From positions 1 through 64,000 of the forward strand of contig NZ_GL883880.1 in assembly GCF_000205165.1 (NCBI RefSeq): a stretch of 64,000 nucleotides of DNA, written 5' to 3'. The notes beneath the pieces were generated by a model, which worked only from the letters and a program-made list of their open reading frames with translations, was not told the origin of the DNA and did no database searches. The DNA comes from Paraprevotella xylaniphila YIT 11841 (GTDB lineage Bacteria; Bacteroidota; Bacteroidia; Bacteroidales; Bacteroidaceae). Position numbers and translations under genes: made by a program. Below are positions 1-64,000 of the stretch, piece by piece. How positions within the stretch are numbered: the first letter of the stretch is position 1; every line of letters begins with the position of its first letter.

Positions 1-225
1 CGGTGTTACATTGAATTTGGATGTAACAATTTGTGCCCTGGTTTGTCACGTTGGTATAATACCAGTTAGATACCGAGGCTTGCGAAGTGATGATGATGGA
101 CTTCCGTCCATGTCTGTCCTTGATGATGTTCAGTAGAAGCGGACGTCCCTTGGCGTCAAGCGGCACGAGGAAGAGGTCATCCAAAATAAGTAGTGGATAA
201 CGTTCTATTGTTCTTTCGGTGTAAA
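1..225 (-). pseudogene. IS21-family IstB ATPase remnant
   Basis: Read on the minus strand, this edge fragment translates as IstB-like sequence: a Walker B-like LLILDDL, then a PLD...GRPLLLNIIKDRHGRKS stretch and an ITSQ sensor-like motif ending in VSNWY. These are the usual order of the IstB transposition helper ATPase. After NWY the reading no longer resembles IstB, and no Walker A part is present upstream (higher coordinates), so only about 65 codons survive. No istA transposase is seen. This is a decayed insertion-sequence relic cut by the window edge; it might also be the end of a degraded copy that continues outside. Confidence 0.7.
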
Positions 226-289
226 TTCGTTACTTTGGATTTTGTTTCAATTTTATTTCTGCTATCGTTTAAGATACAAACAAAAGTGT

Positions 290-297
290 TATCTTTG
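290..297 (+). promoter_or_regulatory. Bacteroidales -7 element, probably for the helicase gene
   Basis: TATCTTTG matches the Bacteroidales sigma-factor -7 consensus TAnnTTTG. It lies 125 bp upstream of the helicase ATG, so the leader would be about 115 nt. The 226-422 gap otherwise holds only a weak AAGG/CCTT hairpin followed by a T-run around 341-360. Confidence 0.45.
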
Positions 298-422
298 TAA
301 ATGTCATGATACATCAGAGGTACTCACGCCTTTAACGATAAGGTTGGCCTTGTTTTTTCTTATGACAATAGTATATAAAGGATTTTATATTTAAATTTTG
401 TTTGATTATAAAAAGTAAAGTG

Positions 423-1745
423 ATGACTAATATCAATATAAAAGAAATTTTATGGAAGTTGCATATAGATAGTTTGACAGCGATGCAACAAACCACAGTT
501 GAGGAATACAGAAAAGGGAAAGACCTGGTACTTTTATCTCCGACGGGTTCGGGAAAAACAGTCGCTTATCTGTTGCCTTTAGTGCAATCTTTAAAAGAAG
601 AGAATGTTCTTCAAACTGTGGTATTGGTTCCTTCTCGTGAATTGGCATTGCAAATAGAGCAAGTTTTCAAGTCTATGGGAACAGGCATTCCTGTCATGAG
701 TTGCTATGGCGGCCGTCCGGCCATGGATGAGCACCGTACGATGAAAAGCTTGAACCCACAAGTTATAATAGGTACTCCGGGGCGTATGAACGACCATTTA
801 AATAAAGGAAATATTGATGCTTCACATGTCCATACGTTGGTGATTGACGAATTTGACAAATGCCTTGAGATGGGTTTTCAGGAAGAAATGTCGGAGGTAA
901 TTGCGCAAATTCCGTATTTAAAACGTCGTTTTCTTCTCTCGGCCACAGATGCGCTGGCTATTCCTCGATTTGTATCAGAGGGCGATTTTTTGAAATTGAA
1001 TTTCTTGGAAGATGAAGAGCAGATTCCAGAACGTATAAAGGTTTATACGGTGAAATCTCCACAGAAAGATAAGTTAGAGGTCTTGTCCAAGCTTTTGTGC
1101 TATTTGGGAAATAAGAGTTCCTTGATTTTTGTGAACTACCGTGAAAGCGTAGAACGGGTTTACCGTTATTTGCTTCAGGAAGGAATCTCGTGTGAAATGT
1201 TTCATGGAGGAATGGAACAGAAGGATCGTGAGCGTGCGCTTTACAAGTTCAGTAACGGATCATGCAATGTATTTGTTTCAACGGATTTAGCTGCACGAGG
1301 ACTGGATATACCCAATATAGACCATGTTATCCATTATCATTTGCCGCTCAATGAAGATACTTATATTCATCGTAACGGCCGAACGGCGCGGTGGGATGCT
1401 TCCGGAAATGTCTTTCTCATATTAGGACCGGAGGAATACTTGCCTGAGTTTATACAGCAGATTCCCGAAGAATATGTGTGGGAAGGACCTAAGCCCGAGC
1501 CTGCCAAGCCCCAGTGGGTGACGCTTTATATCGGAAAAGGGAAAAAGGATAAAATCAACAAGGTGGATATTGTGGGGTTCTTGTCAAAAGTGGGAGGATT
1601 GGGAAGAGATGATGTCGGACGAGTAGATGTGAAAGAACATTATGCTTTTGCTGCTATCAGGCGGAATTTGCTAAAAGAAACCTTGGAAACTGTGTCTGGC
1701 CAAAAGATAAAAGGTCTTAAGACGATTATAGAAAAGACAAAATAA
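423..1745 (+). CDS. DEAD/DEAH-type RNA helicase with DbpA-like C-terminal RNA-binding domain
   Basis: This 440-residue protein has the two RecA-like domains of SF2 RNA helicases. The Q motif (LTAMQQ) and Walker A (SPTGSGKT) are present. Motif II reads DEFD instead of DEAD, motif III is SATD, and motif VI is HRNGRTAR. The last 70 residues (from VTLYIGKGKKDKINK) resemble the DbpA/CsdA RNA-recognition domain that targets 23S rRNA, so a role in ribosome assembly or RNA remodelling is likely. A TTG seven codons upstream (402) is in frame, but the ATG at 423 fits the family start better. It stands alone: the next gene has its own promoter. Confidence 0.88.
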   Translation: MTNINIKEILWKLHIDSLTAMQQTTVEEYRKGKDLVLLSPTGSGKTVAYLLPLVQSLKEENVLQTVVLVPSRELALQIEQVFKSMGTGIPVMSCYGGRPAMDEHRTMKSLNPQVIIGTPGRMNDHLNKGNIDASHVHTLVIDEFDKCLEMGFQEEMSEVIAQIPYLKRRFLLSATDALAIPRFVSEGDFLKLNFLEDEEQIPERIKVYTVKSPQKDKLEVLSKLLCYLGNKSSLIFVNYRESVERVYRYLLQEGISCEMFHGGMEQKDRERALYKFSNGSCNVFVSTDLAARGLDIPNIDHVIHYHLPLNEDTYIHRNGRTARWDASGNVFLILGPEEYLPEFIQQIPEEYVWEGPKPEPAKPQWVTLYIGKGKKDKINKVDIVGFLSKVGGLGRDDVGRVDVKEHYAFAAIRRNLLKETLETVSGQKIKGLKTIIEKTK

Positions 1746-1855
1746 GATTACGAGTTGTAAGGGTTAAAAGCCGTTTTTTATAATATATGATAGTAAAAAA
1801 AGCGCTTGGCTTAAAAAATGTGGTTTCAATCGTTGCTTTTATGGATTTTATTTTC

Positions 1856-1863
1856 TACTTTCG
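1856..1863 (+). promoter_or_regulatory. -7 element upstream of serC
   Basis: TACTTTCG is a one-base variant of TAnnTTTG, 53 bp before the serC ATG, with a GTTG at 1832-1835 in place of the -33 TTTG. Confidence 0.45.
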
Positions 1864-1915
1864 CAGATGTTATGCTTAGAGTAACTGATAATTAATCTTA
1901 AGTTTTACAAATTAG

Positions 1916-2983
1916 ATGAAGAAGTATAATTTTAATGCAGGTCCATCCATGTTGCCGCGTGAAGTAATAGAGGCAACAGCAGCTGCATGCTTGGATTTTG
2001 AGGGTAGCGGTCTTTCCCTGATGGAAATTAGCCATAGGGCAAAGAACTTCCAGCCTGTAGTAGACAAGGCTGTAGAATTGGTAAAAGAATTACTCGACCT
2101 ACCGGCCGGTTATTCGGTTGTTTTTCTGGCAGGAGGTGCCAGTACGGAATTCTGTCGTGTTCCCTATAACTTTTTGGAGAAGAAGGCAGCCTATTTGAAT
2201 ACAGGTACATGGGCCAAGAAGGCTATGAAAGAAGCAAAGTTGTTCGGTGAAGTGGTTGAAGTAGCTTCTTCGGCCGAAGACAACTATACCTATATTCCGA
2301 AAAACTTTACGGTACCGGCTGATGCCGATTATTTGCATATTACGACAAACAATACGATTTTCGGAACGGAAATGCGCTATGATTTGGACAGTCCTGTTCC
2401 TTTGATTGCGGATATGTCGTCGGATATATTCTCTCGTCCGGTAGATGTGAGCAAATATAATTGTATTTACGCCGGAGCACAGAAAAACGTATCTATGGCC
2501 GGAGTGAATATCGTTATCGTAAAGGACGAAGCTTTGAATAAGGTAAGCCGCCAGATTCCCACAATGTTGGATTACATGACCCATGTGAAAAATGGTTCCA
2601 TGTTCAATACGCCTCCAGTGGTACCCATCTACTGTGCCATGAAGAATTTGGAATGGGTGAAGCAAAACGGTGGTGTGGAAGCGATGGACAAGCGTGCGAA
2701 AGAACGTGCGGACATGCTTTATACCGAAATAGAACGTAACAAGTTGTTCCGTGGAACTGCAAAGGCAGAAGACCGTTCATATATGAATATTTGTTTTGTA
2801 ATGAACGACGAATATAAAGAATTGGAAGCCGACTTCTTGCAGTTTGCTACGGAGCGCGGCATGGTGGGCATAAAAGGCCACCGTAGCGTAGGCGGTTTCC
2901 GTGCTTCATGCTACAACGCACAAACGATAGAAGGTGTGCAGGCATTGATACAAAGCATGAAAGACTTTGAAGCTCAGCATTAA
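1916..2983 (+). CDS. serC: phosphoserine aminotransferase
   Basis: A PLP enzyme that transaminates 3-phosphohydroxypyruvate to phosphoserine with glutamate, in the cytoplasmic serine pathway. The 355-residue length is typical. The N-terminal FNAGPSMLP motif, the LAGGAST phosphate-binding loop and the IYAGAQKN motif with the Schiff-base lysine (K190) are all present, as is the C-terminal [11 protein letters not shown] substrate loop. The next gene is serA, so the first two steps of serine synthesis sit together. A hairpin lies between the two genes (2996-3026). The ATG start is the only sensible one. Confidence 0.98.
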
Positions 2984-2995
2984 GAGGCTATAAAG

Positions 2996-3026
2996 ACAGG
3001 CGCGCCTTGTACAGAGGTGTGCCTGT
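2996..3026 (+). other. intercistronic hairpin between serC and serA
   Basis: ACAGGCGCGCCTT pairs with AGAGGTGTGCCTGT (two G-U pairs) around a short loop, then TTTATTTAT. It could be a weak terminator, an attenuator or an RNA-processing element that sets the serC:serA ratio. Confidence 0.5.
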
Positions 3027-3057
3027 TTATTTATGGGATGTATTTAAATAAATAACT

Positions 3058-3978
3058 ATGGCTAAAATATTGATTGCTACAGAAAAACCGTTTGCAAAAG
3101 TTGCAGTGGACGGTATCAAAGAGGTTGCAGAGACAGCCGGATTGGAAGTCGTTTTGTTGGAGAAATATACGGAGAAGGCACAACTTCTGGCGGCAGTGGC
3201 CGACGTGGAGGCCATGATAATCCGCAGTGATAAGATAGATAATGAAGTTTTTGATGCGGCGAAGAACTTAAAAATCGTTGTCCGCGCCGGAGCCGGTTAC
3301 GATAATGTGGATTTGGAGGCTGCTACCGCGCACGGGGTGGTGGTGATGAACACTCCCGGTCAGAATTCCAACGCCGTAGCCGAACTGGTGTTCGGAATGT
3401 TGGTATTCGCCGTACGTAACTTTTATAATGGAAAGGCCGGTACGGAGTTGAAAGGAAAGAAATTAGGAATCTTGGCCTACGGTAATGTCGGTCGTCGCGT
3501 CGCGCATATCGCAAAAGGATTCGACATGGATGTTTATGCTTACGACGCATATTGTCCTGCGGCGGCCATAGAATCCGATGGGGTGAAGGCAGTCTCTTCG
3601 CAAGATGAGTTGTTTGAACAGTGCGAAGTGGTTTCCTTGCATATCCCGGCTACGGCAGAGACGCGTCAAAGCATCAATTATGCCTTGGTCGGCAAGATGC
3701 CTAAGGGAGGAGTGTTGGTCAATACGGCCCGGAAAGAGGTAATTAATGAACCCGAATTGCTGAAATTGATGCAGGAGCGTACAGACCTGAAGTATGTCAC
3801 GGACATCATGCCGGAAACGGATGCTGATTTCCGTATGTTGGGAGGACGTTATTTCTCTACACCCAAAAAGATGGGTGCACAAACAGCCGAGGCCAATATC
3901 AATGCCGGAGTGGCTGCAGCGCACCAGATTGCCGCATTCTTCAAGGACGGATGTACGAAATATCAGGTAAATAAATAA
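3058..3978 (+). CDS. serA: D-3-phosphoglycerate dehydrogenase, short form (active-site Lys type)
   Basis: Oxidises 3-phosphoglycerate to 3-phosphohydroxypyruvate with NAD, the first committed step to serine. At 306 residues it is the short form, lacking the C-terminal ACT/ASB regulatory domains, so feedback inhibition of the E. coli kind is not expected. The Rossmann motif is GILAYGNVG (residues 137-145), and the catalytic Arg (R225, NTAR) and Glu (E253) are present. The usual catalytic His of the TPH motif is Lys here (TPKKMG, K270). That is the pattern known as type IIIK in Bacteroidales and in Entamoeba. It sits 74 bp after serC and 11 bp before the DUF1015 gene. Confidence 0.96.
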   Translation: MAKILIATEKPFAKVAVDGIKEVAETAGLEVVLLEKYTEKAQLLAAVADVEAMIIRSDKIDNEVFDAAKNLKIVVRAGAGYDNVDLEAATAHGVVVMNTPGQNSNAVAELVFGMLVFAVRNFYNGKAGTELKGKKLGILAYGNVGRRVAHIAKGFDMDVYAYDAYCPAAAIESDGVKAVSSQDELFEQCEVVSLHIPATAETRQSINYALVGKMPKGGVLVNTARKEVINEPELLKLMQERTDLKYVTDIMPETDADFRMLGGRYFSTPKKMGAQTAEANINAGVAAAHQIAAFFKDGCTKYQVNK

Positions 3979-3989
3979 TCGTAGGGGCT

Positions 3990-5237
3990 ATGGCTTGGGT
4001 TAAACCGTTTAAGGGGCTTCGTCCGCCTAAGGATTTGGTGGAACGGGTAGAGTGCCGTCCGTACGACGTGCTCAGTTCGGAAGAAGCCCGTATAGAGGCT
4101 GGCGACAACGAGATGTCGCTCTATCATGTGATCCGTCCGGAGATAGATTTTCCGGAGGGGACGGATGAATACGCTGCATGTGTGTATGAGAAGGGGGCTG
4201 AGAACTTTGCCAAGTTCCAACGTAACGGTTGGTTGGTGGAAGACGCTAAGCCCATGTATTATATTTATGCACAGACCATGAACGGGCGGACACAGCACGG
4301 CATCGTGTTGGGAGCTTCGGTCAAGGACTATATGGACGGGGTAATCAAAAAGCACGAACTGACGCGGCACGAAAAGGAAGAAGACCGGATGAAGCATATC
4401 CGTATTACGGATGCGAACATAGAACCGGTTTTTCTGGCTTATCCCGACAATGCCGCGTTGGCTTCCTTGATAGACCAATATGCAAGGCGTGAGCCGGAAT
4501 ATGATTTCGTTGCCCCGCTTGACGGTTTCCGCCATCGGTTCTGGCTTGTGGATAATGAAGCGGATATTGATGCGATTACGAAAGAATTTGCAGCCATTCC
4601 CGCATTGTACATTGCAGACGGCCATCATCGTACGGCTGCGGCAGCTTTGGTGGGACAAGAGAAAGCTTTAGCCCATGGCAGGACGCACCCCGAGGCGGAA
4701 TACAATTATTTTATGGCTGTGTGCTTCCCTGCAAGCGAACTGACTATATTGGATTACAACCGTGTGGTGAAAGACCTGGGGTGCCATACTTCGGATGAGT
4801 TCTTGCAGGCTTTGGAGAAGGATTTCGAAGTGGCTTGCACGGGCTGTTCGGTGTACAAACCTATGCGACCTCATGAGTTTTCGCTTTATCTGGATGAAAA
4901 ATGGTACAGGTTGCGTGTACTTCCGGGACGTTTTGATGAAGACGATCCGATTGATGTGCTTGACGTGACTATCAGTAGTCGGCTTATATTGGATAAGATT
5001 TTGGGCATTAAGGATTTACGTAGGGATAAGCGGATTGATTTCGTAGGAGGACTGCGTGGTTTGGACGAACTGAAAAGACGTTGCGACAGCGGCGAGATGA
5101 AAATGGCGTTGGCACTGTATCCAGTGTCTATGCAGCAAATCATGGATATAGCAGATTGCGGGAAAATCATGCCCCCAAAAGCTACTTGGTTCGAGCCTAA
5201 ATTACGTAGCGGACTGGTGATTCATAAACTGTCGTAA
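3990..5237 (+). CDS. DUF1015 family protein
   Basis: A 415-residue protein that matches the DUF1015 family: N-terminal KPFKGLRP, then VECRPYDVLS, YIADGHHR near residue 210, and a C-terminal segment with MPPKATWFEPKLRSGLV. The molecular function is not established. Only 11 bp separate it from serA, and the serC-serA-DUF1015 order is one I know from other Bacteroidetes, so a link to serine or phosphoserine metabolism is likely but is an inference. No signal peptide or membrane segment is visible, so it is a cytoplasmic protein. Confidence 0.85.
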   Translation: MAWVKPFKGLRPPKDLVERVECRPYDVLSSEEARIEAGDNEMSLYHVIRPEIDFPEGTDEYAACVYEKGAENFAKFQRNGWLVEDAKPMYYIYAQTMNGRTQHGIVLGASVKDYMDGVIKKHELTRHEKEEDRMKHIRITDANIEPVFLAYPDNAALASLIDQYARREPEYDFVAPLDGFRHRFWLVDNEADIDAITKEFAAIPALYIADGHHRTAAAALVGQEKALAHGRTHPEAEYNYFMAVCFPASELTILDYNRVVKDLGCHTSDEFLQALEKDFEVACTGCSVYKPMRPHEFSLYLDEKWYRLRVLPGRFDEDDPIDVLDVTISSRLILDKILGIKDLRRDKRIDFVGGLRGLDELKRRCDSGEMKMALALYPVSMQQIMDIADCGKIMPPKATWFEPKLRSGLVIHKLS

Positions 5238-5249
5238 GGAAAAAATAAG

Positions 5250-5257
5250 TATCTTTG
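5250..5257 (+). promoter_or_regulatory. -7 element upstream of the yigZ-like gene
   Basis: TATCTTTG, 55 bp before the ATG at 5312. It overlaps an in-frame TTG (5255) that would otherwise extend the gene, which argues for the ATG. Confidence 0.65.
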
Positions 5258-5311
5258 CAACTCCGGTTGCCGGTAGAATCCGGTAGCCGGAGTTTTTTGA
5301 ACAGTAGGGAT

Positions 5312-5923
5312 ATGGAAGGAAATGACGTATATAAGACGATAACAGCACCGGCAGAAGGGGAGTATAGCGAGAAACGGAGTAAATTCCTGGCTTTTATTCA
5401 CCCAGTGCATACGATAGACGAAGTGAAAGAGCAGGTGGAGCACTATCAAAAGAAGTATTACGATGCACGCCATTGTTGCTATGCCTACATGTTGGGACAC
5501 GAACGGAAGGATTTCCGTGCCAATGACAACGGGGAGCCTTCTGGTACAGCCGGGAAACCGATTTTGGGACAGATTAATTCTTACGGGCTTACGGATGTCT
5601 TGATTGTCGTCATCCGTTATTTCGGTGGAATCAAGTTGGGGACGAGCGGCCTGATACAGGCCTATAAGGCAGCAGCCATCGAAGCCATACAGGCGGCCCG
5701 GATTATAGAAAAAACGGTGGACGAGGAAATCACCTTTTTCTTTGAGTATCCTTTCATGAATTCCGTCATGCGCATTGTCAAGGAGGAAGAGCCGTCTATT
5801 GTCTATCAAGGGTATGAACACGATTGCAGCATGACGCTGCGTATTCGGAAAGGGAGCATGCCACGTCTTAAATCGAGACTGGAGAAAGTGGAGACATTGA
5901 GATTTGAAGGCGATGGAGAGTAG
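5312..5923 (+). CDS. YigZ/IMPACT family protein
   Basis: A 203-residue protein of the YigZ (UPF0029/IMPACT) family. The family hallmark is clear: HPVHTIDE, then DARHCCYAYMLG, DNGEPSGTAGKPIL and VIRYFGGIKLGTSGL in the N-terminal domain, followed by a smaller C-terminal domain (DUF1949-like). Bacterial members have a fold related to ribosomal and elongation-factor domains and are thought to act in translation-related or stress functions; the exact role is unknown. The start is the ATG at 5312, because the longer TTG frame runs through the promoter. It converges with nadE, sharing the terminator at 5947-5999. Confidence 0.9.
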   Translation: MEGNDVYKTITAPAEGEYSEKRSKFLAFIHPVHTIDEVKEQVEHYQKKYYDARHCCYAYMLGHERKDFRANDNGEPSGTAGKPILGQINSYGLTDVLIVVIRYFGGIKLGTSGLIQAYKAAAIEAIQAARIIEKTVDEEITFFFEYPFMNSVMRIVKEEEPSIVYQGYEHDCSMTLRIRKGSMPRLKSRLEKVETLRFEGDGE

Positions 5924-5946
5924 AAGAGGGAAGTGCCAGATGGAAT

Positions 5947-5999
5947 AAAAAGAAACGGTGTGTTCCGCTAGAAGAGAGGGAATACACCGTTTCTTTTTT
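5947..5999. terminator. bidirectional terminator between yigZ and nadE
   Basis: A stem of about 20 bp (AAGAAACGGTGT...ACACCGTTTCTT core, one mismatch) with an A-run on one side and a T-run on the other serves both converging genes. Confidence 0.85.
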
Positions 6000-6008
6000 G
6001 ATATGGGG

Positions 6009-7940
6009 TCAGGCCTGCAAGTTGTTGCATTCATCCATCCATGCTGCAGCCGACGCGTCGCTAGGCATTCGCCAATCTCCACGAGGACTCAGGCTACAGC
6101 TTCCCACTTTAGGACCGTCGGGCAGGCAGGAACGCTTAAACTGTTGGGAGAAGAAACGGCGGAAAAACGTTGTCAGCCATTTCTTTATCACTTCGTCTGT
6201 ATACTTTCCGGCAAAAGCATATTGGGCCAGATAGAATATCTTGGACGGGCGGAAACCGAAACGCAAGGTATAATATAGGAAAAAGTCATGTAGTGCGTAA
6301 GGGCCGACCAAGTCTTCTGTCTTCTGGCTGATGTTGCCATTTTCGTCTGCCGGTATCAGTTCGGGGCTAATCGGAGTGTCCACGATATCCAGCAAGGTGG
6401 CTTGGGATGGTTCGTCAATAATACTGTCGGCCACCCACTTGACCAAATGTTTCACCAACGTCTTGGGGATAGAGGCGTTGACGCCGTACATGCTCATGTG
6501 GTCGCCGTTGTACGTGGCCCATCCCAGAGCCAGTTCCGACAAGTCACCGGTTCCCACTACCATGCCGTTCATCTGGTTGGCCACATCCATCAATATCTGC
6601 GTACGTTCGCGTGCCTGTGCGTTTTCATACGTCACATTATGGTTGGCCATGTCGAAGCCCAAGTCCTCAAAATGTTGTATGCAGGACTTTTTGATGCTGA
6701 TTTCTCGTAGGGTCACCCCCAGGCTTTTCATAAGGTTGACGGCATTGGTATAAGTACGGTTGGTGGTCCCGAAGCCAGGCATGGTCACACCGACGATGCC
6801 TTTGCGCGAAAGTCCTAATTTGTCGAACGTCTTGGTGCAGACCAACAGGGCAAGGGTGGAATCCAGTCCGCCGGAAATCCCGATGACTACGGTCTGTGTT
6901 TGTGTATGTACCAATCTTTTGGCCAGTCCTGCTATCTGTATGGCAAAGATTTCTTCGCACCGTTCATTCAGTGCCTTTCCTGCCGGGACAAAAGGTATCG
7001 GGTCAACCTTACGGCTTAATTCGATGTCCTTGGAAGCGAAGAGTTCGGTATCTATCCGCATGGTATCGTGCGGTCTCAGCCGGGCGATGGAGGCGCTGAA
7101 CGTGGTGTTCACACGCCTTTCCGCACGCAGGCATTCTACGTCTATTTCGCTGTAAACCAATTGCTCTTTAAAAGAGAAACGTTCGTTTTCCGCCAACAGC
7201 ATCCCGTTTTCGTAGATAAGGGCCTTGCCGGCAAAAACAACATCCTGTGTGCTTTCTCCGAATCCTGCCCCCGAAAATACATAACCGGCGAGGCATCTTG
7301 CACTTTGTTGTGCCAACAGGGATTTGAGATAGTCTTGTTTGCCTACGCCTTCATTGTCTGCGCTAAGATTGAAAATAATTTCTGCTCCCTGGAGTACCAA
7401 TTCGGAACTGGGGGGGATGGGGGCCCATACGTCTTCGCAGATTTCCACACCGAAACAGCAAGAGGGAGTGTTGAAGACCAAGTGGCGGCTCAGCGGCACC
7501 ATTTGCCCGCAAACCAATACATTGCTGTTTCCGTGCACATCGCCGGACGTGAACCAGCGTTGTTCATAGAATTCCTTGTAGTTGGGCAGGTAAGTTTTGG
7601 GGATAAGCCCTAAAATTTTTCCTTTTTGTATCACTGCCGCACAATTCAGCAGCGTGCCGTGGTAAGCGACAGGCAGTCCTATGATAGAGATGATGTCCAA
7701 TGAGCGGGTGAAGTCGAGGATGCTGATAAGGCACATTTCCGCCTCGTCGAGCAGCAGTTGTTGGGCAAACAAGTCACCGCAAGTGTAAGCCGTGATGCTA
7801 AGTTCCGGAAAACAAATGATTTCTACGCCTTTACCTTCCGCCTGAATAATCAAACTTTCAATTTGTTGCGCATTATATTTGCAATCTCCTACTTTTACGC
7901 CGGGGATGGCTGTGGCAATTCTGACAAATCCGTAATTCAT
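6009..7940 (-). CDS. nadE: glutamine-dependent NAD+ synthetase
   Basis: Makes NAD from nicotinic acid adenine dinucleotide, ATP and glutamine. The first 300 residues form a nitrilase-fold glutaminase domain with the expected triad: Glu in FPELSITAY, Lys in IPKTYLPN, Cys in GVEICEDVW. The second half is the NAD synthase domain with the PP-loop SGGLDSTLAL near residue 355 and a downstream GTGDLSELALGW motif. The length (643 residues) is right for the two-domain type. The ATG at 7940 follows a -7 element at 7966-7973; the longer frame has no support. It is transcribed alone. Confidence 0.97.
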   Translation of the reverse strand: MNYGFVRIATAIPGVKVGDCKYNAQQIESLIIQAEGKGVEIICFPELSITAYTCGDLFAQQLLLDEAEMCLISILDFTRSLDIISIIGLPVAYHGTLLNCAAVIQKGKILGLIPKTYLPNYKEFYEQRWFTSGDVHGNSNVLVCGQMVPLSRHLVFNTPSCCFGVEICEDVWAPIPPSSELVLQGAEIIFNLSADNEGVGKQDYLKSLLAQQSARCLAGYVFSGAGFGESTQDVVFAGKALIYENGMLLAENERFSFKEQLVYSEIDVECLRAERRVNTTFSASIARLRPHDTMRIDTELFASKDIELSRKVDPIPFVPAGKALNERCEEIFAIQIAGLAKRLVHTQTQTVVIGISGGLDSTLALLVCTKTFDKLGLSRKGIVGVTMPGFGTTNRTYTNAVNLMKSLGVTLREISIKKSCIQHFEDLGFDMANHNVTYENAQARERTQILMDVANQMNGMVVGTGDLSELALGWATYNGDHMSMYGVNASIPKTLVKHLVKWVADSIIDEPSQATLLDIVDTPISPELIPADENGNISQKTEDLVGPYALHDFFLYYTLRFGFRPSKIFYLAQYAFAGKYTDEVIKKWLTTFFRRFFSQQFKRSCLPDGPKVGSCSLSPRGDWRMPSDASAAAWMDECNNLQA

Positions 7941-7965
7941 GTTGCTATGTTTGATATTTGTGGAA

Positions 7966-7973
7966 CAAAGATA
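7966..7973 (-). promoter_or_regulatory. -7 element of nadE
   Basis: On the minus strand TATCTTTG, 25 bp before the nadE ATG, an exact match to TAnnTTTG. Confidence 0.7.
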
Positions 7974-8057
7974 ATATAAAGGTATCAATAAAAGCAAAAA
8001 AAGCTGTTATTTATCAAAAAAAACACGGGAAGGCTTGCACAGGAACGGAACTTACGC

Positions 8058-8082
8058 TAAATTTGCATTGTAAACATTACAA
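8058..8082 (+). promoter_or_regulatory. perR-like promoter with overlapping PerR-box-like operator
   Basis: The -7 element TAAATTTG (8058-8065) is followed at 8068-8082 by a perfect inverted repeat TTGTAA-ACA-TTACAA, just where the transcript should begin. The form (6-bp arms, 3-bp centre, AT-rich) is like the Fur/PerR box of other bacteria, and its position would block transcription when occupied. The autoregulation is an inference from position. Confidence 0.6.
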
Positions 8083-8095
8083 ATTTATATTGAAC

Positions 8096-8512
8096 ATGGT
8101 TAACAAAGAGGCTTTGGATACATTGCAGAAATATGGGATTCACCCCTCCGTACAACGCATAGCAATTATGGATTATTTGCTTAAGAATCATACGCATCCC
8201 ACAGTGGATGAGGTGTATGTGGCTTTGTGTAAAGTTATACCTACGTTGTCTAAGACGACCGTGTATAACACTTTACGGCTTTTTTCCGATCATGGAGCTG
8301 CCTTGATGTTGACCATTGATGAGAAGAAAGTTTGTTTTGACGGGGTAATTGTTCCCCATGCGCATTTCATGTGCAAAAGGTGCGGAAAATTATTCGATGT
8401 GGCTCTTCCGGAAAGTTTGAAAGACTTTTTACCGGCAGGCTCAGATTTTAAGGTGGACGAAGCGCATGTCTATTATAAAGGTGTATGTAAAGCCTGTGCG
8501 ATGGAGGCATGA
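8096..8512 (+). CDS. Fur-family transcriptional regulator, PerR-like
   Basis: A 138-residue Fur-superfamily repressor: an N-terminal winged helix (VQRIAIMDYLL, then SKTTVYNTLRLF as recognition helix) and a C-terminal dimerisation domain with metal sites (VPHAHFMC with two His, CKRCG and CKAC as the structural zinc Cys pairs). A PerR role, sensing peroxide through metal-catalysed His oxidation, is suggested by the reverse rubrerythrin 66 bp downstream, a typical PerR target. Fur or Zur specificity cannot be excluded from sequence alone. The start is the ATG at 8096, after the promoter; the longer frame crosses both promoter and operator. Confidence 0.85.
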   Translation: MVNKEALDTLQKYGIHPSVQRIAIMDYLLKNHTHPTVDEVYVALCKVIPTLSKTTVYNTLRLFSDHGAALMLTIDEKKVCFDGVIVPHAHFMCKRCGKLFDVALPESLKDFLPAGSDFKVDEAHVYYKGVCKACAMEA

Positions 8513-8578
8513 GCCTGAAGGGCACGGGCAGAGAAATAATAAGAACGAATGTGTAATTTAAATTAAAAACGGAAGAAA

Positions 8579-9130
8579 ATGAAAAAGAAATTTGTGTGTA
8601 CAGTATGTGGTTACATTCATGAAGGCGAAGAAGCTCCGGCACAGTGCCCGCAGTGCAAGGCTCCGGCTTCAAAGTTCAAGGAATTGGTAGATACGGAATT
8701 GACTTTCGTGACCGAGCATGTTATCGGCATTGCCAAGGACGTTGACCCTGAAATCAAGAAAGGTTTGCAGGCAAACTTTGAAGGAGAATGCACCGAAGTG
8801 GGCATGTACTTGGCCATGAGTCGTCAGGCTGACCGTGAAGGCTATCCTGAGATTGCGGAAGCTTTCAAGCGTTATGCTTTTGAAGAGGCCGACCATGCTT
8901 CCCGTTTCTGCGAATTGTTGGGCGACATGGTTTGGGACACGAAGACCAACCTGAAGAAGCGTATGGAGGCTGAAAGCGGTGCTTGCTCCGGCAAGATGGA
9001 TTTGGCCAAGATGGCCAAACAGCAGGATTTGGACGCCATTCACGACACTGTGCATGAAATGGCAAAGGACGAAGCTCGCCATGGCCGTGGTTTCGCCGGT
9101 TTGTACAACCGTTACTTCGGCGACAAGTAA
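8579..9130 (+). CDS. reverse rubrerythrin (rubredoxin domain first)
   Basis: A 183-residue non-haem iron peroxidase that reduces hydrogen peroxide in anaerobes. The rubredoxin-like domain comes first (VCTVCGY and CPQCKAP, two CxxC pairs within residues 7-30). It is followed by a four-helix ferritin-like domain with the diiron ligands in [23 protein letters not shown] and DEARHGRGF. The order is inverted relative to classical rubrerythrin, hence 'reverse'. It follows the PerR-like gene and is probably in the same transcript. A strong terminator follows at 9176-9213. Confidence 0.95.
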
Positions 9131-9175
9131 CCATCTTGTGGTATTAGTCCGGATGTCGTAGCATATCCGGCAGAA

Positions 9176-9213
9176 AAATCCCGTGAAGTTGGATGCCTGG
9201 CTTCACGGGATTT
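9176..9213 (+). terminator. terminator after reverse rubrerythrin
   Basis: A 13-bp perfect stem AAATCCCGTGAAG / CTTCACGGGATTT around a 12-nt loop, 45 bp after the stop codon. Confidence 0.85.
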
Positions 9214-9335
9214 GTATTAAATGTCATGGCAGCCTTTTGAGTATGGGATGAAAGGATGTAGCGAACGGCTGTTCTTTCGGATATATCGGCAAGTTTGACA
9301 AAAAAAAGGCTTGCATGAGAGCGGTTTATCATCTT

Positions 9336-9405
9336 GCGGCAAACGGAAAATCATTCGCCTGAGAATGAAAAATCAATCTCAGGCGAATGATTTTTCATTT
9401 GCCGC
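9336..9405. repeat. palindromic intergenic repeat, copy A
   Basis: A 70-bp nested palindrome. The outer arms are GCGGCAAA / TTTGCCGC and the inner arms AAATCATTCGCCTGAGA / TCTCAGGCGAATGATTT (17 bp, perfect). Its loop carries CTGAGAATGAAAAATC (9359-9374), whose reverse complement recurs exactly in copy C (49008-49023) and with one mismatch in copy B. Confidence 0.8.
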
Positions 9406-9533
9406 ACATTTTTACGCTGTATTCAAGAGTCTGGAAAAGAGGAATATAGAAAAATGTAGGGGCTTTTTTCCCGGCAGAAAAAATTTTTGACGCAAAGGGA
9501 GGGAATGGGAATGATAAAAAAACGACGGGCGGT

Positions 9534-9830
9534 TTATTCGTAGTCTTTCAGTCGTTTGGGATTTTTCGGGAACCAACCTTTCAGCACCCGTTTGCGTTGG
9601 TCGAACACTTCGAGTATCCCCCAAAAGGAAGAGAACGATATGACACCGAAAATGATACTCAAGTACACGTTTTCCACATAGAGGGACAAACCGGCACATA
9701 GGATTCCCGTCACGAGGAAAGCCCACCAGCATCGGGTTCCGAAATAGTATTCGCCCTTGATGACTAAAGGATGGAACAGGCCGATAATCAGGAAGGTGGC
9801 CAAGCCGATAAGTATGCCTACGTAGTTCAT
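9534..9830 (-). CDS. DUF4491 family membrane protein
   Basis: A 98-residue protein with three predicted membrane helices: residues about 2-20, 36-52 and 56-75. The aromatic patch YYFGTRCWW and the C-terminal basic tail RKRVLKGWFPKNPKRL match the DUF4491 family, small inner-membrane proteins of unknown function common in Bacteroidales. It has its own -7 element inside the last codons of the upstream MATE gene, so it can be expressed independently of that exporter. Confidence 0.85.
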   Translation of the reverse strand: MNYVGILIGLATFLIIGLFHPLVIKGEYYFGTRCWWAFLVTGILCAGLSLYVENVYLSIIFGVISFSSFWGILEVFDQRKRVLKGWFPKNPKRLKDYE

Positions 9831-9845
9831 TGCGTTTGCGTGTAT

Positions 9846-11168
9846 TTAGTTTGTAGGATGCAAAGTTAAGATTTTATTTCTATATAGCAAGTGTTGCATG
9901 AGGCCTCGCACGAATAAATAGAGGAGAAAAGCCAACCAAAGTGCGTGGTTTTGCCATATAGGGAAGAGGCTGAGATAGACGCTGAAAAAAGTCAGGGTGG
10001 CGCCCAACATGGACAGGAGCATATAGCGTGTGGCCGTGAGTCCGATGAAAACACCGTCCCAAATGAATGCCGAGAGACCTGCAAAGGGGATGAGGACAGC
10101 CCAAGGCAGGTAGTCGGAAGCTGTGGCGACGACATAGGCTTCGTCGGTGAGCAGGTTCATGAGAGCCTTTCCGCCGGCCATATAGAATAAGGTGAAGGTC
10201 AGTGCCACGCCGCATCCCCAAAGAAACAGGTTACGGATGACTTTTTTCAGGGCCTGGTAATCTCCCGCACCGGCACATTTGCCCGAGAGGGCTTCTCCGG
10301 CAAAGGCGAAACCGTCCATGAAATAAGAATAGAGGGTGAAGTATTGCATCAGCAAGGCATTGGCCGCTAAGATATATTCCCCTTGACGGGAACCGGCGGA
10401 GGTGAAATAGAGAGTGACGCACACGAGGCAAAGGGTGCGCAGGAAAATGTCTCGGTTGATACTGAAGAAACGGCGAATGGCGTTTTTCCGGAATACGGAA
10501 GAGGGGAGGAATGCAAAAGGAAGGCCGAGCCTACGGTGCATACGGTGGCAATAATATAGGGAAAGCGCCAGTCCGCAATATTGGGCGATGGCTGTCCCCA
10601 AAGCCACTCCGGCCACGTCCATGTGCCATACGAAGACGAAGAACAGGCTGGCCGCTATGTTGACGAGGTTTTGGACGATGGCCACGTAGAGCGGGTATTT
10701 TGCATTTTGCAATCCGATGAACCATCCGGTCATACTGTAAAGCCCAAGCACGGCAGGAGCGCCCCATACGCAGATTCTAAAGTATACCGAAGCAAAATCC
10801 GCCACAGCTTCCGTGGGCGACATGACGGACAGGGCCAGATGAAGTAACGGGCCCTGCAGGAGGAGGATGAGGATGGCTATGCCCGTGGAGGTGGCCAAGG
10901 AACGATAAAGCAACAGTTGCATTTCTTGTTTATTGCCGGCACCGTAGGCTTGTGAAGTCATCCCGCTGGTTCCCATCCTCAGGAATGCAAAAATCCAATA
11001 GATCATATTGAATATCGTACCGCCGATGGCTATGGCGCCGATATACGAAGCGGCACCGAGATGTCCCGCAATGGTCAGGTCTATCAGCCCGAGCAGGGGA
11101 ACGGTGATATTGGAAAGGATGGACGGGAGAGCGATGTGCAGTATCTCTTTGTGGTATGACTTATTCAT
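9846..11168 (-). CDS. MATE family efflux transporter
   Basis: A 440-residue polytopic inner-membrane protein of the MATE superfamily, cation-coupled exporters of drugs or metabolites. The N-terminal IALPSILSNITVPLLGLIDLTIAGHLG matches the first helix pair of MATE proteins, and about twelve hydrophobic segments follow. The start is the ATG at 11168 (MNKSYHKEIL); an ATG three codons upstream is also possible. A much longer open frame runs back through the tRNA-Pro gene and is not coding. The substrate is unknown. No own -7 element is obvious; transcription may read through from the tRNA. Confidence 0.92.
   Translation of the reverse strand: MNKSYHKEILHIALPSILSNITVPLLGLIDLTIAGHLGAASYIGAIAIGGTIFNMIYWIFAFLRMGTSGMTSQAYGAGNKQEMQLLLYRSLATSTGIAILILLLQGPLLHLALSVMSPTEAVADFASVYFRICVWGAPAVLGLYSMTGWFIGLQNAKYPLYVAIVQNLVNIAASLFFVFVWHMDVAGVALGTAIAQYCGLALSLYYCHRMHRRLGLPFAFLPSSVFRKNAIRRFFSINRDIFLRTLCLVCVTLYFTSAGSRQGEYILAANALLMQYFTLYSYFMDGFAFAGEALSGKCAGAGDYQALKKVIRNLFLWGCGVALTFTLFYMAGGKALMNLLTDEAYVVATASDYLPWAVLIPFAGLSAFIWDGVFIGLTATRYMLLSMLGATLTFFSVYLSLFPIWQNHALWLAFLLYLFVRGLMQHLLYRNKILTLHPTN
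9861..9868 (-). promoter_or_regulatory. -7 element of the DUF4491 gene
   Basis: TAACTTTG on the minus strand, 31 bp before the DUF4491 ATG and lying inside the 3' end of the MATE gene. Confidence 0.6.
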
Positions 11169-11196
11169 GACGGTCATTTGTTGGCTGAATAAAAAC

Positions 11197-11240
11197 AAAG
11201 GCACTGTCAACTCGCTGAAAGCTTGTTTTACAGTGCCTTT
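11197..11240 (-). terminator. terminator after tRNA-Pro
   Basis: Perfect arms AAAGGCACTGT / ACAGTGCCTTT with a 22-nt loop, between tRNA-Pro and the MATE gene on the minus strand, followed by TTTTTAT. Confidence 0.7.
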
Positions 11241-11249
11241 TCTGATGGT

Positions 11250-11323
11250 CGGGGTAGCGGGATTCGAACCCACGACCCCCTGCTCCCAAAGCAGGTGCGC
11301 TAACCGGACTGCGCTACACCCCG
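11250..11323 (-). tRNA. tRNA-Pro (anticodon TGG)
   Basis: On the minus strand a 74-nt cloverleaf: acceptor CGGGGTG/TACCCCG, D-arm with GTTAGCGC, anticodon stem CTGCT...AGCAG around TTTGGGA (anticodon TGG), and T-arm GTGGGTTCGAATCCCGC. No CCA is encoded. It has its own -7 element 35 bp upstream. Confidence 0.97.
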
Positions 11324-11357
11324 AGACTTGAGAGAATGTGATTTCTCAAAAGCGATG

Positions 11358-11365
11358 CAAAGGTA
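11358..11365 (-). promoter_or_regulatory. -7 element of tRNA-Pro
   Basis: TACCTTTG on the minus strand, 35 bp upstream of the mature tRNA 5' end. Confidence 0.7.
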
Positions 11366-11400
11366 CGTCTTTTAGACGACATATCCAAACTAAATACAAA

Positions 11401-11437
11401 AAAAGTGGCATGCCTCTCAAAAGAAACATGCCATTTT
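11401..11437 (-). terminator. terminator after the GH35 gene
   Basis: TGGCATG / CATGCCA stem with A/T flanks and one bulged base; on the minus strand it is followed by CTTTTTTT. It lies 24 bp past the GH35 stop codon. Confidence 0.7.
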
Positions 11438-11460
11438 CTGATAAATGCCAGACTAACGGT

Positions 11461-13821
11461 TTAGAATTTAAAAGGCTGGCTCTTTACGTAGATTTTGTAA
11501 CCTTTGATGCTTTCGGGCGCTCCCTGTTCCACGCGGGGAAGATATTGGAAACCGCCTAATGTCTGCTCTGCGCCCAAATCCAATACGATGTAATGGGGGA
11601 ACTTCACGTCTTTATTGGTACTCCAATACGTAGACTCCTGAAGGTCGAAAATCTTATCGGCTGTCTTGTTGCCCGAAGAGATGTCCTCGTCGTCGGCGTA
11701 TGCCACTGTCCATGGCTCGCGGCTGATGCGCTGCCCCTTGTCGTCGAGCATGTACCATTCTGCGATACAAGCATATTCGCGGTTGTTATGGGAATTCAAG
11801 GCTTCGATGCACACGTAACGTCCCGTTACGGGTTGGTCGAACCGGACTTCCTGCCAACCGTTGCCTGCGGCAAACTCACCGGTCTTGCAGGGCGTTTCGC
11901 CGGCCAGATTCAGAGTTTGTCCTTCCTTGCGGTGCGTGTTCGGCGCATCGACGTTCAGTTTGTCGATGATAGGTTTGGACAGGCCTTCGACCACGGTTTC
12001 CTGCGGACCTACAATGTCTTGTACGATAATCTCGTTCTCGCCCTTCTTCAACCAACATCCGGGCATGTAAAGCGTCTGTTGCGGACCGATTTTCCAGAAG
12101 CGTCCGATGGCGTGTCCGTTTACGTAAACCTGTCCTTTGCCCCATGTTTCCAGGTTCAGGAATGTGTCGCCGGTCTTTTTCAGGTTGAAAGTCGCACGGT
12201 AGCATCCCGGTACTTTCTGGTCCTTCAGCGGAACATATTTCATGTCCTTCTGTACCTGATAGCTGTCGCTGAGGGTGTAAATCTGCCAGTTTTTCAAGTT
12301 GACGGTCACTTGGCTGCCGGTATTCATGGTGTAGCTCAATTCCACTTTTTCCGTAATGCCCTTGAAGTCCTTGATGGCACGGCCGAAGTTGATTCGTCCC
12401 ATGGCTTCCACAAGGATGTCCAGTTGGTCTCCTTCCTTCATGGCCGGCAGCAACATGGTCTTCTCATGGTTGCGACGGTCGATGGAGCCGATCAGTTTCC
12501 CATTGATAAAGACTTGCGCGAAATCGTGCGCATCCGTTATGGTCAGGATACTTTGTGTCGGTACGGCCGGAGTCTTAGTGCGGTAAAGAATGGAACCCCA
12601 TCCTTGGTTGAACGCTTCCATCGTTTGAATGTCCATCGACGCATGAGGTGCAGGGAGGTTCTCAAACAAAGGAGCCACTTCCGTAAACTGTATTTTGGGA
12701 ACATTGATTACAGGGAATTCTTTGGGGATGGAGGGTAACTTCTTGTCGCTATACCCCGATAGCATCTCTCGCAATTCCATGTATTTAGGAGTGACTTGCC
12801 CGGCCTCGTTGATGGGAGCATCGTAATCGTACGAAGTCACGTCGGGTGAGAATCCGGGGCTGTTGGCACCGGCCCAGTGTCCCCAACTGGTACCTCCGTG
12901 CGTCATGTAGAGCGAGAATGAAATGCCTTTGTCCAACATTTCCTTCAGCCCACCGACCATTTCCTTGCTGCCGCGCGTTTCGTGACGCCCGCCCCATTTG
13001 TCGAACCATCCGCTCCAGAACTCGGAACACATTTGGGGGGACTCAGGACGCAACTCGCCCAACTTCTTGAATTCGTTTTCGATATTGGCGCCGGTACCGA
13101 AGTTCATGGTCCATACCAGATCGTCCAGTCCGTTTTTGGTAAAGTTGGAACTCCAGTCACATTGGAACAAAGTTACTTTGTCGAAACCTGAGTCGCGGAT
13201 GATGTCGCGAATGCCCGAAACATACGGTTTGTCCTCGCCGTACGACCCGTATTCGTTTTCTACTTGCACCATGATAATCGGTCCGCCTTTTTCAATGGTC
13301 AAGTCTCCGATCTGTTCTCCCAGTTTTTTGGCGAAGATGCGGTAACGTTCCATGAAGTACGGGTCTTGTTCTCTCAGACGGATGTCTTTCTTCTTCAACA
13401 ACCACCAGGGCAGGCCGCCCATTTCCCATTCGGCGCATACGTACGGGCCGGGACGCACGATGACATAAAGTCCGTTTTCTTGTGCCAATCGGATAAATTC
13501 CGCCACGTCGTTATTGCCCGTGAAGTCGAACTTGCCTTCTTCCTGTTCGTGTATGTTCCAAAAGACATACAGACAAAGCGTGTTCATTCCCAAAGCCTTG
13601 CACATCTTGATGCGCTGTTCCCAATAGGGACGCGGGATGCGGGGATAATGCACTTCGGCGGCTTTGATGATGAAAGGCTTGCCGTTAAGGAGGAATGTCT
13701 TGTTTCCTACTCCGAAAGTTTCGGTTTTGGCCGCAGCTTCTGTCGGAGTGAAAAGGAACAATCCGGCCGTAAGCAAGGATGCTTTAAGCACGTGGCTGAT
13801 ACTTCTGTTTAAATTCATCAT
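11461..13821 (-). CDS. GH35 beta-galactosidase with C-terminal F5/8-type (CBM32-like) domain
   Basis: A 786-residue secreted glycosidase. Residues 1-31 are a signal peptide (basic start, LLTAGLFLF core, AAAK). The GH35 barrel covers about 35-350 with the family signature GGPIIMVQVENEY; the acid/base is E190 and the nucleophile E267 (CSEFWSGWFDKWGG). Jelly-roll domains follow (about 400-640), and the last 140 residues look like a discoidin/CBM32 carbohydrate-binding domain. It would remove terminal beta-galactose from plant or host glycans in the periplasm or at the cell surface. It is not part of the glycan locus at 41-62 kb. A second ATG one codon in is equally possible. Confidence 0.95.
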   Translation of the reverse strand: MMNLNRSISHVLKASLLTAGLFLFTPTEAAAKTETFGVGNKTFLLNGKPFIIKAAEVHYPRIPRPYWEQRIKMCKALGMNTLCLYVFWNIHEQEEGKFDFTGNNDVAEFIRLAQENGLYVIVRPGPYVCAEWEMGGLPWWLLKKKDIRLREQDPYFMERYRIFAKKLGEQIGDLTIEKGGPIIMVQVENEYGSYGEDKPYVSGIRDIIRDSGFDKVTLFQCDWSSNFTKNGLDDLVWTMNFGTGANIENEFKKLGELRPESPQMCSEFWSGWFDKWGGRHETRGSKEMVGGLKEMLDKGISFSLYMTHGGTSWGHWAGANSPGFSPDVTSYDYDAPINEAGQVTPKYMELREMLSGYSDKKLPSIPKEFPVINVPKIQFTEVAPLFENLPAPHASMDIQTMEAFNQGWGSILYRTKTPAVPTQSILTITDAHDFAQVFINGKLIGSIDRRNHEKTMLLPAMKEGDQLDILVEAMGRINFGRAIKDFKGITEKVELSYTMNTGSQVTVNLKNWQIYTLSDSYQVQKDMKYVPLKDQKVPGCYRATFNLKKTGDTFLNLETWGKGQVYVNGHAIGRFWKIGPQQTLYMPGCWLKKGENEIIVQDIVGPQETVVEGLSKPIIDKLNVDAPNTHRKEGQTLNLAGETPCKTGEFAAGNGWQEVRFDQPVTGRYVCIEALNSHNNREYACIAEWYMLDDKGQRISREPWTVAYADDEDISSGNKTADKIFDLQESTYWSTNKDVKFPHYIVLDLGAEQTLGGFQYLPRVEQGAPESIKGYKIYVKSQPFKF

Positions 13822-13865
13822 AGAAATCAGTTATTAATGATATGGTTTCTCAAATTTTGTGGGTT

Positions 13866-13873
13866 CAAAAATA
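13866..13873 (-). promoter_or_regulatory. -7 element of the GH35 gene
   Basis: TATTTTTG on the minus strand, 44 bp upstream of the start codon. Confidence 0.5.
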
Positions 13874-13967
13874 CGACACTTATTTTTTATATACAAGTTT
13901 TTGAAGAAAAAGGATAAAATAAGAACGAAAACTTTTATCTAACGTTGAATTCCTCATAAAAAAAGGA

Positions 13968-13975
13968 TAACTTTG
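13968..13975 (+). promoter_or_regulatory. -7 element of aspS
   Basis: TAACTTTG 30 bp before the aspS ATG, with GTTG at 13944-13947 as a candidate -33. Confidence 0.65.
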
Positions 13976-14005
13976 CATGTTGAATCTTAATATAAGCAAA
14001 CAGAT

Positions 14006-15766
14006 ATGTTCAGGACAAATACTTGTGGTGAGCTGAGACTTGCGGATGCCGGAAAGACCGTGACGTTGGCCGGGTGGGTGCAGCGTGTGCGCAAGATGGG
14101 AGGTATGACTTTCGTCGACTTGCGCGACCGGTATGGCATTACACAATTAGTTTTTAATGAAGAAGTGAATGACGCGCTTTGTGCCCGGGCTAATAAGTTG
14201 GGGCGTGAAGATGTGATTCAGATAAAGGGCGAAGTGAACGAGCGTGAGAGTAAGAATAAGAATTTGCCGACGGGGGAGATTGAAATCATCGTGTCGGAAC
14301 TGACTGTGCTCAATGCTTCCGTTACTCCTCCTTTCACGATCGAAGACAATACGGACGGAGGGGATGATATCCGTATGAAGTACCGCTATTTGGATTTGCG
14401 CCGTGCTTGCGTGCGGAAAAATTTGGAACTCCGCCATCAGATGACGATGGAGGTTCGCCGTTATCTGGACAGCAAAGGTTTTTTGGAAATAGAAACACCG
14501 ATGCTGATCGGGTCTACTCCTGAAGGTGCCCGTGACTTTGTGGTGCCTTCCCGCATGAATCCGGGACAGTTTTATGCGTTGCCGCAAAGCCCGCAGACTC
14601 TGAAACAACTTTTGATGGTAGCCGGCATGGACCGTTACTTCCAGATTGTGAAGTGTTTCCGTGATGAAGACTTGCGTGCCGACCGCCAACCCGAATTTAC
14701 ACAGATAGACTGCGAGATGAGTTTTGTGGAGCAGGAGGACGTGATAGCTCTTTTTGAAGGGATGGCCAAACACCTGTTCCGTACGATACGGGGCATTGAA
14801 CTCACCGAACCGTTCCCCCGCATGCCTTGGAGCGAAGCCATGCGGCTTTACGGTAGCGATAAGCCGGACACGCGTTTCGGTATGGAGTTCGTGGAACTGA
14901 TGGACGTGTTGAAAGGTACGGGAGAGTTTTCCGTGTTCAACGATGCGTCCTATATCGGAGGTATTTGTGTGCCGGGATGTGCTTCATATACCCGTAAGCA
15001 GTTGGACCAACTGACGGACTTCGTGAAACGCAGTCAAATCGGGGCGAAAGGATTGGTATATGCCCGTGTACAGGAAGACGGCAGCGTAAAATCCAGTGTG
15101 GATAAATTCTATACGCAAGAAGTGTTGTTGCGCTTGAAGGAGACGATGAAGGCCGTCCCGGGCGATTTGATACTGATAATGAGTGGCGAGGATGCCATGA
15201 AGACGCGTAAACAGTTATGTGAATTGCGTTTGGAGATGGGAACTCGTTTGGGATTGCGCGATAAGAACAAATTCTCTTTGTTGTGGGTGGTGGATTTCCC
15301 GATGTTCGAATGGAGCGAAGAGGAAGGGCGCTTGATGGCGATGCACCATCCGTTCACGCATCCCAAGGATGAGGATATCCCATTGTTGGATTCCAATCCG
15401 GCGGCTGTGCGTGCGGATGCTTACGATATGGTTTGCAATGGAGTTGAAGTAGGAGGGGGGTCCATCCGTATCCACGATCCGGAGCTTCAGGACAAGATGT
15501 TCAAGATATTGGGCTTCACGGAAGAACGTGCACAGGAGCAGTTCGGTTTCCTGATGAATGCTTTCAAATACGGTGCGCCTCCTCACGGTGGTTTGGCGTA
15601 CGGGCTTGACCGTTGGGTAAGTTTGTTTGCCGGACTTGACAGTATTCGCGATTGCATCGCTTTCCCGAAGAATAACAGTGGGCGTGATGTAATGTTGGAT
15701 GCACCTTCTTATATAGACCAGAAGCAGTTGGATGAACTGAGTTTGGCACTTGATTTAAAAGATTGA
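14006..15766 (+). CDS. aspS: aspartyl-tRNA synthetase, bacterial type
   Basis: Charges tRNA-Asp with aspartate. The 586-residue length and domain order are those of bacterial AspRS: an N-terminal OB-fold anticodon domain ([20 protein letters not shown]), the class II catalytic core with motif 2 ([16 protein letters not shown]), the GAD insertion domain (about 290-410), and motif 3 ([16 protein letters not shown]). It has its own promoter and ends in a strong terminator shared with the converging pseudouridine synthase gene. Confidence 0.98.
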
Positions 15767-15800
15767 GCAAAAGAAGGATATATAGAAATATTATAGTTAT

Positions 15801-15837
15801 AAAAATGTGCGAAGGAAATAATCCCTCGCACATTTTT
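15801..15837. terminator. bidirectional terminator between aspS and the rluA-like gene
   Basis: Perfect 12-bp arms AAAAATGTGCGA / TCGCACATTTTT with a 13-nt loop. Confidence 0.85.
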
Positions 15838-15869
15838 ATAATATCCATCTCATGATAACGGAAATGGAA

Positions 15870-16811
15870 TTATTCAGAAGGTGCTTCTGCCGTAGAGTGA
15901 AGCGGTTTGCTTACCGGAAATAATTTAGTGAATAAAGTAGGGAAAGGGGTCTCGAACTCCATTGGTTCCCCCGTGATGGGATGGTAAAAATTCAGTCGAT
16001 AGGCATGTAATCCCAACCGTCCTATCGGGTCGCTTCCATTGCCGTATTTTGAATCGCCGACTACCGGATGGCCAATATCTTGCATGTGTACACGGATTTG
16101 GTTTTTCCGGCCGGTTTCCAATTTCAATTCAACCAACGAATAACGCTCTCTCGCGTCTAACGTATGAAAATGTGTGACGGCATATTTTCCTCCGTTGTCT
16201 GTCGGACTGGAGTACGTTACATACGCTTTATTGTCTTTCAGCCAAGAAGATATGGTTCCACCTTCTTTTTCCATTTTTCCACTGACTATTGCCACGTATC
16301 TACGGTCTGTCACGATTTCCTGCCAGTGTTCTTCCAAAATCCGTTGTACCTCTATATTTTTTGCGTACATCATCAAACCGGATGTGTCGCGGTCCAAACG
16401 GTGGACTACGTGGGCTGTGCATTTGAAGTGCCGTCGGGTAAAATATTCATCCAATACGGTTTTGATTGAAAATTGTTGTGCAACGGCAGGCATAGAGAGA
16501 ATGCCTGCACTTTTTTCAATCACAATCAGGTCTTTGTCTTCATATACAATCTTAACGTATTTGTTTTTCAGCTCATTGTTACGCTTATGTTTGCTTACCC
16601 GTACAACCATACCGGGTCGCAATTCATAATTATATTGGGAGACCGATTTTTTGTTTACCGTAATGCCATGTCCCGTCAGAATATCTTTGGCTTTATTCCT
16701 ACTGATTCCGTTCATCGATTCCATAATGAAATCCAATAATAACATGGGTTTATTGACTGTAAACTCTATGTATTTTGATGCTGCATATTGTGCACCGGAC
16801 TTATTTCTCAT
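15870..16811 (-). CDS. RluA-family pseudouridine synthase with S4 domain
   Basis: A 313-residue RNA-modifying enzyme that converts uridine to pseudouridine in rRNA or tRNA. An S4 RNA-binding domain (about 20-80, GISRNKAKDILTGHGITVN) precedes the catalytic domain with the signature HRLDRDTSGLMMYAK holding the catalytic Asp, then GRKNQIRVHM and HAYRLNFYHP. Which uridine it modifies (RluC/RluD-like or other) cannot be told. The ATG at 16811 is preferred: a longer in-frame TTG at 16832 lies within the -7 element and cannot be in the mRNA. Confidence 0.94.
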   Translation of the reverse strand: MRNKSGAQYAASKYIEFTVNKPMLLLDFIMESMNGISRNKAKDILTGHGITVNKKSVSQYNYELRPGMVVRVSKHKRNNELKNKYVKIVYEDKDLIVIEKSAGILSMPAVAQQFSIKTVLDEYFTRRHFKCTAHVVHRLDRDTSGLMMYAKNIEVQRILEEHWQEIVTDRRYVAIVSGKMEKEGGTISSWLKDNKAYVTYSSPTDNGGKYAVTHFHTLDARERYSLVELKLETGRKNQIRVHMQDIGHPVVGDSKYGNGSDPIGRLGLHAYRLNFYHPITGEPMEFETPFPTLFTKLFPVSKPLHSTAEAPSE

Positions 16812-16829
16812 CTTTTCTTCTGTTTTTTG

Positions 16830-16837
16830 CAAAGGTA
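16830..16837 (-). promoter_or_regulatory. -7 element of the rluA-like gene
   Basis: TACCTTTG on the minus strand, 18 bp before the ATG at 16811; it rules out the longer TTG start. Confidence 0.7.
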
Positions 16838-16960
16838 AGACTATTTTTTCAAATTCAGGCCTTGTGGCTGCTTGAATCTTGAGATTTAATACCTAACCGC
16901 CATTATGTTTAATAAGAAAGAAGCTTTTTAATTATTCATTCTACTTCGAAAGTTTCTTTC

Positions 16961-17007
16961 AAAAAAAGGAAAGAAAGCCAAAATCCTCTTCGGCTTTCTT
17001 TCCTTTT
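16961..17007 (-). terminator. terminator after serine palmitoyltransferase
   Basis: AAAGGAAAGAAAGCC / GGCTTTCTTTCCTTT arms with T-runs on the minus strand, 27 bp past the stop codon. Confidence 0.85.
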
Positions 17008-17033
17008 CTTTATTTCGTGTTTTATTTTGCTGT

Positions 17034-18218
17034 TTAGAGAAGTTCCAACTGCTTGAATACTTTTGTAAGTTTCTGAATAGCTTCATCCACTTGTTCGTGC
17101 GTATGGTTAGCCATCAGGGCAAAACGTACTAAGGTATCCTGAGGCGCACATGCAGGCGGAATCACAGGATTAATGAAAACTCCTTCGTCAAAAGCCAATT
17201 TCGTAACCACGAATGTTTTTTCCGTATCACGGACGTATAAAGGAATGATTGGAGATTCTGTGGCACCGATTTCAAATCCTGATGCGCGAAAGCGTTTTAA
17301 GGCATAATTCGTTACGTTCCATAAATTTTCCAAGCGCTCCGGTTCTTGCTGAAGAATATGCAGGGCTTCTAACGCTGAAGCCGTAGCGGCCGGTGTGGCT
17401 GATGCACTGAATATATAGGTACGCGCATTATGCTTTAACCAATTAATGATACTTTTGTCTGCTGCGATAAAACCTCCGATTGAAGCCAAGGACTTGCTAA
17501 ATGTTCCCATTATCAAGTCTACCTCCTTCGTCAAGCCAAAATAATCACATACTCCTCTACCCTGCTTGCCAAAAACACCAAGACCATGAGCCTCGTCTAC
17601 CATAATGGAAGCGTTATATTTATGTTTCAGGCGCACAATTTCGGGAAGATTAGCTAAATCTCCTTCCATTGAAAAGACTCCGTCTACGATGATTAATTTG
17701 ATAGCGTCTGGATTACATTTTTGTAATTGCTTCTCCAAATCAGCCATGTCATTGTGCTTGTACTTCAGGTTTTGAGAGAAAGACAAACGTTTGCCATCTA
17801 CAATAGACGCGTGGTCCCGGTCATCGCAAATAATATAGTCTCCTCGTCCTGTCAAACAAGGGATGACACCGGAGTTGACTGTAAAGCCTGTTGCGAAACA
17901 GAGAGCTTCTTCTTTGCCTACAAAAGCCGCCAATTCTTTTTCAAGTTGAACATGTATGTCTAATGTTCCGTTGAGGAATCGTGAACCGGCACAACCGGAA
18001 CCATATTTACGCATAGCAGCCACGCCAGCTTCTATGACGCGGTCATCGCCCGTCAGACCTGTATAAGCGTTAGAACCAAACATGAGTACGCGATGACCTC
18101 CCATGAGGACCTCGGTGCCTTGTTTGCCTTCTATTTCGCGGAAATAAGGGTATATGCCTTCAGCCATGTACTTTTGTGGCTCGTCATATTTAGCTAATTT
18201 GTCTTGTAATAAGCCCAT
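17034..18218 (-). CDS. spt: serine palmitoyltransferase (alpha-oxoamine synthase family)
   Basis: Condenses serine with a fatty acyl-CoA or acyl-ACP to 3-ketosphinganine, the entry to sphingolipid synthesis, a hallmark of Bacteroidetes. The 394-residue PLP enzyme has the family motifs GSGCAGSRFLNGT, DDRDHASIVDG, VDEAHGLGVFG and the Schiff-base lysine K242 in TFSKSLASIGG. Related enzymes (KBL, BioF) share this architecture; the N-terminal YFREIEGKQGTEV and the Bacteroidales setting favour SPT. It is divergent from a lipid kinase gene with 163 bp between them, and has its own -7 element. Confidence 0.9.
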   Translation of the reverse strand: MGLLQDKLAKYDEPQKYMAEGIYPYFREIEGKQGTEVLMGGHRVLMFGSNAYTGLTGDDRVIEAGVAAMRKYGSGCAGSRFLNGTLDIHVQLEKELAAFVGKEEALCFATGFTVNSGVIPCLTGRGDYIICDDRDHASIVDGKRLSFSQNLKYKHNDMADLEKQLQKCNPDAIKLIIVDGVFSMEGDLANLPEIVRLKHKYNASIMVDEAHGLGVFGKQGRGVCDYFGLTKEVDLIMGTFSKSLASIGGFIAADKSIINWLKHNARTYIFSASATPAATASALEALHILQQEPERLENLWNVTNYALKRFRASGFEIGATESPIIPLYVRDTEKTFVVTKLAFDEGVFINPVIPPACAPQDTLVRFALMANHTHEQVDEAIQKLTKVFKQLELL

Positions 18219-18247
18219 TTTAATAAGTTCGTAATTAAAAAACTTTG

Positions 18248-18255
18248 CAAAGTTA
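18248..18255 (-). promoter_or_regulatory. -7 element of spt
   Basis: TAACTTTG on the minus strand, 30 bp before the start codon. It lies within a perfect 14-bp palindrome AACTTTGCAAAGTT (18241-18254). Confidence 0.65.
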
Positions 18256-18353
18256 ATAAAAACATCTTTTTAAATAGCCTTTAATCATAAAAAATCTTTT
18301 TAATGTTCTTGTAAGCCTTAAAGCCAGATGCTGTATTTTTCATTTTTTATCCT

Positions 18354-18361
18354 TATCTTTG
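18354..18361 (+). promoter_or_regulatory. -7 element of the lipid kinase gene
   Basis: TATCTTTG 21 bp before the ATG at 18382; it excludes the longer frame starting at 18328. Confidence 0.7.
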
Positions 18362-18381
18362 CTTCCGATTTAAGAAGCAAT

Positions 18382-19404
18382 ATGGCAAAGAGGAGCATCG
18401 TTTTTATTATAAACCCTATATCTGGAACTCAAAGTAAGGACAATATCATAGAACTGATTTCTCAGCATTTGGATCAAGATAAATTCAATTATCAGGTTGT
18501 CCGGACTGAATATGCCGGACATGCTACTTTATTGGCACAAGAGCATGTTGAAAAAGGCTGTGATGCGGTTGTGGCTATTGGGGGTGACGGTACGGTCAAT
18601 GAAATAGCCCGTTCCTTAGTACATACTTCCGTGGCCTTCGGTGTCATTCCTTGTGGCTCGGGAAACGGATTGGCACGTCATTTACGCATTCCCATGGATC
18701 CGCTTGGTTCCATTAAGGTGCTTAATCGTTTTGATATCGAGTGTCTGGATTATGGGAAGATAAATGATGTCCCTTTTTTTTGTACATGCGGTGTAGGGTT
18801 TGATGCTTTTGTAAGTTCCAAATTCGCTCATTCGGAGAAACGCGGAGTATTGACTTATTTGGAGAACACGCTTCGAGAAGGCTTAAAATATAAGCCGGAC
18901 ACATATGAGATTGAAATAGAAGGAGAAACGTCCAAATACAAGGCCTTTCTGATAGCTTGTGCCAATGCGTCTCAATATGGGAATAATGCATATATCGCTC
19001 CTCACGCTTCTATGTCGGACGGACTTATGGATGTAACGATAATGGAGCCTTTTACAGTTCTGGAAGCTCCTCAGATTGCCGTTCAGTTGTTCAATAGGAC
19101 ATTGTTGCAGAATAATAAGATCAAGACATTCCGATGCAAAAACATTCGCATCCATCGTGAACACCCCGGGGTGATTCATTTTGATGGCGATCCCATGTCG
19201 GCCGGGACGGATATTGACGTACAATTGATACAAAAAGGCTTGAATATGATTGTGAATACTCAACAAGCCTCAGACACTGCGTTTGGGCGGGTTGTTTCAG
19301 AATTATATGACGAATTGATTTCTTTGAGTATAAGCGTACGTAATCGAAATATCCGGCGTATAGACAGCTTTAACAAAGAAGTCATGAGACGCCTGAAATT
19401 ATAA
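18382..19404 (+). CDS. diacylglycerol/sphingosine kinase-family lipid kinase
   Basis: A 340-residue soluble lipid kinase of the DAGK catalytic family. It shows the NPISGTQ phosphate-binding start, the GGDGTVNEIA nucleotide loop (about residue 68), PCGSGNGLARHL, and the C-terminal HFDGDP motif. Family members phosphorylate diacylglycerol, sphingosine, ceramide or the undecaprenol-like lipids of some bacteria. The divergent spt gene makes a sphingoid lipid a plausible substrate, but this is an inference. It ends directly against the trmN6 stop codon, tail to tail with no spacer. Confidence 0.88.
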   Translation: MAKRSIVFIINPISGTQSKDNIIELISQHLDQDKFNYQVVRTEYAGHATLLAQEHVEKGCDAVVAIGGDGTVNEIARSLVHTSVAFGVIPCGSGNGLARHLRIPMDPLGSIKVLNRFDIECLDYGKINDVPFFCTCGVGFDAFVSSKFAHSEKRGVLTYLENTLREGLKYKPDTYEIEIEGETSKYKAFLIACANASQYGNNAYIAPHASMSDGLMDVTIMEPFTVLEAPQIAVQLFNRTLLQNNKIKTFRCKNIRIHREHPGVIHFDGDPMSAGTDIDVQLIQKGLNMIVNTQQASDTAFGRVVSELYDELISLSISVRNRNIRRIDSFNKEVMRRLKL

Positions 19405-20115
19405 TCAAAAATGTATGTAATATTCTTCTGTGAGCTTTTTGTATTCTTCCGTGTAAATACCATTTCTGTCTCTGACCATGAGCCGTGTGGTTTGAGGGTA
19501 AGGCGTATTTCCTTTTTTAAAGCTCAATAAGGCTCTTTTCGGCATACTCTCAGGCAAACTGTGTATCATGCATCTTTTGTGGAGATTGAGCCCCCTCTCC
19601 CACGCCATTTGTATGAAAGCATCGGCTGACGATGCAGGGAGGACGACGTTGAAACAAGCTCCGTCGTTCAACCATGTATATGCGTTAGCGATGAGTGCAT
19701 CGAAAGGAAGAGCGTCACTATGGCGTGCATAGTTACGTTTTTCTCCAGGGCATTGCAGTGAATTCGTGAAAAACGGCGGGTTACATGTTATCAGGTCAAA
19801 CTTTTTCTGAGGAATGTAAGTGAGGGCATTTTCTACTTCAAAATGCAGACGTTGTGACCAAGGTGTCTTTTTCCCGTTATCTGTGGCTTGGTTTACTGCT
19901 TCCTCGTCTATGTCTATTCCTATGATGTATGCGTTGCACTTTTGAGCTAACATGATGGCTATCAATCCGGAACCTGTGCCGATGTCGAGGATATATTTGG
20001 AATCGGGACAAACTTCCGTCCATGCGCCCAGCAGTACTCCATCCGTACCAACCTTCATGGCACATTTGTCGTGATAAATTGTGAACTTCTTAAAGTCGAA
20101 ATGAGTTTTTGCCAT
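19405..20115 (-). CDS. tRNA1(Val) (adenine(37)-N6)-methyltransferase family
   Basis: A 236-residue SAM-dependent methyltransferase of the TrmN6/YfiC family, which methylates A37 of tRNA1(Val). Visible are the SAM motif I LDIGTGSGLIAIMLAQ (about residue 43), the acidic IGIDIDEEAV, and the N6-adenine methylase signature NPPFF (about residue 111). The first residues FDFKKFTIYHDKCAMKVGTDGVLLGAW match TrmN6 closely. Its own -7 element lies at 20159-20166, back to back with the lon promoter. Confidence 0.92.
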   Translation of the reverse strand: MAKTHFDFKKFTIYHDKCAMKVGTDGVLLGAWTEVCPDSKYILDIGTGSGLIAIMLAQKCNAYIIGIDIDEEAVNQATDNGKKTPWSQRLHFEVENALTYIPQKKFDLITCNPPFFTNSLQCPGEKRNYARHSDALPFDALIANAYTWLNDGACFNVVLPASSADAFIQMAWERGLNLHKRCMIHSLPESMPKRALLSFKKGNTPYPQTTRLMVRDRNGIYTEEYKKLTEEYYIHF

Positions 20116-20158
20116 AAAATTCGGGTGTAATCTTAGAGTCTATCCTTCGTTTTGCTTG

Positions 20159-20166
20159 CAAAAGTA
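20159..20166 (-). promoter_or_regulatory. -7 element of the trmN6-like gene
   Basis: TACTTTTG on the minus strand, 43 bp before the start codon. Confidence 0.65.
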
Positions 20167-20220
20167 GCAAATATTTGTTATTTCCACTGTATATCATACG
20201 TAGAGTACACTCTTTTTTTG

Positions 20221-20228
20221 TATCTTTG
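20221..20228 (+). promoter_or_regulatory. -7 element of lon
   Basis: TATCTTTG 51 bp before the ATG at 20280. It excludes the longer frame beginning at 20175. No heat-shock-type inverted repeat is seen nearby. Confidence 0.7.
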
Positions 20229-20279
20229 CCACGTTTTGTGAAAAAAGTTTTGTTCACTAAATCATTTAAGATTTTTAAT

Positions 20280-22736
20280 ATGCATATTGACGATAATCAG
20301 AATCCATTTTCATTGGTTGCAGATTTTGAAGGAGATGAATCCAGTGTTTTCGACGTGGAAATGGAGGCCACATTACCGATTTTGCCGTTGCGCAACATGG
20401 TGTTATTCCCAGGTGTGGTGATGCCTGTGGCAGTGGGACGGAAGTCTTCTCTTCGTTTGGCGAAAGCCGCAGATAAAAATAAATTGAACATCGGCGTAGT
20501 TTGTCAGTTGAGTCCGGAGACAGAGAATCCGGGGTTTGATGATTTGTATCACATCGGGACGATGGCAAAGATTATTCGTATTCTTGAATTGCCAGACCGT
20601 TCTACCACTGTCATCTTACAAGGTATGAGCCGTTTCGATTTGAAAGGTATTGTGTCCGACAAGCCTTATCTTACCGGTATGGTAGAGAAATTAGAAGACA
20701 CGCTCCCTTCGAAGAATAACAAAGAGTTCGAAATCTTGGCGGAAGCTTGTCGCGAACGTACGGTGCAGTACATTCAGATGAGTGACCAAATGCCGAAGGA
20801 ATCCATGTTCGCGGTGAAAAACGTGAGCAACAATATGTTTTTGGTAAACTTTGTATGCGCCAATTTCCCATTCCCTATTGTCCGCAAGATGGAGTTGTTG
20901 AGAGAGGGGGCACTGGATTTGCGTACGGTCAACTTGCTCAAGTTGTTGAACAAGGAAATCCAATATTCTGAACTTCGGGCCGAAATCCAACGTAAGACCC
21001 GGGAAGATTTGGACATGCAACAACGTGAGTACTTTTTGCAACAACAAATCAAAAACATACAGGATGAACTCGGCGGTACGCCGCAGGATCAGGACTTGCA
21101 TGATTTACGTACTCAGGCCAAAAAAAAGAAATGGCCGGAAGACGTTGCCAAGACATTCAATCGGGAAGTGGACAAACTTGAACGTTTGAATCCCCAAAGT
21201 CCGGATTATAACGTCCAACTCAATTATTTGCAAACAATGTTGAGCCTGCCTTGGCAGACCTATACGGAAGATAATTTAAATTTGAAGAATGCCGAAAGAG
21301 TTTTGAACAAAGACCATTACGGCTTGGAGAAAGTAAAAGAACGCATATTGGAGCATCTGGCCGTTTTGCAATTAAGAGGCGACCAAAAATCTCCGATAAT
21401 CTGTTTGTACGGTCCTCCGGGTGTCGGCAAGACATCTTTGGGTAAAAGTATCGCCTCTGCCTTAAAGCGGAAATACATCCGCATGTCTTTGGGTGGATTG
21501 CATGACGAGGCTGAAATCCGGGGACACCGCCGCACGTATATCGGAGCTATGCCCGGGCGCATTATAAAAAGTATGATAAAGGCAGGTTCATCCAATCCGG
21601 TGTTCATCTTGGACGAGATAGACAAGGTGACGCAGAATACGGTGAATGGCGACCCCTCTTCTGCCTTGTTGGAAGTGCTCGACCCGGAACAGAACAGTGC
21701 TTTCCATGATAATTTCCTGGATGTAGACTATGATTTGTCCAAGGTCATGTTTATTGCGACAGCGAATAATATCGGCACGATACCCCGTCCCTTGCTCGAC
21801 CGTATGGAACTGATAGAAGTGAGCGGCTATATCACGGAAGAGAAGGTAGAGATAGCTAAACGTCATTTGGTGCCCAAGGAAAAGGAAAACAATGGCTTGG
21901 CCGACCGGTCGGAAATCAAAATCAGCAAGCCGGCATTGGAGTACATGATAGAGAACTACACCCGTGAGTCCGGTGTGCGAGGATTGGAAAAACAAATAAA
22001 CAAGGTGTTCCGCAAGATGGCATTGGAATACGCCCGAAATGGTGCATTTTCTTGTACGGACGTGAAAGTGGCCGATGTGGAACGCTTGTTGGGCAAACCT
22101 TTATATACTCGCGACAAATACCAGGGCAATGGCTATGCCGGTGTGGTAACCGGATTGGCATGGACTTCCGTAGGGGGGGAAATCCTCTTTATAGAGACGA
22201 GCCTGAGCAAGGGAAAAGGTAGCAAGTTGACGCTCACAGGAAATTTGGGCGACGTAATGAAAGAGTCGGCGGTTTTGGCATTGGAATATATCAAAGCGCA
22301 TGCTGACCATTTGCATATTGATGCGCGGATTTTCGACCTATGGAATATCCATGTGCACGTGCCTGAAGGAGCCGTACCTAAAGACGGACCGTCGGCCGGT
22401 ATTACCATGGCTACTTCCATCGCTTCGGCATTGACCCAACGTAAGGTCCGCCCGAATCTGGCTATGACCGGTGAGATAACGTTACGTGGAAAAGTGCTGC
22501 CCGTAGGAGGCATCAAGGAGAAAATCCTGGCAGCAAAACGTGCAGGCATCAAAGATATCGTCATGTGTGAGGAAAACCGCAAGAACATAGAGGAAATTCC
22601 GGAAATGTATCTCAAAGGGCTGTCGTTCCATTATGTGAATGATGTGTCCGAGGTCTTGAATTTTGCTTTGTTGGATGAAAAAGTAACCAATGCCATCGAG
22701 TTTACTTTCGATGAGCCTAAGAACGAAACGAAATGA
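20280..22736 (+). CDS. lon: endopeptidase La (Lon protease)
   Basis: An ATP-dependent cytoplasmic protease that degrades misfolded and regulatory proteins as a hexamer. Its 818 residues contain the N-terminal LON substrate domain (about 25-235, starting [15 protein letters not shown]), a coiled-coil linker ([14 protein letters not shown]), the AAA+ domain with Walker [10 protein letters not shown] near 378 and Walker B FILDEIDK, and the protease domain with the Ser-Lys dyad S705 (KDGPSAG) and K748 ([10 protein letters not shown]), 43 apart as in E. coli. Its stop codon overlaps the tgt start by 4 bp, so the two are translationally coupled. Confidence 0.98.
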
Positions 22737-23863
22737 AGTTTGAACTCCAACATACAGATTCCCTTACGTCGGCTCGGGCCGGGGTGTTGACCACAGACCA
22801 TGGCTTGATAGAGACGCCTGTTTTCATGCCGGTGGGCACGGTGGGCTCGGTCAAAGCCGTCCATCCGTGGGAATTGAAGGAAGACATCAAGGCGCAAATC
22901 ATTTTGGGAAATACTTATCATTTGTACTTGCGGCCTGGTATTAATGTCCTGGAAAAAGCCGGTGGGTTGCACAAGTTCAACGGTTTTGACCGCCCTATCC
23001 TGACCGACAGCGGAGGCTTCCAAGTCTTTTCGTTGACCGGTATCCGTAAATTGCGTGAGGAAGGGTGCGAATTCCGTTCGCACATCGACGGTTCAAAACA
23101 TATTTTCACCCCCGAGAAGGTCATGGACATTGAGCGTGCCATCGGGGCAGACATCATGATGGCATTCGACGAATGTCCACCGGGCACATCCGACTACGCA
23201 TACGCGAAAAAAAGTTTGGGGCTGACCCACCGTTGGTTGGACCGCTGTATTCGTCGTTTCAATGAGACAGAACCCCGATACGGTTACCAACAATCACTTT
23301 TTCCCATCGTGCAAGGCTGCACTTATAAGGACTTGCGTATCCAATCGGCCGAGTTCGTGGCATCGAAGGAGGCCGATGGCAATGCCATTGGCGGATTGGC
23401 TGTGGGCGAACCGGCGGAAGTGATGTACGAAATGATAGAGGTGGTCAACGGGATCTTGCCGAAAGACAAGCCTCGTTATCTTATGGGGGTCGGTACACCG
23501 GTGAATATTCTTGAAGGCATAGAGCGTGGAGTAGACATGTTCGACTGCGTGATGCCTACGCGTAACGGGCGCAATGCCATGCTGTTCACACAGAATGGTA
23601 TTATGAACCTGCGTAATAAGAAATGGGAAGACGACTTTTCGCCTTTGGATCCAGACGGGACTTCTTACGTAGACAAGGCATATAGCAAAGCCTACCTGCA
23701 TCATCTTTTCAAAGCTCAGGAATTGTTGGCGCTGCAAATCGCCTCCATCCATAATCTTGCTTTTTATCTGTGGCTGACACGCGAGGCGCGACGCCATATC
23801 ATAGTCGGGGACTTCTCTTCTTGGAAAGCCTTGATGGTAAAAAGGGTGGCCGCACGGCTATAA
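22733..23863 (+). CDS. tgt: tRNA-guanine transglycosylase (queuine tRNA-ribosyltransferase)
   Basis: Exchanges G34 of His, Asp, Asn and Tyr tRNAs for the queuosine precursor preQ1. It is 376 residues long with the expected motifs: DSGGFQVFSL (catalytic Asp), GADIMMAFDECPPG, GGLAVGEP, LMGVGTP, and the nucleophile Asp in MFDCVMPTRNGRN. The zinc-binding Cys3-His group of typical bacterial Tgt (CxCxxC...H near the C-terminus) is not visible: the region reads MNLRNKKWEDDFSPLDPDGTS, with no Cys. It overlaps lon by 4 bp and precedes the LptF/G gene by 17 bp. Confidence 0.95.
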   Translation: MKFELQHTDSLTSARAGVLTTDHGLIETPVFMPVGTVGSVKAVHPWELKEDIKAQIILGNTYHLYLRPGINVLEKAGGLHKFNGFDRPILTDSGGFQVFSLTGIRKLREEGCEFRSHIDGSKHIFTPEKVMDIERAIGADIMMAFDECPPGTSDYAYAKKSLGLTHRWLDRCIRRFNETEPRYGYQQSLFPIVQGCTYKDLRIQSAEFVASKEADGNAIGGLAVGEPAEVMYEMIEVVNGILPKDKPRYLMGVGTPVNILEGIERGVDMFDCVMPTRNGRNAMLFTQNGIMNLRNKKWEDDFSPLDPDGTSYVDKAYSKAYLHHLFKAQELLALQIASIHNLAFYLWLTREARRHIIVGDFSSWKALMVKRVAARL

Positions 23864-23880
23864 TTAAAGAAGTACTGTAT

Positions 23881-24987
23881 ATGAAGTGGTATAAACGTCT
23901 CATTTCCAAGTTGGATGTGTATCTTATCAAGAAGTTCCTGGGTACATATTTCTTTTCCATAGCATTGATTATTTCCATTGCCGTGGTGTTCGACTTCAAT
24001 GAGAATATCGATAAGTTTACGACCAACCATGCCCCGTGGAAAGGTATCATTTTCGAGTACTACGCCAACTTCGTCCCTTATTTTTCCAATTTGTTCAGTC
24101 CGCTGTTCGTGTTCATCTCTGTGATATTCTTCACCTCCAAACTGGCAGAGAATTCGGAGATTATCGCCATGATGGCCGCCGGGATGAGTTTCAAGCGCCT
24201 GATGCGCCCTTATATGATTTCGGCAGCCATCATTGCGGTGATGACTTTCCTGTTGGGAGCCTACGTTATTCCTAAGGGAAGCGTCACGCGACTAAACTTT
24301 GAGAACACATATAAAAAGAAAAAAAGGACGGAATTCGCCCAGAATGTGCAACTACAGGTCGATACGGGGGTTATTGCGTTTATCGAACATTTCGACGGGC
24401 GTACCAAGACCGGTTATCATTTCTCGTTGGACAAGTTTGTGAACAAGAAGCTTGTGTCACACCTTACGGCGGCTTCGGTGTCTTACGACACATTGTCGGA
24501 CGAGCGTTACCATTGGCGAATCAACAACTACACGCTCCGCGAATTGAAAGGCATGCGTGAGTACATTTCCCATGGTTCGAGGATAGATTCCATCATCGCC
24601 ATGGAACCGTCGGACTTCTTGCTGACGCGTAACCAACAGGAAACCTTGACCAGTCCGGAACTGAAAGAATATATCGTCAAGCAGCGTGCCCGTGGCTCGG
24701 GGAATGTGAAACCGTTCGAGGTGGAGTACCAGAAACGGTTTGCCACTCCCTTTGCTTCGTTCATCCTGACGATTATCGGTCTTTCCCTTTCGGCGCGGAA
24801 GCGGAAAGGGGGCATGGGACTGTATTTGGGCATCGGGTTGGCACTAAGTGCCTCTTACATTTTGTTCCAGACGGTTTCGTCTACTTTTGCAATCAATGCA
24901 GACTGGCCGCCGGCTTTGGCGGCGTGGCTGCCCAATATAATATTTGCCTTTATTGCGTTCTTCCTTTATAAAAAGGCACCGCAGTAG
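23881..24987 (+). CDS. LptF/LptG family permease of the LPS export system
   Basis: A 368-residue inner-membrane protein of the YjgP/YjgQ family, a subunit of the LptBFG transporter that moves lipopolysaccharide out of the inner membrane. It has three N-terminal helices (YLIKKFLGTYFFSIALIISI..., ending with the coupling motif MMAAGMSFKRLMRPY), a periplasmic beta-jellyroll (about 120-270), and three C-terminal helices. Bacteroidetes commonly have two such genes; which paralogue this is cannot be decided. The start is the ATG at 23881, 17 bp after the tgt stop; the longer frame overlaps tgt. Confidence 0.92.
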   Translation: MKWYKRLISKLDVYLIKKFLGTYFFSIALIISIAVVFDFNENIDKFTTNHAPWKGIIFEYYANFVPYFSNLFSPLFVFISVIFFTSKLAENSEIIAMMAAGMSFKRLMRPYMISAAIIAVMTFLLGAYVIPKGSVTRLNFENTYKKKKRTEFAQNVQLQVDTGVIAFIEHFDGRTKTGYHFSLDKFVNKKLVSHLTAASVSYDTLSDERYHWRINNYTLRELKGMREYISHGSRIDSIIAMEPSDFLLTRNQQETLTSPELKEYIVKQRARGSGNVKPFEVEYQKRFATPFASFILTIIGLSLSARKRKGGMGLYLGIGLALSASYILFQTVSSTFAINADWPPALAAWLPNIIFAFIAFFLYKKAPQ

Positions 24988-25021
24988 AGTGGAATGTAGG
25001 ATTTAAACACAAATTAGAACA

Positions 25022-26473
25022 GTGGATTTTTACGATTTGGATTTAAGCGACCAAGTGCTCGATGCCTTGGACGATATGAATTTTACCGAGTGCACGCCTA
25101 TTCAGGAACATGCCATCCCCGTGATTCTCGAGGGGCGTGACATGATTGGTGTGGCGCAGACGGGGACGGGTAAGACTGCGGCTTTCCTGCTTCCCATATT
25201 GAGTAAGCTAAGCGATGGCGGTTATCCCGAAAAAGCCATTAATTGTATCATTATGTCCCCCACCCGGGAACTGGCCCAACAAATAGACCAGGCCATGGAG
25301 GGGTTTTCCTATTATATGAACGTGTCGAGCGTAGCTGTATATGGTGGAAACGACGGGATACGTTACGAGCAGGAGAAACGCGGGTTGGCCATGGGAGCCG
25401 ACGTGATAATCGCCACGCCGGGACGCTTAATCAGTCATTTGAGTTTAGGCAACGTAGATTTGTCTGAAGTGTCTTTCTTTGTATTAGATGAGGCAGACCG
25501 CATGTTGGACATGGGTTTCAGCGACGACATCATGCAGATTGTCAAGTATTTGCCCAAAGAACGCCAGACCATCATGTTTTCGGCCACGATGCCCCGGAAG
25601 ATTCAAGACTTGGCGCGCACCATCCTGCACGATCCGGTAGAAGTGAAACTGGCCGTATCGAAACCGGCCGACAAAATCGTGCAGTCGGCTTACGTATGCT
25701 ATGAGGCGCAAAAGGTGTCATTAGTCAAAAAGCTGTTTGCTGAGCGGCCTCCACATCGCGTGATTGTCTTTGCGTCTTCCAAATTGAAAGTGAAAGACAT
25801 GGCCATTGCCTTGGGACGTGCCGGATTTAAGGTCGGTGCCATGCACTCGGATTTGGAACAGCAGGAGCGTGACGAAGTGATGTATAAGTTCAAAGCCCAA
25901 CAAATCGACGTGTTGGTAGCTACGGACATTGTGGCGCGTGGCATCGACATCGACGATATCCAGTTGGTCATCAATTTCGATGTGCCTCATGATGCCGAAG
26001 ATTATGTGCACCGTATCGGTCGTACAGCCCGCGCCAACAACGACGGAGAGGCGATAACCTTGGTGAGCGAGAAAGACCAGCAACGTTTTGCTTCCATCGA
26101 GCATTTCCTTGAAACTGAAATAGAAAAACGTTCCCTGCCGGAAGGGCTTGGAGAAGGCCCGGCCTATCGGCCGGAAAAAGGTGGCGAAAAGGGGAATGGC
26201 AGACATGGAAGTCCAAGACACGGCAGGCGGCAAGGCAAATCGGGAAACCGCAGAAAAACAAGCCCCATCCCACAAACACATACTCCAAACAATACCAAGG
26301 CACAAGCTTCCGGTTCAAAAAGTGCGCCGGTAAATGGGGACGCGCCGAAATCGCCATCTTTGACAGAGAAGAAAAACAAGAATAAGCCTCGAAGATATTT
26401 TAATAAGAAGAAATCTGCAACCGTTTCGCAAGGAAGCGCAGAAAAGAGGGAAAATACAGGCGGTGTTTCCTGA
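25022..26473 (+). CDS. DEAD-box RNA helicase
   Basis: A 483-residue ATP-dependent RNA helicase with all canonical motifs: Q motif (FTECTPIQEHAIP), Walker A (AQTGTGKTA), PTRELAQQ, TPGRL, DEAD (VLDEADRMLDMGF), SATMP, and HRIGRTAR. The last 110 residues are a basic, low-complexity tail rich in Gly, Lys, Arg and Asn (RHGRRQGKSGNRRK), ending in a lysine-rich tract, typical of RhlE-like helicases that act in rRNA assembly or cold adaptation. The start is GTG: no ATG precedes the Q motif. It follows LptF/G by 34 bp and is probably co-transcribed. Confidence 0.94.
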   Translation: MDFYDLDLSDQVLDALDDMNFTECTPIQEHAIPVILEGRDMIGVAQTGTGKTAAFLLPILSKLSDGGYPEKAINCIIMSPTRELAQQIDQAMEGFSYYMNVSSVAVYGGNDGIRYEQEKRGLAMGADVIIATPGRLISHLSLGNVDLSEVSFFVLDEADRMLDMGFSDDIMQIVKYLPKERQTIMFSATMPRKIQDLARTILHDPVEVKLAVSKPADKIVQSAYVCYEAQKVSLVKKLFAERPPHRVIVFASSKLKVKDMAIALGRAGFKVGAMHSDLEQQERDEVMYKFKAQQIDVLVATDIVARGIDIDDIQLVINFDVPHDAEDYVHRIGRTARANNDGEAITLVSEKDQQRFASIEHFLETEIEKRSLPEGLGEGPAYRPEKGGEKGNGRHGSPRHGRRQGKSGNRRKTSPIPQTHTPNNTKAQASGSKSAPVNGDAPKSPSLTEKKNKNKPRRYFNKKKSATVSQGSAEKRENTGGVS

Positions 26474-26495
26474 TAGAATTGTTCCGCATTAATGG

Positions 26496-26540
26496 AAACC
26501 GTCCGTTTGCCTTCGCGAAGGCAAACGGACGGTTTTTTTT
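26496..26540. terminator. bidirectional terminator between the DEAD helicase and mscL
   Basis: A perfect palindrome of 20-bp arms (AAACCGTCCGTTTGCCTTCG and its complement) followed by eight T. Its T-run overlaps the mscL stop codon. Confidence 0.9.
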
Positions 26541-26961
26541 ATTTCTCTTTTTTCAGTAAGTCCCTGATTTCCGTGAGCAGTTGGATGTCGGCCGGAGGGG
26601 CAGCCGGAGCTTTCGGTTCCTCTTTCTTCTTTTTGTTGAGGGCGTTCATTCCTTTTACCAAAAGGAAGATGGCCAGTGCAATGATGATGAAGTCCAACGT
26701 GGTCTGGATAAAATTACCGTAATTCAGCGTGACGGCCGGCGTCACCTCTGCCCCTCCCTCCACGACTGCTTCTTTCAATGTGATTTTCAGGTCGGAGAAA
26801 TTCACTCCGCCGATGAGCAATCCGACGGGCGGCATGATGATGTCGGCCACCACCGAAGAAACGATTTTACCGAAGGCACCGCCGATAATGATACCGACCG
26901 CCATGTCCACCACATTGCCACGCATGGCAAATTGCTTGAATTCTTGCAAGATTTTTTTCAT
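26539..26961 (-). CDS. mscL: large-conductance mechanosensitive channel
   Basis: A 140-residue homopentameric inner-membrane channel that opens under membrane tension to release solutes on osmotic down-shock. The N-terminal amphipathic helix and TM1 ([31 protein letters not shown]) carry the MscL signature. TM2 is [22 protein letters not shown], followed by a Lys/Pro-rich linker and the C-terminal helical bundle (TEIRDLLKK). It is transcribed alone from a -7 element at 27002-27009. Confidence 0.97.
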
Positions 26962-27001
26962 AGTTCCCAGTTCTGTTTATGAATTACCAGGGCAAGTTAA
27001 G

Positions 27002-27009
27002 CAAAATTA
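27002..27009 (-). promoter_or_regulatory. -7 element of mscL
   Basis: TAATTTTG on the minus strand, 40 bp before the start codon. Confidence 0.5.
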
Positions 27010-27154
27010 TTCCAATGGCCAAATTTCTCTTTCATTCTTTTCCTTTTCTTTTCCCTCTTATTGTTTTTCTTTACAGCCATAGTGTCGTGTCCTTTTGTTT
27101 TTAAGATAAAATCATGATTTTCTAAACCTTTGTATAATAGATACTTATGAATGT

Positions 27155-27246
27155 AAAATCAATCTCCTGAGATTGAAAAATCAATCGGCTGAGAATGATT
27201 TTCCGTTCTGCGGCAAACGATTTTTCATTTTCAGGAGATTGATTTT
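27155..27246. repeat. palindromic intergenic repeat, copy B
   Basis: Outer arms AAAATCAATCTCCTGA / TCAGGAGATTGATTTT (16 bp, perfect, 27155-27170 and 27231-27246) enclose pieces found in copy A: AATGATTTTCCGTT, GCGGCAAACG and GATTTTTCATT. CTGAGATTGAAAAATC (27167-27182) differs by one base from the copy A element. It lies just past the 3' end of the outer-membrane barrel gene. Confidence 0.8.
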
Positions 27247-27314
27247 ATGCTTGGAGGAAGGTGCGCGGAGAGGTTCATCGGATATTCTGAAAAATATACA
27301 GAACGGACGTACGC

Positions 27315-29603
27315 TCAATGCCTGAACCGGGAAGTATCCACTTCCTTGATTTCCTTTTTCTTATATCCTCCGAAACGGAAATTGAAGTTCAGGGTGAACG
27401 TTCTTAGGTAAAAAGAGTTTTCCATTCTCACGTCCTGACCTCCGTAACGTAGGTTACATTCCGGCATACTTGTATTGAATATGTCGCTACAACGGGCAGA
27501 GAGTGTGGCTTTGCCTCCGGCAAAGGTCCATTTCACCCCGGCATCTACCGTACCCACCATTTTCAGGTCGTATGTACCTTGTATGGCCGGAGTCTGCATG
27601 AATCCGCGCAATTCGAAAGCCAGATTCTTGTTCAGCTTGAACGTGTTGTCCCATTGGCACTGCAAAATCCACTTTTTCCGGTCGAAAGGAAGGTCGAAAA
27701 AGTCGTCGCAACGGTGGCGTGCGTATTGTTCCACCGCTACCCAACGGGAATCCCACCACGTTCCGACCTGGAACGGCACCGTGGCCATGAGGCCTACGTA
27801 CTGTGTGTAGTTCCAGTTCATCATCTTGTAAATCATGGCTAACCGTTCTGTGGACTGATAGGCAGTCTGCATGAACTGGTCTTGGGTACGGGAGAAGTAT
27901 GCGCCGAAGACATACTTCTGCTTCAGGATGTAGTTGGCATTCACACTGTAGTTCGTCTGAGGACGCAATCCGGGTGTGCCCCATATTTCGGAATATCCGT
28001 TGATATAGCTGACGGAAGACTGCATTTCCCAATATCCCGGATAAGTCTTTCGGGTGGAGAGCGAGAGTTGCAGGATGTGTTCGGGAGTCTTCATGTAAGT
28101 GAGGGAAGCCTGAGGGTAGAAAGCCCATTTGCGGTAATTGCCGATGGAGTAATACTCCCCTGTGCCCGATACCGACCATGATATACCACCGGGGTAATCT
28201 TTTCCCAACGATACGTAGAAGTCTGTGGTCTGTTCTTTTAACTTGGAGTCCGTAGAGGGAGTGGCGATGTCGCCTTCCACCTCGGTGTAGGTTTGAAAGT
28301 CATGGTTATGGGTTTGTGTATAAGAGACGCCATATCCCAGATTCCATCCTTGGGACAGTTTGTGTTTCTGGTCGGCATACACGTTGTAGCGGTCTATCCG
28401 TTGCCCGCCAGCCAAGGTGAAACGGTTCCGGTTGCCGTCGGCATACTCGGCGTGCATCCACCGCCTGTTGTCGGTCGTATAGTGCGTATAGTCCCCGCCG
28501 GCATCCAGGCCGAATCCCGAACGGAGGTGCAATGCGATGTTGTGCATCTGGGCTTCGCGACGGCCGTCTATGTCACTGGTTTGGAAATTTCCTGTTGTTT
28601 GCGCGTCCTCTTGTATATTCGGCATGTATTTGCCGGTATAAGCCAAGTCTATGCTGCTGTTTTCGTTGAAGTGGTATTCTCCGGCCACCCGCATGTTATG
28701 CCTGTAAGCTTTGTTGCGAAGCTGTTCGTTTTCTTCTATGGAATATATCTGTCCGTCCAGGGTGTGCCGTGAAAATAAGTTGTAATATTGCATCGTGTGT
28801 ACACGGTCTATGCCGTACATGGCATCCAATGCCAGTTTCGGGGTTGAGAAACGGAAATTCCCGGTGGCATTGCCCGCGTTGAAGTAGCAGTTGTCATAAG
28901 TTACGTTGACTTCGCCCTGAAAGGAATAGTCGTTGGGACGTTTCAGAACGACGTTCAGGGAAGCTCCTCTTACGTGATATTGCGGAGGAGTACTATACAT
29001 GACCTCCACTTTCTCCACGCGGCTGACCGGAGTATTCCGCAAAAGGGTCTCCAACTGTCCCGCATCCATCGTAGTGGGCTTGCCGTTCAGGATGACCGTG
29101 ACCTCTCCGACACCGGCCAAGGTCAATTTGCCCCCTATCTCTTGCACGCCGGGCAACCTCTGCAAGGCCTCGTAAGTGTTGTTGACGACTTTGTCCCGGA
29201 CGATTTGTTCCAAATCATAGTTCAACCTCCCCTCTTCCACTCTTACTATGGGGCGCTCGGCTTTGACCACGACCTCACCGATGGTGCGGTCAGCCGGTTG
29301 TAGTACAATGGTCCCGGCATCCTTTCCTGTTCCGTTTACGGTTTGTGAACGGTATAAAAGGTGTTGTACAATCAGGCGATACTGCTCCGGTTGGGCCGGT
29401 AGGGTGAAATGTCCGTCGGCATCCGATACGGCGGCACTGACGAATGTGGAATCCGGAGCCTGCAATACTACCGTAGCCCCTGTTACCGGACAGGATTTCC
29501 GGTCCGTAATTCTTCCGGTAACAGTCTGGGCATCCAGTATTTGAATACCCAGACCGTAACTCCCCAATAAAAGGACGCTTAAAATCTTGTATGTTCTGTT
29601 CAT
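27315..29603 (-). CDS. outer membrane beta-barrel protein with N-terminal carboxypeptidase-regulatory-like and plug domains
   Basis: A 762-residue outer-membrane protein. A signal peptide (ending ILDAQ) is followed by a CarboxypepD_reg-like domain (VTGRITDRKSCPVTGATVVLQ, about 27-110), a TonB plug-like domain (about 120-225, with LQRLPGVQEIGGKLTLAGVG and VILNGKP), and a large C-terminal barrel (OMP_b-brl_3 type) ending in an aromatic strand FTLNFNFRFGGYK. It resembles TonB-dependent receptors but is not SusC: no SusD follows and no TonB box is evident. The start lies 15 bp after the stop of the preceding lipoprotein gene, so both are likely one unit with ugd. Confidence 0.88.
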   Translation of the reverse strand: MNRTYKILSVLLLGSYGLGIQILDAQTVTGRITDRKSCPVTGATVVLQAPDSTFVSAAVSDADGHFTLPAQPEQYRLIVQHLLYRSQTVNGTGKDAGTIVLQPADRTIGEVVVKAERPIVRVEEGRLNYDLEQIVRDKVVNNTYEALQRLPGVQEIGGKLTLAGVGEVTVILNGKPTTMDAGQLETLLRNTPVSRVEKVEVMYSTPPQYHVRGASLNVVLKRPNDYSFQGEVNVTYDNCYFNAGNATGNFRFSTPKLALDAMYGIDRVHTMQYYNLFSRHTLDGQIYSIEENEQLRNKAYRHNMRVAGEYHFNENSSIDLAYTGKYMPNIQEDAQTTGNFQTSDIDGRREAQMHNIALHLRSGFGLDAGGDYTHYTTDNRRWMHAEYADGNRNRFTLAGGQRIDRYNVYADQKHKLSQGWNLGYGVSYTQTHNHDFQTYTEVEGDIATPSTDSKLKEQTTDFYVSLGKDYPGGISWSVSGTGEYYSIGNYRKWAFYPQASLTYMKTPEHILQLSLSTRKTYPGYWEMQSSVSYINGYSEIWGTPGLRPQTNYSVNANYILKQKYVFGAYFSRTQDQFMQTAYQSTERLAMIYKMMNWNYTQYVGLMATVPFQVGTWWDSRWVAVEQYARHRCDDFFDLPFDRKKWILQCQWDNTFKLNKNLAFELRGFMQTPAIQGTYDLKMVGTVDAGVKWTFAGGKATLSARCSDIFNTSMPECNLRYGGQDVRMENSFYLRTFTLNFNFRFGGYKKKEIKEVDTSRFRH

Positions 29604-29618
29604 GATGGTGTGCAGGGG

Positions 29619-30443
29619 TTAATACTCGAGAAGTTCCATTGTCGGCTTGCCGTCGTATCCTACACAGATATTGACCATATAGCAACTGGCATCGTCGGGG
29701 ATACATACCGTGGCATTGAAATGGCATCCGCGCGGACCGGCTTCGGAAAATACCATATTCGACAGGATGGCCTGGTTCAGGAAGCCACTGGGTACAAGCC
29801 CGGTGAAACTCTTCCGGGTATAGTCTTGTGAAAACAAGCATGTTTTCCCCTTGTACACGCAGATGTGAATCACGTTGTCGTAGTATACATTTTCCACGGC
29901 GATGCCCTCGTCCGTATAACTTGTCTTATATACTTTCAAGCGCGAGGGGTTGACGTAGACATAGCAATGGTAACGCTCGCCGCCATGGAACACTACTGTG
30001 TCTTTTTTTACGACTTCATTGTAGGTGAGCGTGGCGGCTTGCCGATGGATGAAATAGATACTGTCGTTCGGGTCTTCCGACCGGACGAGCTTCACGATGT
30101 CGCCCGTGGCCGAATGGAAGTGGAAAAGGTGATTTCCCCTCTTGTCTATGGGGTAAGCGGTCGTATCTCCCCCACCGGCCAAAAACAAAGTATCCTTACG
30201 GATGAAAAAACGTACCGGTACGTTGGCCGTATCGGGGTAATAGATGGTGTCCCCTTTGGCGCAGAACGAAACGGTCTCGGTCTCCTGGTCGATCCAGATT
30301 CCCTGCAAAGCTTTTTTGGCCTCCTGGTCTTCCGGTTCGGGAGTATCCCCGTTTGGAGTCCGGTTGTCCCTTGTGCCGCAACTTGTCCACGCAGCCACGG
30401 ACACTAAAAGACTACCGTATATAATATGATGTATCCATTTCAT
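29619..30443 (-). CDS. lipoprotein, DUF4738-like
   Basis: A 274-residue predicted lipoprotein: residues 1-21 are a signal sequence with the lipobox ending WTSC, Cys 22 being the acylation site, followed by an acidic linker (TPEPEDQEAKK). The rest is beta-rich, with repeated threonine- and tyrosine-containing strands, and resembles DUF4738 proteins. Function unknown. Its ATG shares one base with the ugd stop codon (TAATG), an arrangement that favours translational coupling. The start at 30443 is chosen over an in-frame ATG five codons upstream for this reason and because it leaves a compact signal peptide. Confidence 0.75.
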   Translation of the reverse strand: MKWIHHIIYGSLLVSVAAWTSCGTRDNRTPNGDTPEPEDQEAKKALQGIWIDQETETVSFCAKGDTIYYPDTANVPVRFFIRKDTLFLAGGGDTTAYPIDKRGNHLFHFHSATGDIVKLVRSEDPNDSIYFIHRQAATLTYNEVVKKDTVVFHGGERYHCYVYVNPSRLKVYKTSYTDEGIAVENVYYDNVIHICVYKGKTCLFSQDYTRKSFTGLVPSGFLNQAILSNMVFSEAGPRGCHFNATVCIPDDASCYMVNICVGYDGKPTMELLEY

Positions 30444-31756
30444 TACTTTCCGATACAATGGTATTCAAATCCGGCTTCGCGTACTTCGCCTGCGTCATAT
30501 ACGTTACGCCCGTCGATGACGAGCCGTCCGCTCATCGTCTTCTTCAGCACGCCCCAAGCCGGCAGGCGGAATTCCTTCCATTCGGTCACTAAGAGCAGCG
30601 CGTCGGCATCCAATGCCGCTTCGTACATGTCACGGGCATAAATGACTGCGTCACCCAAACGGCGGCGACATTCGTTCATGGCTTCCGGATCGTAGACACG
30701 AACCGTGCATCCGGCTTCCAATAATTTCCGGATAAGGATGAGAGAAGGGGCTTCGCGCATGTCGTCCGTCTCTGGCTTGAAAGCCAGTCCCCACAATGTG
30801 ACGGTCTTGCCAGCCAACTCATGTTGCCATGCCGCGTCCAACTTGTGGAAGAGGATGGATTTTTGACGTTCGTTTACTGTCTCTACGGCTTTCAGCACAG
30901 CCATTTCGTACCCGTTTTGCTCGGCCGTCTTGATGAGTGCCTTCACGTCTTTGGGAAAACAAGAGCCTCCGTAGCCGCATCCGGCATATAGGAACTTGCG
31001 GCCGATACGGGTGTCGGCTCCGATACCGTTGCGCACCATGTTGACATCCGCTCCCACGCGTTCGCACAAATTGGCGATGTCGTTCATGAAAGAGATACGT
31101 GTGGCCAACATGGAGTTCGCCGCGTATTTCGTCATCTCTGCAGAGGGAATGTCCATGAATATCACCCGGAAATTGTTAATAAGGAAAGGTTTGTAGAGTT
31201 TGGTCATCAGTTCCTTGGCTTTTTCAGACTCCACGCCTACCACCACGCGGTCCGGGCTCATGAAGTCGCTGATGGCGTTGCCTTCTTTCAGGAACTCCGG
31301 ATTGGAAGCTACATCGAATTTGATGTCAAGACCCCGTTTGTCCAATTCTTCCTGAATGGCGTGGCGCACTTTCCGCGCCGTACCGACAGGAACGGTGCTC
31401 TTAGTGACAACCAGTTTGTAATCAGTCATATATCTACCTATAGTTCGAGCAACTTGTAGGACGTATTTCAAGTCCGCGCTTCCGTCTTCGTCGGGTGGAG
31501 TCCCCACAGCACTGAATATCACCTGCACCTTGTCGAGCACGCTTTCGAGCGTGGTGGTGAAATCCAACCGCCCTGCCTTTTGATTCTTCAAGACCAACTC
31601 TTTCAGGCCTGGTTCGTAAATAGGAATTTCACCTTGTTTGAGCTTTTCAATTTTATTCCGGTCCACGTCCACACAAGTGACATTGACCCCTATTTCGGCA
31701 AAACATGCACCGGTTACCAAACCTACGTAGCCGCTGCCTACAATCGCTATATTCAT
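30443..31756 (-). CDS. ugd: UDP-glucose 6-dehydrogenase
   Basis: Oxidises UDP-glucose twice with NAD to UDP-glucuronate, a precursor of capsule, exopolysaccharide and UDP-pentoses. The 437-residue protein starts with MNIAIVGSGYVGLVTGACF (Rossmann GxGYVGL) and has the STVPVGT motif, the catalytic Cys in GYGGSCFPKD (about 258), and the C-terminal WGLAFKPETDDMREAP. The longer frame from 31783 begins at the -7 element, so MNIA is the start. Downstream lie the lipoprotein (1-bp overlap) and the outer-membrane barrel. Confidence 0.97.
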   Translation of the reverse strand: MNIAIVGSGYVGLVTGACFAEIGVNVTCVDVDRNKIEKLKQGEIPIYEPGLKELVLKNQKAGRLDFTTTLESVLDKVQVIFSAVGTPPDEDGSADLKYVLQVARTIGRYMTDYKLVVTKSTVPVGTARKVRHAIQEELDKRGLDIKFDVASNPEFLKEGNAISDFMSPDRVVVGVESEKAKELMTKLYKPFLINNFRVIFMDIPSAEMTKYAANSMLATRISFMNDIANLCERVGADVNMVRNGIGADTRIGRKFLYAGCGYGGSCFPKDVKALIKTAEQNGYEMAVLKAVETVNERQKSILFHKLDAAWQHELAGKTVTLWGLAFKPETDDMREAPSLILIRKLLEAGCTVRVYDPEAMNECRRRLGDAVIYARDMYEAALDADALLLVTEWKEFRLPAWGVLKKTMSGRLVIDGRNVYDAGEVREAGFEYHCIGK

Positions 31757-31782
31757 ATTTTCGTTGCTATTAACCACAGGCA

Positions 31783-31790
31783 AAAGTAAT
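31783..31790 (-). promoter_or_regulatory. -7 element of the ugd unit
   Basis: TACTTTTG on the minus strand, 26 bp upstream of the ugd ATG. Confidence 0.65.
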
Positions 31791-31872
31791 GAAAAATAGG
31801 GCTATCAACAATACAAGCTGAAATATTTGATAACTTTTTCTGCAAAAATTAGCAATGTCCACGGGAAAGCCG

Positions 31873-31880
31873 TAAATTTG
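31873..31880 (+). promoter_or_regulatory. -7 element of the HU/SPOR gene
   Basis: TAAATTTG, only 4 bp before the GTG start at 31885, so the transcript would begin at or right next to the start codon. Confidence 0.6.
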
Positions 31881-31884
31881 TAGT

Positions 31885-32937
31885 GTGAAAGAGTTAGTAA
31901 AACATATCGAGATATTGTTGTTGGACCACGACTGCGTGGTGGTTCCGCAAATCGGGGGATTCGTGACTTGCAACGCCCCGGCCAAATACGTGGAAGATGA
32001 GAATCTGTTTTTACCTCCTATCCGCACGGTGGGGTTCAACGAACGCCTGAAAGCCGATGACGGGTTGTTGGTCCGTTCATACGTGGAAGCATACGGTTGT
32101 TCCGACATCGAAGCGAGAACCATGCTCGGGGAACAGATCCGTGACCTGCAACAGGAATTGTGGGAGGCAGGTACGTACGACCTTGGGAGCATTGGCGTAT
32201 TGATGTTGGACGAACGGAACAATGTGGGGTTTTCACCTTGTCAGGCCGGTACGGTCTGTCCGGCTTATTATGGTTTGGATGCCTTGCTGTTCGAACCTTT
32301 GCAGGCGGAAAAAACGGTGGAAGCGTCATTGGCCGTCGAGGTTTCGCGTACAGTCCCCGAAAGAAAGCCCGAAACAGTGACGGTCGAAAGCGAACCTGTG
32401 GCACGCGGAGAAATTACCATCCGGCTGAAGACGGCGTGGCTGCAAAACATTGCTGCCGTGGCTGCCGTGGTGCTCTTGTTTTTCCTGATGTCTCCCGATG
32501 CCAAGAACACGGGGGTATCTTCCGCAAGCCAGGCCGAGTTTGCTCGCCTGATGTGGATGCCTGCGGTACAGGAAACTGTGCCTGAGGCATTCAACAAGCC
32601 GGAAGAAATACAAGTCAAGGGTTCAGGAACGGGTGTGGAAAGTCCGGTGTCGGCTGCTGTCCAACCGGAAACCGTCCAAAAGGCGGCTGTTTCGGTGGCA
32701 GTGGAAAGCGGTTTTTGCGTCGTGGTGGCCAGTGCCATACCGGAAAAGAACGCGAAAGCGTATGTCGAACGGCTTCATAAGGAAGGTTACAAAGAGGCGC
32801 AAGTATATAAAAAAGGAAATATGGTGCGTGTGGTTTTTCCGGGATTTGCATCCGAAGCGGAAGCGCATGCCAAGATGAACGCTTTGAGTGACCGGTCGGA
32901 AGAATTTGCTTACGCATGGGTTTACCAAATCAAGTAA
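31885..32937 (+). CDS. HU-CCDC81/SPOR domain envelope protein
   Basis: A 350-residue protein. Residues about 1-125 match the two CCDC81-like prokaryotic HU domains (MKELVKHIEILLLDHDCVV start, FLPPIRTVGFNERLKADDGLLV). A single membrane helix lies at about 186-203 (NIAAVAAVVLLFFLM), then a disordered linker, and the last 80 residues form a SPOR domain (FCVVVASAIPEKNAKAYVERL...) that binds denuded septal peptidoglycan. A role in linking a cytoplasmic partner to the division site is plausible, but unproven here. It heads a four-gene run with the FHA protein (12 bp), Tex and a HAD phosphatase. The start is GTG. Confidence 0.88.
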   Translation: MKELVKHIEILLLDHDCVVVPQIGGFVTCNAPAKYVEDENLFLPPIRTVGFNERLKADDGLLVRSYVEAYGCSDIEARTMLGEQIRDLQQELWEAGTYDLGSIGVLMLDERNNVGFSPCQAGTVCPAYYGLDALLFEPLQAEKTVEASLAVEVSRTVPERKPETVTVESEPVARGEITIRLKTAWLQNIAAVAAVVLLFFLMSPDAKNTGVSSASQAEFARLMWMPAVQETVPEAFNKPEEIQVKGSGTGVESPVSAAVQPETVQKAAVSVAVESGFCVVVASAIPEKNAKAYVERLHKEGYKEAQVYKKGNMVRVVFPGFASEAEAHAKMNALSDRSEEFAYAWVYQIK

Positions 32938-32949
32938 GGAATACAAGGA

Positions 32950-33477
32950 ATGAAAAGAGTACGTTGTCCTAAATGTGACCATTATATCACTTTTGACGAA
33001 ACCCAGTATGAAGACGGGCAGTCGCTTGTTTTCGAATGTCCGGAATGCCGCAAGCAGTTCGGCATACGTATCGGGGTATCCAAATTGAGGGCTACACGTA
33101 AGGAAGAGACCGTGGACGAGAACGAGAACGATGACGCATACGGCAGCATCGTTGTGGTGGAGAACGTCTTCCACTATAAGCAGGTGCTTCCGCTGAAGTT
33201 GGGCGACAACGTAATCGGACGGTATGTGAAAGGGACTGCCATTTCTACCCCCATCGAGACAGTAGACCCCAGTGTGGACACCAAGCATTGCATCATCAAT
33301 GTGAAGCGGGACAAGAACGGTCGTCTGGTGTACACCTTGCGCGACGCGCCGAGCAATACCGGCACTTTTTATATGAATGACATATTGACGGACTATGACC
33401 GTGTGAGACTGGAGGACGGCAGCATAGTCACTATCGGGGCTACCACGCTGATATTGCGTGCGGCTCGTGAAGAATAA
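32950..33477 (+). CDS. zinc-ribbon and FHA domain protein
   Basis: A 175-residue protein. Residues 5-40 have two CxxC pairs (RCPKCD and ECPECRKQ), the MJ0042-like zinc ribbon. Residues about 75-170 are an FHA-like fold (PLKLGDNVIGRYVKGT, then VDPSVDTKHCIINVKR, and TGTFYMNDILTDYDRVRLEDGS), a phosphothreonine-binding domain. The FHA core residues (Arg in IGRY, the Ser/His pair near TKHC, the Asn in YMND) are partly present. The partner is unknown; no Ser/Thr kinase gene is in the window. It lies between the SPOR-domain gene (12 bp) and tex (15 bp). Confidence 0.85.
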   Translation: MKRVRCPKCDHYITFDETQYEDGQSLVFECPECRKQFGIRIGVSKLRATRKEETVDENENDDAYGSIVVVENVFHYKQVLPLKLGDNVIGRYVKGTAISTPIETVDPSVDTKHCIINVKRDKNGRLVYTLRDAPSNTGTFYMNDILTDYDRVRLEDGSIVTIGATTLILRAAREE

Positions 33478-33492
33478 TTTTTATCTTATTTT

Positions 33493-35616
33493 ATGCAACC
33501 GGAATTGAGCAAGATGGTTGCCGCTACACTTTCCATTGCCGAAAGACAAGTGGCACGCACCTTGGATTTATTAGCGGAAGGGGCTACCATCCCTTTTATC
33601 AGCCGTTACCGTAAGGAGATGACCGGAGGGCTGGATGAAGTGCAAATCGGAGAAATCAAAAGAGTGTATGACAAATTGGTCGAGACGGGGAAACGAAAGG
33701 AAACGATATTGGCTTCCATCGAGGCGCAAGACAAGTTGACCGATGAACTGAAACGGAGAATCGTGGCTTGTTGGGACGCTACGGAATTGGAAGACATCTA
33801 TTTGCCTTATAAACCGAAACGTCGTACGCGTGCCGAGATTGCCCGGCAGAAAGGACTGGAGCCCTTGGCCGTAATTATCGCCATGCAGCGTGAGGCGCAC
33901 ATACGCGAAGTGGCCGGACGTTATGTGAACGGGCAAGTAAAGGATGCGGACGAGGCTTTGGCTGGGGCTTCGGATATTTTGGCCGAACAGTTCAACGAGA
34001 ACGAACGTTGCCGGAATGCCGTGCGCCAACAGTTCCGCCGTGGAGCCGTCATCAGTTCCAAAGTGGTGAAGGGTAAAGAGGAGGAAGGGGCAAAATACCG
34101 TGATTATTTTGATTTCAGCGAACCGTTGAAGCGATGTTCATCCCATCGCCTGTTGGCTTTGCGACGCGGAGAGGCGGAAGGTATCCTGAAGGTGGCTATT
34201 TCGCCGGACGACGAGACCTGCGTAGAGAACTTGAATCGTTTGTGCGTCAAAGGGAACGGTGAATGTAGTAAACTTGTAGCTTCCGCATTGACAGATAGTT
34301 ATAAGCGTTTGATTAAACCTTCCATCGAAACGGAATTTGCAGCCGCTTCCAAACAAAAAGCCGATGATGAGGCCATCAGGGTCTTCGCGCAAAATCTTCA
34401 CCAACTGCTTTTGGCTCCGCCTTTGGGGCAGAAACGCGTGTTGGGCTTAGACCCCGGATTCCGTACGGGATGCAAGGTGGTATGCTTGGATGCCCAGGGG
34501 AATTTGTTGCATAACGAAGCGGTATACCCCCACCCTCCGCGTAATGAATATGCACAGGCGCAACGGAAGTTGCAGAAATTAGTGGAACAGTACGACATAC
34601 AGGCCATAGCCATAGGGAACGGTACGGCCAGTCGCGAGACGGAGAGCTTCGTGCAATCTGTCCGTTTCGACCGTCCGGTAGAAGCGTTCGTGGTGAGTGA
34701 AGACGGGGCTTCCATCTATTCGGCTTCCAAAATCGCCCGTGAGGAATTTCCGGAATATGACGTGACGGTGCGCGGTGCCGTTTCCATCGGACGCAGGTTG
34801 ATGGACCCGTTGGCGGAATTGGTGAAGATAGACCCGAAATCCATTGGTGTCGGGCAATACCAGCACGACGTGGACCAGACGAAACTGCGGGAAACGTTGA
34901 ACCGTACGGTAGAGTCTTGCGTGAATGCCGTGGGAGTCAACTTGAATACTGCGAGTTGCCAACTATTGACTTACGTTTCGGGGTTGGGACCGCAACTGGC
35001 GCAGAATATCGTGGACTACCGTGCGGAAAACGGCCCCTTCCCCACCCGGCGAGATTTGATGAAAGTGAAGCGCATGGGGGCGAAAGCCTTTGAGCAGTGC
35101 GCCGGTTTCTTGCGCATTCCGGGAGGTGAGAATCCTTTGGACAATACAGCCGTGCATCCCGAACGTTATGCCTTGGTGCAAAGGATGGCCAAGGATGCGG
35201 GGGCTTCCGTGGAAGAACTCATCCGCAACAAGGAATTGCGGCGGAGCATTCCGTTGGAACAGTATGCGACGGAGGATTGCGGCCTTCCTACGCTGAACGA
35301 CATCATGAGCGAGCTGGACAAACCGGGGCGCGACCCGCGCAGCAAAATAAAGGCCTTTTCTTTCGATCCCAATGTGCATACGATGGACGACCTGAAGGAA
35401 GGGATGGTATTGCCGGGCATCATTTCCAATATTACGAATTTCGGTTGTTTCGTAGACATCGGGGTGCACGAGAAAGGTTTGGTGCATATTTCGCAGTTGG
35501 CCGACCGCTATGTGAGCGACCCGAACGAAGTCGTTTCGCTTCACCAACAGGTGAACGTGCGCGTGCTGCAGGTGGACAAGGAACGCAAACGGATTGCATT
35601 ATCATTGAAAATCTGA
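33493..35616 (+). CDS. Tex family S1 RNA-binding protein
   Basis: A 707-residue RNA-binding factor of the Tex/YhgF family. In order: the Tex N-terminal helical domain (FISRYRKEMTGGLDEVQIGE), a YqgF/RNase H-like domain (about 310-450, VLGLDPGFRTGCKVV), helix-hairpin-helix repeats (about 490-560, TYVSGLGPQLAQNIVDYRA), and an S1 domain at the end (about 630-707, GMVLPGIISNITNFGCFVDIG). Members bind RNA and affect transcription or translation stability. Start: ATG. It lies in the HU/SPOR-FHA-tex-HAD run, with the next gene 6 bp away. Confidence 0.95.
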   Translation: MQPELSKMVAATLSIAERQVARTLDLLAEGATIPFISRYRKEMTGGLDEVQIGEIKRVYDKLVETGKRKETILASIEAQDKLTDELKRRIVACWDATELEDIYLPYKPKRRTRAEIARQKGLEPLAVIIAMQREAHIREVAGRYVNGQVKDADEALAGASDILAEQFNENERCRNAVRQQFRRGAVISSKVVKGKEEEGAKYRDYFDFSEPLKRCSSHRLLALRRGEAEGILKVAISPDDETCVENLNRLCVKGNGECSKLVASALTDSYKRLIKPSIETEFAAASKQKADDEAIRVFAQNLHQLLLAPPLGQKRVLGLDPGFRTGCKVVCLDAQGNLLHNEAVYPHPPRNEYAQAQRKLQKLVEQYDIQAIAIGNGTASRETESFVQSVRFDRPVEAFVVSEDGASIYSASKIAREEFPEYDVTVRGAVSIGRRLMDPLAELVKIDPKSIGVGQYQHDVDQTKLRETLNRTVESCVNAVGVNLNTASCQLLTYVSGLGPQLAQNIVDYRAENGPFPTRRDLMKVKRMGAKAFEQCAGFLRIPGGENPLDNTAVHPERYALVQRMAKDAGASVEELIRNKELRRSIPLEQYATEDCGLPTLNDIMSELDKPGRDPRSKIKAFSFDPNVHTMDDLKEGMVLPGIISNITNFGCFVDIGVHEKGLVHISQLADRYVSDPNEVVSLHQQVNVRVLQVDKERKRIALSLKI

Positions 35617-35622
35617 GAATTT

Positions 35623-36432
35623 ATGAAATACAAGATTTTGGTCCTGGATTTGGACGGGACTTTGACGAACAAGAAAAAAGAAATCACGGTGCATACGAGG
35701 GAAACCCTCATCCGGGCACAGGAAGCGGGCGTGAAAATCGTGCTGGCTTCCGGAAGGCCCACCTACGGCATCGCCCCATTGGCCGAAGAACTGCGCCTCG
35801 GGGACTTCGAGGGTTATATCCTGTCCTACAACGGAGGGCAAATCATTGATTGGAAAACCAAGAAGATGATGTATGAGAATGAACTCGACCCGAAAGTATA
35901 TCCTTATTTATATGAATGCGCGAAAAAGAACGGTTTCGTAATATTGAGCTACAAGGACGAATACATCGTATCGGAAGACGCGGGGAATCCGTACGTGCAG
36001 CATGAGGCTTTTCTGAACAGGATGCCCAGCATTACCGTACCGAATTTCCTGGAGGTGTTCGATTTCCCTGTTCCGAAGTGCCTGATTGTGGGCGACCCGG
36101 AACCGTTGTCCGTGCTGGAGCAAAAGATGAAGCAAGATTTGGAAGGGCGGATGAATGTATTCCGTTCCGAACCGTTTTTCCTGGAATTGGTGCCCAATGG
36201 TATCGACAAGGCGCGAAGCCTTGCCGTCCTATTGGACGAGTTGGGCATGAAGCCGGAAGAAATGGTGGCTGTGGGCGACGGATTCAACGACTTATCCATG
36301 ATACAGTTTGCAGGTCTGGGAATAGCCATGGCTAATGCGCAGGATGTCGTAAAAAAAGCCGCAGACTATGTTACTCTCTCGAATGAGGAGGACGGTGTGG
36401 CCGCAGTGGTGGAGAAGTTCTTTTGGGAATAA
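35623..36432 (+). CDS. Cof-type HAD-IIB family phosphatase
   Basis: A 269-residue cytosolic phosphatase of the HAD superfamily, Cof subfamily. Motif I is DLDGTLT (nucleophile Asp in LVLDLDGT), motif II ASGRP, the motif III lysine is in IDKARSL, and motif IV GDGFNDLSMI. The C2-type cap lies between motifs II and III. Substrates in this family are sugar phosphates, FMN or pyridoxal phosphate; the true one cannot be told. It is the last gene of the run with tex (6-bp spacer) and ends at a bidirectional terminator. Confidence 0.92.
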   Translation: MKYKILVLDLDGTLTNKKKEITVHTRETLIRAQEAGVKIVLASGRPTYGIAPLAEELRLGDFEGYILSYNGGQIIDWKTKKMMYENELDPKVYPYLYECAKKNGFVILSYKDEYIVSEDAGNPYVQHEAFLNRMPSITVPNFLEVFDFPVPKCLIVGDPEPLSVLEQKMKQDLEGRMNVFRSEPFFLELVPNGIDKARSLAVLLDELGMKPEEMVAVGDGFNDLSMIQFAGLGIAMANAQDVVKKAADYVTLSNEEDGVAAVVEKFFWE

Positions 36433-36452
36433 CTCCGAATCTTGATACATAG

Positions 36453-36496
36453 AAAATGCAGGAAGGTTGGAACTTGAAACCTTTCCTGCATTTTTT
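36453..36496. terminator. bidirectional terminator between the HAD gene and rlmD
   Basis: A 16-bp stem AAAATGCAGGAAGGTT / AACCTTTCCTGCATTTT (one unpaired A) with an 8-nt loop and a T6 run. Confidence 0.85.
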
Positions 36497-36500
36497 GTGT

Positions 36501-37922
36501 TTACGCTCTTCTTTCCAACATGACCACGTTTTCCACGTGCTGCGTATGTGGGAACATGTCCACGGGGCGTACTCCCATGATTTTGTATTGAGAATCCAAC
36601 AAAGCCAGGTCACGCGCCTGTGTGGCCGGATTGCAACTGACGTAGACGATGCGATGCGGTGCGGCAAACAGGATGGTCTCTATGACGTCTTTGTGCATGC
36701 CGGCTCTTGGAGGGTCCGTGATGATTACGTCCGGTTGGCCGTGTGCCGCGATGAATTCCTTGTTCAGGATGTCCTTCATGTCACCGGCGAAAAACAGGGT
36801 ATTGCCGATTCCGTTGATTTGTGAATTGATTTTGGCATCCTCAATGGCTTCGGGCACATATTCTATTCCGATGACCTTCCGGGCTTTCCCGGCCACGAAA
36901 TTGGCGATGGTTCCGGTTCCGGTATACAAGTCGTAAACCAGTTCCGTACCGGTGAGGCCTGCAAAGTCTCGCGCTACCTTATATAATTCATACGCCTGGT
37001 CGGTATTGGTCTGGTAGAAACTTTTCGGACCGACCTTGAACCTCAGATTTTCCATCTGCAGGTAAATGTGGTCGTTTCCCCTAAACGTGATGACATCCAA
37101 GTCTCCTATCGTATCATTATATTTGAGGTTGTTTACGTATAATAAAGAGGTAATCTCCGGGAATGTTTCGGCCAGATAACCCATCAATGCCTCGGCCTGC
37201 GCTTTTTCCGTATCGTTGGTGATGCAGAACTGCATAAGAAGCATCAATTCGCCCGTATTGGAATTGCGGATCATCATGTTACGCAATAATCCGGCATGTT
37301 CCCGCTGATCGTGGAATGTCAACCGATGCTCGTATCCGTAGTCACGGATGGCGTTACGGATGCGGTTATTGATATCGTCCATCAGACGACATTGTTCGAT
37401 GGGTAATATCTTGTCGAACGAACCGCAGGTGTGGAATCCTACGGCTCCGTTCTGCGGATATGCGTTTCCGGACGCTATTTCTTCCGGTGTCAGCCATCTC
37501 TTGTTTGAAAAGCCGAATTCCAACTTGTTTCGGTATTCTTCCGTTTTCACGGAACCCAATATAGGTTGTACGCCGTTGAGTTCTACCTTACCGATGCGGG
37601 TAAGGTTATCCAAAACTTGCTGTTGCTTGTATTTAAGTTGCTCTTTATATGGGAGACACTGCCACTTGCAACCGCCGCAAACTCCGAAATGCGGGCAGAA
37701 AGGTACGGCCCGAAATGGAGAGTATTGGTGGAACTTTACGGCTGTCGCTTCGCAATAATGATGTTTTTTCTTTTGGATTTTCAGGTCGACCACATCTCCG
37801 GGAACGACAAAGGGAACGAAAACTACCATGTCGTCCACACGGGCCAGAGCTTTGCCCTCGGCTGCCACATCCGTAATTGTAATATTCTCTAATATAGGGA
37901 ATTCTTTTCTTTTTCGGGTCAT
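36501..37922 (-). CDS. rlmD: 23S rRNA (uracil-5-)-methyltransferase RlmD family
   Basis: A 473-residue SAM- and Fe-S-dependent RNA methyltransferase of the TrmA/RlmD family. An N-terminal TRAM-like domain (ENITITDVAAEGKALAR) precedes the iron-sulfur cluster region CPHFGVCGGCKWQC. Then come the SAM-binding YDLYTGTGTIANFVA and the catalytic motifs TDPPRAGMH and VYVSCNPATQARDL (nucleophile Cys). It most likely methylates U1939 of 23S rRNA; U747 or tRNA U54 are alternatives. The ATG at 37922 follows a -7 element at 37965-37972, ruling out the longer frame. Confidence 0.93.
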   Translation of the reverse strand: MTRKRKEFPILENITITDVAAEGKALARVDDMVVFVPFVVPGDVVDLKIQKKKHHYCEATAVKFHQYSPFRAVPFCPHFGVCGGCKWQCLPYKEQLKYKQQQVLDNLTRIGKVELNGVQPILGSVKTEEYRNKLEFGFSNKRWLTPEEIASGNAYPQNGAVGFHTCGSFDKILPIEQCRLMDDINNRIRNAIRDYGYEHRLTFHDQREHAGLLRNMMIRNSNTGELMLLMQFCITNDTEKAQAEALMGYLAETFPEITSLLYVNNLKYNDTIGDLDVITFRGNDHIYLQMENLRFKVGPKSFYQTNTDQAYELYKVARDFAGLTGTELVYDLYTGTGTIANFVAGKARKVIGIEYVPEAIEDAKINSQINGIGNTLFFAGDMKDILNKEFIAAHGQPDVIITDPPRAGMHKDVIETILFAAPHRIVYVSCNPATQARDLALLDSQYKIMGVRPVDMFPHTQHVENVVMLERRA

Positions 37923-37964
37923 ATCCGATGAGTTTATTGGGTTTCTTATTTTGATTTCAGGGAA

Positions 37965-37972
37965 CAAAAGTA
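37965..37972 (-). promoter_or_regulatory. -7 element of rlmD
   Basis: TACTTTTG on the minus strand, 42 bp before the ATG at 37922. Confidence 0.65.
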
Positions 37973-38004
37973 GCATTTTTTTTGCATTTTTTCTTGTTTT
38001 TCCT

Positions 38005-38034
38005 TTTGCAGCCCATTTTTTTTGAGTAGTTTTG
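38005..38034 (+). promoter_or_regulatory. ppdK promoter with both elements
   Basis: TTTG at 38005-38008 (-33) and TAGTTTTG at 38027-38034 (-7) with 18 bp between them: the best two-element Bacteroidales promoter of the window. Confidence 0.7.
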
Positions 38035-38078
38035 CATTAATTTATTTTGTTAACTAATTCAAAAACAAACTTTGAAAA

Positions 38079-40799
38079 ATGAGTGAAAAAAGAGTTTATA
38101 CTTTTGGAAACGGGCAGGCTGAGGGCAATGCCCAGATGAGAGAGAGACTTGGTGGCAAAGGTGCTAATCTCGCCGAAATGAATCTTATCGGCATACCTGT
38201 GCCTCCCGGTTTTACTATTGCAACTGATGTTTGCAATGAATACTATGAGGTAGGGCAAGAGAAAATCGTAGAAATACTCCAAGCTGAGGTCAATGCTGCG
38301 GTAGCCCATGTAGAAAACCTGATGAACAGTAAGTTCGGAAGCACTGAGAATCCGTTGTTGGTTTCGGTTCGTTCCGGTGCCCGGGCTTCCATGCCGGGAA
38401 TGATGGACACCATTCTTAACTTGGGCTTGAATGATGAAGTAGCCGAAGGAATGGTGCGCAAGACGGGCAATCCTCATTTCGTGTACGATTCTTACCGCCG
38501 TTTTGTTCAGATGTACGGTGACGTAGTGTTGGGTATGAAACCGGTGAATAAGGAGGATATCGACCCGTTCGAAGCCATCATAGACGAAGTGAAAGCCATT
38601 CGCGGGATAGAGTTGGACAAGGATTTGTCGGTGGATGAGTTGAAAGATTTGGTGGCTCGTTTTAAGAAAGCTATCAAGGAACGGACCGGAAACGACTTCC
38701 CTACCGACCCGATGGAGCAACTCTGGGGAGCCATCTGCGCCGTATTCCGCAGTTGGATGAACGAACGTGCTATCCTTTACCGTAAGATGGAGGGCATACC
38801 CGACGAATGGGGTACGGCTGTTTCTGTCATGGCTATGGTATTCGGCAATATGGGCGAGACGTCGGCTACGGGTGTTTGTTTTAGCCGCGATGCCGCAACG
38901 GGTGAGAATCTGTTCAACGGTGAGTATCTTGTGAATGCACAAGGTGAGGATGTTGTGGCTGGAATCCGTACACCTCAGCAAATTACGATAGAAGGTTCAC
39001 GCCGTTGGGCTGCCCTGCAAGGTATCTCGGAAGAGGAACGTGCTGCCAAATATCCTTCGATGGAAGAGGCTATGCCTGAGATTTATAAAGAACTTGATGC
39101 CATTCAGGCTAAATTGGAAAACCACTATCGCGATATGCAGGATATGGAGTTCACGGTCCAGGAAGGCAAACTTTGGTTCTTGCAGACGCGCAACGGCAAA
39201 CGTACCGGTACGGCCATGGTGAAGATTGCCATGGACTTGGTACGTGAAGGATTGATAGACGAAAAAACGGCATTGAAACGTTGTGAACCTCAAAAACTGG
39301 ATGAGCTTCTCCATCCTGTGTTCGATAAGGATGCGTTGAAGAAAGCCAAGGTGATTACGCAAGGTTTGCCGGCTTCTCCGGGTGCGGCATGCGGACAAAT
39401 CGTGTTCCACGCAGACGATGCCCAGAAATGGCGTGAGGACGGCCATCGGGTGGTTATGGTACGTATCGAGACCTCTCCCGAAGATTTGGCCGGCATGTCG
39501 GCAGCCGAAGGTATTCTCACAGCCCGTGGAGGTATGACTTCCCATGCGGCCGTAGTGGCTCGTGGTATGGGTAAATGTTGTGTGTCCGGTGCCGGTGCCA
39601 TCAATGTGAACTACAAGAACAAGACTGTGGAGATTGAAGGCGTTGTATATAAAGAAGGCGATTACATCTCCTTGAACGGTTCTACGGGACAAGTTTATGC
39701 CGGAGAAATACCGACGAAAGCGGCTGAGCTGTCTGGTGACTTCAAGGCTCTGATGGATTTGTGTGACAAATATACGAAGCTTCAGGTACGGACGAATGCC
39801 GACACGCCCCACGATGCACAAGTGGCTCGTTCTTTCGGAGCAAAGGGTATCGGTTTGACCCGTACGGAACACATGTTCTTTGAAGACCAGAAGATTGTGG
39901 CCATGCGTGAGATGATTCTGGCCGATAGCGTGGAAGGCCGTAAAAAAGCTTTGGCCAAACTGCTTCCTTATCAGAAGAGCGACTTTAAGGGTATTCTTGA
40001 AGCTATGGATGGCTGTCCGGTGAACATTCGTTTGCTCGACCCCCCACTCCATGAATTTGTCCCCCATGACTTGAAGGGACAACAGAAGATGGCCGATGAG
40101 ATGGGTGTCAGTGTGGAAGAAATCCAGAAACGTGTGGAAAGCCTTGCCGAGAACAACCCGATGTTGGGTCATCGTGGATGCCGTTTGGGGATTACTTTCC
40201 CGGAAATTACCGAAATGCAGACCCGTGCCATTTTGGGTGCAGCCTGCGAGTTGAAGAAAGAAGGTAAGGACCCGAAACCAGAAATCATGGTACCGTTGGT
40301 AGGTATTCTTTACGAATTGAAACAGCAGAAAGAAGTCATTTTGGCTACGGCTAAGGAAGTTTTCGCCGAAGAGGGTATCGAAGTGGAGTTTGAAATCGGC
40401 ACTATGATAGAGACTCCTCGTGCGGCCCTGACAGCCAACCGTATCGCTTCGGAAGCTGAGTACTTCTCTTTCGGAACGAACGACTTGACACAGATGACAT
40501 TCGGTTACTCACGTGATGATATTGCCAGTTTCTTGCCGGTATATTTGGAAAAGAAGATTCTGACAGTAGATCCTTTCCAGGTGTTGGATCAGAACGGCGT
40601 GGGCCAGCTTATTAAGATGGCAGTGGAAAAGGGACGCAGCGTACGTCCGGGCATCCGTACCGGCATTTGCGGAGAGCATGGCGGTGAACCTTCTTCCGTG
40701 AAGTTCTGTGCTAAAATAGGAATGGACTATGCATCTTGTTCTCCTTTCCGAGTGCCTATTGCCCGTCTTGCTGCGGCGCAGGCGGCCATCGAAGATTGA
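38079..40799 (+). CDS. ppdK: pyruvate, phosphate dikinase
   Basis: A 906-residue three-domain enzyme that interconverts pyruvate, ATP and phosphate with phosphoenolpyruvate, AMP and pyrophosphate, supplying PEP in anaerobic metabolism. The N-terminal ATP-grasp domain starts FGNGQAEGNAQMRERLGGKGANLAEM. The central phosphohistidine domain has GGMTSHAAVVARGMG, with the catalytic His in TSHA. The C-terminal PEP/pyruvate barrel has GIGLTRTEHMF and GICGEHGGEPSSV, with the active-site Cys in GICGEH. It has its own strong promoter and a terminator, and no linked genes. Confidence 0.98.
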   Translation: MSEKRVYTFGNGQAEGNAQMRERLGGKGANLAEMNLIGIPVPPGFTIATDVCNEYYEVGQEKIVEILQAEVNAAVAHVENLMNSKFGSTENPLLVSVRSGARASMPGMMDTILNLGLNDEVAEGMVRKTGNPHFVYDSYRRFVQMYGDVVLGMKPVNKEDIDPFEAIIDEVKAIRGIELDKDLSVDELKDLVARFKKAIKERTGNDFPTDPMEQLWGAICAVFRSWMNERAILYRKMEGIPDEWGTAVSVMAMVFGNMGETSATGVCFSRDAATGENLFNGEYLVNAQGEDVVAGIRTPQQITIEGSRRWAALQGISEEERAAKYPSMEEAMPEIYKELDAIQAKLENHYRDMQDMEFTVQEGKLWFLQTRNGKRTGTAMVKIAMDLVREGLIDEKTALKRCEPQKLDELLHPVFDKDALKKAKVITQGLPASPGAACGQIVFHADDAQKWREDGHRVVMVRIETSPEDLAGMSAAEGILTARGGMTSHAAVVARGMGKCCVSGAGAINVNYKNKTVEIEGVVYKEGDYISLNGSTGQVYAGEIPTKAAELSGDFKALMDLCDKYTKLQVRTNADTPHDAQVARSFGAKGIGLTRTEHMFFEDQKIVAMREMILADSVEGRKKALAKLLPYQKSDFKGILEAMDGCPVNIRLLDPPLHEFVPHDLKGQQKMADEMGVSVEEIQKRVESLAENNPMLGHRGCRLGITFPEITEMQTRAILGAACELKKEGKDPKPEIMVPLVGILYELKQQKEVILATAKEVFAEEGIEVEFEIGTMIETPRAALTANRIASEAEYFSFGTNDLTQMTFGYSRDDIASFLPVYLEKKILTVDPFQVLDQNGVGQLIKMAVEKGRSVRPGIRTGICGEHGGEPSSVKFCAKIGMDYASCSPFRVPIARLAAAQAAIED

Positions 40800-40825
40800 T
40801 TCGAATTCGTCTGATTGCAATAATT

Positions 40826-40868
40826 AAAGAAATAGACCTGCGCATCCATTGCACAGGTCTATTTCTTT
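40826..40868 (+). terminator. terminator after ppdK
   Basis: Perfect 15-bp arms AAAGAAATAGACCTG / CAGGTCTATTTCTTT around 13 nt. A second small hairpin, CCGCATCA-GTT-TGATGCGG, lies at 40952-40970 in front of the converging lyase gene. Confidence 0.85.
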
Positions 40869-40990
40869 ATGTATGTTCATAAGGGAATCGGTCGTTTTTT
40901 GTCGTTATTATCTGAAAACAATCTCTACCTTAGGGGCAAAACTCATACCTACCGCATCAGTTTGATGCGGGCAACTTATGAACAATTTTT

Positions 40991-43828
40991 CTATATGACG
41001 CTATTTCTTGTAATTTTAATGGACTGGCGTTTGCCCGTAGAAGTAGCGTATAATCCGATACATATCCCTTTGTTCCGAAAGAGGAGACGTATGTGGTTGT
41101 CACCCATTTCGCAGGTTTCCGTTTGCAGAAGCACGCCGGATAACGAGTAAATACGTAATATTCCGGCTTCTTTGCTCTTCAAGTACAACTCTTGCCCGTG
41201 GCAGGAATAGCTGACGATAGGATTTACGGTATACTCTGTTTCGTTCCGACGGTCTTTGATGCCATCAGGGCCGTCCGGTTGTACTTTCCGGATGATGGCG
41301 AAAGGAAATTCCGAAAACACGCTTCTCGTCGTTACGCTTAAAGCCAGGTTGTCGGCATCGGTTTCGAGAAAACCTGAGCCTGCGGAAGAAGAAAGACCGA
41401 TGGCGTACAGGTCTTCATCCGAATATTTGCGGAAGAGATTGAAGGAATGTTTGGAATAATCGTTCTTTGTAGTCAGTGTCCCTTCGTCAGACAAATGTTT
41501 ATTGTTATCCGTTTGGCTGACAAACATGTAACGGTCGCCATAAAGTGGCATGGGACGTATCCTCCACAAAAACGAGCGGTCGTCGGTTTCGTCCAGAGCT
41601 GTGAACGTGGCATCCGTGTTTCGCAAATACCGGCCGGTTTGCGGGTCTTTGATATAAAAACTGTCTTTGGCTTGCGGTTCGAGCGTATTGGATTCATATA
41701 CAGGCAGATTGAAATGCAAGACGGTTTCGGCCTTTGAGCCTGTTTGTGAAACGCGGTGGAACATCAACGTGTATTCCATGCAGGTGTCCAACACTCCGAC
41801 ACACAAGGTATCGTTCAGGTCGGCCACTTTTCCACCCAAATCGTTCAGGTGGAAAGTCAATGTGTCAGCTTGTATGGTGTCTTTGTCGAGTATCCACTTG
41901 TAAATGCGCGTGGAGTTGGCGGACTGGGCAAGCAGGGAGTTCGGCGAGGCGTACAAAGACACGGCCGTGTGGCGTGGCACGGCCAAGGTAGTCCCGCTAT
42001 AGTTTTTATCGTCGCCATACGCAATAAACGGGTCTATTTCCGATACCTCCACGCGGAACGTTTGTTGTAATCGGGCACCGGCCTGATTGGTCATTGTCAC
42101 CCGGTAATAAGCATTCGATGAAACGCTCGGCAGCGTCATCAGATTTTCGTTATGACCCAGTGCATTCCAATTCTGCCCATTGGTACTTTTTTCCCACTTC
42201 CATTCACGCACAGGAGTATCAATATACTCCATCCCAAATGTCAGATCATCATATTTCTTCACGTAAATCAACGTGTCTGTTCCCGTGGTACCGTTCATTT
42301 TATAATAAGGAGTAAAGTTGCCGGTCCATCCCTCCCCTTCCACATGAAGGGCGAACAACTGCGTGTTGCTCACGCCTTTTTCATTGGTATAATGCACACG
42401 GAAGGTACGCGAAGTGTCCAACACGATGTCACGTGTGGAGGAAGTGCATGCCGGGTCATCGTCCCATGCCCATTTACCGGTATCCGTTTCTCCGTCCGGC
42501 AATAGGGCCGTCAGGGTCACGGTCGCCCCTTTGGGGATACAGTTCACGTCAGGCCGGTCGATTTCACGGCCTTCATACGTGATTTTCCCGTTCAGGACCG
42601 TGGGAACCTTAGTCTTGTCCTCCAACGGGTCGAGCGTACACATCAGGGTGCTGAAGCCCAAATGATCGTAGCCGCCGCTGTTACCTCCGCCGAATCCTCC
42701 TCCTGCGTCTATGCCGTTTTCGTTCATTTCGAGCATCTTCCTGGAGTAAGGCACGTCTATCCCCCGTACGTTCTCATAATAATTCACGATACGGGCTTGA
42801 GCCGGCCGGTTAGTACCCCGTGCCCAATCCCCCATCCTCATGAAAGTCCCGTCGCAATTCGTATAAGGACTGTTCGGCAAATCATCCACTCCCGAATTAT
42901 AGGCGTTGACATATTCAAACCCGCATACGATACGGTCGTCCATCAGGGCATAAAAGTCATCGCCTTGGTTGCGTCCCGTACCGCAAAGGTCTGCGGCCAA
43001 CGCCAGTGCCATTTCGGCATGCCCTTGGTCGCGGTTGGATTCCTGCATCTGCCCGAAGTAGCCGAAAGGTCCGCGTTCGTCCGGATGCAGTTTCCAGACC
43101 AAATGATGCAGCGACTCGCCGTAACGGTGGTCTTCCATATACTTATAATATTCCGTGGCTTGGTTGTAGATGAAGACATCGTCGCACAAGATACCGATGC
43201 TCATCGCACACAGCACGTTGCACAAGCCCCAATTCGACCAATAATGGTCGTCTTGTGTCCCGTTGCGTCCTTGCAGGAAACCGATTACCCCGTGGTACCA
43301 CACTTTCAGCATCCATTCTTTGAAGCGTCCGAAGTCCGTGGCATCCCATCCCGGATAGTCGCGCATCAGTTCGGCAGCGTTGGCAAACTGGTAGCCATAC
43401 AGCCCGTATGCCAGACAGGCATTCGTGTCTCCGCTCACCTTCTTGCAGGTCTTGGCCCAAGCATTAAGGATTTGGACGGACTTGTCCGCATACGCCTTAT
43501 CGCCGGATATGTGCCAGACCAACGCACATTGGTAAGCCGTGGCGGCATCCCGGTAAGCCAACTGGTAATTGTCCGGGTCGGGTTCCCAAATCGTCCGGCC
43601 TCCGCGTACGATTTTCTCGACCGGAGCAGCCTTCCAGTCCAAACTGACATGCGGGCTAGTCAGCAGTTTCCTGTAAGCGGAAGCCCAAGGCTCCTCGCCG
43701 ACTTCTACCTTGGCTTTTGTCCGGTTCAGATCGGCCTGCGTATGCAACATGCCGGGATGGATGAAGTTTTGTGCATTCAGCCATAACGAACTGCATAGCG
43801 TCATGACTATCAAGTATCTTTTCTTCAT
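40991..43828 (-). CDS. alginate lyase family (PL38-like) polysaccharide lyase with T9SS-like tail
   Basis: A 945-residue secreted protein. Signal peptide 1-19 (LCSSLWLNAQ). Residues 20-400 are an all-alpha toroid of the alginate lyase family, starting HPGMLHTQADLNRTKAKVE, with NRDQGHAEM near 262, the signature Asn/Arg/His region; this resembles CAZy family PL38 (poly-mannuronate/glucuronan lyases). Beta-sandwich or Ig-like domains follow (about 420-700), then a ricin/RHIM-like stretch (FYIKDPQTGRYLRN). The last 70 residues look like a T9SS sorting tail (RIYSLSGVLLQTET, ending KITR). It diverges from the HTCS gene. Enzyme family is confident; exact substrate is inference. Confidence 0.85.
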   Translation of the reverse strand: MKKRYLIVMTLCSSLWLNAQNFIHPGMLHTQADLNRTKAKVEVGEEPWASAYRKLLTSPHVSLDWKAAPVEKIVRGGRTIWEPDPDNYQLAYRDAATAYQCALVWHISGDKAYADKSVQILNAWAKTCKKVSGDTNACLAYGLYGYQFANAAELMRDYPGWDATDFGRFKEWMLKVWYHGVIGFLQGRNGTQDDHYWSNWGLCNVLCAMSIGILCDDVFIYNQATEYYKYMEDHRYGESLHHLVWKLHPDERGPFGYFGQMQESNRDQGHAEMALALAADLCGTGRNQGDDFYALMDDRIVCGFEYVNAYNSGVDDLPNSPYTNCDGTFMRMGDWARGTNRPAQARIVNYYENVRGIDVPYSRKMLEMNENGIDAGGGFGGGNSGGYDHLGFSTLMCTLDPLEDKTKVPTVLNGKITYEGREIDRPDVNCIPKGATVTLTALLPDGETDTGKWAWDDDPACTSSTRDIVLDTSRTFRVHYTNEKGVSNTQLFALHVEGEGWTGNFTPYYKMNGTTGTDTLIYVKKYDDLTFGMEYIDTPVREWKWEKSTNGQNWNALGHNENLMTLPSVSSNAYYRVTMTNQAGARLQQTFRVEVSEIDPFIAYGDDKNYSGTTLAVPRHTAVSLYASPNSLLAQSANSTRIYKWILDKDTIQADTLTFHLNDLGGKVADLNDTLCVGVLDTCMEYTLMFHRVSQTGSKAETVLHFNLPVYESNTLEPQAKDSFYIKDPQTGRYLRNTDATFTALDETDDRSFLWRIRPMPLYGDRYMFVSQTDNNKHLSDEGTLTTKNDYSKHSFNLFRKYSDEDLYAIGLSSSAGSGFLETDADNLALSVTTRSVFSEFPFAIIRKVQPDGPDGIKDRRNETEYTVNPIVSYSCHGQELYLKSKEAGILRIYSLSGVLLQTETCEMGDNHIRLLFRNKGICIGLYATSTGKRQSIKITRNSVI

Positions 43829-43853
43829 GGTAAATGTTTTTAATGAACAGCGG

Positions 43854-43861
43854 CAAAGTTA
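43854..43861 (-). promoter_or_regulatory. -7 element of the lyase gene
   Basis: TAACTTTG on the minus strand, 25 bp upstream of the lyase ATG. Confidence 0.65.
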
Positions 43862-44010
43862 GCAGGTAAATACCGTACGGGGACGGATGAAAAAAAGCAT
43901 CTTTTACGTCGTTCTGAACCAAATGCGCCCGAAGGCTGCTTTTCAGCCACGGCGTATGGGAAAATGTCCGAAAAAGACGGCTGATTCAGTACGATGCAAC
44001 AAAACGACCT

Positions 44011-44029
44011 ATATTTTGAACCAAAATAT
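44011..44029. promoter_or_regulatory. inverted repeat in the lyase/HTCS divergent promoter region
   Basis: Perfect inverted repeat ATATTTTG-AAC-CAAAATAT, 25 bp upstream of the HTCS -7 element. TGAACCAAA recurs directly at 43915-43923. A regulator site is possible; which protein would bind is unknown. Confidence 0.4.
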
Positions 44030-44054
44030 CCTACGTCAAATGATGCCGATTGCC

Positions 44055-44062
44055 TATCTTTG
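44055..44062 (+). promoter_or_regulatory. -7 element of the HTCS gene
   Basis: TATCTTTG, 33 bp upstream of the ATG at 44096; it excludes the longer frame from 43994. Confidence 0.7.
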
Positions 44063-44095
44063 TCTAATCATCATTCGTTATTTGAAAGAAAAACC

Positions 44096-47000
44096 ATGGA
44101 TACCGTAAAACTAAAAGTCAATTTCCAAGCCTTATGGTTCATCGTTCCGACACTGTTCCTGTTTTTTGCCTCGTGCCTCCACGCACAAGACCGCCAATAC
44201 AAATTCCGCCTTATTGATGCTTCGGACGGACTTTCGGACGGACAAATCCGCAGCCTGACGATGACGGAAGAGGGTTGCATCGCCATTAAGACCGGTTTCA
44301 TCCTGAACATTTACAACGGTGCCACGTTCGACCGATTCCCCTACGACAAGACACGCAAATACACTTGGGCGTACGACCGTCCGCCCAAAGAGTATTACGA
44401 CCGCGAAGGACGGATGTGGCTCAAAGAGTTGGGCTACCTGCTTTTGCTCGACATGAAGAGCGGGCAATATGATTATTCCGTCTCCGAGGTGTTGGCATCC
44501 ATGGGAATAGACCGACGGCTGAAGAACCTGTTCATAGACGATTACAGGAATTATTGGTTCGTGACCGAAGACAATACCGTTTCCTTCTACGACGTGGAAC
44601 AGGGACGTTTGCGCACCATAGAGGATGGTGGCAGCGAGTTTACCCGGCAACACGGCGTGCCGGTGGAAATGGCGCAATACAAGAACCTCTGTTGGATTGT
44701 TTACGAGAGCGGGTTGATTCGCTGTTGGGACTACTCTTCATCCGAGTTCGTGTCGCAAGAGACACGTTTCTTGCATGCCATCAACCGGCTTACCGACCGC
44801 ATATACCTTCATCCGGATGCCCAAGGAAACATCTGGCTGATGTATAACAACGGGCTGTTCTTCTACAATCGCATGGAACGGACCTGGAGGGAGGCATGCG
44901 GCATCAGTGGTCTTTCCAATTTCTTCACGTGCATGGATTTGGACAAGGACGGCAACGTATGGGTCGGCACGTCCAAATCCGGCCTCCGTATCATCGATGC
45001 CCGGACGTTCAAGGTGACCACGCTCCCGACATTGGAACTGACCGACGGCGGGACATTGGAAAACGATATTTATACGGTATTTTCCGACCGGAACGGGGGT
45101 ATATGGGTGGGCACCCTCTTTCAAGGCTTGTGTTATTACCATCCCAGCATGCAGAAGTTCTCTCTCGGCCACACGGTGAAGCGGTATTCGTCCGTTACCA
45201 ACGAGAGCATCCGGTGCTTTTTGGAGGATGGCGACGGGAATATACTTGTCGGAGGTGCCTTCGGACTCTTCCGTTTCCGTCCGTCCACCGGTGAAATGGA
45301 GCAAATGTTCAAGGCCGAACCGAATGACATTTGCCTTTCCGTCTTTAAGGACAAGGGCGGACGTATATGGGTGGGCACCTTCCTACACGGTTTTTATTGC
45401 ATTGAGGACGGACAGGTCCGCAACCTTCTCCGTTCTACGGTGAATTGGGAACAAGACCCTAACCAGAACATATCCCGTGCTTTGTACGAAGACAGCGAAG
45501 GGCGTTATTGGGCCAGTGTGACCGGCGGGGTCGGACGTTTCAATCCGGTCACGGGGAAGATTACCTATATGTTGCACGACCGCCATCCCGAACTCCGTTC
45601 ATACGCCGTGGTTCATGCCTTCTACCCGGTGGACGGCCATACGTTCGCCGCTTTGGGCAACAGCGGCATCTACTATTATGACACGCAGAAAGACAGCGTG
45701 TGGATTCCGGACTTTCTGAAAGAACAGCGGTATGCCGACACCAAATATTTCTGCATGCTGAAAGACCGCCACGGCGTGGAATGGTTCGGGACGGAAGACG
45801 GCATTTTAGTGTTTGACCCTCGCCGCAAGGAGGCCACGGTGCTGACCGAATCCGACGGACTGCCCAACAATGCCGTCACGGCTTTGTTGGAGGACAACGA
45901 AGGGACGGTATGGGCATCCACGTTGAACGGGCTTTGCAAAATCGCATCCCGTGATGACCGTAACGGCAAAGGTTTTTCTGTGGTGAGTTATGGGGAAACC
46001 GATGGGTTGCAAGGCGGCAAGTTCTATGAGAATGCGGCTTTGAAGACCCGCTCAGGCCTCTTGTTTTTCGGTGGAGCGCATGGATTCAATTATTTCAATC
46101 CTTCGGAAATCCGGTACGACCGGAGCGACAACCATCCCGTCTTCACCCGTTTCTATCTGTTCAACCACCCGTTGAAAGTGAACGAAACGTACAACGGGCA
46201 TGTGATTCTGACACAGACCGCAGACCAAACTTCAGAAGTCCGGCTCCGTCACGACGAAAACTTCATTATGATAGAATTTTCAGGTCTGAATTACGTCAAC
46301 CCTTCGCACACTTACTATAAGTATAAACTGATGAACTACGACAAAGAGTGGAACGAAGTGGTGGCCAACGGGAGCGGACGCGCCACCTATACCGGATTGC
46401 AGCCCGGTGAGTACAAATTCGTGGCCTATACCGCCAACGGAGACAAGATTTGGGGGAAGACACCGGCCGAAATCACCATCGTCATTGCGCCCCCGTTCTG
46501 GGCGACGGCATGGGCCATCGCGGTGTACGTCGTGCTGGCTGCCGGTTTGATGGTTTGGTCGTGGAGAAGGTTCCGGAGGCGGGCACAGCTCAAAATCCGG
46601 ATGGCTCAAGAAGCTAACGAACGGAAACAGCGCGAAGAGCTCGACCAGATGAAGTTCCGCTTCTTCACGAACATCAGCCATGAGTTCCGCACTCCCCTCA
46701 CCTTGATTCTTACGCCTTTGGGGGCACTCATCCACGATACGGGCGAACCGGAGCTGAAAAAGAAGTTGGAACCTATTTACAATAATGCGCGCCGTCTGCT
46801 CAATCTGGTGAACCAGTTGCTCGATTTCCGTAAATTGGAAATGAAGGGCGAGCGTCTCAGGTTGAAGATGAACGACATGGTCTTTTTCTTGGAAGAAGCT
46901 GTCAGGCAGTTCACCGACTTGGCGGCAAGCCGTGAGATAGAACTTTCCTTCGAGCCTAAGGTGGAACGTCTTTTCATGAATTACGATTCCGACAAGATGT

Positions 47001-48208
47001 ATAAGATGCTCAACAACCTGCTTTCCAATGCCTTCAAATTCACCTCCGCGCACGGACAGGTACGGGTCACGCTGGAGAAGGTATCGGAAGACGGACGGCC
47101 GTATGCGGCGGTCAGGGTGGAAGACACCGGATGCGGCATTGCGGAAAAGGATTTGCCCTTCGTTTTCGACCGTTTCTATCAGACAGCCACGGAGGGACAA
47201 CCGGCCGGGCAAGGCAGCGGCATAGGTCTCCATCTGGTGCGCGAGTACGCCAAACTGCATGAAGGAAAGGTCACGGTGGAAAGTCGGACGGGAGAAGGCA
47301 CGGCCTTCACCCTGTATATCCCGACCGACCTGCATGGCGGAGGGGCGGCACCTGCGGCAGAAGAAAAGGCGGAATACCGGGACGAAGAGAGCGAAATCCA
47401 CGACATGCCGCCCACGGAGACGGGAAGGAAGAAGATTCTGGTGGTGGAGGACCACGACGAATTCCGTCATTTCCTGGTGGAGCAACTGCAAAAGGACTTT
47501 TGTGTGGTGGAAGCGCGAGACGGCGTGGAGGGCGAACTGGCGGCACGGACGGAGTTGCCGGACTTGATTGTGTCCGACCTGATGATGCCCCGCATGGACG
47601 GCATGGAACTGTGCCGCAGGCTGAAAGGCGACATACAGACCTCACATATCCCGTTCATCCTGCTTACGGCCCGCAGCTCCGATGATTCGCGCATCGGGGG
47701 ATACGAAGCAGGGGCGGATTCTTATATCTCGAAACCGTTCAACTGGGAAATGCTGCAAGTGCGCATCCGTCAACTCATCGAGCAGAAAGAACGGCGGCAA
47801 AAGATGTTCCGCAAGTCCATCGACGTGTCTTTCGAGGCCATCACCACGACTTCGATAGACGAGAAGCTGATGGAGAAAGCCTTGGAATCCGTCAAGAAGA
47901 ACATCAGCAATCCGGAATATTCCGTGGGCGACCTGAGCTTGGACGTGGGGATGAGCAAGACCCAGTTGAACCGCAAAATGCAGGCCATTGTCAACGTCAC
48001 GCCCTTGCAGTTCATCCGTTCCATCCGGTTGAAACGGGCAGCCCAGTTGCTGAAGGCCACCACATGCAGCGTGAACGAAATAGCGGACCTCACGGGATTC
48101 AACACCATCAAGTATTTCAACCTGCATTTCAAGGAAGAGTTCGGCATGACACCGACACAGTTCAGGGAAAAAGAAGGAAAGGCGCAAAATGACGTAACAA
48201 TCGGCTGA
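44096..48208 (+). CDS. hybrid two-component system sensor/regulator (HTCS)
   Basis: A 1370-residue one-polypeptide sensor and regulator of a glycan locus. Signal region 1-28, then a periplasmic sensor of beta-propeller repeats (WVGT-type Reg_prop motifs such as DKDGNVWVGTSKSGL, DRNGGIWVGT, DSEGRYWAS) and a Y_Y_Y domain (about 720-795). A TM helix is at about 800-822. Cytoplasmic parts follow: HisKA (FFTNISHEFRTPLTLI; phospho-His), HATPase (LLSNAFKFT, VEDTGCGIA), a receiver domain at about 1110 (acceptor Asp in LIVSDLMMPRMDG), and an AraC-type HTH at about 1270-1365. It probably senses an oligosaccharide in the periplasm and activates the adjacent lyase and the GH operon. The ligand is unknown. 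Confidence 0.96.
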   Translation: MDTVKLKVNFQALWFIVPTLFLFFASCLHAQDRQYKFRLIDASDGLSDGQIRSLTMTEEGCIAIKTGFILNIYNGATFDRFPYDKTRKYTWAYDRPPKEYYDREGRMWLKELGYLLLLDMKSGQYDYSVSEVLASMGIDRRLKNLFIDDYRNYWFVTEDNTVSFYDVEQGRLRTIEDGGSEFTRQHGVPVEMAQYKNLCWIVYESGLIRCWDYSSSEFVSQETRFLHAINRLTDRIYLHPDAQGNIWLMYNNGLFFYNRMERTWREACGISGLSNFFTCMDLDKDGNVWVGTSKSGLRIIDARTFKVTTLPTLELTDGGTLENDIYTVFSDRNGGIWVGTLFQGLCYYHPSMQKFSLGHTVKRYSSVTNESIRCFLEDGDGNILVGGAFGLFRFRPSTGEMEQMFKAEPNDICLSVFKDKGGRIWVGTFLHGFYCIEDGQVRNLLRSTVNWEQDPNQNISRALYEDSEGRYWASVTGGVGRFNPVTGKITYMLHDRHPELRSYAVVHAFYPVDGHTFAALGNSGIYYYDTQKDSVWIPDFLKEQRYADTKYFCMLKDRHGVEWFGTEDGILVFDPRRKEATVLTESDGLPNNAVTALLEDNEGTVWASTLNGLCKIASRDDRNGKGFSVVSYGETDGLQGGKFYENAALKTRSGLLFFGGAHGFNYFNPSEIRYDRSDNHPVFTRFYLFNHPLKVNETYNGHVILTQTADQTSEVRLRHDENFIMIEFSGLNYVNPSHTYYKYKLMNYDKEWNEVVANGSGRATYTGLQPGEYKFVAYTANGDKIWGKTPAEITIVIAPPFWATAWAIAVYVVLAAGLMVWSWRRFRRRAQLKIRMAQEANERKQREELDQMKFRFFTNISHEFRTPLTLILTPLGALIHDTGEPELKKKLEPIYNNARRLLNLVNQLLDFRKLEMKGERLRLKMNDMVFFLEEAVRQFTDLAASREIELSFEPKVERLFMNYDSDKMYKMLNNLLSNAFKFTSAHGQVRVTLEKVSEDGRPYAAVRVEDTGCGIAEKDLPFVFDRFYQTATEGQPAGQGSGIGLHLVREYAKLHEGKVTVESRTGEGTAFTLYIPTDLHGGGAAPAAEEKAEYRDEESEIHDMPPTETGRKKILVVEDHDEFRHFLVEQLQKDFCVVEARDGVEGELAARTELPDLIVSDLMMPRMDGMELCRRLKGDIQTSHIPFILLTARSSDDSRIGGYEAGADSYISKPFNWEMLQVRIRQLIEQKERRQKMFRKSIDVSFEAITTTSIDEKLMEKALESVKKNISNPEYSVGDLSLDVGMSKTQLNRKMQAIVNVTPLQFIRSIRLKRAAQLLKATTCSVNEIADLTGFNTIKYFNLHFKEEFGMTPTQFREKEGKAQNDVTIG

Positions 48209-48239
48209 AATCATCCCATTCCGTCGCCTGCCTTTAGGC

Positions 48240-48247
48240 TACTTTTG
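48240..48247 (+). promoter_or_regulatory. -7 element of the ECF sigma gene
   Basis: TACTTTTG, 23 bp before the ATG at 48271; an in-frame GTG at 48247 lies on its last base and is not the start. Confidence 0.6.
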
Positions 48248-48270
48248 TGGTAGAAATCAAACGATGTGCC

Positions 48271-48792
48271 ATGGAAGCAAGAAACGACGAAAAAGGACTG
48301 GCCGCGTGTTACGTACGGCAGAAGGAGGCTTTGAAGCATTATATCGCATCCCGCATCGACCGCCCCGACGAGGCGGAAGACGTGGTGCAGGATGTGTTTG
48401 AGAGACTGTGGAAGCATAAGGATTTCATAAGTCCGGAGGCTGTGGTGTCCCTGGCTTACAAGGTGGCACGTAACCTGATGGCCGACCGCCAACGAAGATA
48501 CCGCAAGGAAAATGACGTGTGGGGCGAACTGTTTTACACGCAGGAGGCCTTGCAAGACACGACGGAGGAAAAAGTATCTTTCAAGGAATTGAAACTGATG
48601 TTCGACCGTTTGGTGTTTGCCCTGCCGGAAAAGCGGCGCAAGGCGTATTGCCTGTCCTTTTTTGAAAACCTCACCCCTTCCGAGATCGCCCGTGAATTGT
48701 CTGTTTCAAAGCGTACGGTGGAACAGCATATCTTATTGGCACGCAAGGATATTAAGACGCAGTTGCAAAAGGAATACTTCAGATATGGGTGA
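48271..48792 (+). CDS. RNA polymerase sigma-70 family factor, ECF type
   Basis: A 173-residue sigma factor of the extracytoplasmic-function type. The sigma2 region is at about 15-80 (IDRPDEAEDVVQDVFERLWKHK, then LAYKVARNLMADRQRR) and the sigma4 region at about 110-165 (ALPEKRRKAYCLSFFENLTPSEIARELSVSKRTVEQHILLARK). Similar sigma factors in Bacteroidetes are usually paired with a FecR-type anti-sigma and a SusC-like transporter. Neither is next to this gene, so it is an orphan in this window. It starts 63 bp after the HTCS stop codon, with its own -7 element between them, and ends at a small hairpin terminator. Confidence 0.9.
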   Translation: MEARNDEKGLAACYVRQKEALKHYIASRIDRPDEAEDVVQDVFERLWKHKDFISPEAVVSLAYKVARNLMADRQRRYRKENDVWGELFYTQEALQDTTEEKVSFKELKLMFDRLVFALPEKRRKAYCLSFFENLTPSEIARELSVSKRTVEQHILLARKDIKTQLQKEYFRYG

Positions 48793-48837
48793 AGCGTTTT
48801 GAGGGACTTACATTTATACGTTTTAGAGGACTTTAAG

Positions 48838-48857
48838 CTGTCAAAAAGACAGTTTTT
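48838..48857 (+). terminator. small terminator after the ECF sigma gene
   Basis: CTGTC-AAAAA-GACAG followed by five T, 46 bp past the stop codon. Confidence 0.6.
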
Positions 48858-48976
48858 CCGGAATCCCCGTATTTCAAGAATAAGGGAAAAAGGGCTTTTC
48901 AGGTCTTTTTTCTGTATATTTATACGGTATAAATGCAATATTATGGCATAAATCCTGCATATTCGTGTGTTTTTCT

Positions 48977-49024
48977 CAGCCGAACGGTAAATCGTTCAGC
49001 TGAAAGCGATTTTTCATTCTCAGC
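48977..49024. repeat. palindromic intergenic repeat, copy C (degenerate)
   Basis: CTCAGC at both ends, an AACGGTAAATCGTT core and a central TTCAGCTGAA palindrome. GATTTTTCATTCTCAG (49008-49023) is identical to the copy A element on the opposite strand. The arms are more decayed than in copies A and B. Confidence 0.65.
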
Positions 49025-49258
49025 ATGTTGTGTGCCCAAACTCTTCCGAAAGGGGAATCCGGAGGCTGAAAGAGGCAGGAAAATGCCCTTTGAGGGGGCT
49101 TCAGACGCTATCTGAAGAAAATCCGTCTCGCAAAAACGGAATCAAAGTGTTCTGGATATTCGCGTCCGGCTGACAGGCCGACCGCTTCCTTCCGCATCTA
49201 TTTCCTTGCTGCCGGACAGAAAGAAAGTAAAAACAAGTCTATGCTTACAGCAAGTTAA

Positions 49259-49340
49259 AATCCCACCCTCGCGAGAATGCCTTATTTATTTCCGGCTTCG
49301 GACCAAAGGGCAAATACGCGATTCTCGTAAGGGTGGGATT
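49259..49340. repeat. 20-bp inverted repeat with 42-bp loop near the GH51 3' end
   Basis: AATCCCACCCTCGCGAGAAT pairs with ATTCTCGTAAGGGTGGGATT (18 of 20 bases). On the minus strand it ends in GGGATTTTAAC, so it may terminate the GH51 transcript; a mobile-element end is an alternative. Confidence 0.6.
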
Positions 49341-49390
49341 GACAGATTGACAAAACGATAAAATGATTATCCCTTTCGTTATCGAGACAT

Positions 49391-51889
49391 CTACTTACAT
49401 TCGCGTTTTATCCTGATAACCGTGAAGGAATAGGCCGGCATTTCATAGGGGAACTTCTCCCCTATTTCCATTGCGCTTTCCACCGGTACGGCATCCTTGT
49501 CGGACGGGCGACCCGAAAGGACGGTCTTCTGCCCTACGGCTTGATGTCCGGCCAACGACGGGATTTCCATGTCCGCCTTGACCGCCACCGGAAGCAGGTT
49601 CACCAATTTCACGACAAGGTCGCCGCTTTCACCGTCCTTCACCACGGAAACGCCCACTCGGCTGCGCACATCATGCCTCCGGTTGTCCACCGTCAGCGTG
49701 GAGGGCAGGTATTCGCTTCCGGTGTTCTGTCCGTACATCTTTTGCACGTAGTAGTCCACAGTGGGTTTCACTTCCGTGTTGTTGAAGTAAATCAAGTCCG
49801 GCCTCCACTGCGTATGCCCCTCCTTGGCCAAGAGCGGAGCGTATGATGTCATGCTCACCACATCGCCGTTGCGCTCCACCGAAGTCAGGAACAAGGCAGC
49901 CGCCAAGGCCGTTTCGATATTGCTCGGCCGTCCCGGGGCATGGGCCGCATACTCTCCCAGATAGACCTTGGACTTGTTGCGGTCGTAGTGGTCGTAGTAA
50001 TCTTGGTTGTAAATGAACCATCCCGGCGTATTGTAATTATGCTCGTCCACCATGGGCAGTTTCAAACGGTCGGCCAAAGCCCATCCTTCCTCATAGTCCG
50101 TGCCTTCGCTGAAAGGCCCCGTCGTGCCGATGACCGTGATTTCGGGATATTTTTCCCGGATGGCCTCATAAATCATCGTAAACCGTTCCGTAAACACGCG
50201 GCTGATGAGGTCTTCGTTGCCCAAACCTATATATTTCAGGTTGAACGGTTCGGGATGTCCGGCCTTGGCCCGTTCGCGTCCCCATCGTGTGGTCTTGGCA
50301 TCGCCGTTGGCGTATTCTATCAAGTCCAACACGTCCTGCACATATTGCCCCATCTCTTCCATCGGGATACCGCCCTGCTGTCCAAGGCTCGTCACAATGT
50401 CCTTGGAATGATGGCTCGGTCCTCCGATGCCTGAGTTCTGGCAGGGCACGCCTGCCGCCACGACCGGTAACGGTTCGGCACCGATGTCCTCGCAGAACTG
50501 GAAATACTCGAAGTAGCCCAAACCGCGCGTCTGGTGGTAGCGCCAGATGTTGGCCGCAGGCTTGCGGGCTTCCAACGGGCCGATGGTTTCTTTCCAATGA
50601 TAGATGTTGTCCACCCCGTCCCCATGGGCCAAGCATCCACCGGGGAAGCGGACGAAGCGCGGACGGATGTCGGCAATGGCCTGAGCCAGGTCGGCACGCA
50701 ACCCGTTCTTCCGTCCCTTGAACGTCTTTTGCGGGAACAGTGAAATCATGTCGAGGGCATACCGTCCGGCAGACTGCGGGATGATGACGAGCCGGGCCTG
50801 CGCGACGGTGGCCGTGGCTTTCAGCACGGCTTCCCGTTTTTTCCAGGTTTTGGAGGACAACTTGACGGTGGTCTCGGCCACGGTCTTTCCCTGTGGGTCG
50901 ACCAGACGCACCACGGTCTTTCCACCTCCCTTTCCGTCCGGCGTACGGGCGAAAAGCGAAAAGTCGTACTTCTCGCCTTCATTCACCGCAATGCCGTCGA
51001 ATCCCGTATTTGTGAAGCTGCCGTCGGGCTGCGCCACGTCGAGCACGGCGTAATGGGGATTGTTGGGATGAACGGGCTGTTCCGTGGACACGTCAAATGT
51101 CATGCTCTTGCCTTCCACCCTCCATGCGTAGCGGCTGTTCCAGTTCTTGTCCTTGTTACCATCGGTTTCGGAGTACTCGAAATCCCGGTTCTGCACCAGT
51201 TCGGCATACAGTCCACCGTCGGCTGCATAATTCAAGTCTTCAAAGAACACACCAATCAAGTCCTCACTGATGGGCTTTGCCCGGCCTTCGTCCACGGTAA
51301 TCCGCGCACTGACCGTTTGCAGTCCGGCAAACCGGGCCGCGTCATGTTCTGCACGTTCCCCGCGTTGGGCGTTGAGGGCAGAACGATATACGCCATGCCG
51401 TTCCAATCCTTTCACTATGCCGTACGGCACCTTCAGTGCAAATCCCGCGATAGTCTTGTCGCCCACTTGCATGGTGTCTGCCACCGGCATACGTGCGTTT
51501 TTCACCTCATGGCGCGATTTCTCGTCTGCCATGAAAAACTCTTGAGGTTTCCACCGTATCAAGTCTGTTGAAGAAGAACTGCCCATCGCGCTGCCGTCCG
51601 GGGTCAAATCCCAGAAGCAATGCCACCGCCCGTCCGTCCGGTCCTGTACCAACTGCGGGCGGTACACGTGTTTCCAAGGACCGAAGTCGCATTTCAGGAA
51701 CACCATGCCTCCGGCCACGTCGTGCCATTGCTCGCGATCCGTGCTCCATACAAGTTGCATGCCGCGCCGCCCGTTGTCGTTCACCGTAGGATACGGAAAA
51801 ACATACACGGAGTCCGGTTGTGCCGCCCACGTAGGGACAACAAAAAGATTGACAAAAGCAATACTTAAATAAATATTATTAAAATTCAT
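49391..51889 (-). CDS. alpha-L-arabinofuranosidase, GH51, with N-terminal partial propeller
   Basis: An 832-residue secreted enzyme that removes arabinofuranosyl groups from arabinan or arabinoxylan. Signal peptide 1-22. Residues 25-185 look like half of a GH43/GH32 five-bladed propeller (MQLVWSTDREQWHDVAGG, RPQLVQDRTDGRWHCFWD, WKPQEF). Residues about 195-390 are a CBM4_9-like sandwich, and about 400-832 the GH51 barrel with the acid/base Glu in IGLGNEDLI (about 557), the nucleophile Glu in VYLGEYAAH (about 643), and the C-terminal beta domain. It is the last gene of the binder-GH43-GH2-GH51 run, 29 bp after the GH2 gene. The partial propeller probably lacks a catalytic site of its own. Confidence 0.93.
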   Translation of the reverse strand: MNFNNIYLSIAFVNLFVVPTWAAQPDSVYVFPYPTVNDNGRRGMQLVWSTDREQWHDVAGGMVFLKCDFGPWKHVYRPQLVQDRTDGRWHCFWDLTPDGSAMGSSSSTDLIRWKPQEFFMADEKSRHEVKNARMPVADTMQVGDKTIAGFALKVPYGIVKGLERHGVYRSALNAQRGERAEHDAARFAGLQTVSARITVDEGRAKPISEDLIGVFFEDLNYAADGGLYAELVQNRDFEYSETDGNKDKNWNSRYAWRVEGKSMTFDVSTEQPVHPNNPHYAVLDVAQPDGSFTNTGFDGIAVNEGEKYDFSLFARTPDGKGGGKTVVRLVDPQGKTVAETTVKLSSKTWKKREAVLKATATVAQARLVIIPQSAGRYALDMISLFPQKTFKGRKNGLRADLAQAIADIRPRFVRFPGGCLAHGDGVDNIYHWKETIGPLEARKPAANIWRYHQTRGLGYFEYFQFCEDIGAEPLPVVAAGVPCQNSGIGGPSHHSKDIVTSLGQQGGIPMEEMGQYVQDVLDLIEYANGDAKTTRWGRERAKAGHPEPFNLKYIGLGNEDLISRVFTERFTMIYEAIREKYPEITVIGTTGPFSEGTDYEEGWALADRLKLPMVDEHNYNTPGWFIYNQDYYDHYDRNKSKVYLGEYAAHAPGRPSNIETALAAALFLTSVERNGDVVSMTSYAPLLAKEGHTQWRPDLIYFNNTEVKPTVDYYVQKMYGQNTGSEYLPSTLTVDNRRHDVRSRVGVSVVKDGESGDLVVKLVNLLPVAVKADMEIPSLAGHQAVGQKTVLSGRPSDKDAVPVESAMEIGEKFPYEMPAYSFTVIRIKRECK

Positions 51890-51918
51890 GTTGACTGCAC
51901 ATTATGATATTTTTCTTC

Positions 51919-55313
<3,395 letters not shown>

Positions 55314-58300
55314 CTACGGGTCAATCGGGCCGACAGGAGACTTGGAGCGTACGTAACGGACTTCGTAGTCCGCGCTCCGCGTATCGTTTTTAGACCATGT
55401 GAAATAATAGTAACCGTCGCGGTAGAATACATAGGGGGCTTCACTGTAATGCCGGTCGTTGTCGATGTGTATCTTCGTGGTGTTCGGTTTGACGGATGCC
55501 ATGTCGTCATTGAGTTCACACACGGCCATGTAATAGTTGCCCCAGTACAAATAAGTCTTGCCGCTCACGGGGTCAGTGAAAACGTCCGGGTCGATGTTCT
55601 GCCCGCGTTTCATTCCGCAGGGTCGTTCGCGGCTTATCAACGGTTTTCCGCTATCACGGAACGGCCCTTCCGGACGGTCGCCCACAGCCACTCCGATTTG
55701 CCGTTCTGCCGTATAGTAAAAGTAATATTTGTAACTGCCGTCTGTCTGCTTTTTCTCTATGATGCAAGGTGCCCATGCGTTCTTTTTCGCCCAAGACACG
55801 TTTCTCAAATCCAAGACGACGCGTTCTTCTTTCCAAGTTTTCAAGTCGGCAGACGAGAAAGCCTTGAAACTCGTGCCGCCCCAATTCGGAATACCATCCG
55901 TCGTGGGATAAATGTAATATTTCTTAGTCTGTTCGGAATACAGCACTTCCGGGTCTGCATAATAACCGGAGAACAGGGGATTTTTCTGTATGGATGCCGT
56001 GGAGACATATTTCCGTTTGTTCTTCTGCCAGTAAGCTTCAAGCTTGTCGGCCTCTTCTGCGGTCAGATGTACCACAGCCCCATGCTTGGGCGCGTTGAAA
56101 TTTGTGGATTTCATTACGCCTTCGTTGAAACGTCCTAGATTCTTGAACGTGATGAAGTCCGAAGTTTCGGTAAAGGCGAAATTGTGCGGCGTGATGCTGT
56201 ATACGTCGTACATCAGCACCCATTTGTCCTCTCCGAGGCGTTTCCATACCGTGGGAGCCTCACAAGATTTCGGTTCAAAGTCGTACCAACGCGGATCGTA
56301 TTCGTAGCCTCCGTTGATACGATCGGAAACAGCCTGCTTGATACCCGGCTGTCCGTCGTGCGCCACGTAGAAAAGATGGTACTTGTCCCCTACCTTGGTG
56401 ATGTCGCCGTCGATGGCCGAAACCGTTTCGTCCGGGTATTCGTAAAGCAGTTGGGGCAGGCTCTCGATACGGTCGAAATCATCGTTCACATACACGTAAT
56501 ACAGTTTGTTGCGTTCGTTGCGGAAGCGCATGGTGTAGGAAATCATCAGTTTGCCCGCCCGTTCATCGTAGGCAATTTCAGGTGCCCATGCGCAACCTAT
56601 TTCACTCAATCCGGCTGTCAGTTGGTCGAAACGGACGTTGGCGCGTTTCCAGTTCACCAAGTCCCACGACTTCATCAGCACCAGCCCCTTGTTGTTTCCC
56701 CAACCGTACATGTTGCGGTCGCGCTCCCACTCCGTTTCGCGGAAACCGTCACGACGGGCAAATACGTGGAGGTCGGTCATGGCCAAATAGAATGCACCAT
56801 CCGGGCCACGATAGATATAAGGGTCGCGTATCCCTCTTTGGTAAGCAATCGTATCACCGGCTAAGACAGGTTCCCCGTCGTTCAGGGCCGTGAACGTGTA
56901 TCCGTCGCGGCTCAATGCCATGTAGAGCCCGTGCGTTTCGTCCTTGTGGAACACCATCAGGTAGGCACTCAAGTCTTTTTCCTGCGGAACGGCGTTTTTA
57001 TAACGGAACCGGTGGAAAGCCGCTTCACCCTTCCCAATGGAAACCAAGCCTATACGCAAGGCATAGAAACCCTTGTAGGCGTTGTGGTGCATGCCGGACA
57101 CATCGATGCCTTCGGCCAATGTGGTCCATTCCTTTCCGGCCTTTCCAACCAAAATGGAGACGTGGTTGCCTTGGTTCTTTATTCGCACCGTGAACTGTCT
57201 GCCTAACGTGTTGGGCATTTCTGTCTTTTGTCCGGCGTGCCGGTAGATAGTGAATGTCTTGCCGTCCGATACCAGTCCAGCGTATGCTTTTTCGCTATAA
57301 TAAAGCAGGAGTCCGGCTGTATTGTTTTTCCCGACCGTGACTTCAACTTGTGTTTCATAATTCTTGTCTTCCGCAGTAGCGAGCAACAGTCGGCCGTCTG
57401 CTGGAGTCTTGCCTTTGGCTTTCAGCCGCAATGTCCGGTTTTCGAGGGTCACGGCTTTCGGGGCATATTCTTTCCAGAACGTCCATTGTAAGCCCAATAC
57501 CTTCCCCTTGAAGTCATCGGAAAGTTCCAGGCCGTGAGGGATGGGAGCCTCAGTCTTGGGAAGCGTGCCTGTGGATTTGGCACGGCACCATCCGTCTGGC
57601 GTCCACTCGATCGGTTCGATAAGGGTTTGCCGTCCCAACGTATGGTAGCCTTTGGCGTATGCGTGGTACACCACCCACCAGTTTCCGTTTACGTCGTCTA
57701 TCAGTGTGCCGTGCCCTTTAGACCACCAGCTTTCCCTTTCACTGTAAGTATGCACCAACGGGTTGAACGGAGAGTTTTCCCACGGTCCGAGTACGCTTTT
57801 CGAGCGTGCCGTCACGACCATGTGACTGGTGCCCGGTCCGGCAGTTCCGCCTTCGGCCGACGTGAGGTAATAATACCCGTTGTGGTAGTTCAGTTTCGGG
57901 GATTCCAGATACATGCCTTCTGTTCGCCAGTTCCGGGGATAGGGCCAACCGTCGTAGACCTTTTTTACCTCGCCCACCGTAGACAGACCGTCATCGGAGA
58001 GTTGCACGACTTTGCCTTCGGAGAGATACAGGTAACGTTTTCCCTCAGCATCGGCCACATGTCCGGGGTCGATGCCTTTCACCTTTAAATCTATAGGTGT
58101 GCTCCACGGCCCACGGATGTCATCTGCCCATATCACCCAATTCGTCCCTGCGGCCGGATAATAGATATAATACCTATTATTGTATTTCACCAAATCCGGT
58201 GCCATGGCCGAGCCTTCCCATTGTGCCATGGCACGGCATACCGGTTCCCAATGTTCCAAGTCTTGGGAATGCCAGATCAGGAAGCCCGGCGCATAATAAA

Positions 58301-58448
58301 AAGGAGAATGCGTCATGTAGTAATCCTTCCCGTCGCGCAAGATGGAGGGATCGGGATAGTCTCCGGCAAGGATGACTTTGGGAAAGTCCTTCGCTGACGA
58401 ATTCCATACCATGAGAAAGAACAGGAACAATGAAATAACTTTTTTCAT
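55314..58448 (-). CDS. three-domain GH43 glycosidase, truncated by an in-frame TAG
   Basis: The gene would encode about 1120 residues, but TAG at 55314-55316 stops it after 1044. Signal peptide 1-19. Domain 1 (20-310) is GH43 with base Asp D33 (YPDPS) and acid Glu in MYLESPKL, followed by a beta-sandwich (315-500). Domain 2 (515-800) has IRDPY, WAPEI and CEAPTVW. Domain 3 (835 on) has YYADPEV, NIDPDVF and YSEAPYV. Xylosidase or arabinofuranosidase activity is likely. It follows the duplicated binder by 31 bp and precedes GH2 by 44 bp. TAG ends other genes here normally (yigZ, LptF/G, permease), so codon reassignment is unlikely; this is a recent nonsense change or a base error. Confidence 0.88.
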   Translation of the reverse strand: MKKVISLFLFFLMVWNSSAKDFPKVILAGDYPDPSILRDGKDYYMTHSPFYYAPGFLIWHSQDLEHWEPVCRAMAQWEGSAMAPDLVKYNNRYYIYYPAAGTNWVIWADDIRGPWSTPIDLKVKGIDPGHVADAEGKRYLYLSEGKVVQLSDDGLSTVGEVKKVYDGWPYPRNWRTEGMYLESPKLNYHNGYYYLTSAEGGTAGPGTSHMVVTARSKSVLGPWENSPFNPLVHTYSERESWWSKGHGTLIDDVNGNWWVVYHAYAKGYHTLGRQTLIEPIEWTPDGWCRAKSTGTLPKTEAPIPHGLELSDDFKGKVLGLQWTFWKEYAPKAVTLENRTLRLKAKGKTPADGRLLLATAEDKNYETQVEVTVGKNNTAGLLLYYSEKAYAGLVSDGKTFTIYRHAGQKTEMPNTLGRQFTVRIKNQGNHVSILVGKAGKEWTTLAEGIDVSGMHHNAYKGFYALRIGLVSIGKGEAAFHRFRYKNAVPQEKDLSAYLMVFHKDETHGLYMALSRDGYTFTALNDGEPVLAGDTIAYQRGIRDPYIYRGPDGAFYLAMTDLHVFARRDGFRETEWERDRNMYGWGNNKGLVLMKSWDLVNWKRANVRFDQLTAGLSEIGCAWAPEIAYDERAGKLMISYTMRFRNERNKLYYVYVNDDFDRIESLPQLLYEYPDETVSAIDGDITKVGDKYHLFYVAHDGQPGIKQAVSDRINGGYEYDPRWYDFEPKSCEAPTVWKRLGEDKWVLMYDVYSITPHNFAFTETSDFITFKNLGRFNEGVMKSTNFNAPKHGAVVHLTAEEADKLEAYWQKNKRKYVSTASIQKNPLFSGYYADPEVLYSEQTKKYYIYPTTDGIPNWGGTSFKAFSSADLKTWKEERVVLDLRNVSWAKKNAWAPCIIEKKQTDGSYKYYFYYTAERQIGVAVGDRPEGPFRDSGKPLISRERPCGMKRGQNIDPDVFTDPVSGKTYLYWGNYYMAVCELNDDMASVKPNTTKIHIDNDRHYSEAPYVFYRDGYYYFTWSKNDTRSADYEVRYVRSKSPVGPIDP

Positions 58449-58479
58449 AAAATCATGTTTGGGTTTGTGATGTGATACA

Positions 58480-61400
58480 TTATTTAACAATATACTTTTT
58501 ACCATCTACGATATAGATGCCTTTACGCAATCCCCCCAACGCATCCGCATGTTTCACGCTCTGGCGAACCATGCGTCCGGCCAGGTCGAATACATCCACT
58601 TCGTCCTTTTCATCAGGATTTCCATTTGAAATACCGTGGATATTATCCCCCTTGTTCTGTCCGACATAATAGAGGCGGAAGTTGTCTGCCCACCAGTATT
58701 GCCCGTTGCCTCCCACGACTCCGGTTCCCCGTACACCGATGACTACCGTACCGTTTTCCACATACACCTCCGGGATGACCGTGGTCGTGGAAAGTGCCCC
58801 TTGGGCTACGTCCCATTTGCCCTTATCCCCATTGAAAGGCGCATCCGTGAAAACGCTGTCCGAATACACATAGACCGTACTATCAGCTCCTGTACCACTT
58901 TCAACAGTTTCAATATCAATTTGGCGTGTCAAGGCAAACAGTTGGATAAGTTCAGGCTGTTTTGTGCAATAAGTTGCGGCTTCTACACGATAAGCACCGT
59001 CTGGTAAAGCCACTTTACCTTCTTGGTTTCCCATATTGCCCAACACTTGGGAATAAACATTGGGTGTGCCGATATTATGTGCGGCATTTCCGGACCAACT
59101 CCAACAACTCAGCCATGTATCACCTGATAACTGGTCGGTTCTGGCCGGAGAATCCGCAGTACTCGTGCACTCCCAACCGTTGACGAGGGTGTTTATAGGG
59201 GAGTCGTTTTCATCCGTCGCGTCTTGATAGACATTCGGGTTCACAATGAAACTGGTCATATCCAACGGATGATCTACACTCACTTCTGCCAATACTTCCG
59301 GAGTCATTGCTTCCACGCATGCCATCTTCAAAGCCTCCGTATTCATGTCGGCATCGATTTCGTCGAAATCATCGTTTTTCAATAATTCCACCACAGCCTT
59401 ATAGGCTTCATTATCAGACAAACCACCGATTTGGTCTGCCAAGGTTTTGGCTTTGGCCATAGGATAGCACAAAGCTATGGAGGCTCTTAAAGTTTGCATA
59501 CAGCCGTTAAGGGTTTCTATTTTGGTCTTAATTCTTTCATCCAAATAGTTATCCCAACTCATGTCTTCGGCATAAACCATAGCGTCTTCCAAAGCAACCG
59601 AGAAATCAGCCGTAGGTTTAGGCTGGGCGTATGCAAGCCCGTCTCTTATCTGGGCATCCAAAGCAGAACCTTCGCTTAACAGCGGTGTGATGGTCTTATA
59701 GTGCTTTATGATACTGTCAGCTTCTGCATTCAAATCATCCAAGTCTTCAATAGCCATTTTAAGTTCCTCTACGGTGGCATGTCCTATCAATGACGGATAA
59801 CCTTCCTGCTCATCCAAAGCAATTCCATAAGTATCGCTGTCGTCAATTCCTATTTCTACTATCACCCCATGCTTTGAATATGCTGAATCCAAACGGACTT
59901 GTAAGCGGTCGCGGTAGGCACTGATTACATCTTTCTTTATGTAATAAAGGCGGAAATTATCCGCATTCCAATCCTTTCCGTTCCCGGTTACGGGGCCGTC
60001 GCAAACGACACCGATGTACAGTTTACCGTCACGTACCTCAAAACTGGACACTTCGGTCGTGGTACTGAATGTCTCGCTGGCGTTGTCATAAAGTGCCTTG
60101 TCAGCATTCACCTCGGCAAAAGCAAAATCCATACTGTCGGTAGAGGCATACAAATGCACACTGGACGGTTCCGTATTGGTCCACGTGGCGGCTTTCAGTG
60201 TATACAGGCCGTCCGGTAGCTTGACGGCACCATCCGAATCGCCTCCTATCAGTTGGCTGTAATTGGATCCCGTAAGGCGGCTTCCTGTCCAACTGTTACA
60301 TATCAATCCTTTGTTACCTGTGCCTTCCGGAGTGGTATACCATTTTCCATCGGCACTCCCTTTCTGGCACTTCCAACCCTCAGGCGGTGTCATTTCAGAC
60401 GTTTTTTGGTAAATATTGGGATTGGTGATGAAACTGGTAAGTTCTATCGGATTCTCATCAGAAGCTCCTTCCAAAAATTCCTCTGTCATGGCCGGGAGAC
60501 ATACTGCATTCAGCGAAGAAGTCGCAGCAGCGGCTACATCATACGTAATTTCTTCCTTACCGGAGAGCAAAGTTTCCACTTGGGCATAAGCTTCGTTGCC
60601 TTCCAATCCACCTATCCTGTCGGCCAAATCCTTTGCCTTTTGCAGGGAATATGCCAAACTGATGAACGTAGTGGCTTTCGCCGTGGCGGCTTCCATATCG
60701 GCAATACCTTGTTCCACACCGTCTTTCACTTCGTTCAATGTAGATAGTTGTAATATGCTTTGGGCCGCTTCAATTCCATTTTTCAAGTCCGCCCTCACGG
60801 CATCTGCAACCTGATAAACACCGCTTTCCATTTTGCCGTATATATCCTGTGCCCTTGCGATGCTGTTACGTAAAGTTGCCCCATGGGTACACAAGGTTTG
60901 GGCCAAAGCCGTATGCTCTTCTATAATGACGGTAGCTTGTGCGATTTCGCTTTCAGGGGTGGAAGCATTATATTCCTTATACTTATCGATTATCGGTGAC
61001 AATTCTTGAGAAGCTGTAATCCCCAAGACCTGAAGAGAATCCTGCAGGAACTCCAACTTGTTGAGCTTTACGGCAAAAGCATCGAAAGCCGTACCTTCAA
61101 TGTACAGTTTAAAATTGTCCCAACAAGTCCATGTCCCTCCGGCATTGGTGGTAATGGCGATACCCATTAGCATTTCCTTCCCTTCGTTCACGGTGAAAGT
61201 AAGTTCGTTCCAATAACTTTCCGGATATTTTTCACAATAGGCATGCATGCCTTCCATCCCGTCCGGCCATCCGTTTCTTTGGTTTGCCACGCTCCCATCT
61301 TTCGCTTCGCTATAAAGTGATTTCATTTTTACAGAATCCGTCCCGGCAAACAAGTAAGCCTGAATGACCTCCGTCCCGGCTTCATAACCGGCACCGTTGT

Positions 61401-61725
61401 CATTTCCACCCGCACGGTAAAAACCTTGCACTGCCAATTTGTATTTTCCGGCTTTCAGGCCCATGACTTTTTGGGAGGCCGAATTTTGTGATTGGTAAAG
61501 CTCTGCATTCTGGAACGTTGCATTTACCGCAGGAAGTATGGTTCCGGATTCCCACCCTTCGTTCGTACCGGTGGAGAAATCTGCGTTCACGATGTACGTA
61601 TCTGTTACATCAATCCAATTTTGCGCGGAAAGCATGCCGCTGACGGCCAATGCCATGGCAAAAGTAGCTATCCCTCGCCGTGTACCCTGCAAAGGGCTAC
61701 TCTTAAAAAAGTCTTTTTTCTTCAT
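58480..61725 (-). CDS. large secreted protein with duplicated helix-plus-sandwich unit and T9SS-like tail
   Basis: A 1081-residue secreted protein of no named family that I recognise. Signal peptide about 1-35. A beta-sandwich domain (about 40-215; DTYIVNADFSTGTNEGW, WDNFKLYIEG) is followed by helical regions. A unit of about 250 residues then occurs twice (about 358-600 and 748-1020): a helical part with ADRIGGLEGNEAY or ADQIGGLSDNEAY, then a sandwich opening TSFITNPNIYQ or TSFIVNPNVYQ and closing WNADNFRLYYI or WWADNFRLYYV. The sequence ends FDLAGRMVRQ...RKGIYIVDGKKYIVK, a short T9SS-like tail. As first gene of the GH43-GH2-GH51 run it is probably a surface glycan-binding protein. ATG 61725 is chosen. 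Confidence 0.75.
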   Translation of the reverse strand: MKKKDFFKSSPLQGTRRGIATFAMALAVSGMLSAQNWIDVTDTYIVNADFSTGTNEGWESGTILPAVNATFQNAELYQSQNSASQKVMGLKAGKYKLAVQGFYRAGGNDNGAGYEAGTEVIQAYLFAGTDSVKMKSLYSEAKDGSVANQRNGWPDGMEGMHAYCEKYPESYWNELTFTVNEGKEMLMGIAITTNAGGTWTCWDNFKLYIEGTAFDAFAVKLNKLEFLQDSLQVLGITASQELSPIIDKYKEYNASTPESEIAQATVIIEEHTALAQTLCTHGATLRNSIARAQDIYGKMESGVYQVADAVRADLKNGIEAAQSILQLSTLNEVKDGVEQGIADMEAATAKATTFISLAYSLQKAKDLADRIGGLEGNEAYAQVETLLSGKEEITYDVAAAATSSLNAVCLPAMTEEFLEGASDENPIELTSFITNPNIYQKTSEMTPPEGWKCQKGSADGKWYTTPEGTGNKGLICNSWTGSRLTGSNYSQLIGGDSDGAVKLPDGLYTLKAATWTNTEPSSVHLYASTDSMDFAFAEVNADKALYDNASETFSTTTEVSSFEVRDGKLYIGVVCDGPVTGNGKDWNADNFRLYYIKKDVISAYRDRLQVRLDSAYSKHGVIVEIGIDDSDTYGIALDEQEGYPSLIGHATVEELKMAIEDLDDLNAEADSIIKHYKTITPLLSEGSALDAQIRDGLAYAQPKPTADFSVALEDAMVYAEDMSWDNYLDERIKTKIETLNGCMQTLRASIALCYPMAKAKTLADQIGGLSDNEAYKAVVELLKNDDFDEIDADMNTEALKMACVEAMTPEVLAEVSVDHPLDMTSFIVNPNVYQDATDENDSPINTLVNGWECTSTADSPARTDQLSGDTWLSCWSWSGNAAHNIGTPNVYSQVLGNMGNQEGKVALPDGAYRVEAATYCTKQPELIQLFALTRQIDIETVESGTGADSTVYVYSDSVFTDAPFNGDKGKWDVAQGALSTTTVIPEVYVENGTVVIGVRGTGVVGGNGQYWWADNFRLYYVGQNKGDNIHGISNGNPDEKDEVDVFDLAGRMVRQSVKHADALGGLRKGIYIVDGKKYIVK

Positions 61726-61853
61726 AACGAAATTCAAGGTTCTATTAGTTTTACCGTAAGACGCAGCCGAACCGATATAACTGCGAGACCGGACTGTTTT
61801 CTAGATAGTTTTATATATAGGACGAATGATGGGATGAAAATACCTAATTGGAC

Positions 61854-61881
61854 CTCGAAATTTTAACATTTGACTCGAAAT
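61854..61881. promoter_or_regulatory. pair of direct repeats upstream of the glycan operon
   Basis: CTCGAAAT occurs at 61854-61861 and 61874-61881, exactly 20 bp apart, about 130-155 bp upstream of the operon's first gene. AraC-type regulators such as HTCS proteins bind direct repeats on one helix face, so this is a candidate operator. Confidence 0.4.
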
Positions 61882-61938
61882 GCCTATTAATTATCAGGAG
61901 AAAGCGAAACAGGCATACTTCCTTTACTGTTTTTTTCG

Positions 61939-61946
61939 TACCTTTG
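61939..61946 (+). promoter_or_regulatory. -7 element of the permease gene
   Basis: TACCTTTG, 64 bp before the ATG at 62011. An in-frame ATG at 61957 would lie only ten bases downstream of it. Confidence 0.6.
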
Positions 61947-62010
61947 CGCCCAAATTATGAAGTTAGGCTGTTTTCCTACATATAAATCAAACATACACAA
62001 GAAGAAACCA

Positions 62011-63342
62011 ATGGAAGAATCAAACAAATCCGAATTAAAAACAGAGTTGATATACGGGTTGAACGATCGGCCGCCTTTACGCGAAACTTTATTTGCAGCC
62101 CTGCAACATTTATTGGCCATTTTCGTGGCTATCATCACCCCACCGCTTATCATAGCCGGAGCTTTGAAGTTGGACATCGAGACGACCAGTTTTCTGGTTT
62201 CCATGGCATTGTTTGCTTCCGGCGTATCCACGTTTATACAGTGCAAGCGAATCGGAGGTATCGGTACGGGATTGCTGTGCATACAGGGCACGAGCTTTTC
62301 TTTCATCGGTCCTATCATCTCTGCGGGGCTGACCGGAGGTCTTCCCGTTATTTTCGGGGCTTGCATGGCGGCCTCTACAGTAGAAATGTTGATTAGCCGC
62401 TTATTGAAATATACCCGTAAAATCATTACGCCGTTGGTTTCCGGTATTGTCGTGACGCTGATTGGCATGAGCCTTATCAAAGTGGGGATTACGGCCTGCG
62501 GAGGCGGTGCGGTGGCCAAAAGTAACGGGACTTTCGGCAGCTTTGAACATGTCGGCCTGGCGGCTTTGGTTCTGTTGCTGATTATTTTCTTCAACAGGAG
62601 CTCGAACCGTTACTTGCGTATGAGCTCGATTGTCATCGGACTTGTCATCGGTTATGCGGTGGCTTGGTGTATGGGGTTGGTGGACTTTTCTTCGGTACAG
62701 AGTTATGGAGGGTTCAATATACCTGTACCTTTTAAATACGGCTTGTCTTTTGACTGGTCGGCTTTTATCGCTTTGGGACTGGTGTATTTGATTACGGCGA
62801 TTGAAGCCTACGGCGACATCACGGCCAATTCACTCATCTCGGGAGAGCCGGTAGAGGGAAAGACGTTCGTGAAACGGGCTTCCGGAGGGATTTTGGCCGA
62901 TGGTTTCAATTCCATGTTGGCCGGAGTGTTCAATTCCTTCCCCAACTCAGTCTTTGCCCAAAACAACGGGATGATACAGTTGACTGGAGTAGCGAGCCGT
63001 TACGTAGGATATTATATCGCAGGATTCCTTGTCTTGCTAGGACTTTTCCCGGCCGTGGGTCTGGTGTTCTCCTTGATGCCTGAACCTGTATTGGGCGGTG
63101 CCACGCTGTTGATGTTCGGCACAGTGGCTTCCGCCGGAATCCGCATTATTGCAGCCCAGACCATCGACCGCAAAGCCACGTTGGTGATGGCATTGAGTTT
63201 TTCTTTGGGATTAAGTGTGGAATTGGTGCCCGAGATTCTTTCACAACTTCCGGAAACGGTGAGAAACATATTCTCGTCCGGAATCACGACCGGTGGTGTC
63301 ACAGCTATTTTGGCCAATGCCTTGATTCGCATTAAAGAATAG
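62011..63342 (+). CDS. NCS2 family nucleobase (xanthine/uracil) permease
   Basis: A 443-residue inner-membrane transporter of the nucleobase:cation symporter-2 family with about 14 hydrophobic segments. Family motifs include the N-terminal LQHLLAIFVAIITPPLI, IEAYGDITA (the Glu in TM8), and VFAQNNGMIQLTG (QNNG, TM10). Import of xanthine, uric acid or uracil with a proton or sodium is expected; the base cannot be told. The ATG at 62011 begins a normal hydrophilic leader; an ATG at 61957 would leave only a very short mRNA leader. It is probably co-transcribed with the next gene, 21 bp away. Confidence 0.92.
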   Translation: MEESNKSELKTELIYGLNDRPPLRETLFAALQHLLAIFVAIITPPLIIAGALKLDIETTSFLVSMALFASGVSTFIQCKRIGGIGTGLLCIQGTSFSFIGPIISAGLTGGLPVIFGACMAASTVEMLISRLLKYTRKIITPLVSGIVVTLIGMSLIKVGITACGGGAVAKSNGTFGSFEHVGLAALVLLLIIFFNRSSNRYLRMSSIVIGLVIGYAVAWCMGLVDFSSVQSYGGFNIPVPFKYGLSFDWSAFIALGLVYLITAIEAYGDITANSLISGEPVEGKTFVKRASGGILADGFNSMLAGVFNSFPNSVFAQNNGMIQLTGVASRYVGYYIAGFLVLLGLFPAVGLVFSLMPEPVLGGATLLMFGTVASAGIRIIAAQTIDRKATLVMALSFSLGLSVELVPEILSQLPETVRNIFSSGITTGGVTAILANALIRIKE

Positions 63343-63363
63343 GTAGAAAGGAAAAGAACGGCT

Positions 63364-63681
63364 TTGGGCAAGGGTAAAAACAACCGGATAGAGGAAGAGC
63401 AGCGTACGGTAGAATTGATGATTCGTCTCTACTGCCGCTACAAGGAAGGCAACAGGACTTTATGTCCGGAGTGCCGTGAAATGTTGGATTATTCCCGTGC
63501 ACGTCTATCACGGTGTCCCTTTCAGAAAGATAAGCGTACGTGCCGTCTTTGCACCATACATTGCTACCGTCCGGACATGAAGCGACGCATCCGGAAAGTG
63601 ATGCGATATGCAGGTCCGCGTATGTTATGGTATCATCCCCTGATTGCTTTGCGGCATTTATGGCGGGAATATAGGGGATAA
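63364..63681 (+). CDS. nitrous oxide-stimulated promoter (YgbA_NO) family protein
   Basis: A 105-residue small protein of the YgbA_NO (nitrous oxide-stimulated promoter) family. The Cys-rich pattern LCPECREML, SRCPF, TCRLCTIHCYRPDMKRRI and the closing MRYAGPRMLWYHPLIALRHL are typical. The seven cysteines suggest a metal-binding protein; its role is unknown, though E. coli ygbA is known to be induced by nitric oxide. The start is taken as TTG, because no ATG precedes the conserved first helix. It follows the permease by 21 bp. Confidence 0.85.
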   Translation: MGKGKNNRIEEEQRTVELMIRLYCRYKEGNRTLCPECREMLDYSRARLSRCPFQKDKRTCRLCTIHCYRPDMKRRIRKVMRYAGPRMLWYHPLIALRHLWREYRG

Positions 63682-63689
63682 AGCTACGA

Positions 63690-64000
63690 TTATTCAGAAG
63701 GTTTTTGATAATAATAATACCACCAATACGTATTTCCGTACATGCGCCGGCATTGGTTCGAGCGTTCCGTCGCATGGGTATATTGCATACCGTAGTGGAG
63801 GAAGTCGTTCAGATTTGTTTCTATTACGCTGTTTTTGTACGTAATGGCCGGAGTGGTATGCAAACGGTTATATAGAATGAGAGCCTCTTTGTAATGTAAC
63901 GGGAGGTTGTCGTTCACTTCATGGCAACGTGGTAGTACGGTGACAAAAGCATCAAGGTTCTTGTCCAACAGATAGGCGCAGAGCAAATAATCTTTTGCGG
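63690..64000 (-). CDS. DUF6057 family protein, C-terminal end (cut by window edge)
   Basis: The visible 103 codons are the C-terminal end of a longer gene whose start lies beyond the window. The sequence DYLLCAYLLDKNLDAF, then EALILYNRL, YGNTYWWYYYYQ matches the last part of DUF6057 proteins, which in Bacteroidales have N-terminal membrane helices and a C-terminal helical repeat region. The frame is open through the edge. It converges on the YgbA_NO gene, 8 bp away with no terminator between them. Confidence 0.8.
   Translation of the reverse strand, partial: AKDYLLCAYLLDKNLDAFVTVLPRCHEVNDNLPLHYKEALILYNRLHTTPAITYKNSVIETNLNDFLHYGMQYTHATERSNQCRRMYGNTYWWYYYYQKPSE

What the first reader, a model, noticed from the sequence alone, without database searches (positions are those of the whole stretch)
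55314..55316. In-frame amber codon inside a three-domain GH43 gene
The reading frame stays open for 76 codons on both sides of the TAG, and the downstream part has clear GH43 end motifs (TGHQS, EWYIVYHRF). The stop removes a conserved His and the last propeller blade of domain 3. Three explanations fit: a recent nonsense mutation, stop read-through, or a base error.
Basis: partly seen in the sequence, partly recalled or inferred. Interest (0 to 1): 0.6.

Follow-up and report, generated by a model that had tools for sequence, protein, structure and literature searches.

The report
Recent nonsense mutation in a hemicellulase
One copy of a large gut-bacterial plant-fibre-degrading enzyme gene carries a single early stop codon that cuts off its last 77 codons, while every relative examined has an ordinary amino-acid codon there, so this is most likely an ordinary recent loss-of-function mutation of one domain.

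Summary
A TAG lies at 55314-55316 (minus strand), in frame inside a 1,121-codon glycosidase gene, and the frame then stays open for 76 codons to a TAA at 55083-55085. Three things show this is not chance. The tail matches the end of Pfam GH43. It is almost identical to the gene of Paraprevotella clara (2 amino-acid differences in 76 residues, dN/dS about 0.04). The same three-domain gene is open in all eight fusion homologues found. At the TAG codon the relatives have Ser (TCG, TCC or TCA) or Ala (GCT), never a stop. Of the matches to this domain listed from 301 family genomes, only the window copy carries a stop. Programmed read-through is not supported: no relative has the TAG, no CUA-anticodon tRNA was found, RF1 is present, and TAG ends other genes in the window. 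The best reading is a young single-base nonsense mutation (TCG to TAG) that removes the last propeller blade and an invariant His of domain 3. Domain 1, its sandwich domain and domain 2 stay intact, a layout that many relatives have naturally. A base error cannot be excluded without reads. The finding is ordinary.

The parts
55083..58448 (-). three-domain glycosidase gene, from likely start ATG (58446-58448) to original TAA (55083-55085), interrupted by one TAG
   Evidence: Similarity to P. clara starts at this ATG and runs to the TAA, 94.3% identity over 1121 residues with one stop; codon alignment
55314..55316 (-). in-frame TAG; sense codon (Ser or Ala) in all eight aligned three-domain homologues
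57588..58382 (-). domain 1, GH43 (PF04616), intact
   Evidence: 289 bits, no stop inside
56997..57521 (-). GH43_C2 concanavalin-like sandwich (PF17851), intact
   Evidence: 46.2 bits
55986..56978 (-). domain 2, distant GH43/GH32-like propeller, intact (boundaries approximate)
   Evidence: 28.7 bits to PF04616, below cut-off; 1.1% nonsynonymous divergence from P. clara
55107..55985 (-). domain 3, GH43, interrupted by the TAG; closest solved relative 3qz4 (BT_3675)
   Evidence: 208.4 bits with 1 TAG inside; phmmer E 6.9e-112 for the P. clara copy
55086..55313 (-). 76-codon tail of domain 3 lost from the truncated product (last blade, invariant His)
51919..55068 (-). downstream neighbour: GH2 beta-galactosidase-like gene, intact (likely start ATG at 55038)
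   Evidence: Pfam GH2 domains; intact against P. clara
49391..51889 (-). second downstream neighbour: BT_3657-like N-terminal plus alpha-L-arabinofuranosidase

Best explanation
A recent single-base nonsense mutation, Ser TCG to TAG, in a secreted multi-domain hemicellulase gene of a Paraprevotella species close to P. clara. Translation ends after about 1,044 residues. Domain 1 (beta-xylosidase/arabinofuranosidase-like GH43 with its C2 sandwich) and domain 2 are made in full. Domain 3 keeps the regions expected to hold its catalytic carboxylates but loses its last propeller blade and an invariant His, so it is most likely inactive and may be misfolded (inferred). The loss is tolerable because relatives commonly have only domains 1-2, and because this genome also holds an intact domain 1-2 paralogue and an intact single-domain homologue of domain 3. 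Shown here: the stop, sense codons in relatives, the intact downstream frame under past purifying selection, and the paralogues. Inferred: loss of activity, tolerance, and that the base is real.
For: P. clara (G001, L006/L057; 94% protein identity) and the Paraprevotella MAG G011 (L007/L058; 80%) have TCG at this codon; six other three-domain homologues have TCA, TCC, TCG or GCT. Of the domain-3 matches listed from 301 genomes of the family, only the window copy has a stop. Since the split from P. clara the tail shows 2 nonsynonymous against 13 synonymous differences, dN/dS about 0.035. About 28 nonsynonymous changes would be expected if the tail had been unconstrained over the whole branch, so the stop is younger than roughly 17-22% of that branch (rough). 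Loss has a natural precedent: many relatives end after domain 2 and the own genome has paralogues at C82:162602-164975 and C82:92546-93460. It is isolated: 33 P. clara ORFs aligned to the window show no other interruption inside a gene, and 1 of 38 GH43, 0 of 32 Plug and 0 of 16 HAD matches in the genome contain a stop.
Against: No reads and no second strain were available, so a base error is not excluded. Low dN/dS in the tail is also what functional read-through would give, though a young mutation explains it as well. There is no sign of relaxed selection in domain 3 (8 window-lineage against 7 P. clara-lineage changes before the stop); decay has not followed, or has not had time to follow.
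Confidence: 0.78

Rival explanations
1. Sequencing or assembly base error: the real codon is sense and the gene is intact.
For: A single substitution in an otherwise perfect frame with a conserved tail is also how an error looks; no other interrupted gene was seen among 33 compared ORFs, and domain 3 shows no decay.
Against: The genome is good quality (100% complete, 0.29% contamination) and no other error-like frame breaks were seen in the window. Real nonsense alleles are common in bacterial genomes (general knowledge).
Confidence: 0.16
2. Functional read-through or suppression at the TAG gives some full-length enzyme.
For: The tail is conserved, and the codon position tolerates different residues (Ser or Ala here), so an inserted residue would probably be harmless. 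Gut phages that recode TAG with predicted suppressor tRNAs exist in Bacteroidetes hosts (PMC9523058).
Against: No relative has a stop here. None of the tRNA genes found has a CUA anticodon. RF1 is present over the curated cut-off. TAG also ends other window ORFs, e.g. 40991-43828 and 49391-51889, both intact against P. clara.
Confidence: 0.04
3. Adaptive truncation: loss of domain 3 is selected and the shorter protein is the functional form.
For: Proteins with domains 1-2 only are common in relatives.
Against: Natural two-domain forms end at the domain 2/3 boundary (about residue 807-822), not more than 200 residues into domain 3; the product keeps most of a broken propeller. No population data.
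Confidence: 0.02

Closest known systems
P. clara YIT 11840 three-domain gene (L057, NZ_JH376642.1)
   Same: same domains, same neighbouring genes, 94% protein identity
   Different: sense codon TCG where the window has TAG; full length
BT_3675 (PDB 3qz4), GH43, titled endo-1,4-beta-xylanase D
   Same: whole of domain 3, E 6.9e-112 by sequence; best structural match (TM 0.74)
   Different: stand-alone complete domain
Two-domain homologues (e.g. Paraprevotella L080, B. ndongoniae L065) and split neighbours (B. rodentium L074, Flavobacterium L072, L073)
   Same: domains 1-2 without domain 3, or with domain 3 as an adjacent gene
   Different: natural ends lie at the domain 2/3 boundary, not inside domain 3
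TAG-recoding crAss-like gut phages (PMC9523058)
   Same: in-frame TAG in a Bacteroidetes-associated sequence
   Different: there many genes are recoded and suppressor tRNAs are predicted; here one chromosomal gene and no such tRNA

Membership tests
nonsense-mutated gene (pseudogene allele) | premature stop in an otherwise homologous frame | tested here: met
nonsense-mutated gene (pseudogene allele) | orthologues have a sense codon at the site | tested here: met
   seven full-length homologues from named genomes plus G258; family survey
nonsense-mutated gene (pseudogene allele) | base confirmed by reads or further strains | not testable with these tools
   no reads and no second strain held
nonsense-mutated gene (pseudogene allele) | loss of function of the cut domain | not testable with these tools
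   inferred from loss of the last blade and an invariant His
programmed stop-codon read-through | stop conserved at the same place in relatives | tested here: not met
TAG recoding by suppressor tRNA | tRNA with CUA anticodon in the genome | tested here: not met
   55 tRNA matches, anticodons read, none CUA; the draft set may lack a few, as no tRNA-Ile(GAU) was seen
TAG recoding by suppressor tRNA | RF1 lost or altered, TAG avoided as terminator | tested here: not met
   RF1 455 bits over cut-off; TAG ends 5 of 36 long window ORFs, this one included
glycoside hydrolase family 43 (domain 3) | complete GH43 domain in the encoded product | tested here: not met
   full domain (208 bits) only if the TAG is read through; the product as encoded lacks the end of the profile, positions 231-288

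The most novel reading that the evidence does not exclude
The TAG is translated at some rate, giving two forms of a secreted hemicellulase: a shorter one with domains 1-2 and a longer one with an active third GH43 domain.
Probability: 0.03. Interest if true: 0.55.

Novelty: new member of a known kind. Interest (0 to 1): 0.1.

Why it matters
Little beyond this genome. An annotator should mark the gene as truncated in domain 3 and should not count that domain as an active GH43. The locus is a small, clean example of how a fused extra domain in a redundant polysaccharide-degrading gene set can be lost by one mutation.

Tried and rejected
Conserved read-through was rejected: no relative has the stop. 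A suppressor tRNA was sought and not found. A natural gene boundary at the TAG was rejected: the split relatives break at the domain 2/3 boundary. General gene decay in the window was rejected: no other gene is interrupted. The one other in-frame stop (near 43982) lies upstream of the likely start of the 43994-48208 gene. Relaxed selection in domain 3 was tested by polarised counts and not seen. A DNA pattern scan of viral contigs for the same site found nothing. The AlphaFold model of domain 3 is of middling quality (mean pLDDT 65) and is used only to place strands. A stop reported in L086 and two in L069 proved to lie at or after the natural end of their two-domain genes.

Full report
What is there. 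On the minus strand the window holds a gene whose frame runs from an ATG at 58505, or more likely the ATG at 58448 in front of a signal peptide (MKKVISLFLFFLMVWNSSA), where similarity to P. clara begins. It reaches a TAG at 55314-55316. Reading on, the same frame is open for 76 codons to TAA at 55083-55085. The tail alone is recognised by Pfam GH43 at profile positions 231-288 (43.1 bits, cut-off 32.2).

Domains. Domain 1 is GH43 (289 bits), followed by the GH43_C2 sandwich. By sequence these two resemble solved beta-xylosidases and arabinofuranosidases (1yrz, 6ms3, BoGH43A). Domain 2 is only a distant relative (28.7 bits to GH43, below cut-off; weak GH32 match). Domain 3 is GH43 (208 bits with the TAG inside), closest to PDB 3qz4, BT_3675 (fold match TM 0.74). 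Downstream are a GH2 beta-galactosidase-like gene and an alpha-L-arabinofuranosidase, so this is a hemicellulose-degradation locus (inference).

Relatives. G001 has a copy with 94% protein identity, and the same protein lies in Paraprevotella clara YIT 11840 (L057). A Paraprevotella MAG (G011 = L058) has 80%. Both read TCG (Ser) at the TAG codon. Bacteroides and Niastella copies read TCA, TCC, TCG or GCT. All eight three-domain homologues from the named genomes (L057-L064, one of them cut at its front by the contig end) are open through domain 3. In a search of 301 genomes of the family, every other listed domain-3 match has no stop inside; the window copy has one TAG. The site itself is variable, so the stop does not replace a conserved residue. 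It cuts off conserved ones: H253, H270 and R271 of the domain alignment are invariant in 24 sequences. A moderate-confidence model places the stop in a loop, with the last five strands beyond it.

Age and selection. Between window and P. clara, dN/dS is 0.10 (domain 1), 0.12 (C2), 0.03 (domain 2), 0.11 (domain 3 before the stop) and 0.035 (tail). Polarised with G011 and G258, window-lineage and P. clara-lineage amino-acid changes in domain 3 before the stop are 8 and 7. So no decay is visible. If the tail had been free of constraint along the whole window branch, about 28 nonsynonymous changes would be expected; 1 or 2 are seen, which puts the stop in roughly the last fifth of that branch or later (a rough bound that assumes neutrality after the stop).

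Tests of read-through. 55 tRNA matches were found in the genome; their anticodons include no CUA, UUA or UCA. The set is not quite complete (no tRNA-Ile(GAU) was seen). RF1 is present over its curated cut-off. TAG ends 5 of 36 long window ORFs, this one included, and two of the others were checked as intact against P. clara. Recoding of TAG is known in gut phages of Bacteroidetes with predicted suppressor tRNAs (PMC9523058), but nothing of that kind is seen here.

Base rate in this genome. Of 33 P. clara ORFs aligned to the window, only this one is interrupted inside the gene. Among GH43, Plug and HAD domains in the genome, 1 of 86 matches contains a stop, and it is this one.

Why the loss may be tolerated. 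Many relatives have only domains 1-2 (L065 and others), among them a Paraprevotella paralogue, and the own genome has such a copy at C82:162602-164975. It also has an intact stand-alone domain-3 homologue at C82:92546-93460. In Flavobacterium and B. rodentium domain 3 is a separate gene directly downstream. So domain 3 is an accessory that joins and leaves, but the natural boundary is more than 200 residues before the TAG. The mutation also lengthens the untranslated gap before the GH2 gene from about 44 to about 275 nt, which could reduce its expression by polarity (inference, untested).

Verdict. A real, in-frame amber codon, most simply a young nonsense mutation; a base error is the main rival. 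The species is a Paraprevotella close to P. clara, perhaps P. xylaniphila (inference, not tested).

Noticed in passing
58480-61737: Upstream neighbour (1,085 aa, no Pfam match over cut-off, weak Por secretion tail at 13.3 bits) is only 63% identical to its P. clara counterpart, while the other aligned window genes are 88-100%; three related long genes lie elsewhere in the genome (C61 twice, C13). A fast-evolving, probably surface protein.
   Followed up: partly
L156:68-141 (G000:C18:6017-6090): A low-scoring tRNA-like gene (33.5 bits) with an unassignable four-base anticodon 'ggtt' in ARAGORN; possibly a degenerate tRNA or attachment-site remnant.
   Followed up: partly
55617-55682 (residues 923-944 of the gene): A cluster of five window-lineage amino-acid changes (A923G, G939S, K940R, L942R, G944C) in domain 3 before the stop; domain 3 before the stop has high synonymous divergence (dS 0.56 against about 0.3 elsewhere); possibly a small recombination tract.
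   Followed up: partly
43964-43994: Compared with P. clara, an in-frame TGA lies near the front of the longest ORF of the 43994-48208 gene; homology suggests the true start is further downstream, so this is a start-site matter, not an interruption.
   Followed up: yes
L072:8376-8523, L073, L074: Domains 1-2 and domain 3 are two adjacent genes in Flavobacterium and B. rodentium, with a new signal-like N-terminus on the domain-3 gene, but one fused gene in Paraprevotella, several Bacteroides and Niastella: a gene fusion or fission at the domain 2/3 boundary.
   Followed up: partly
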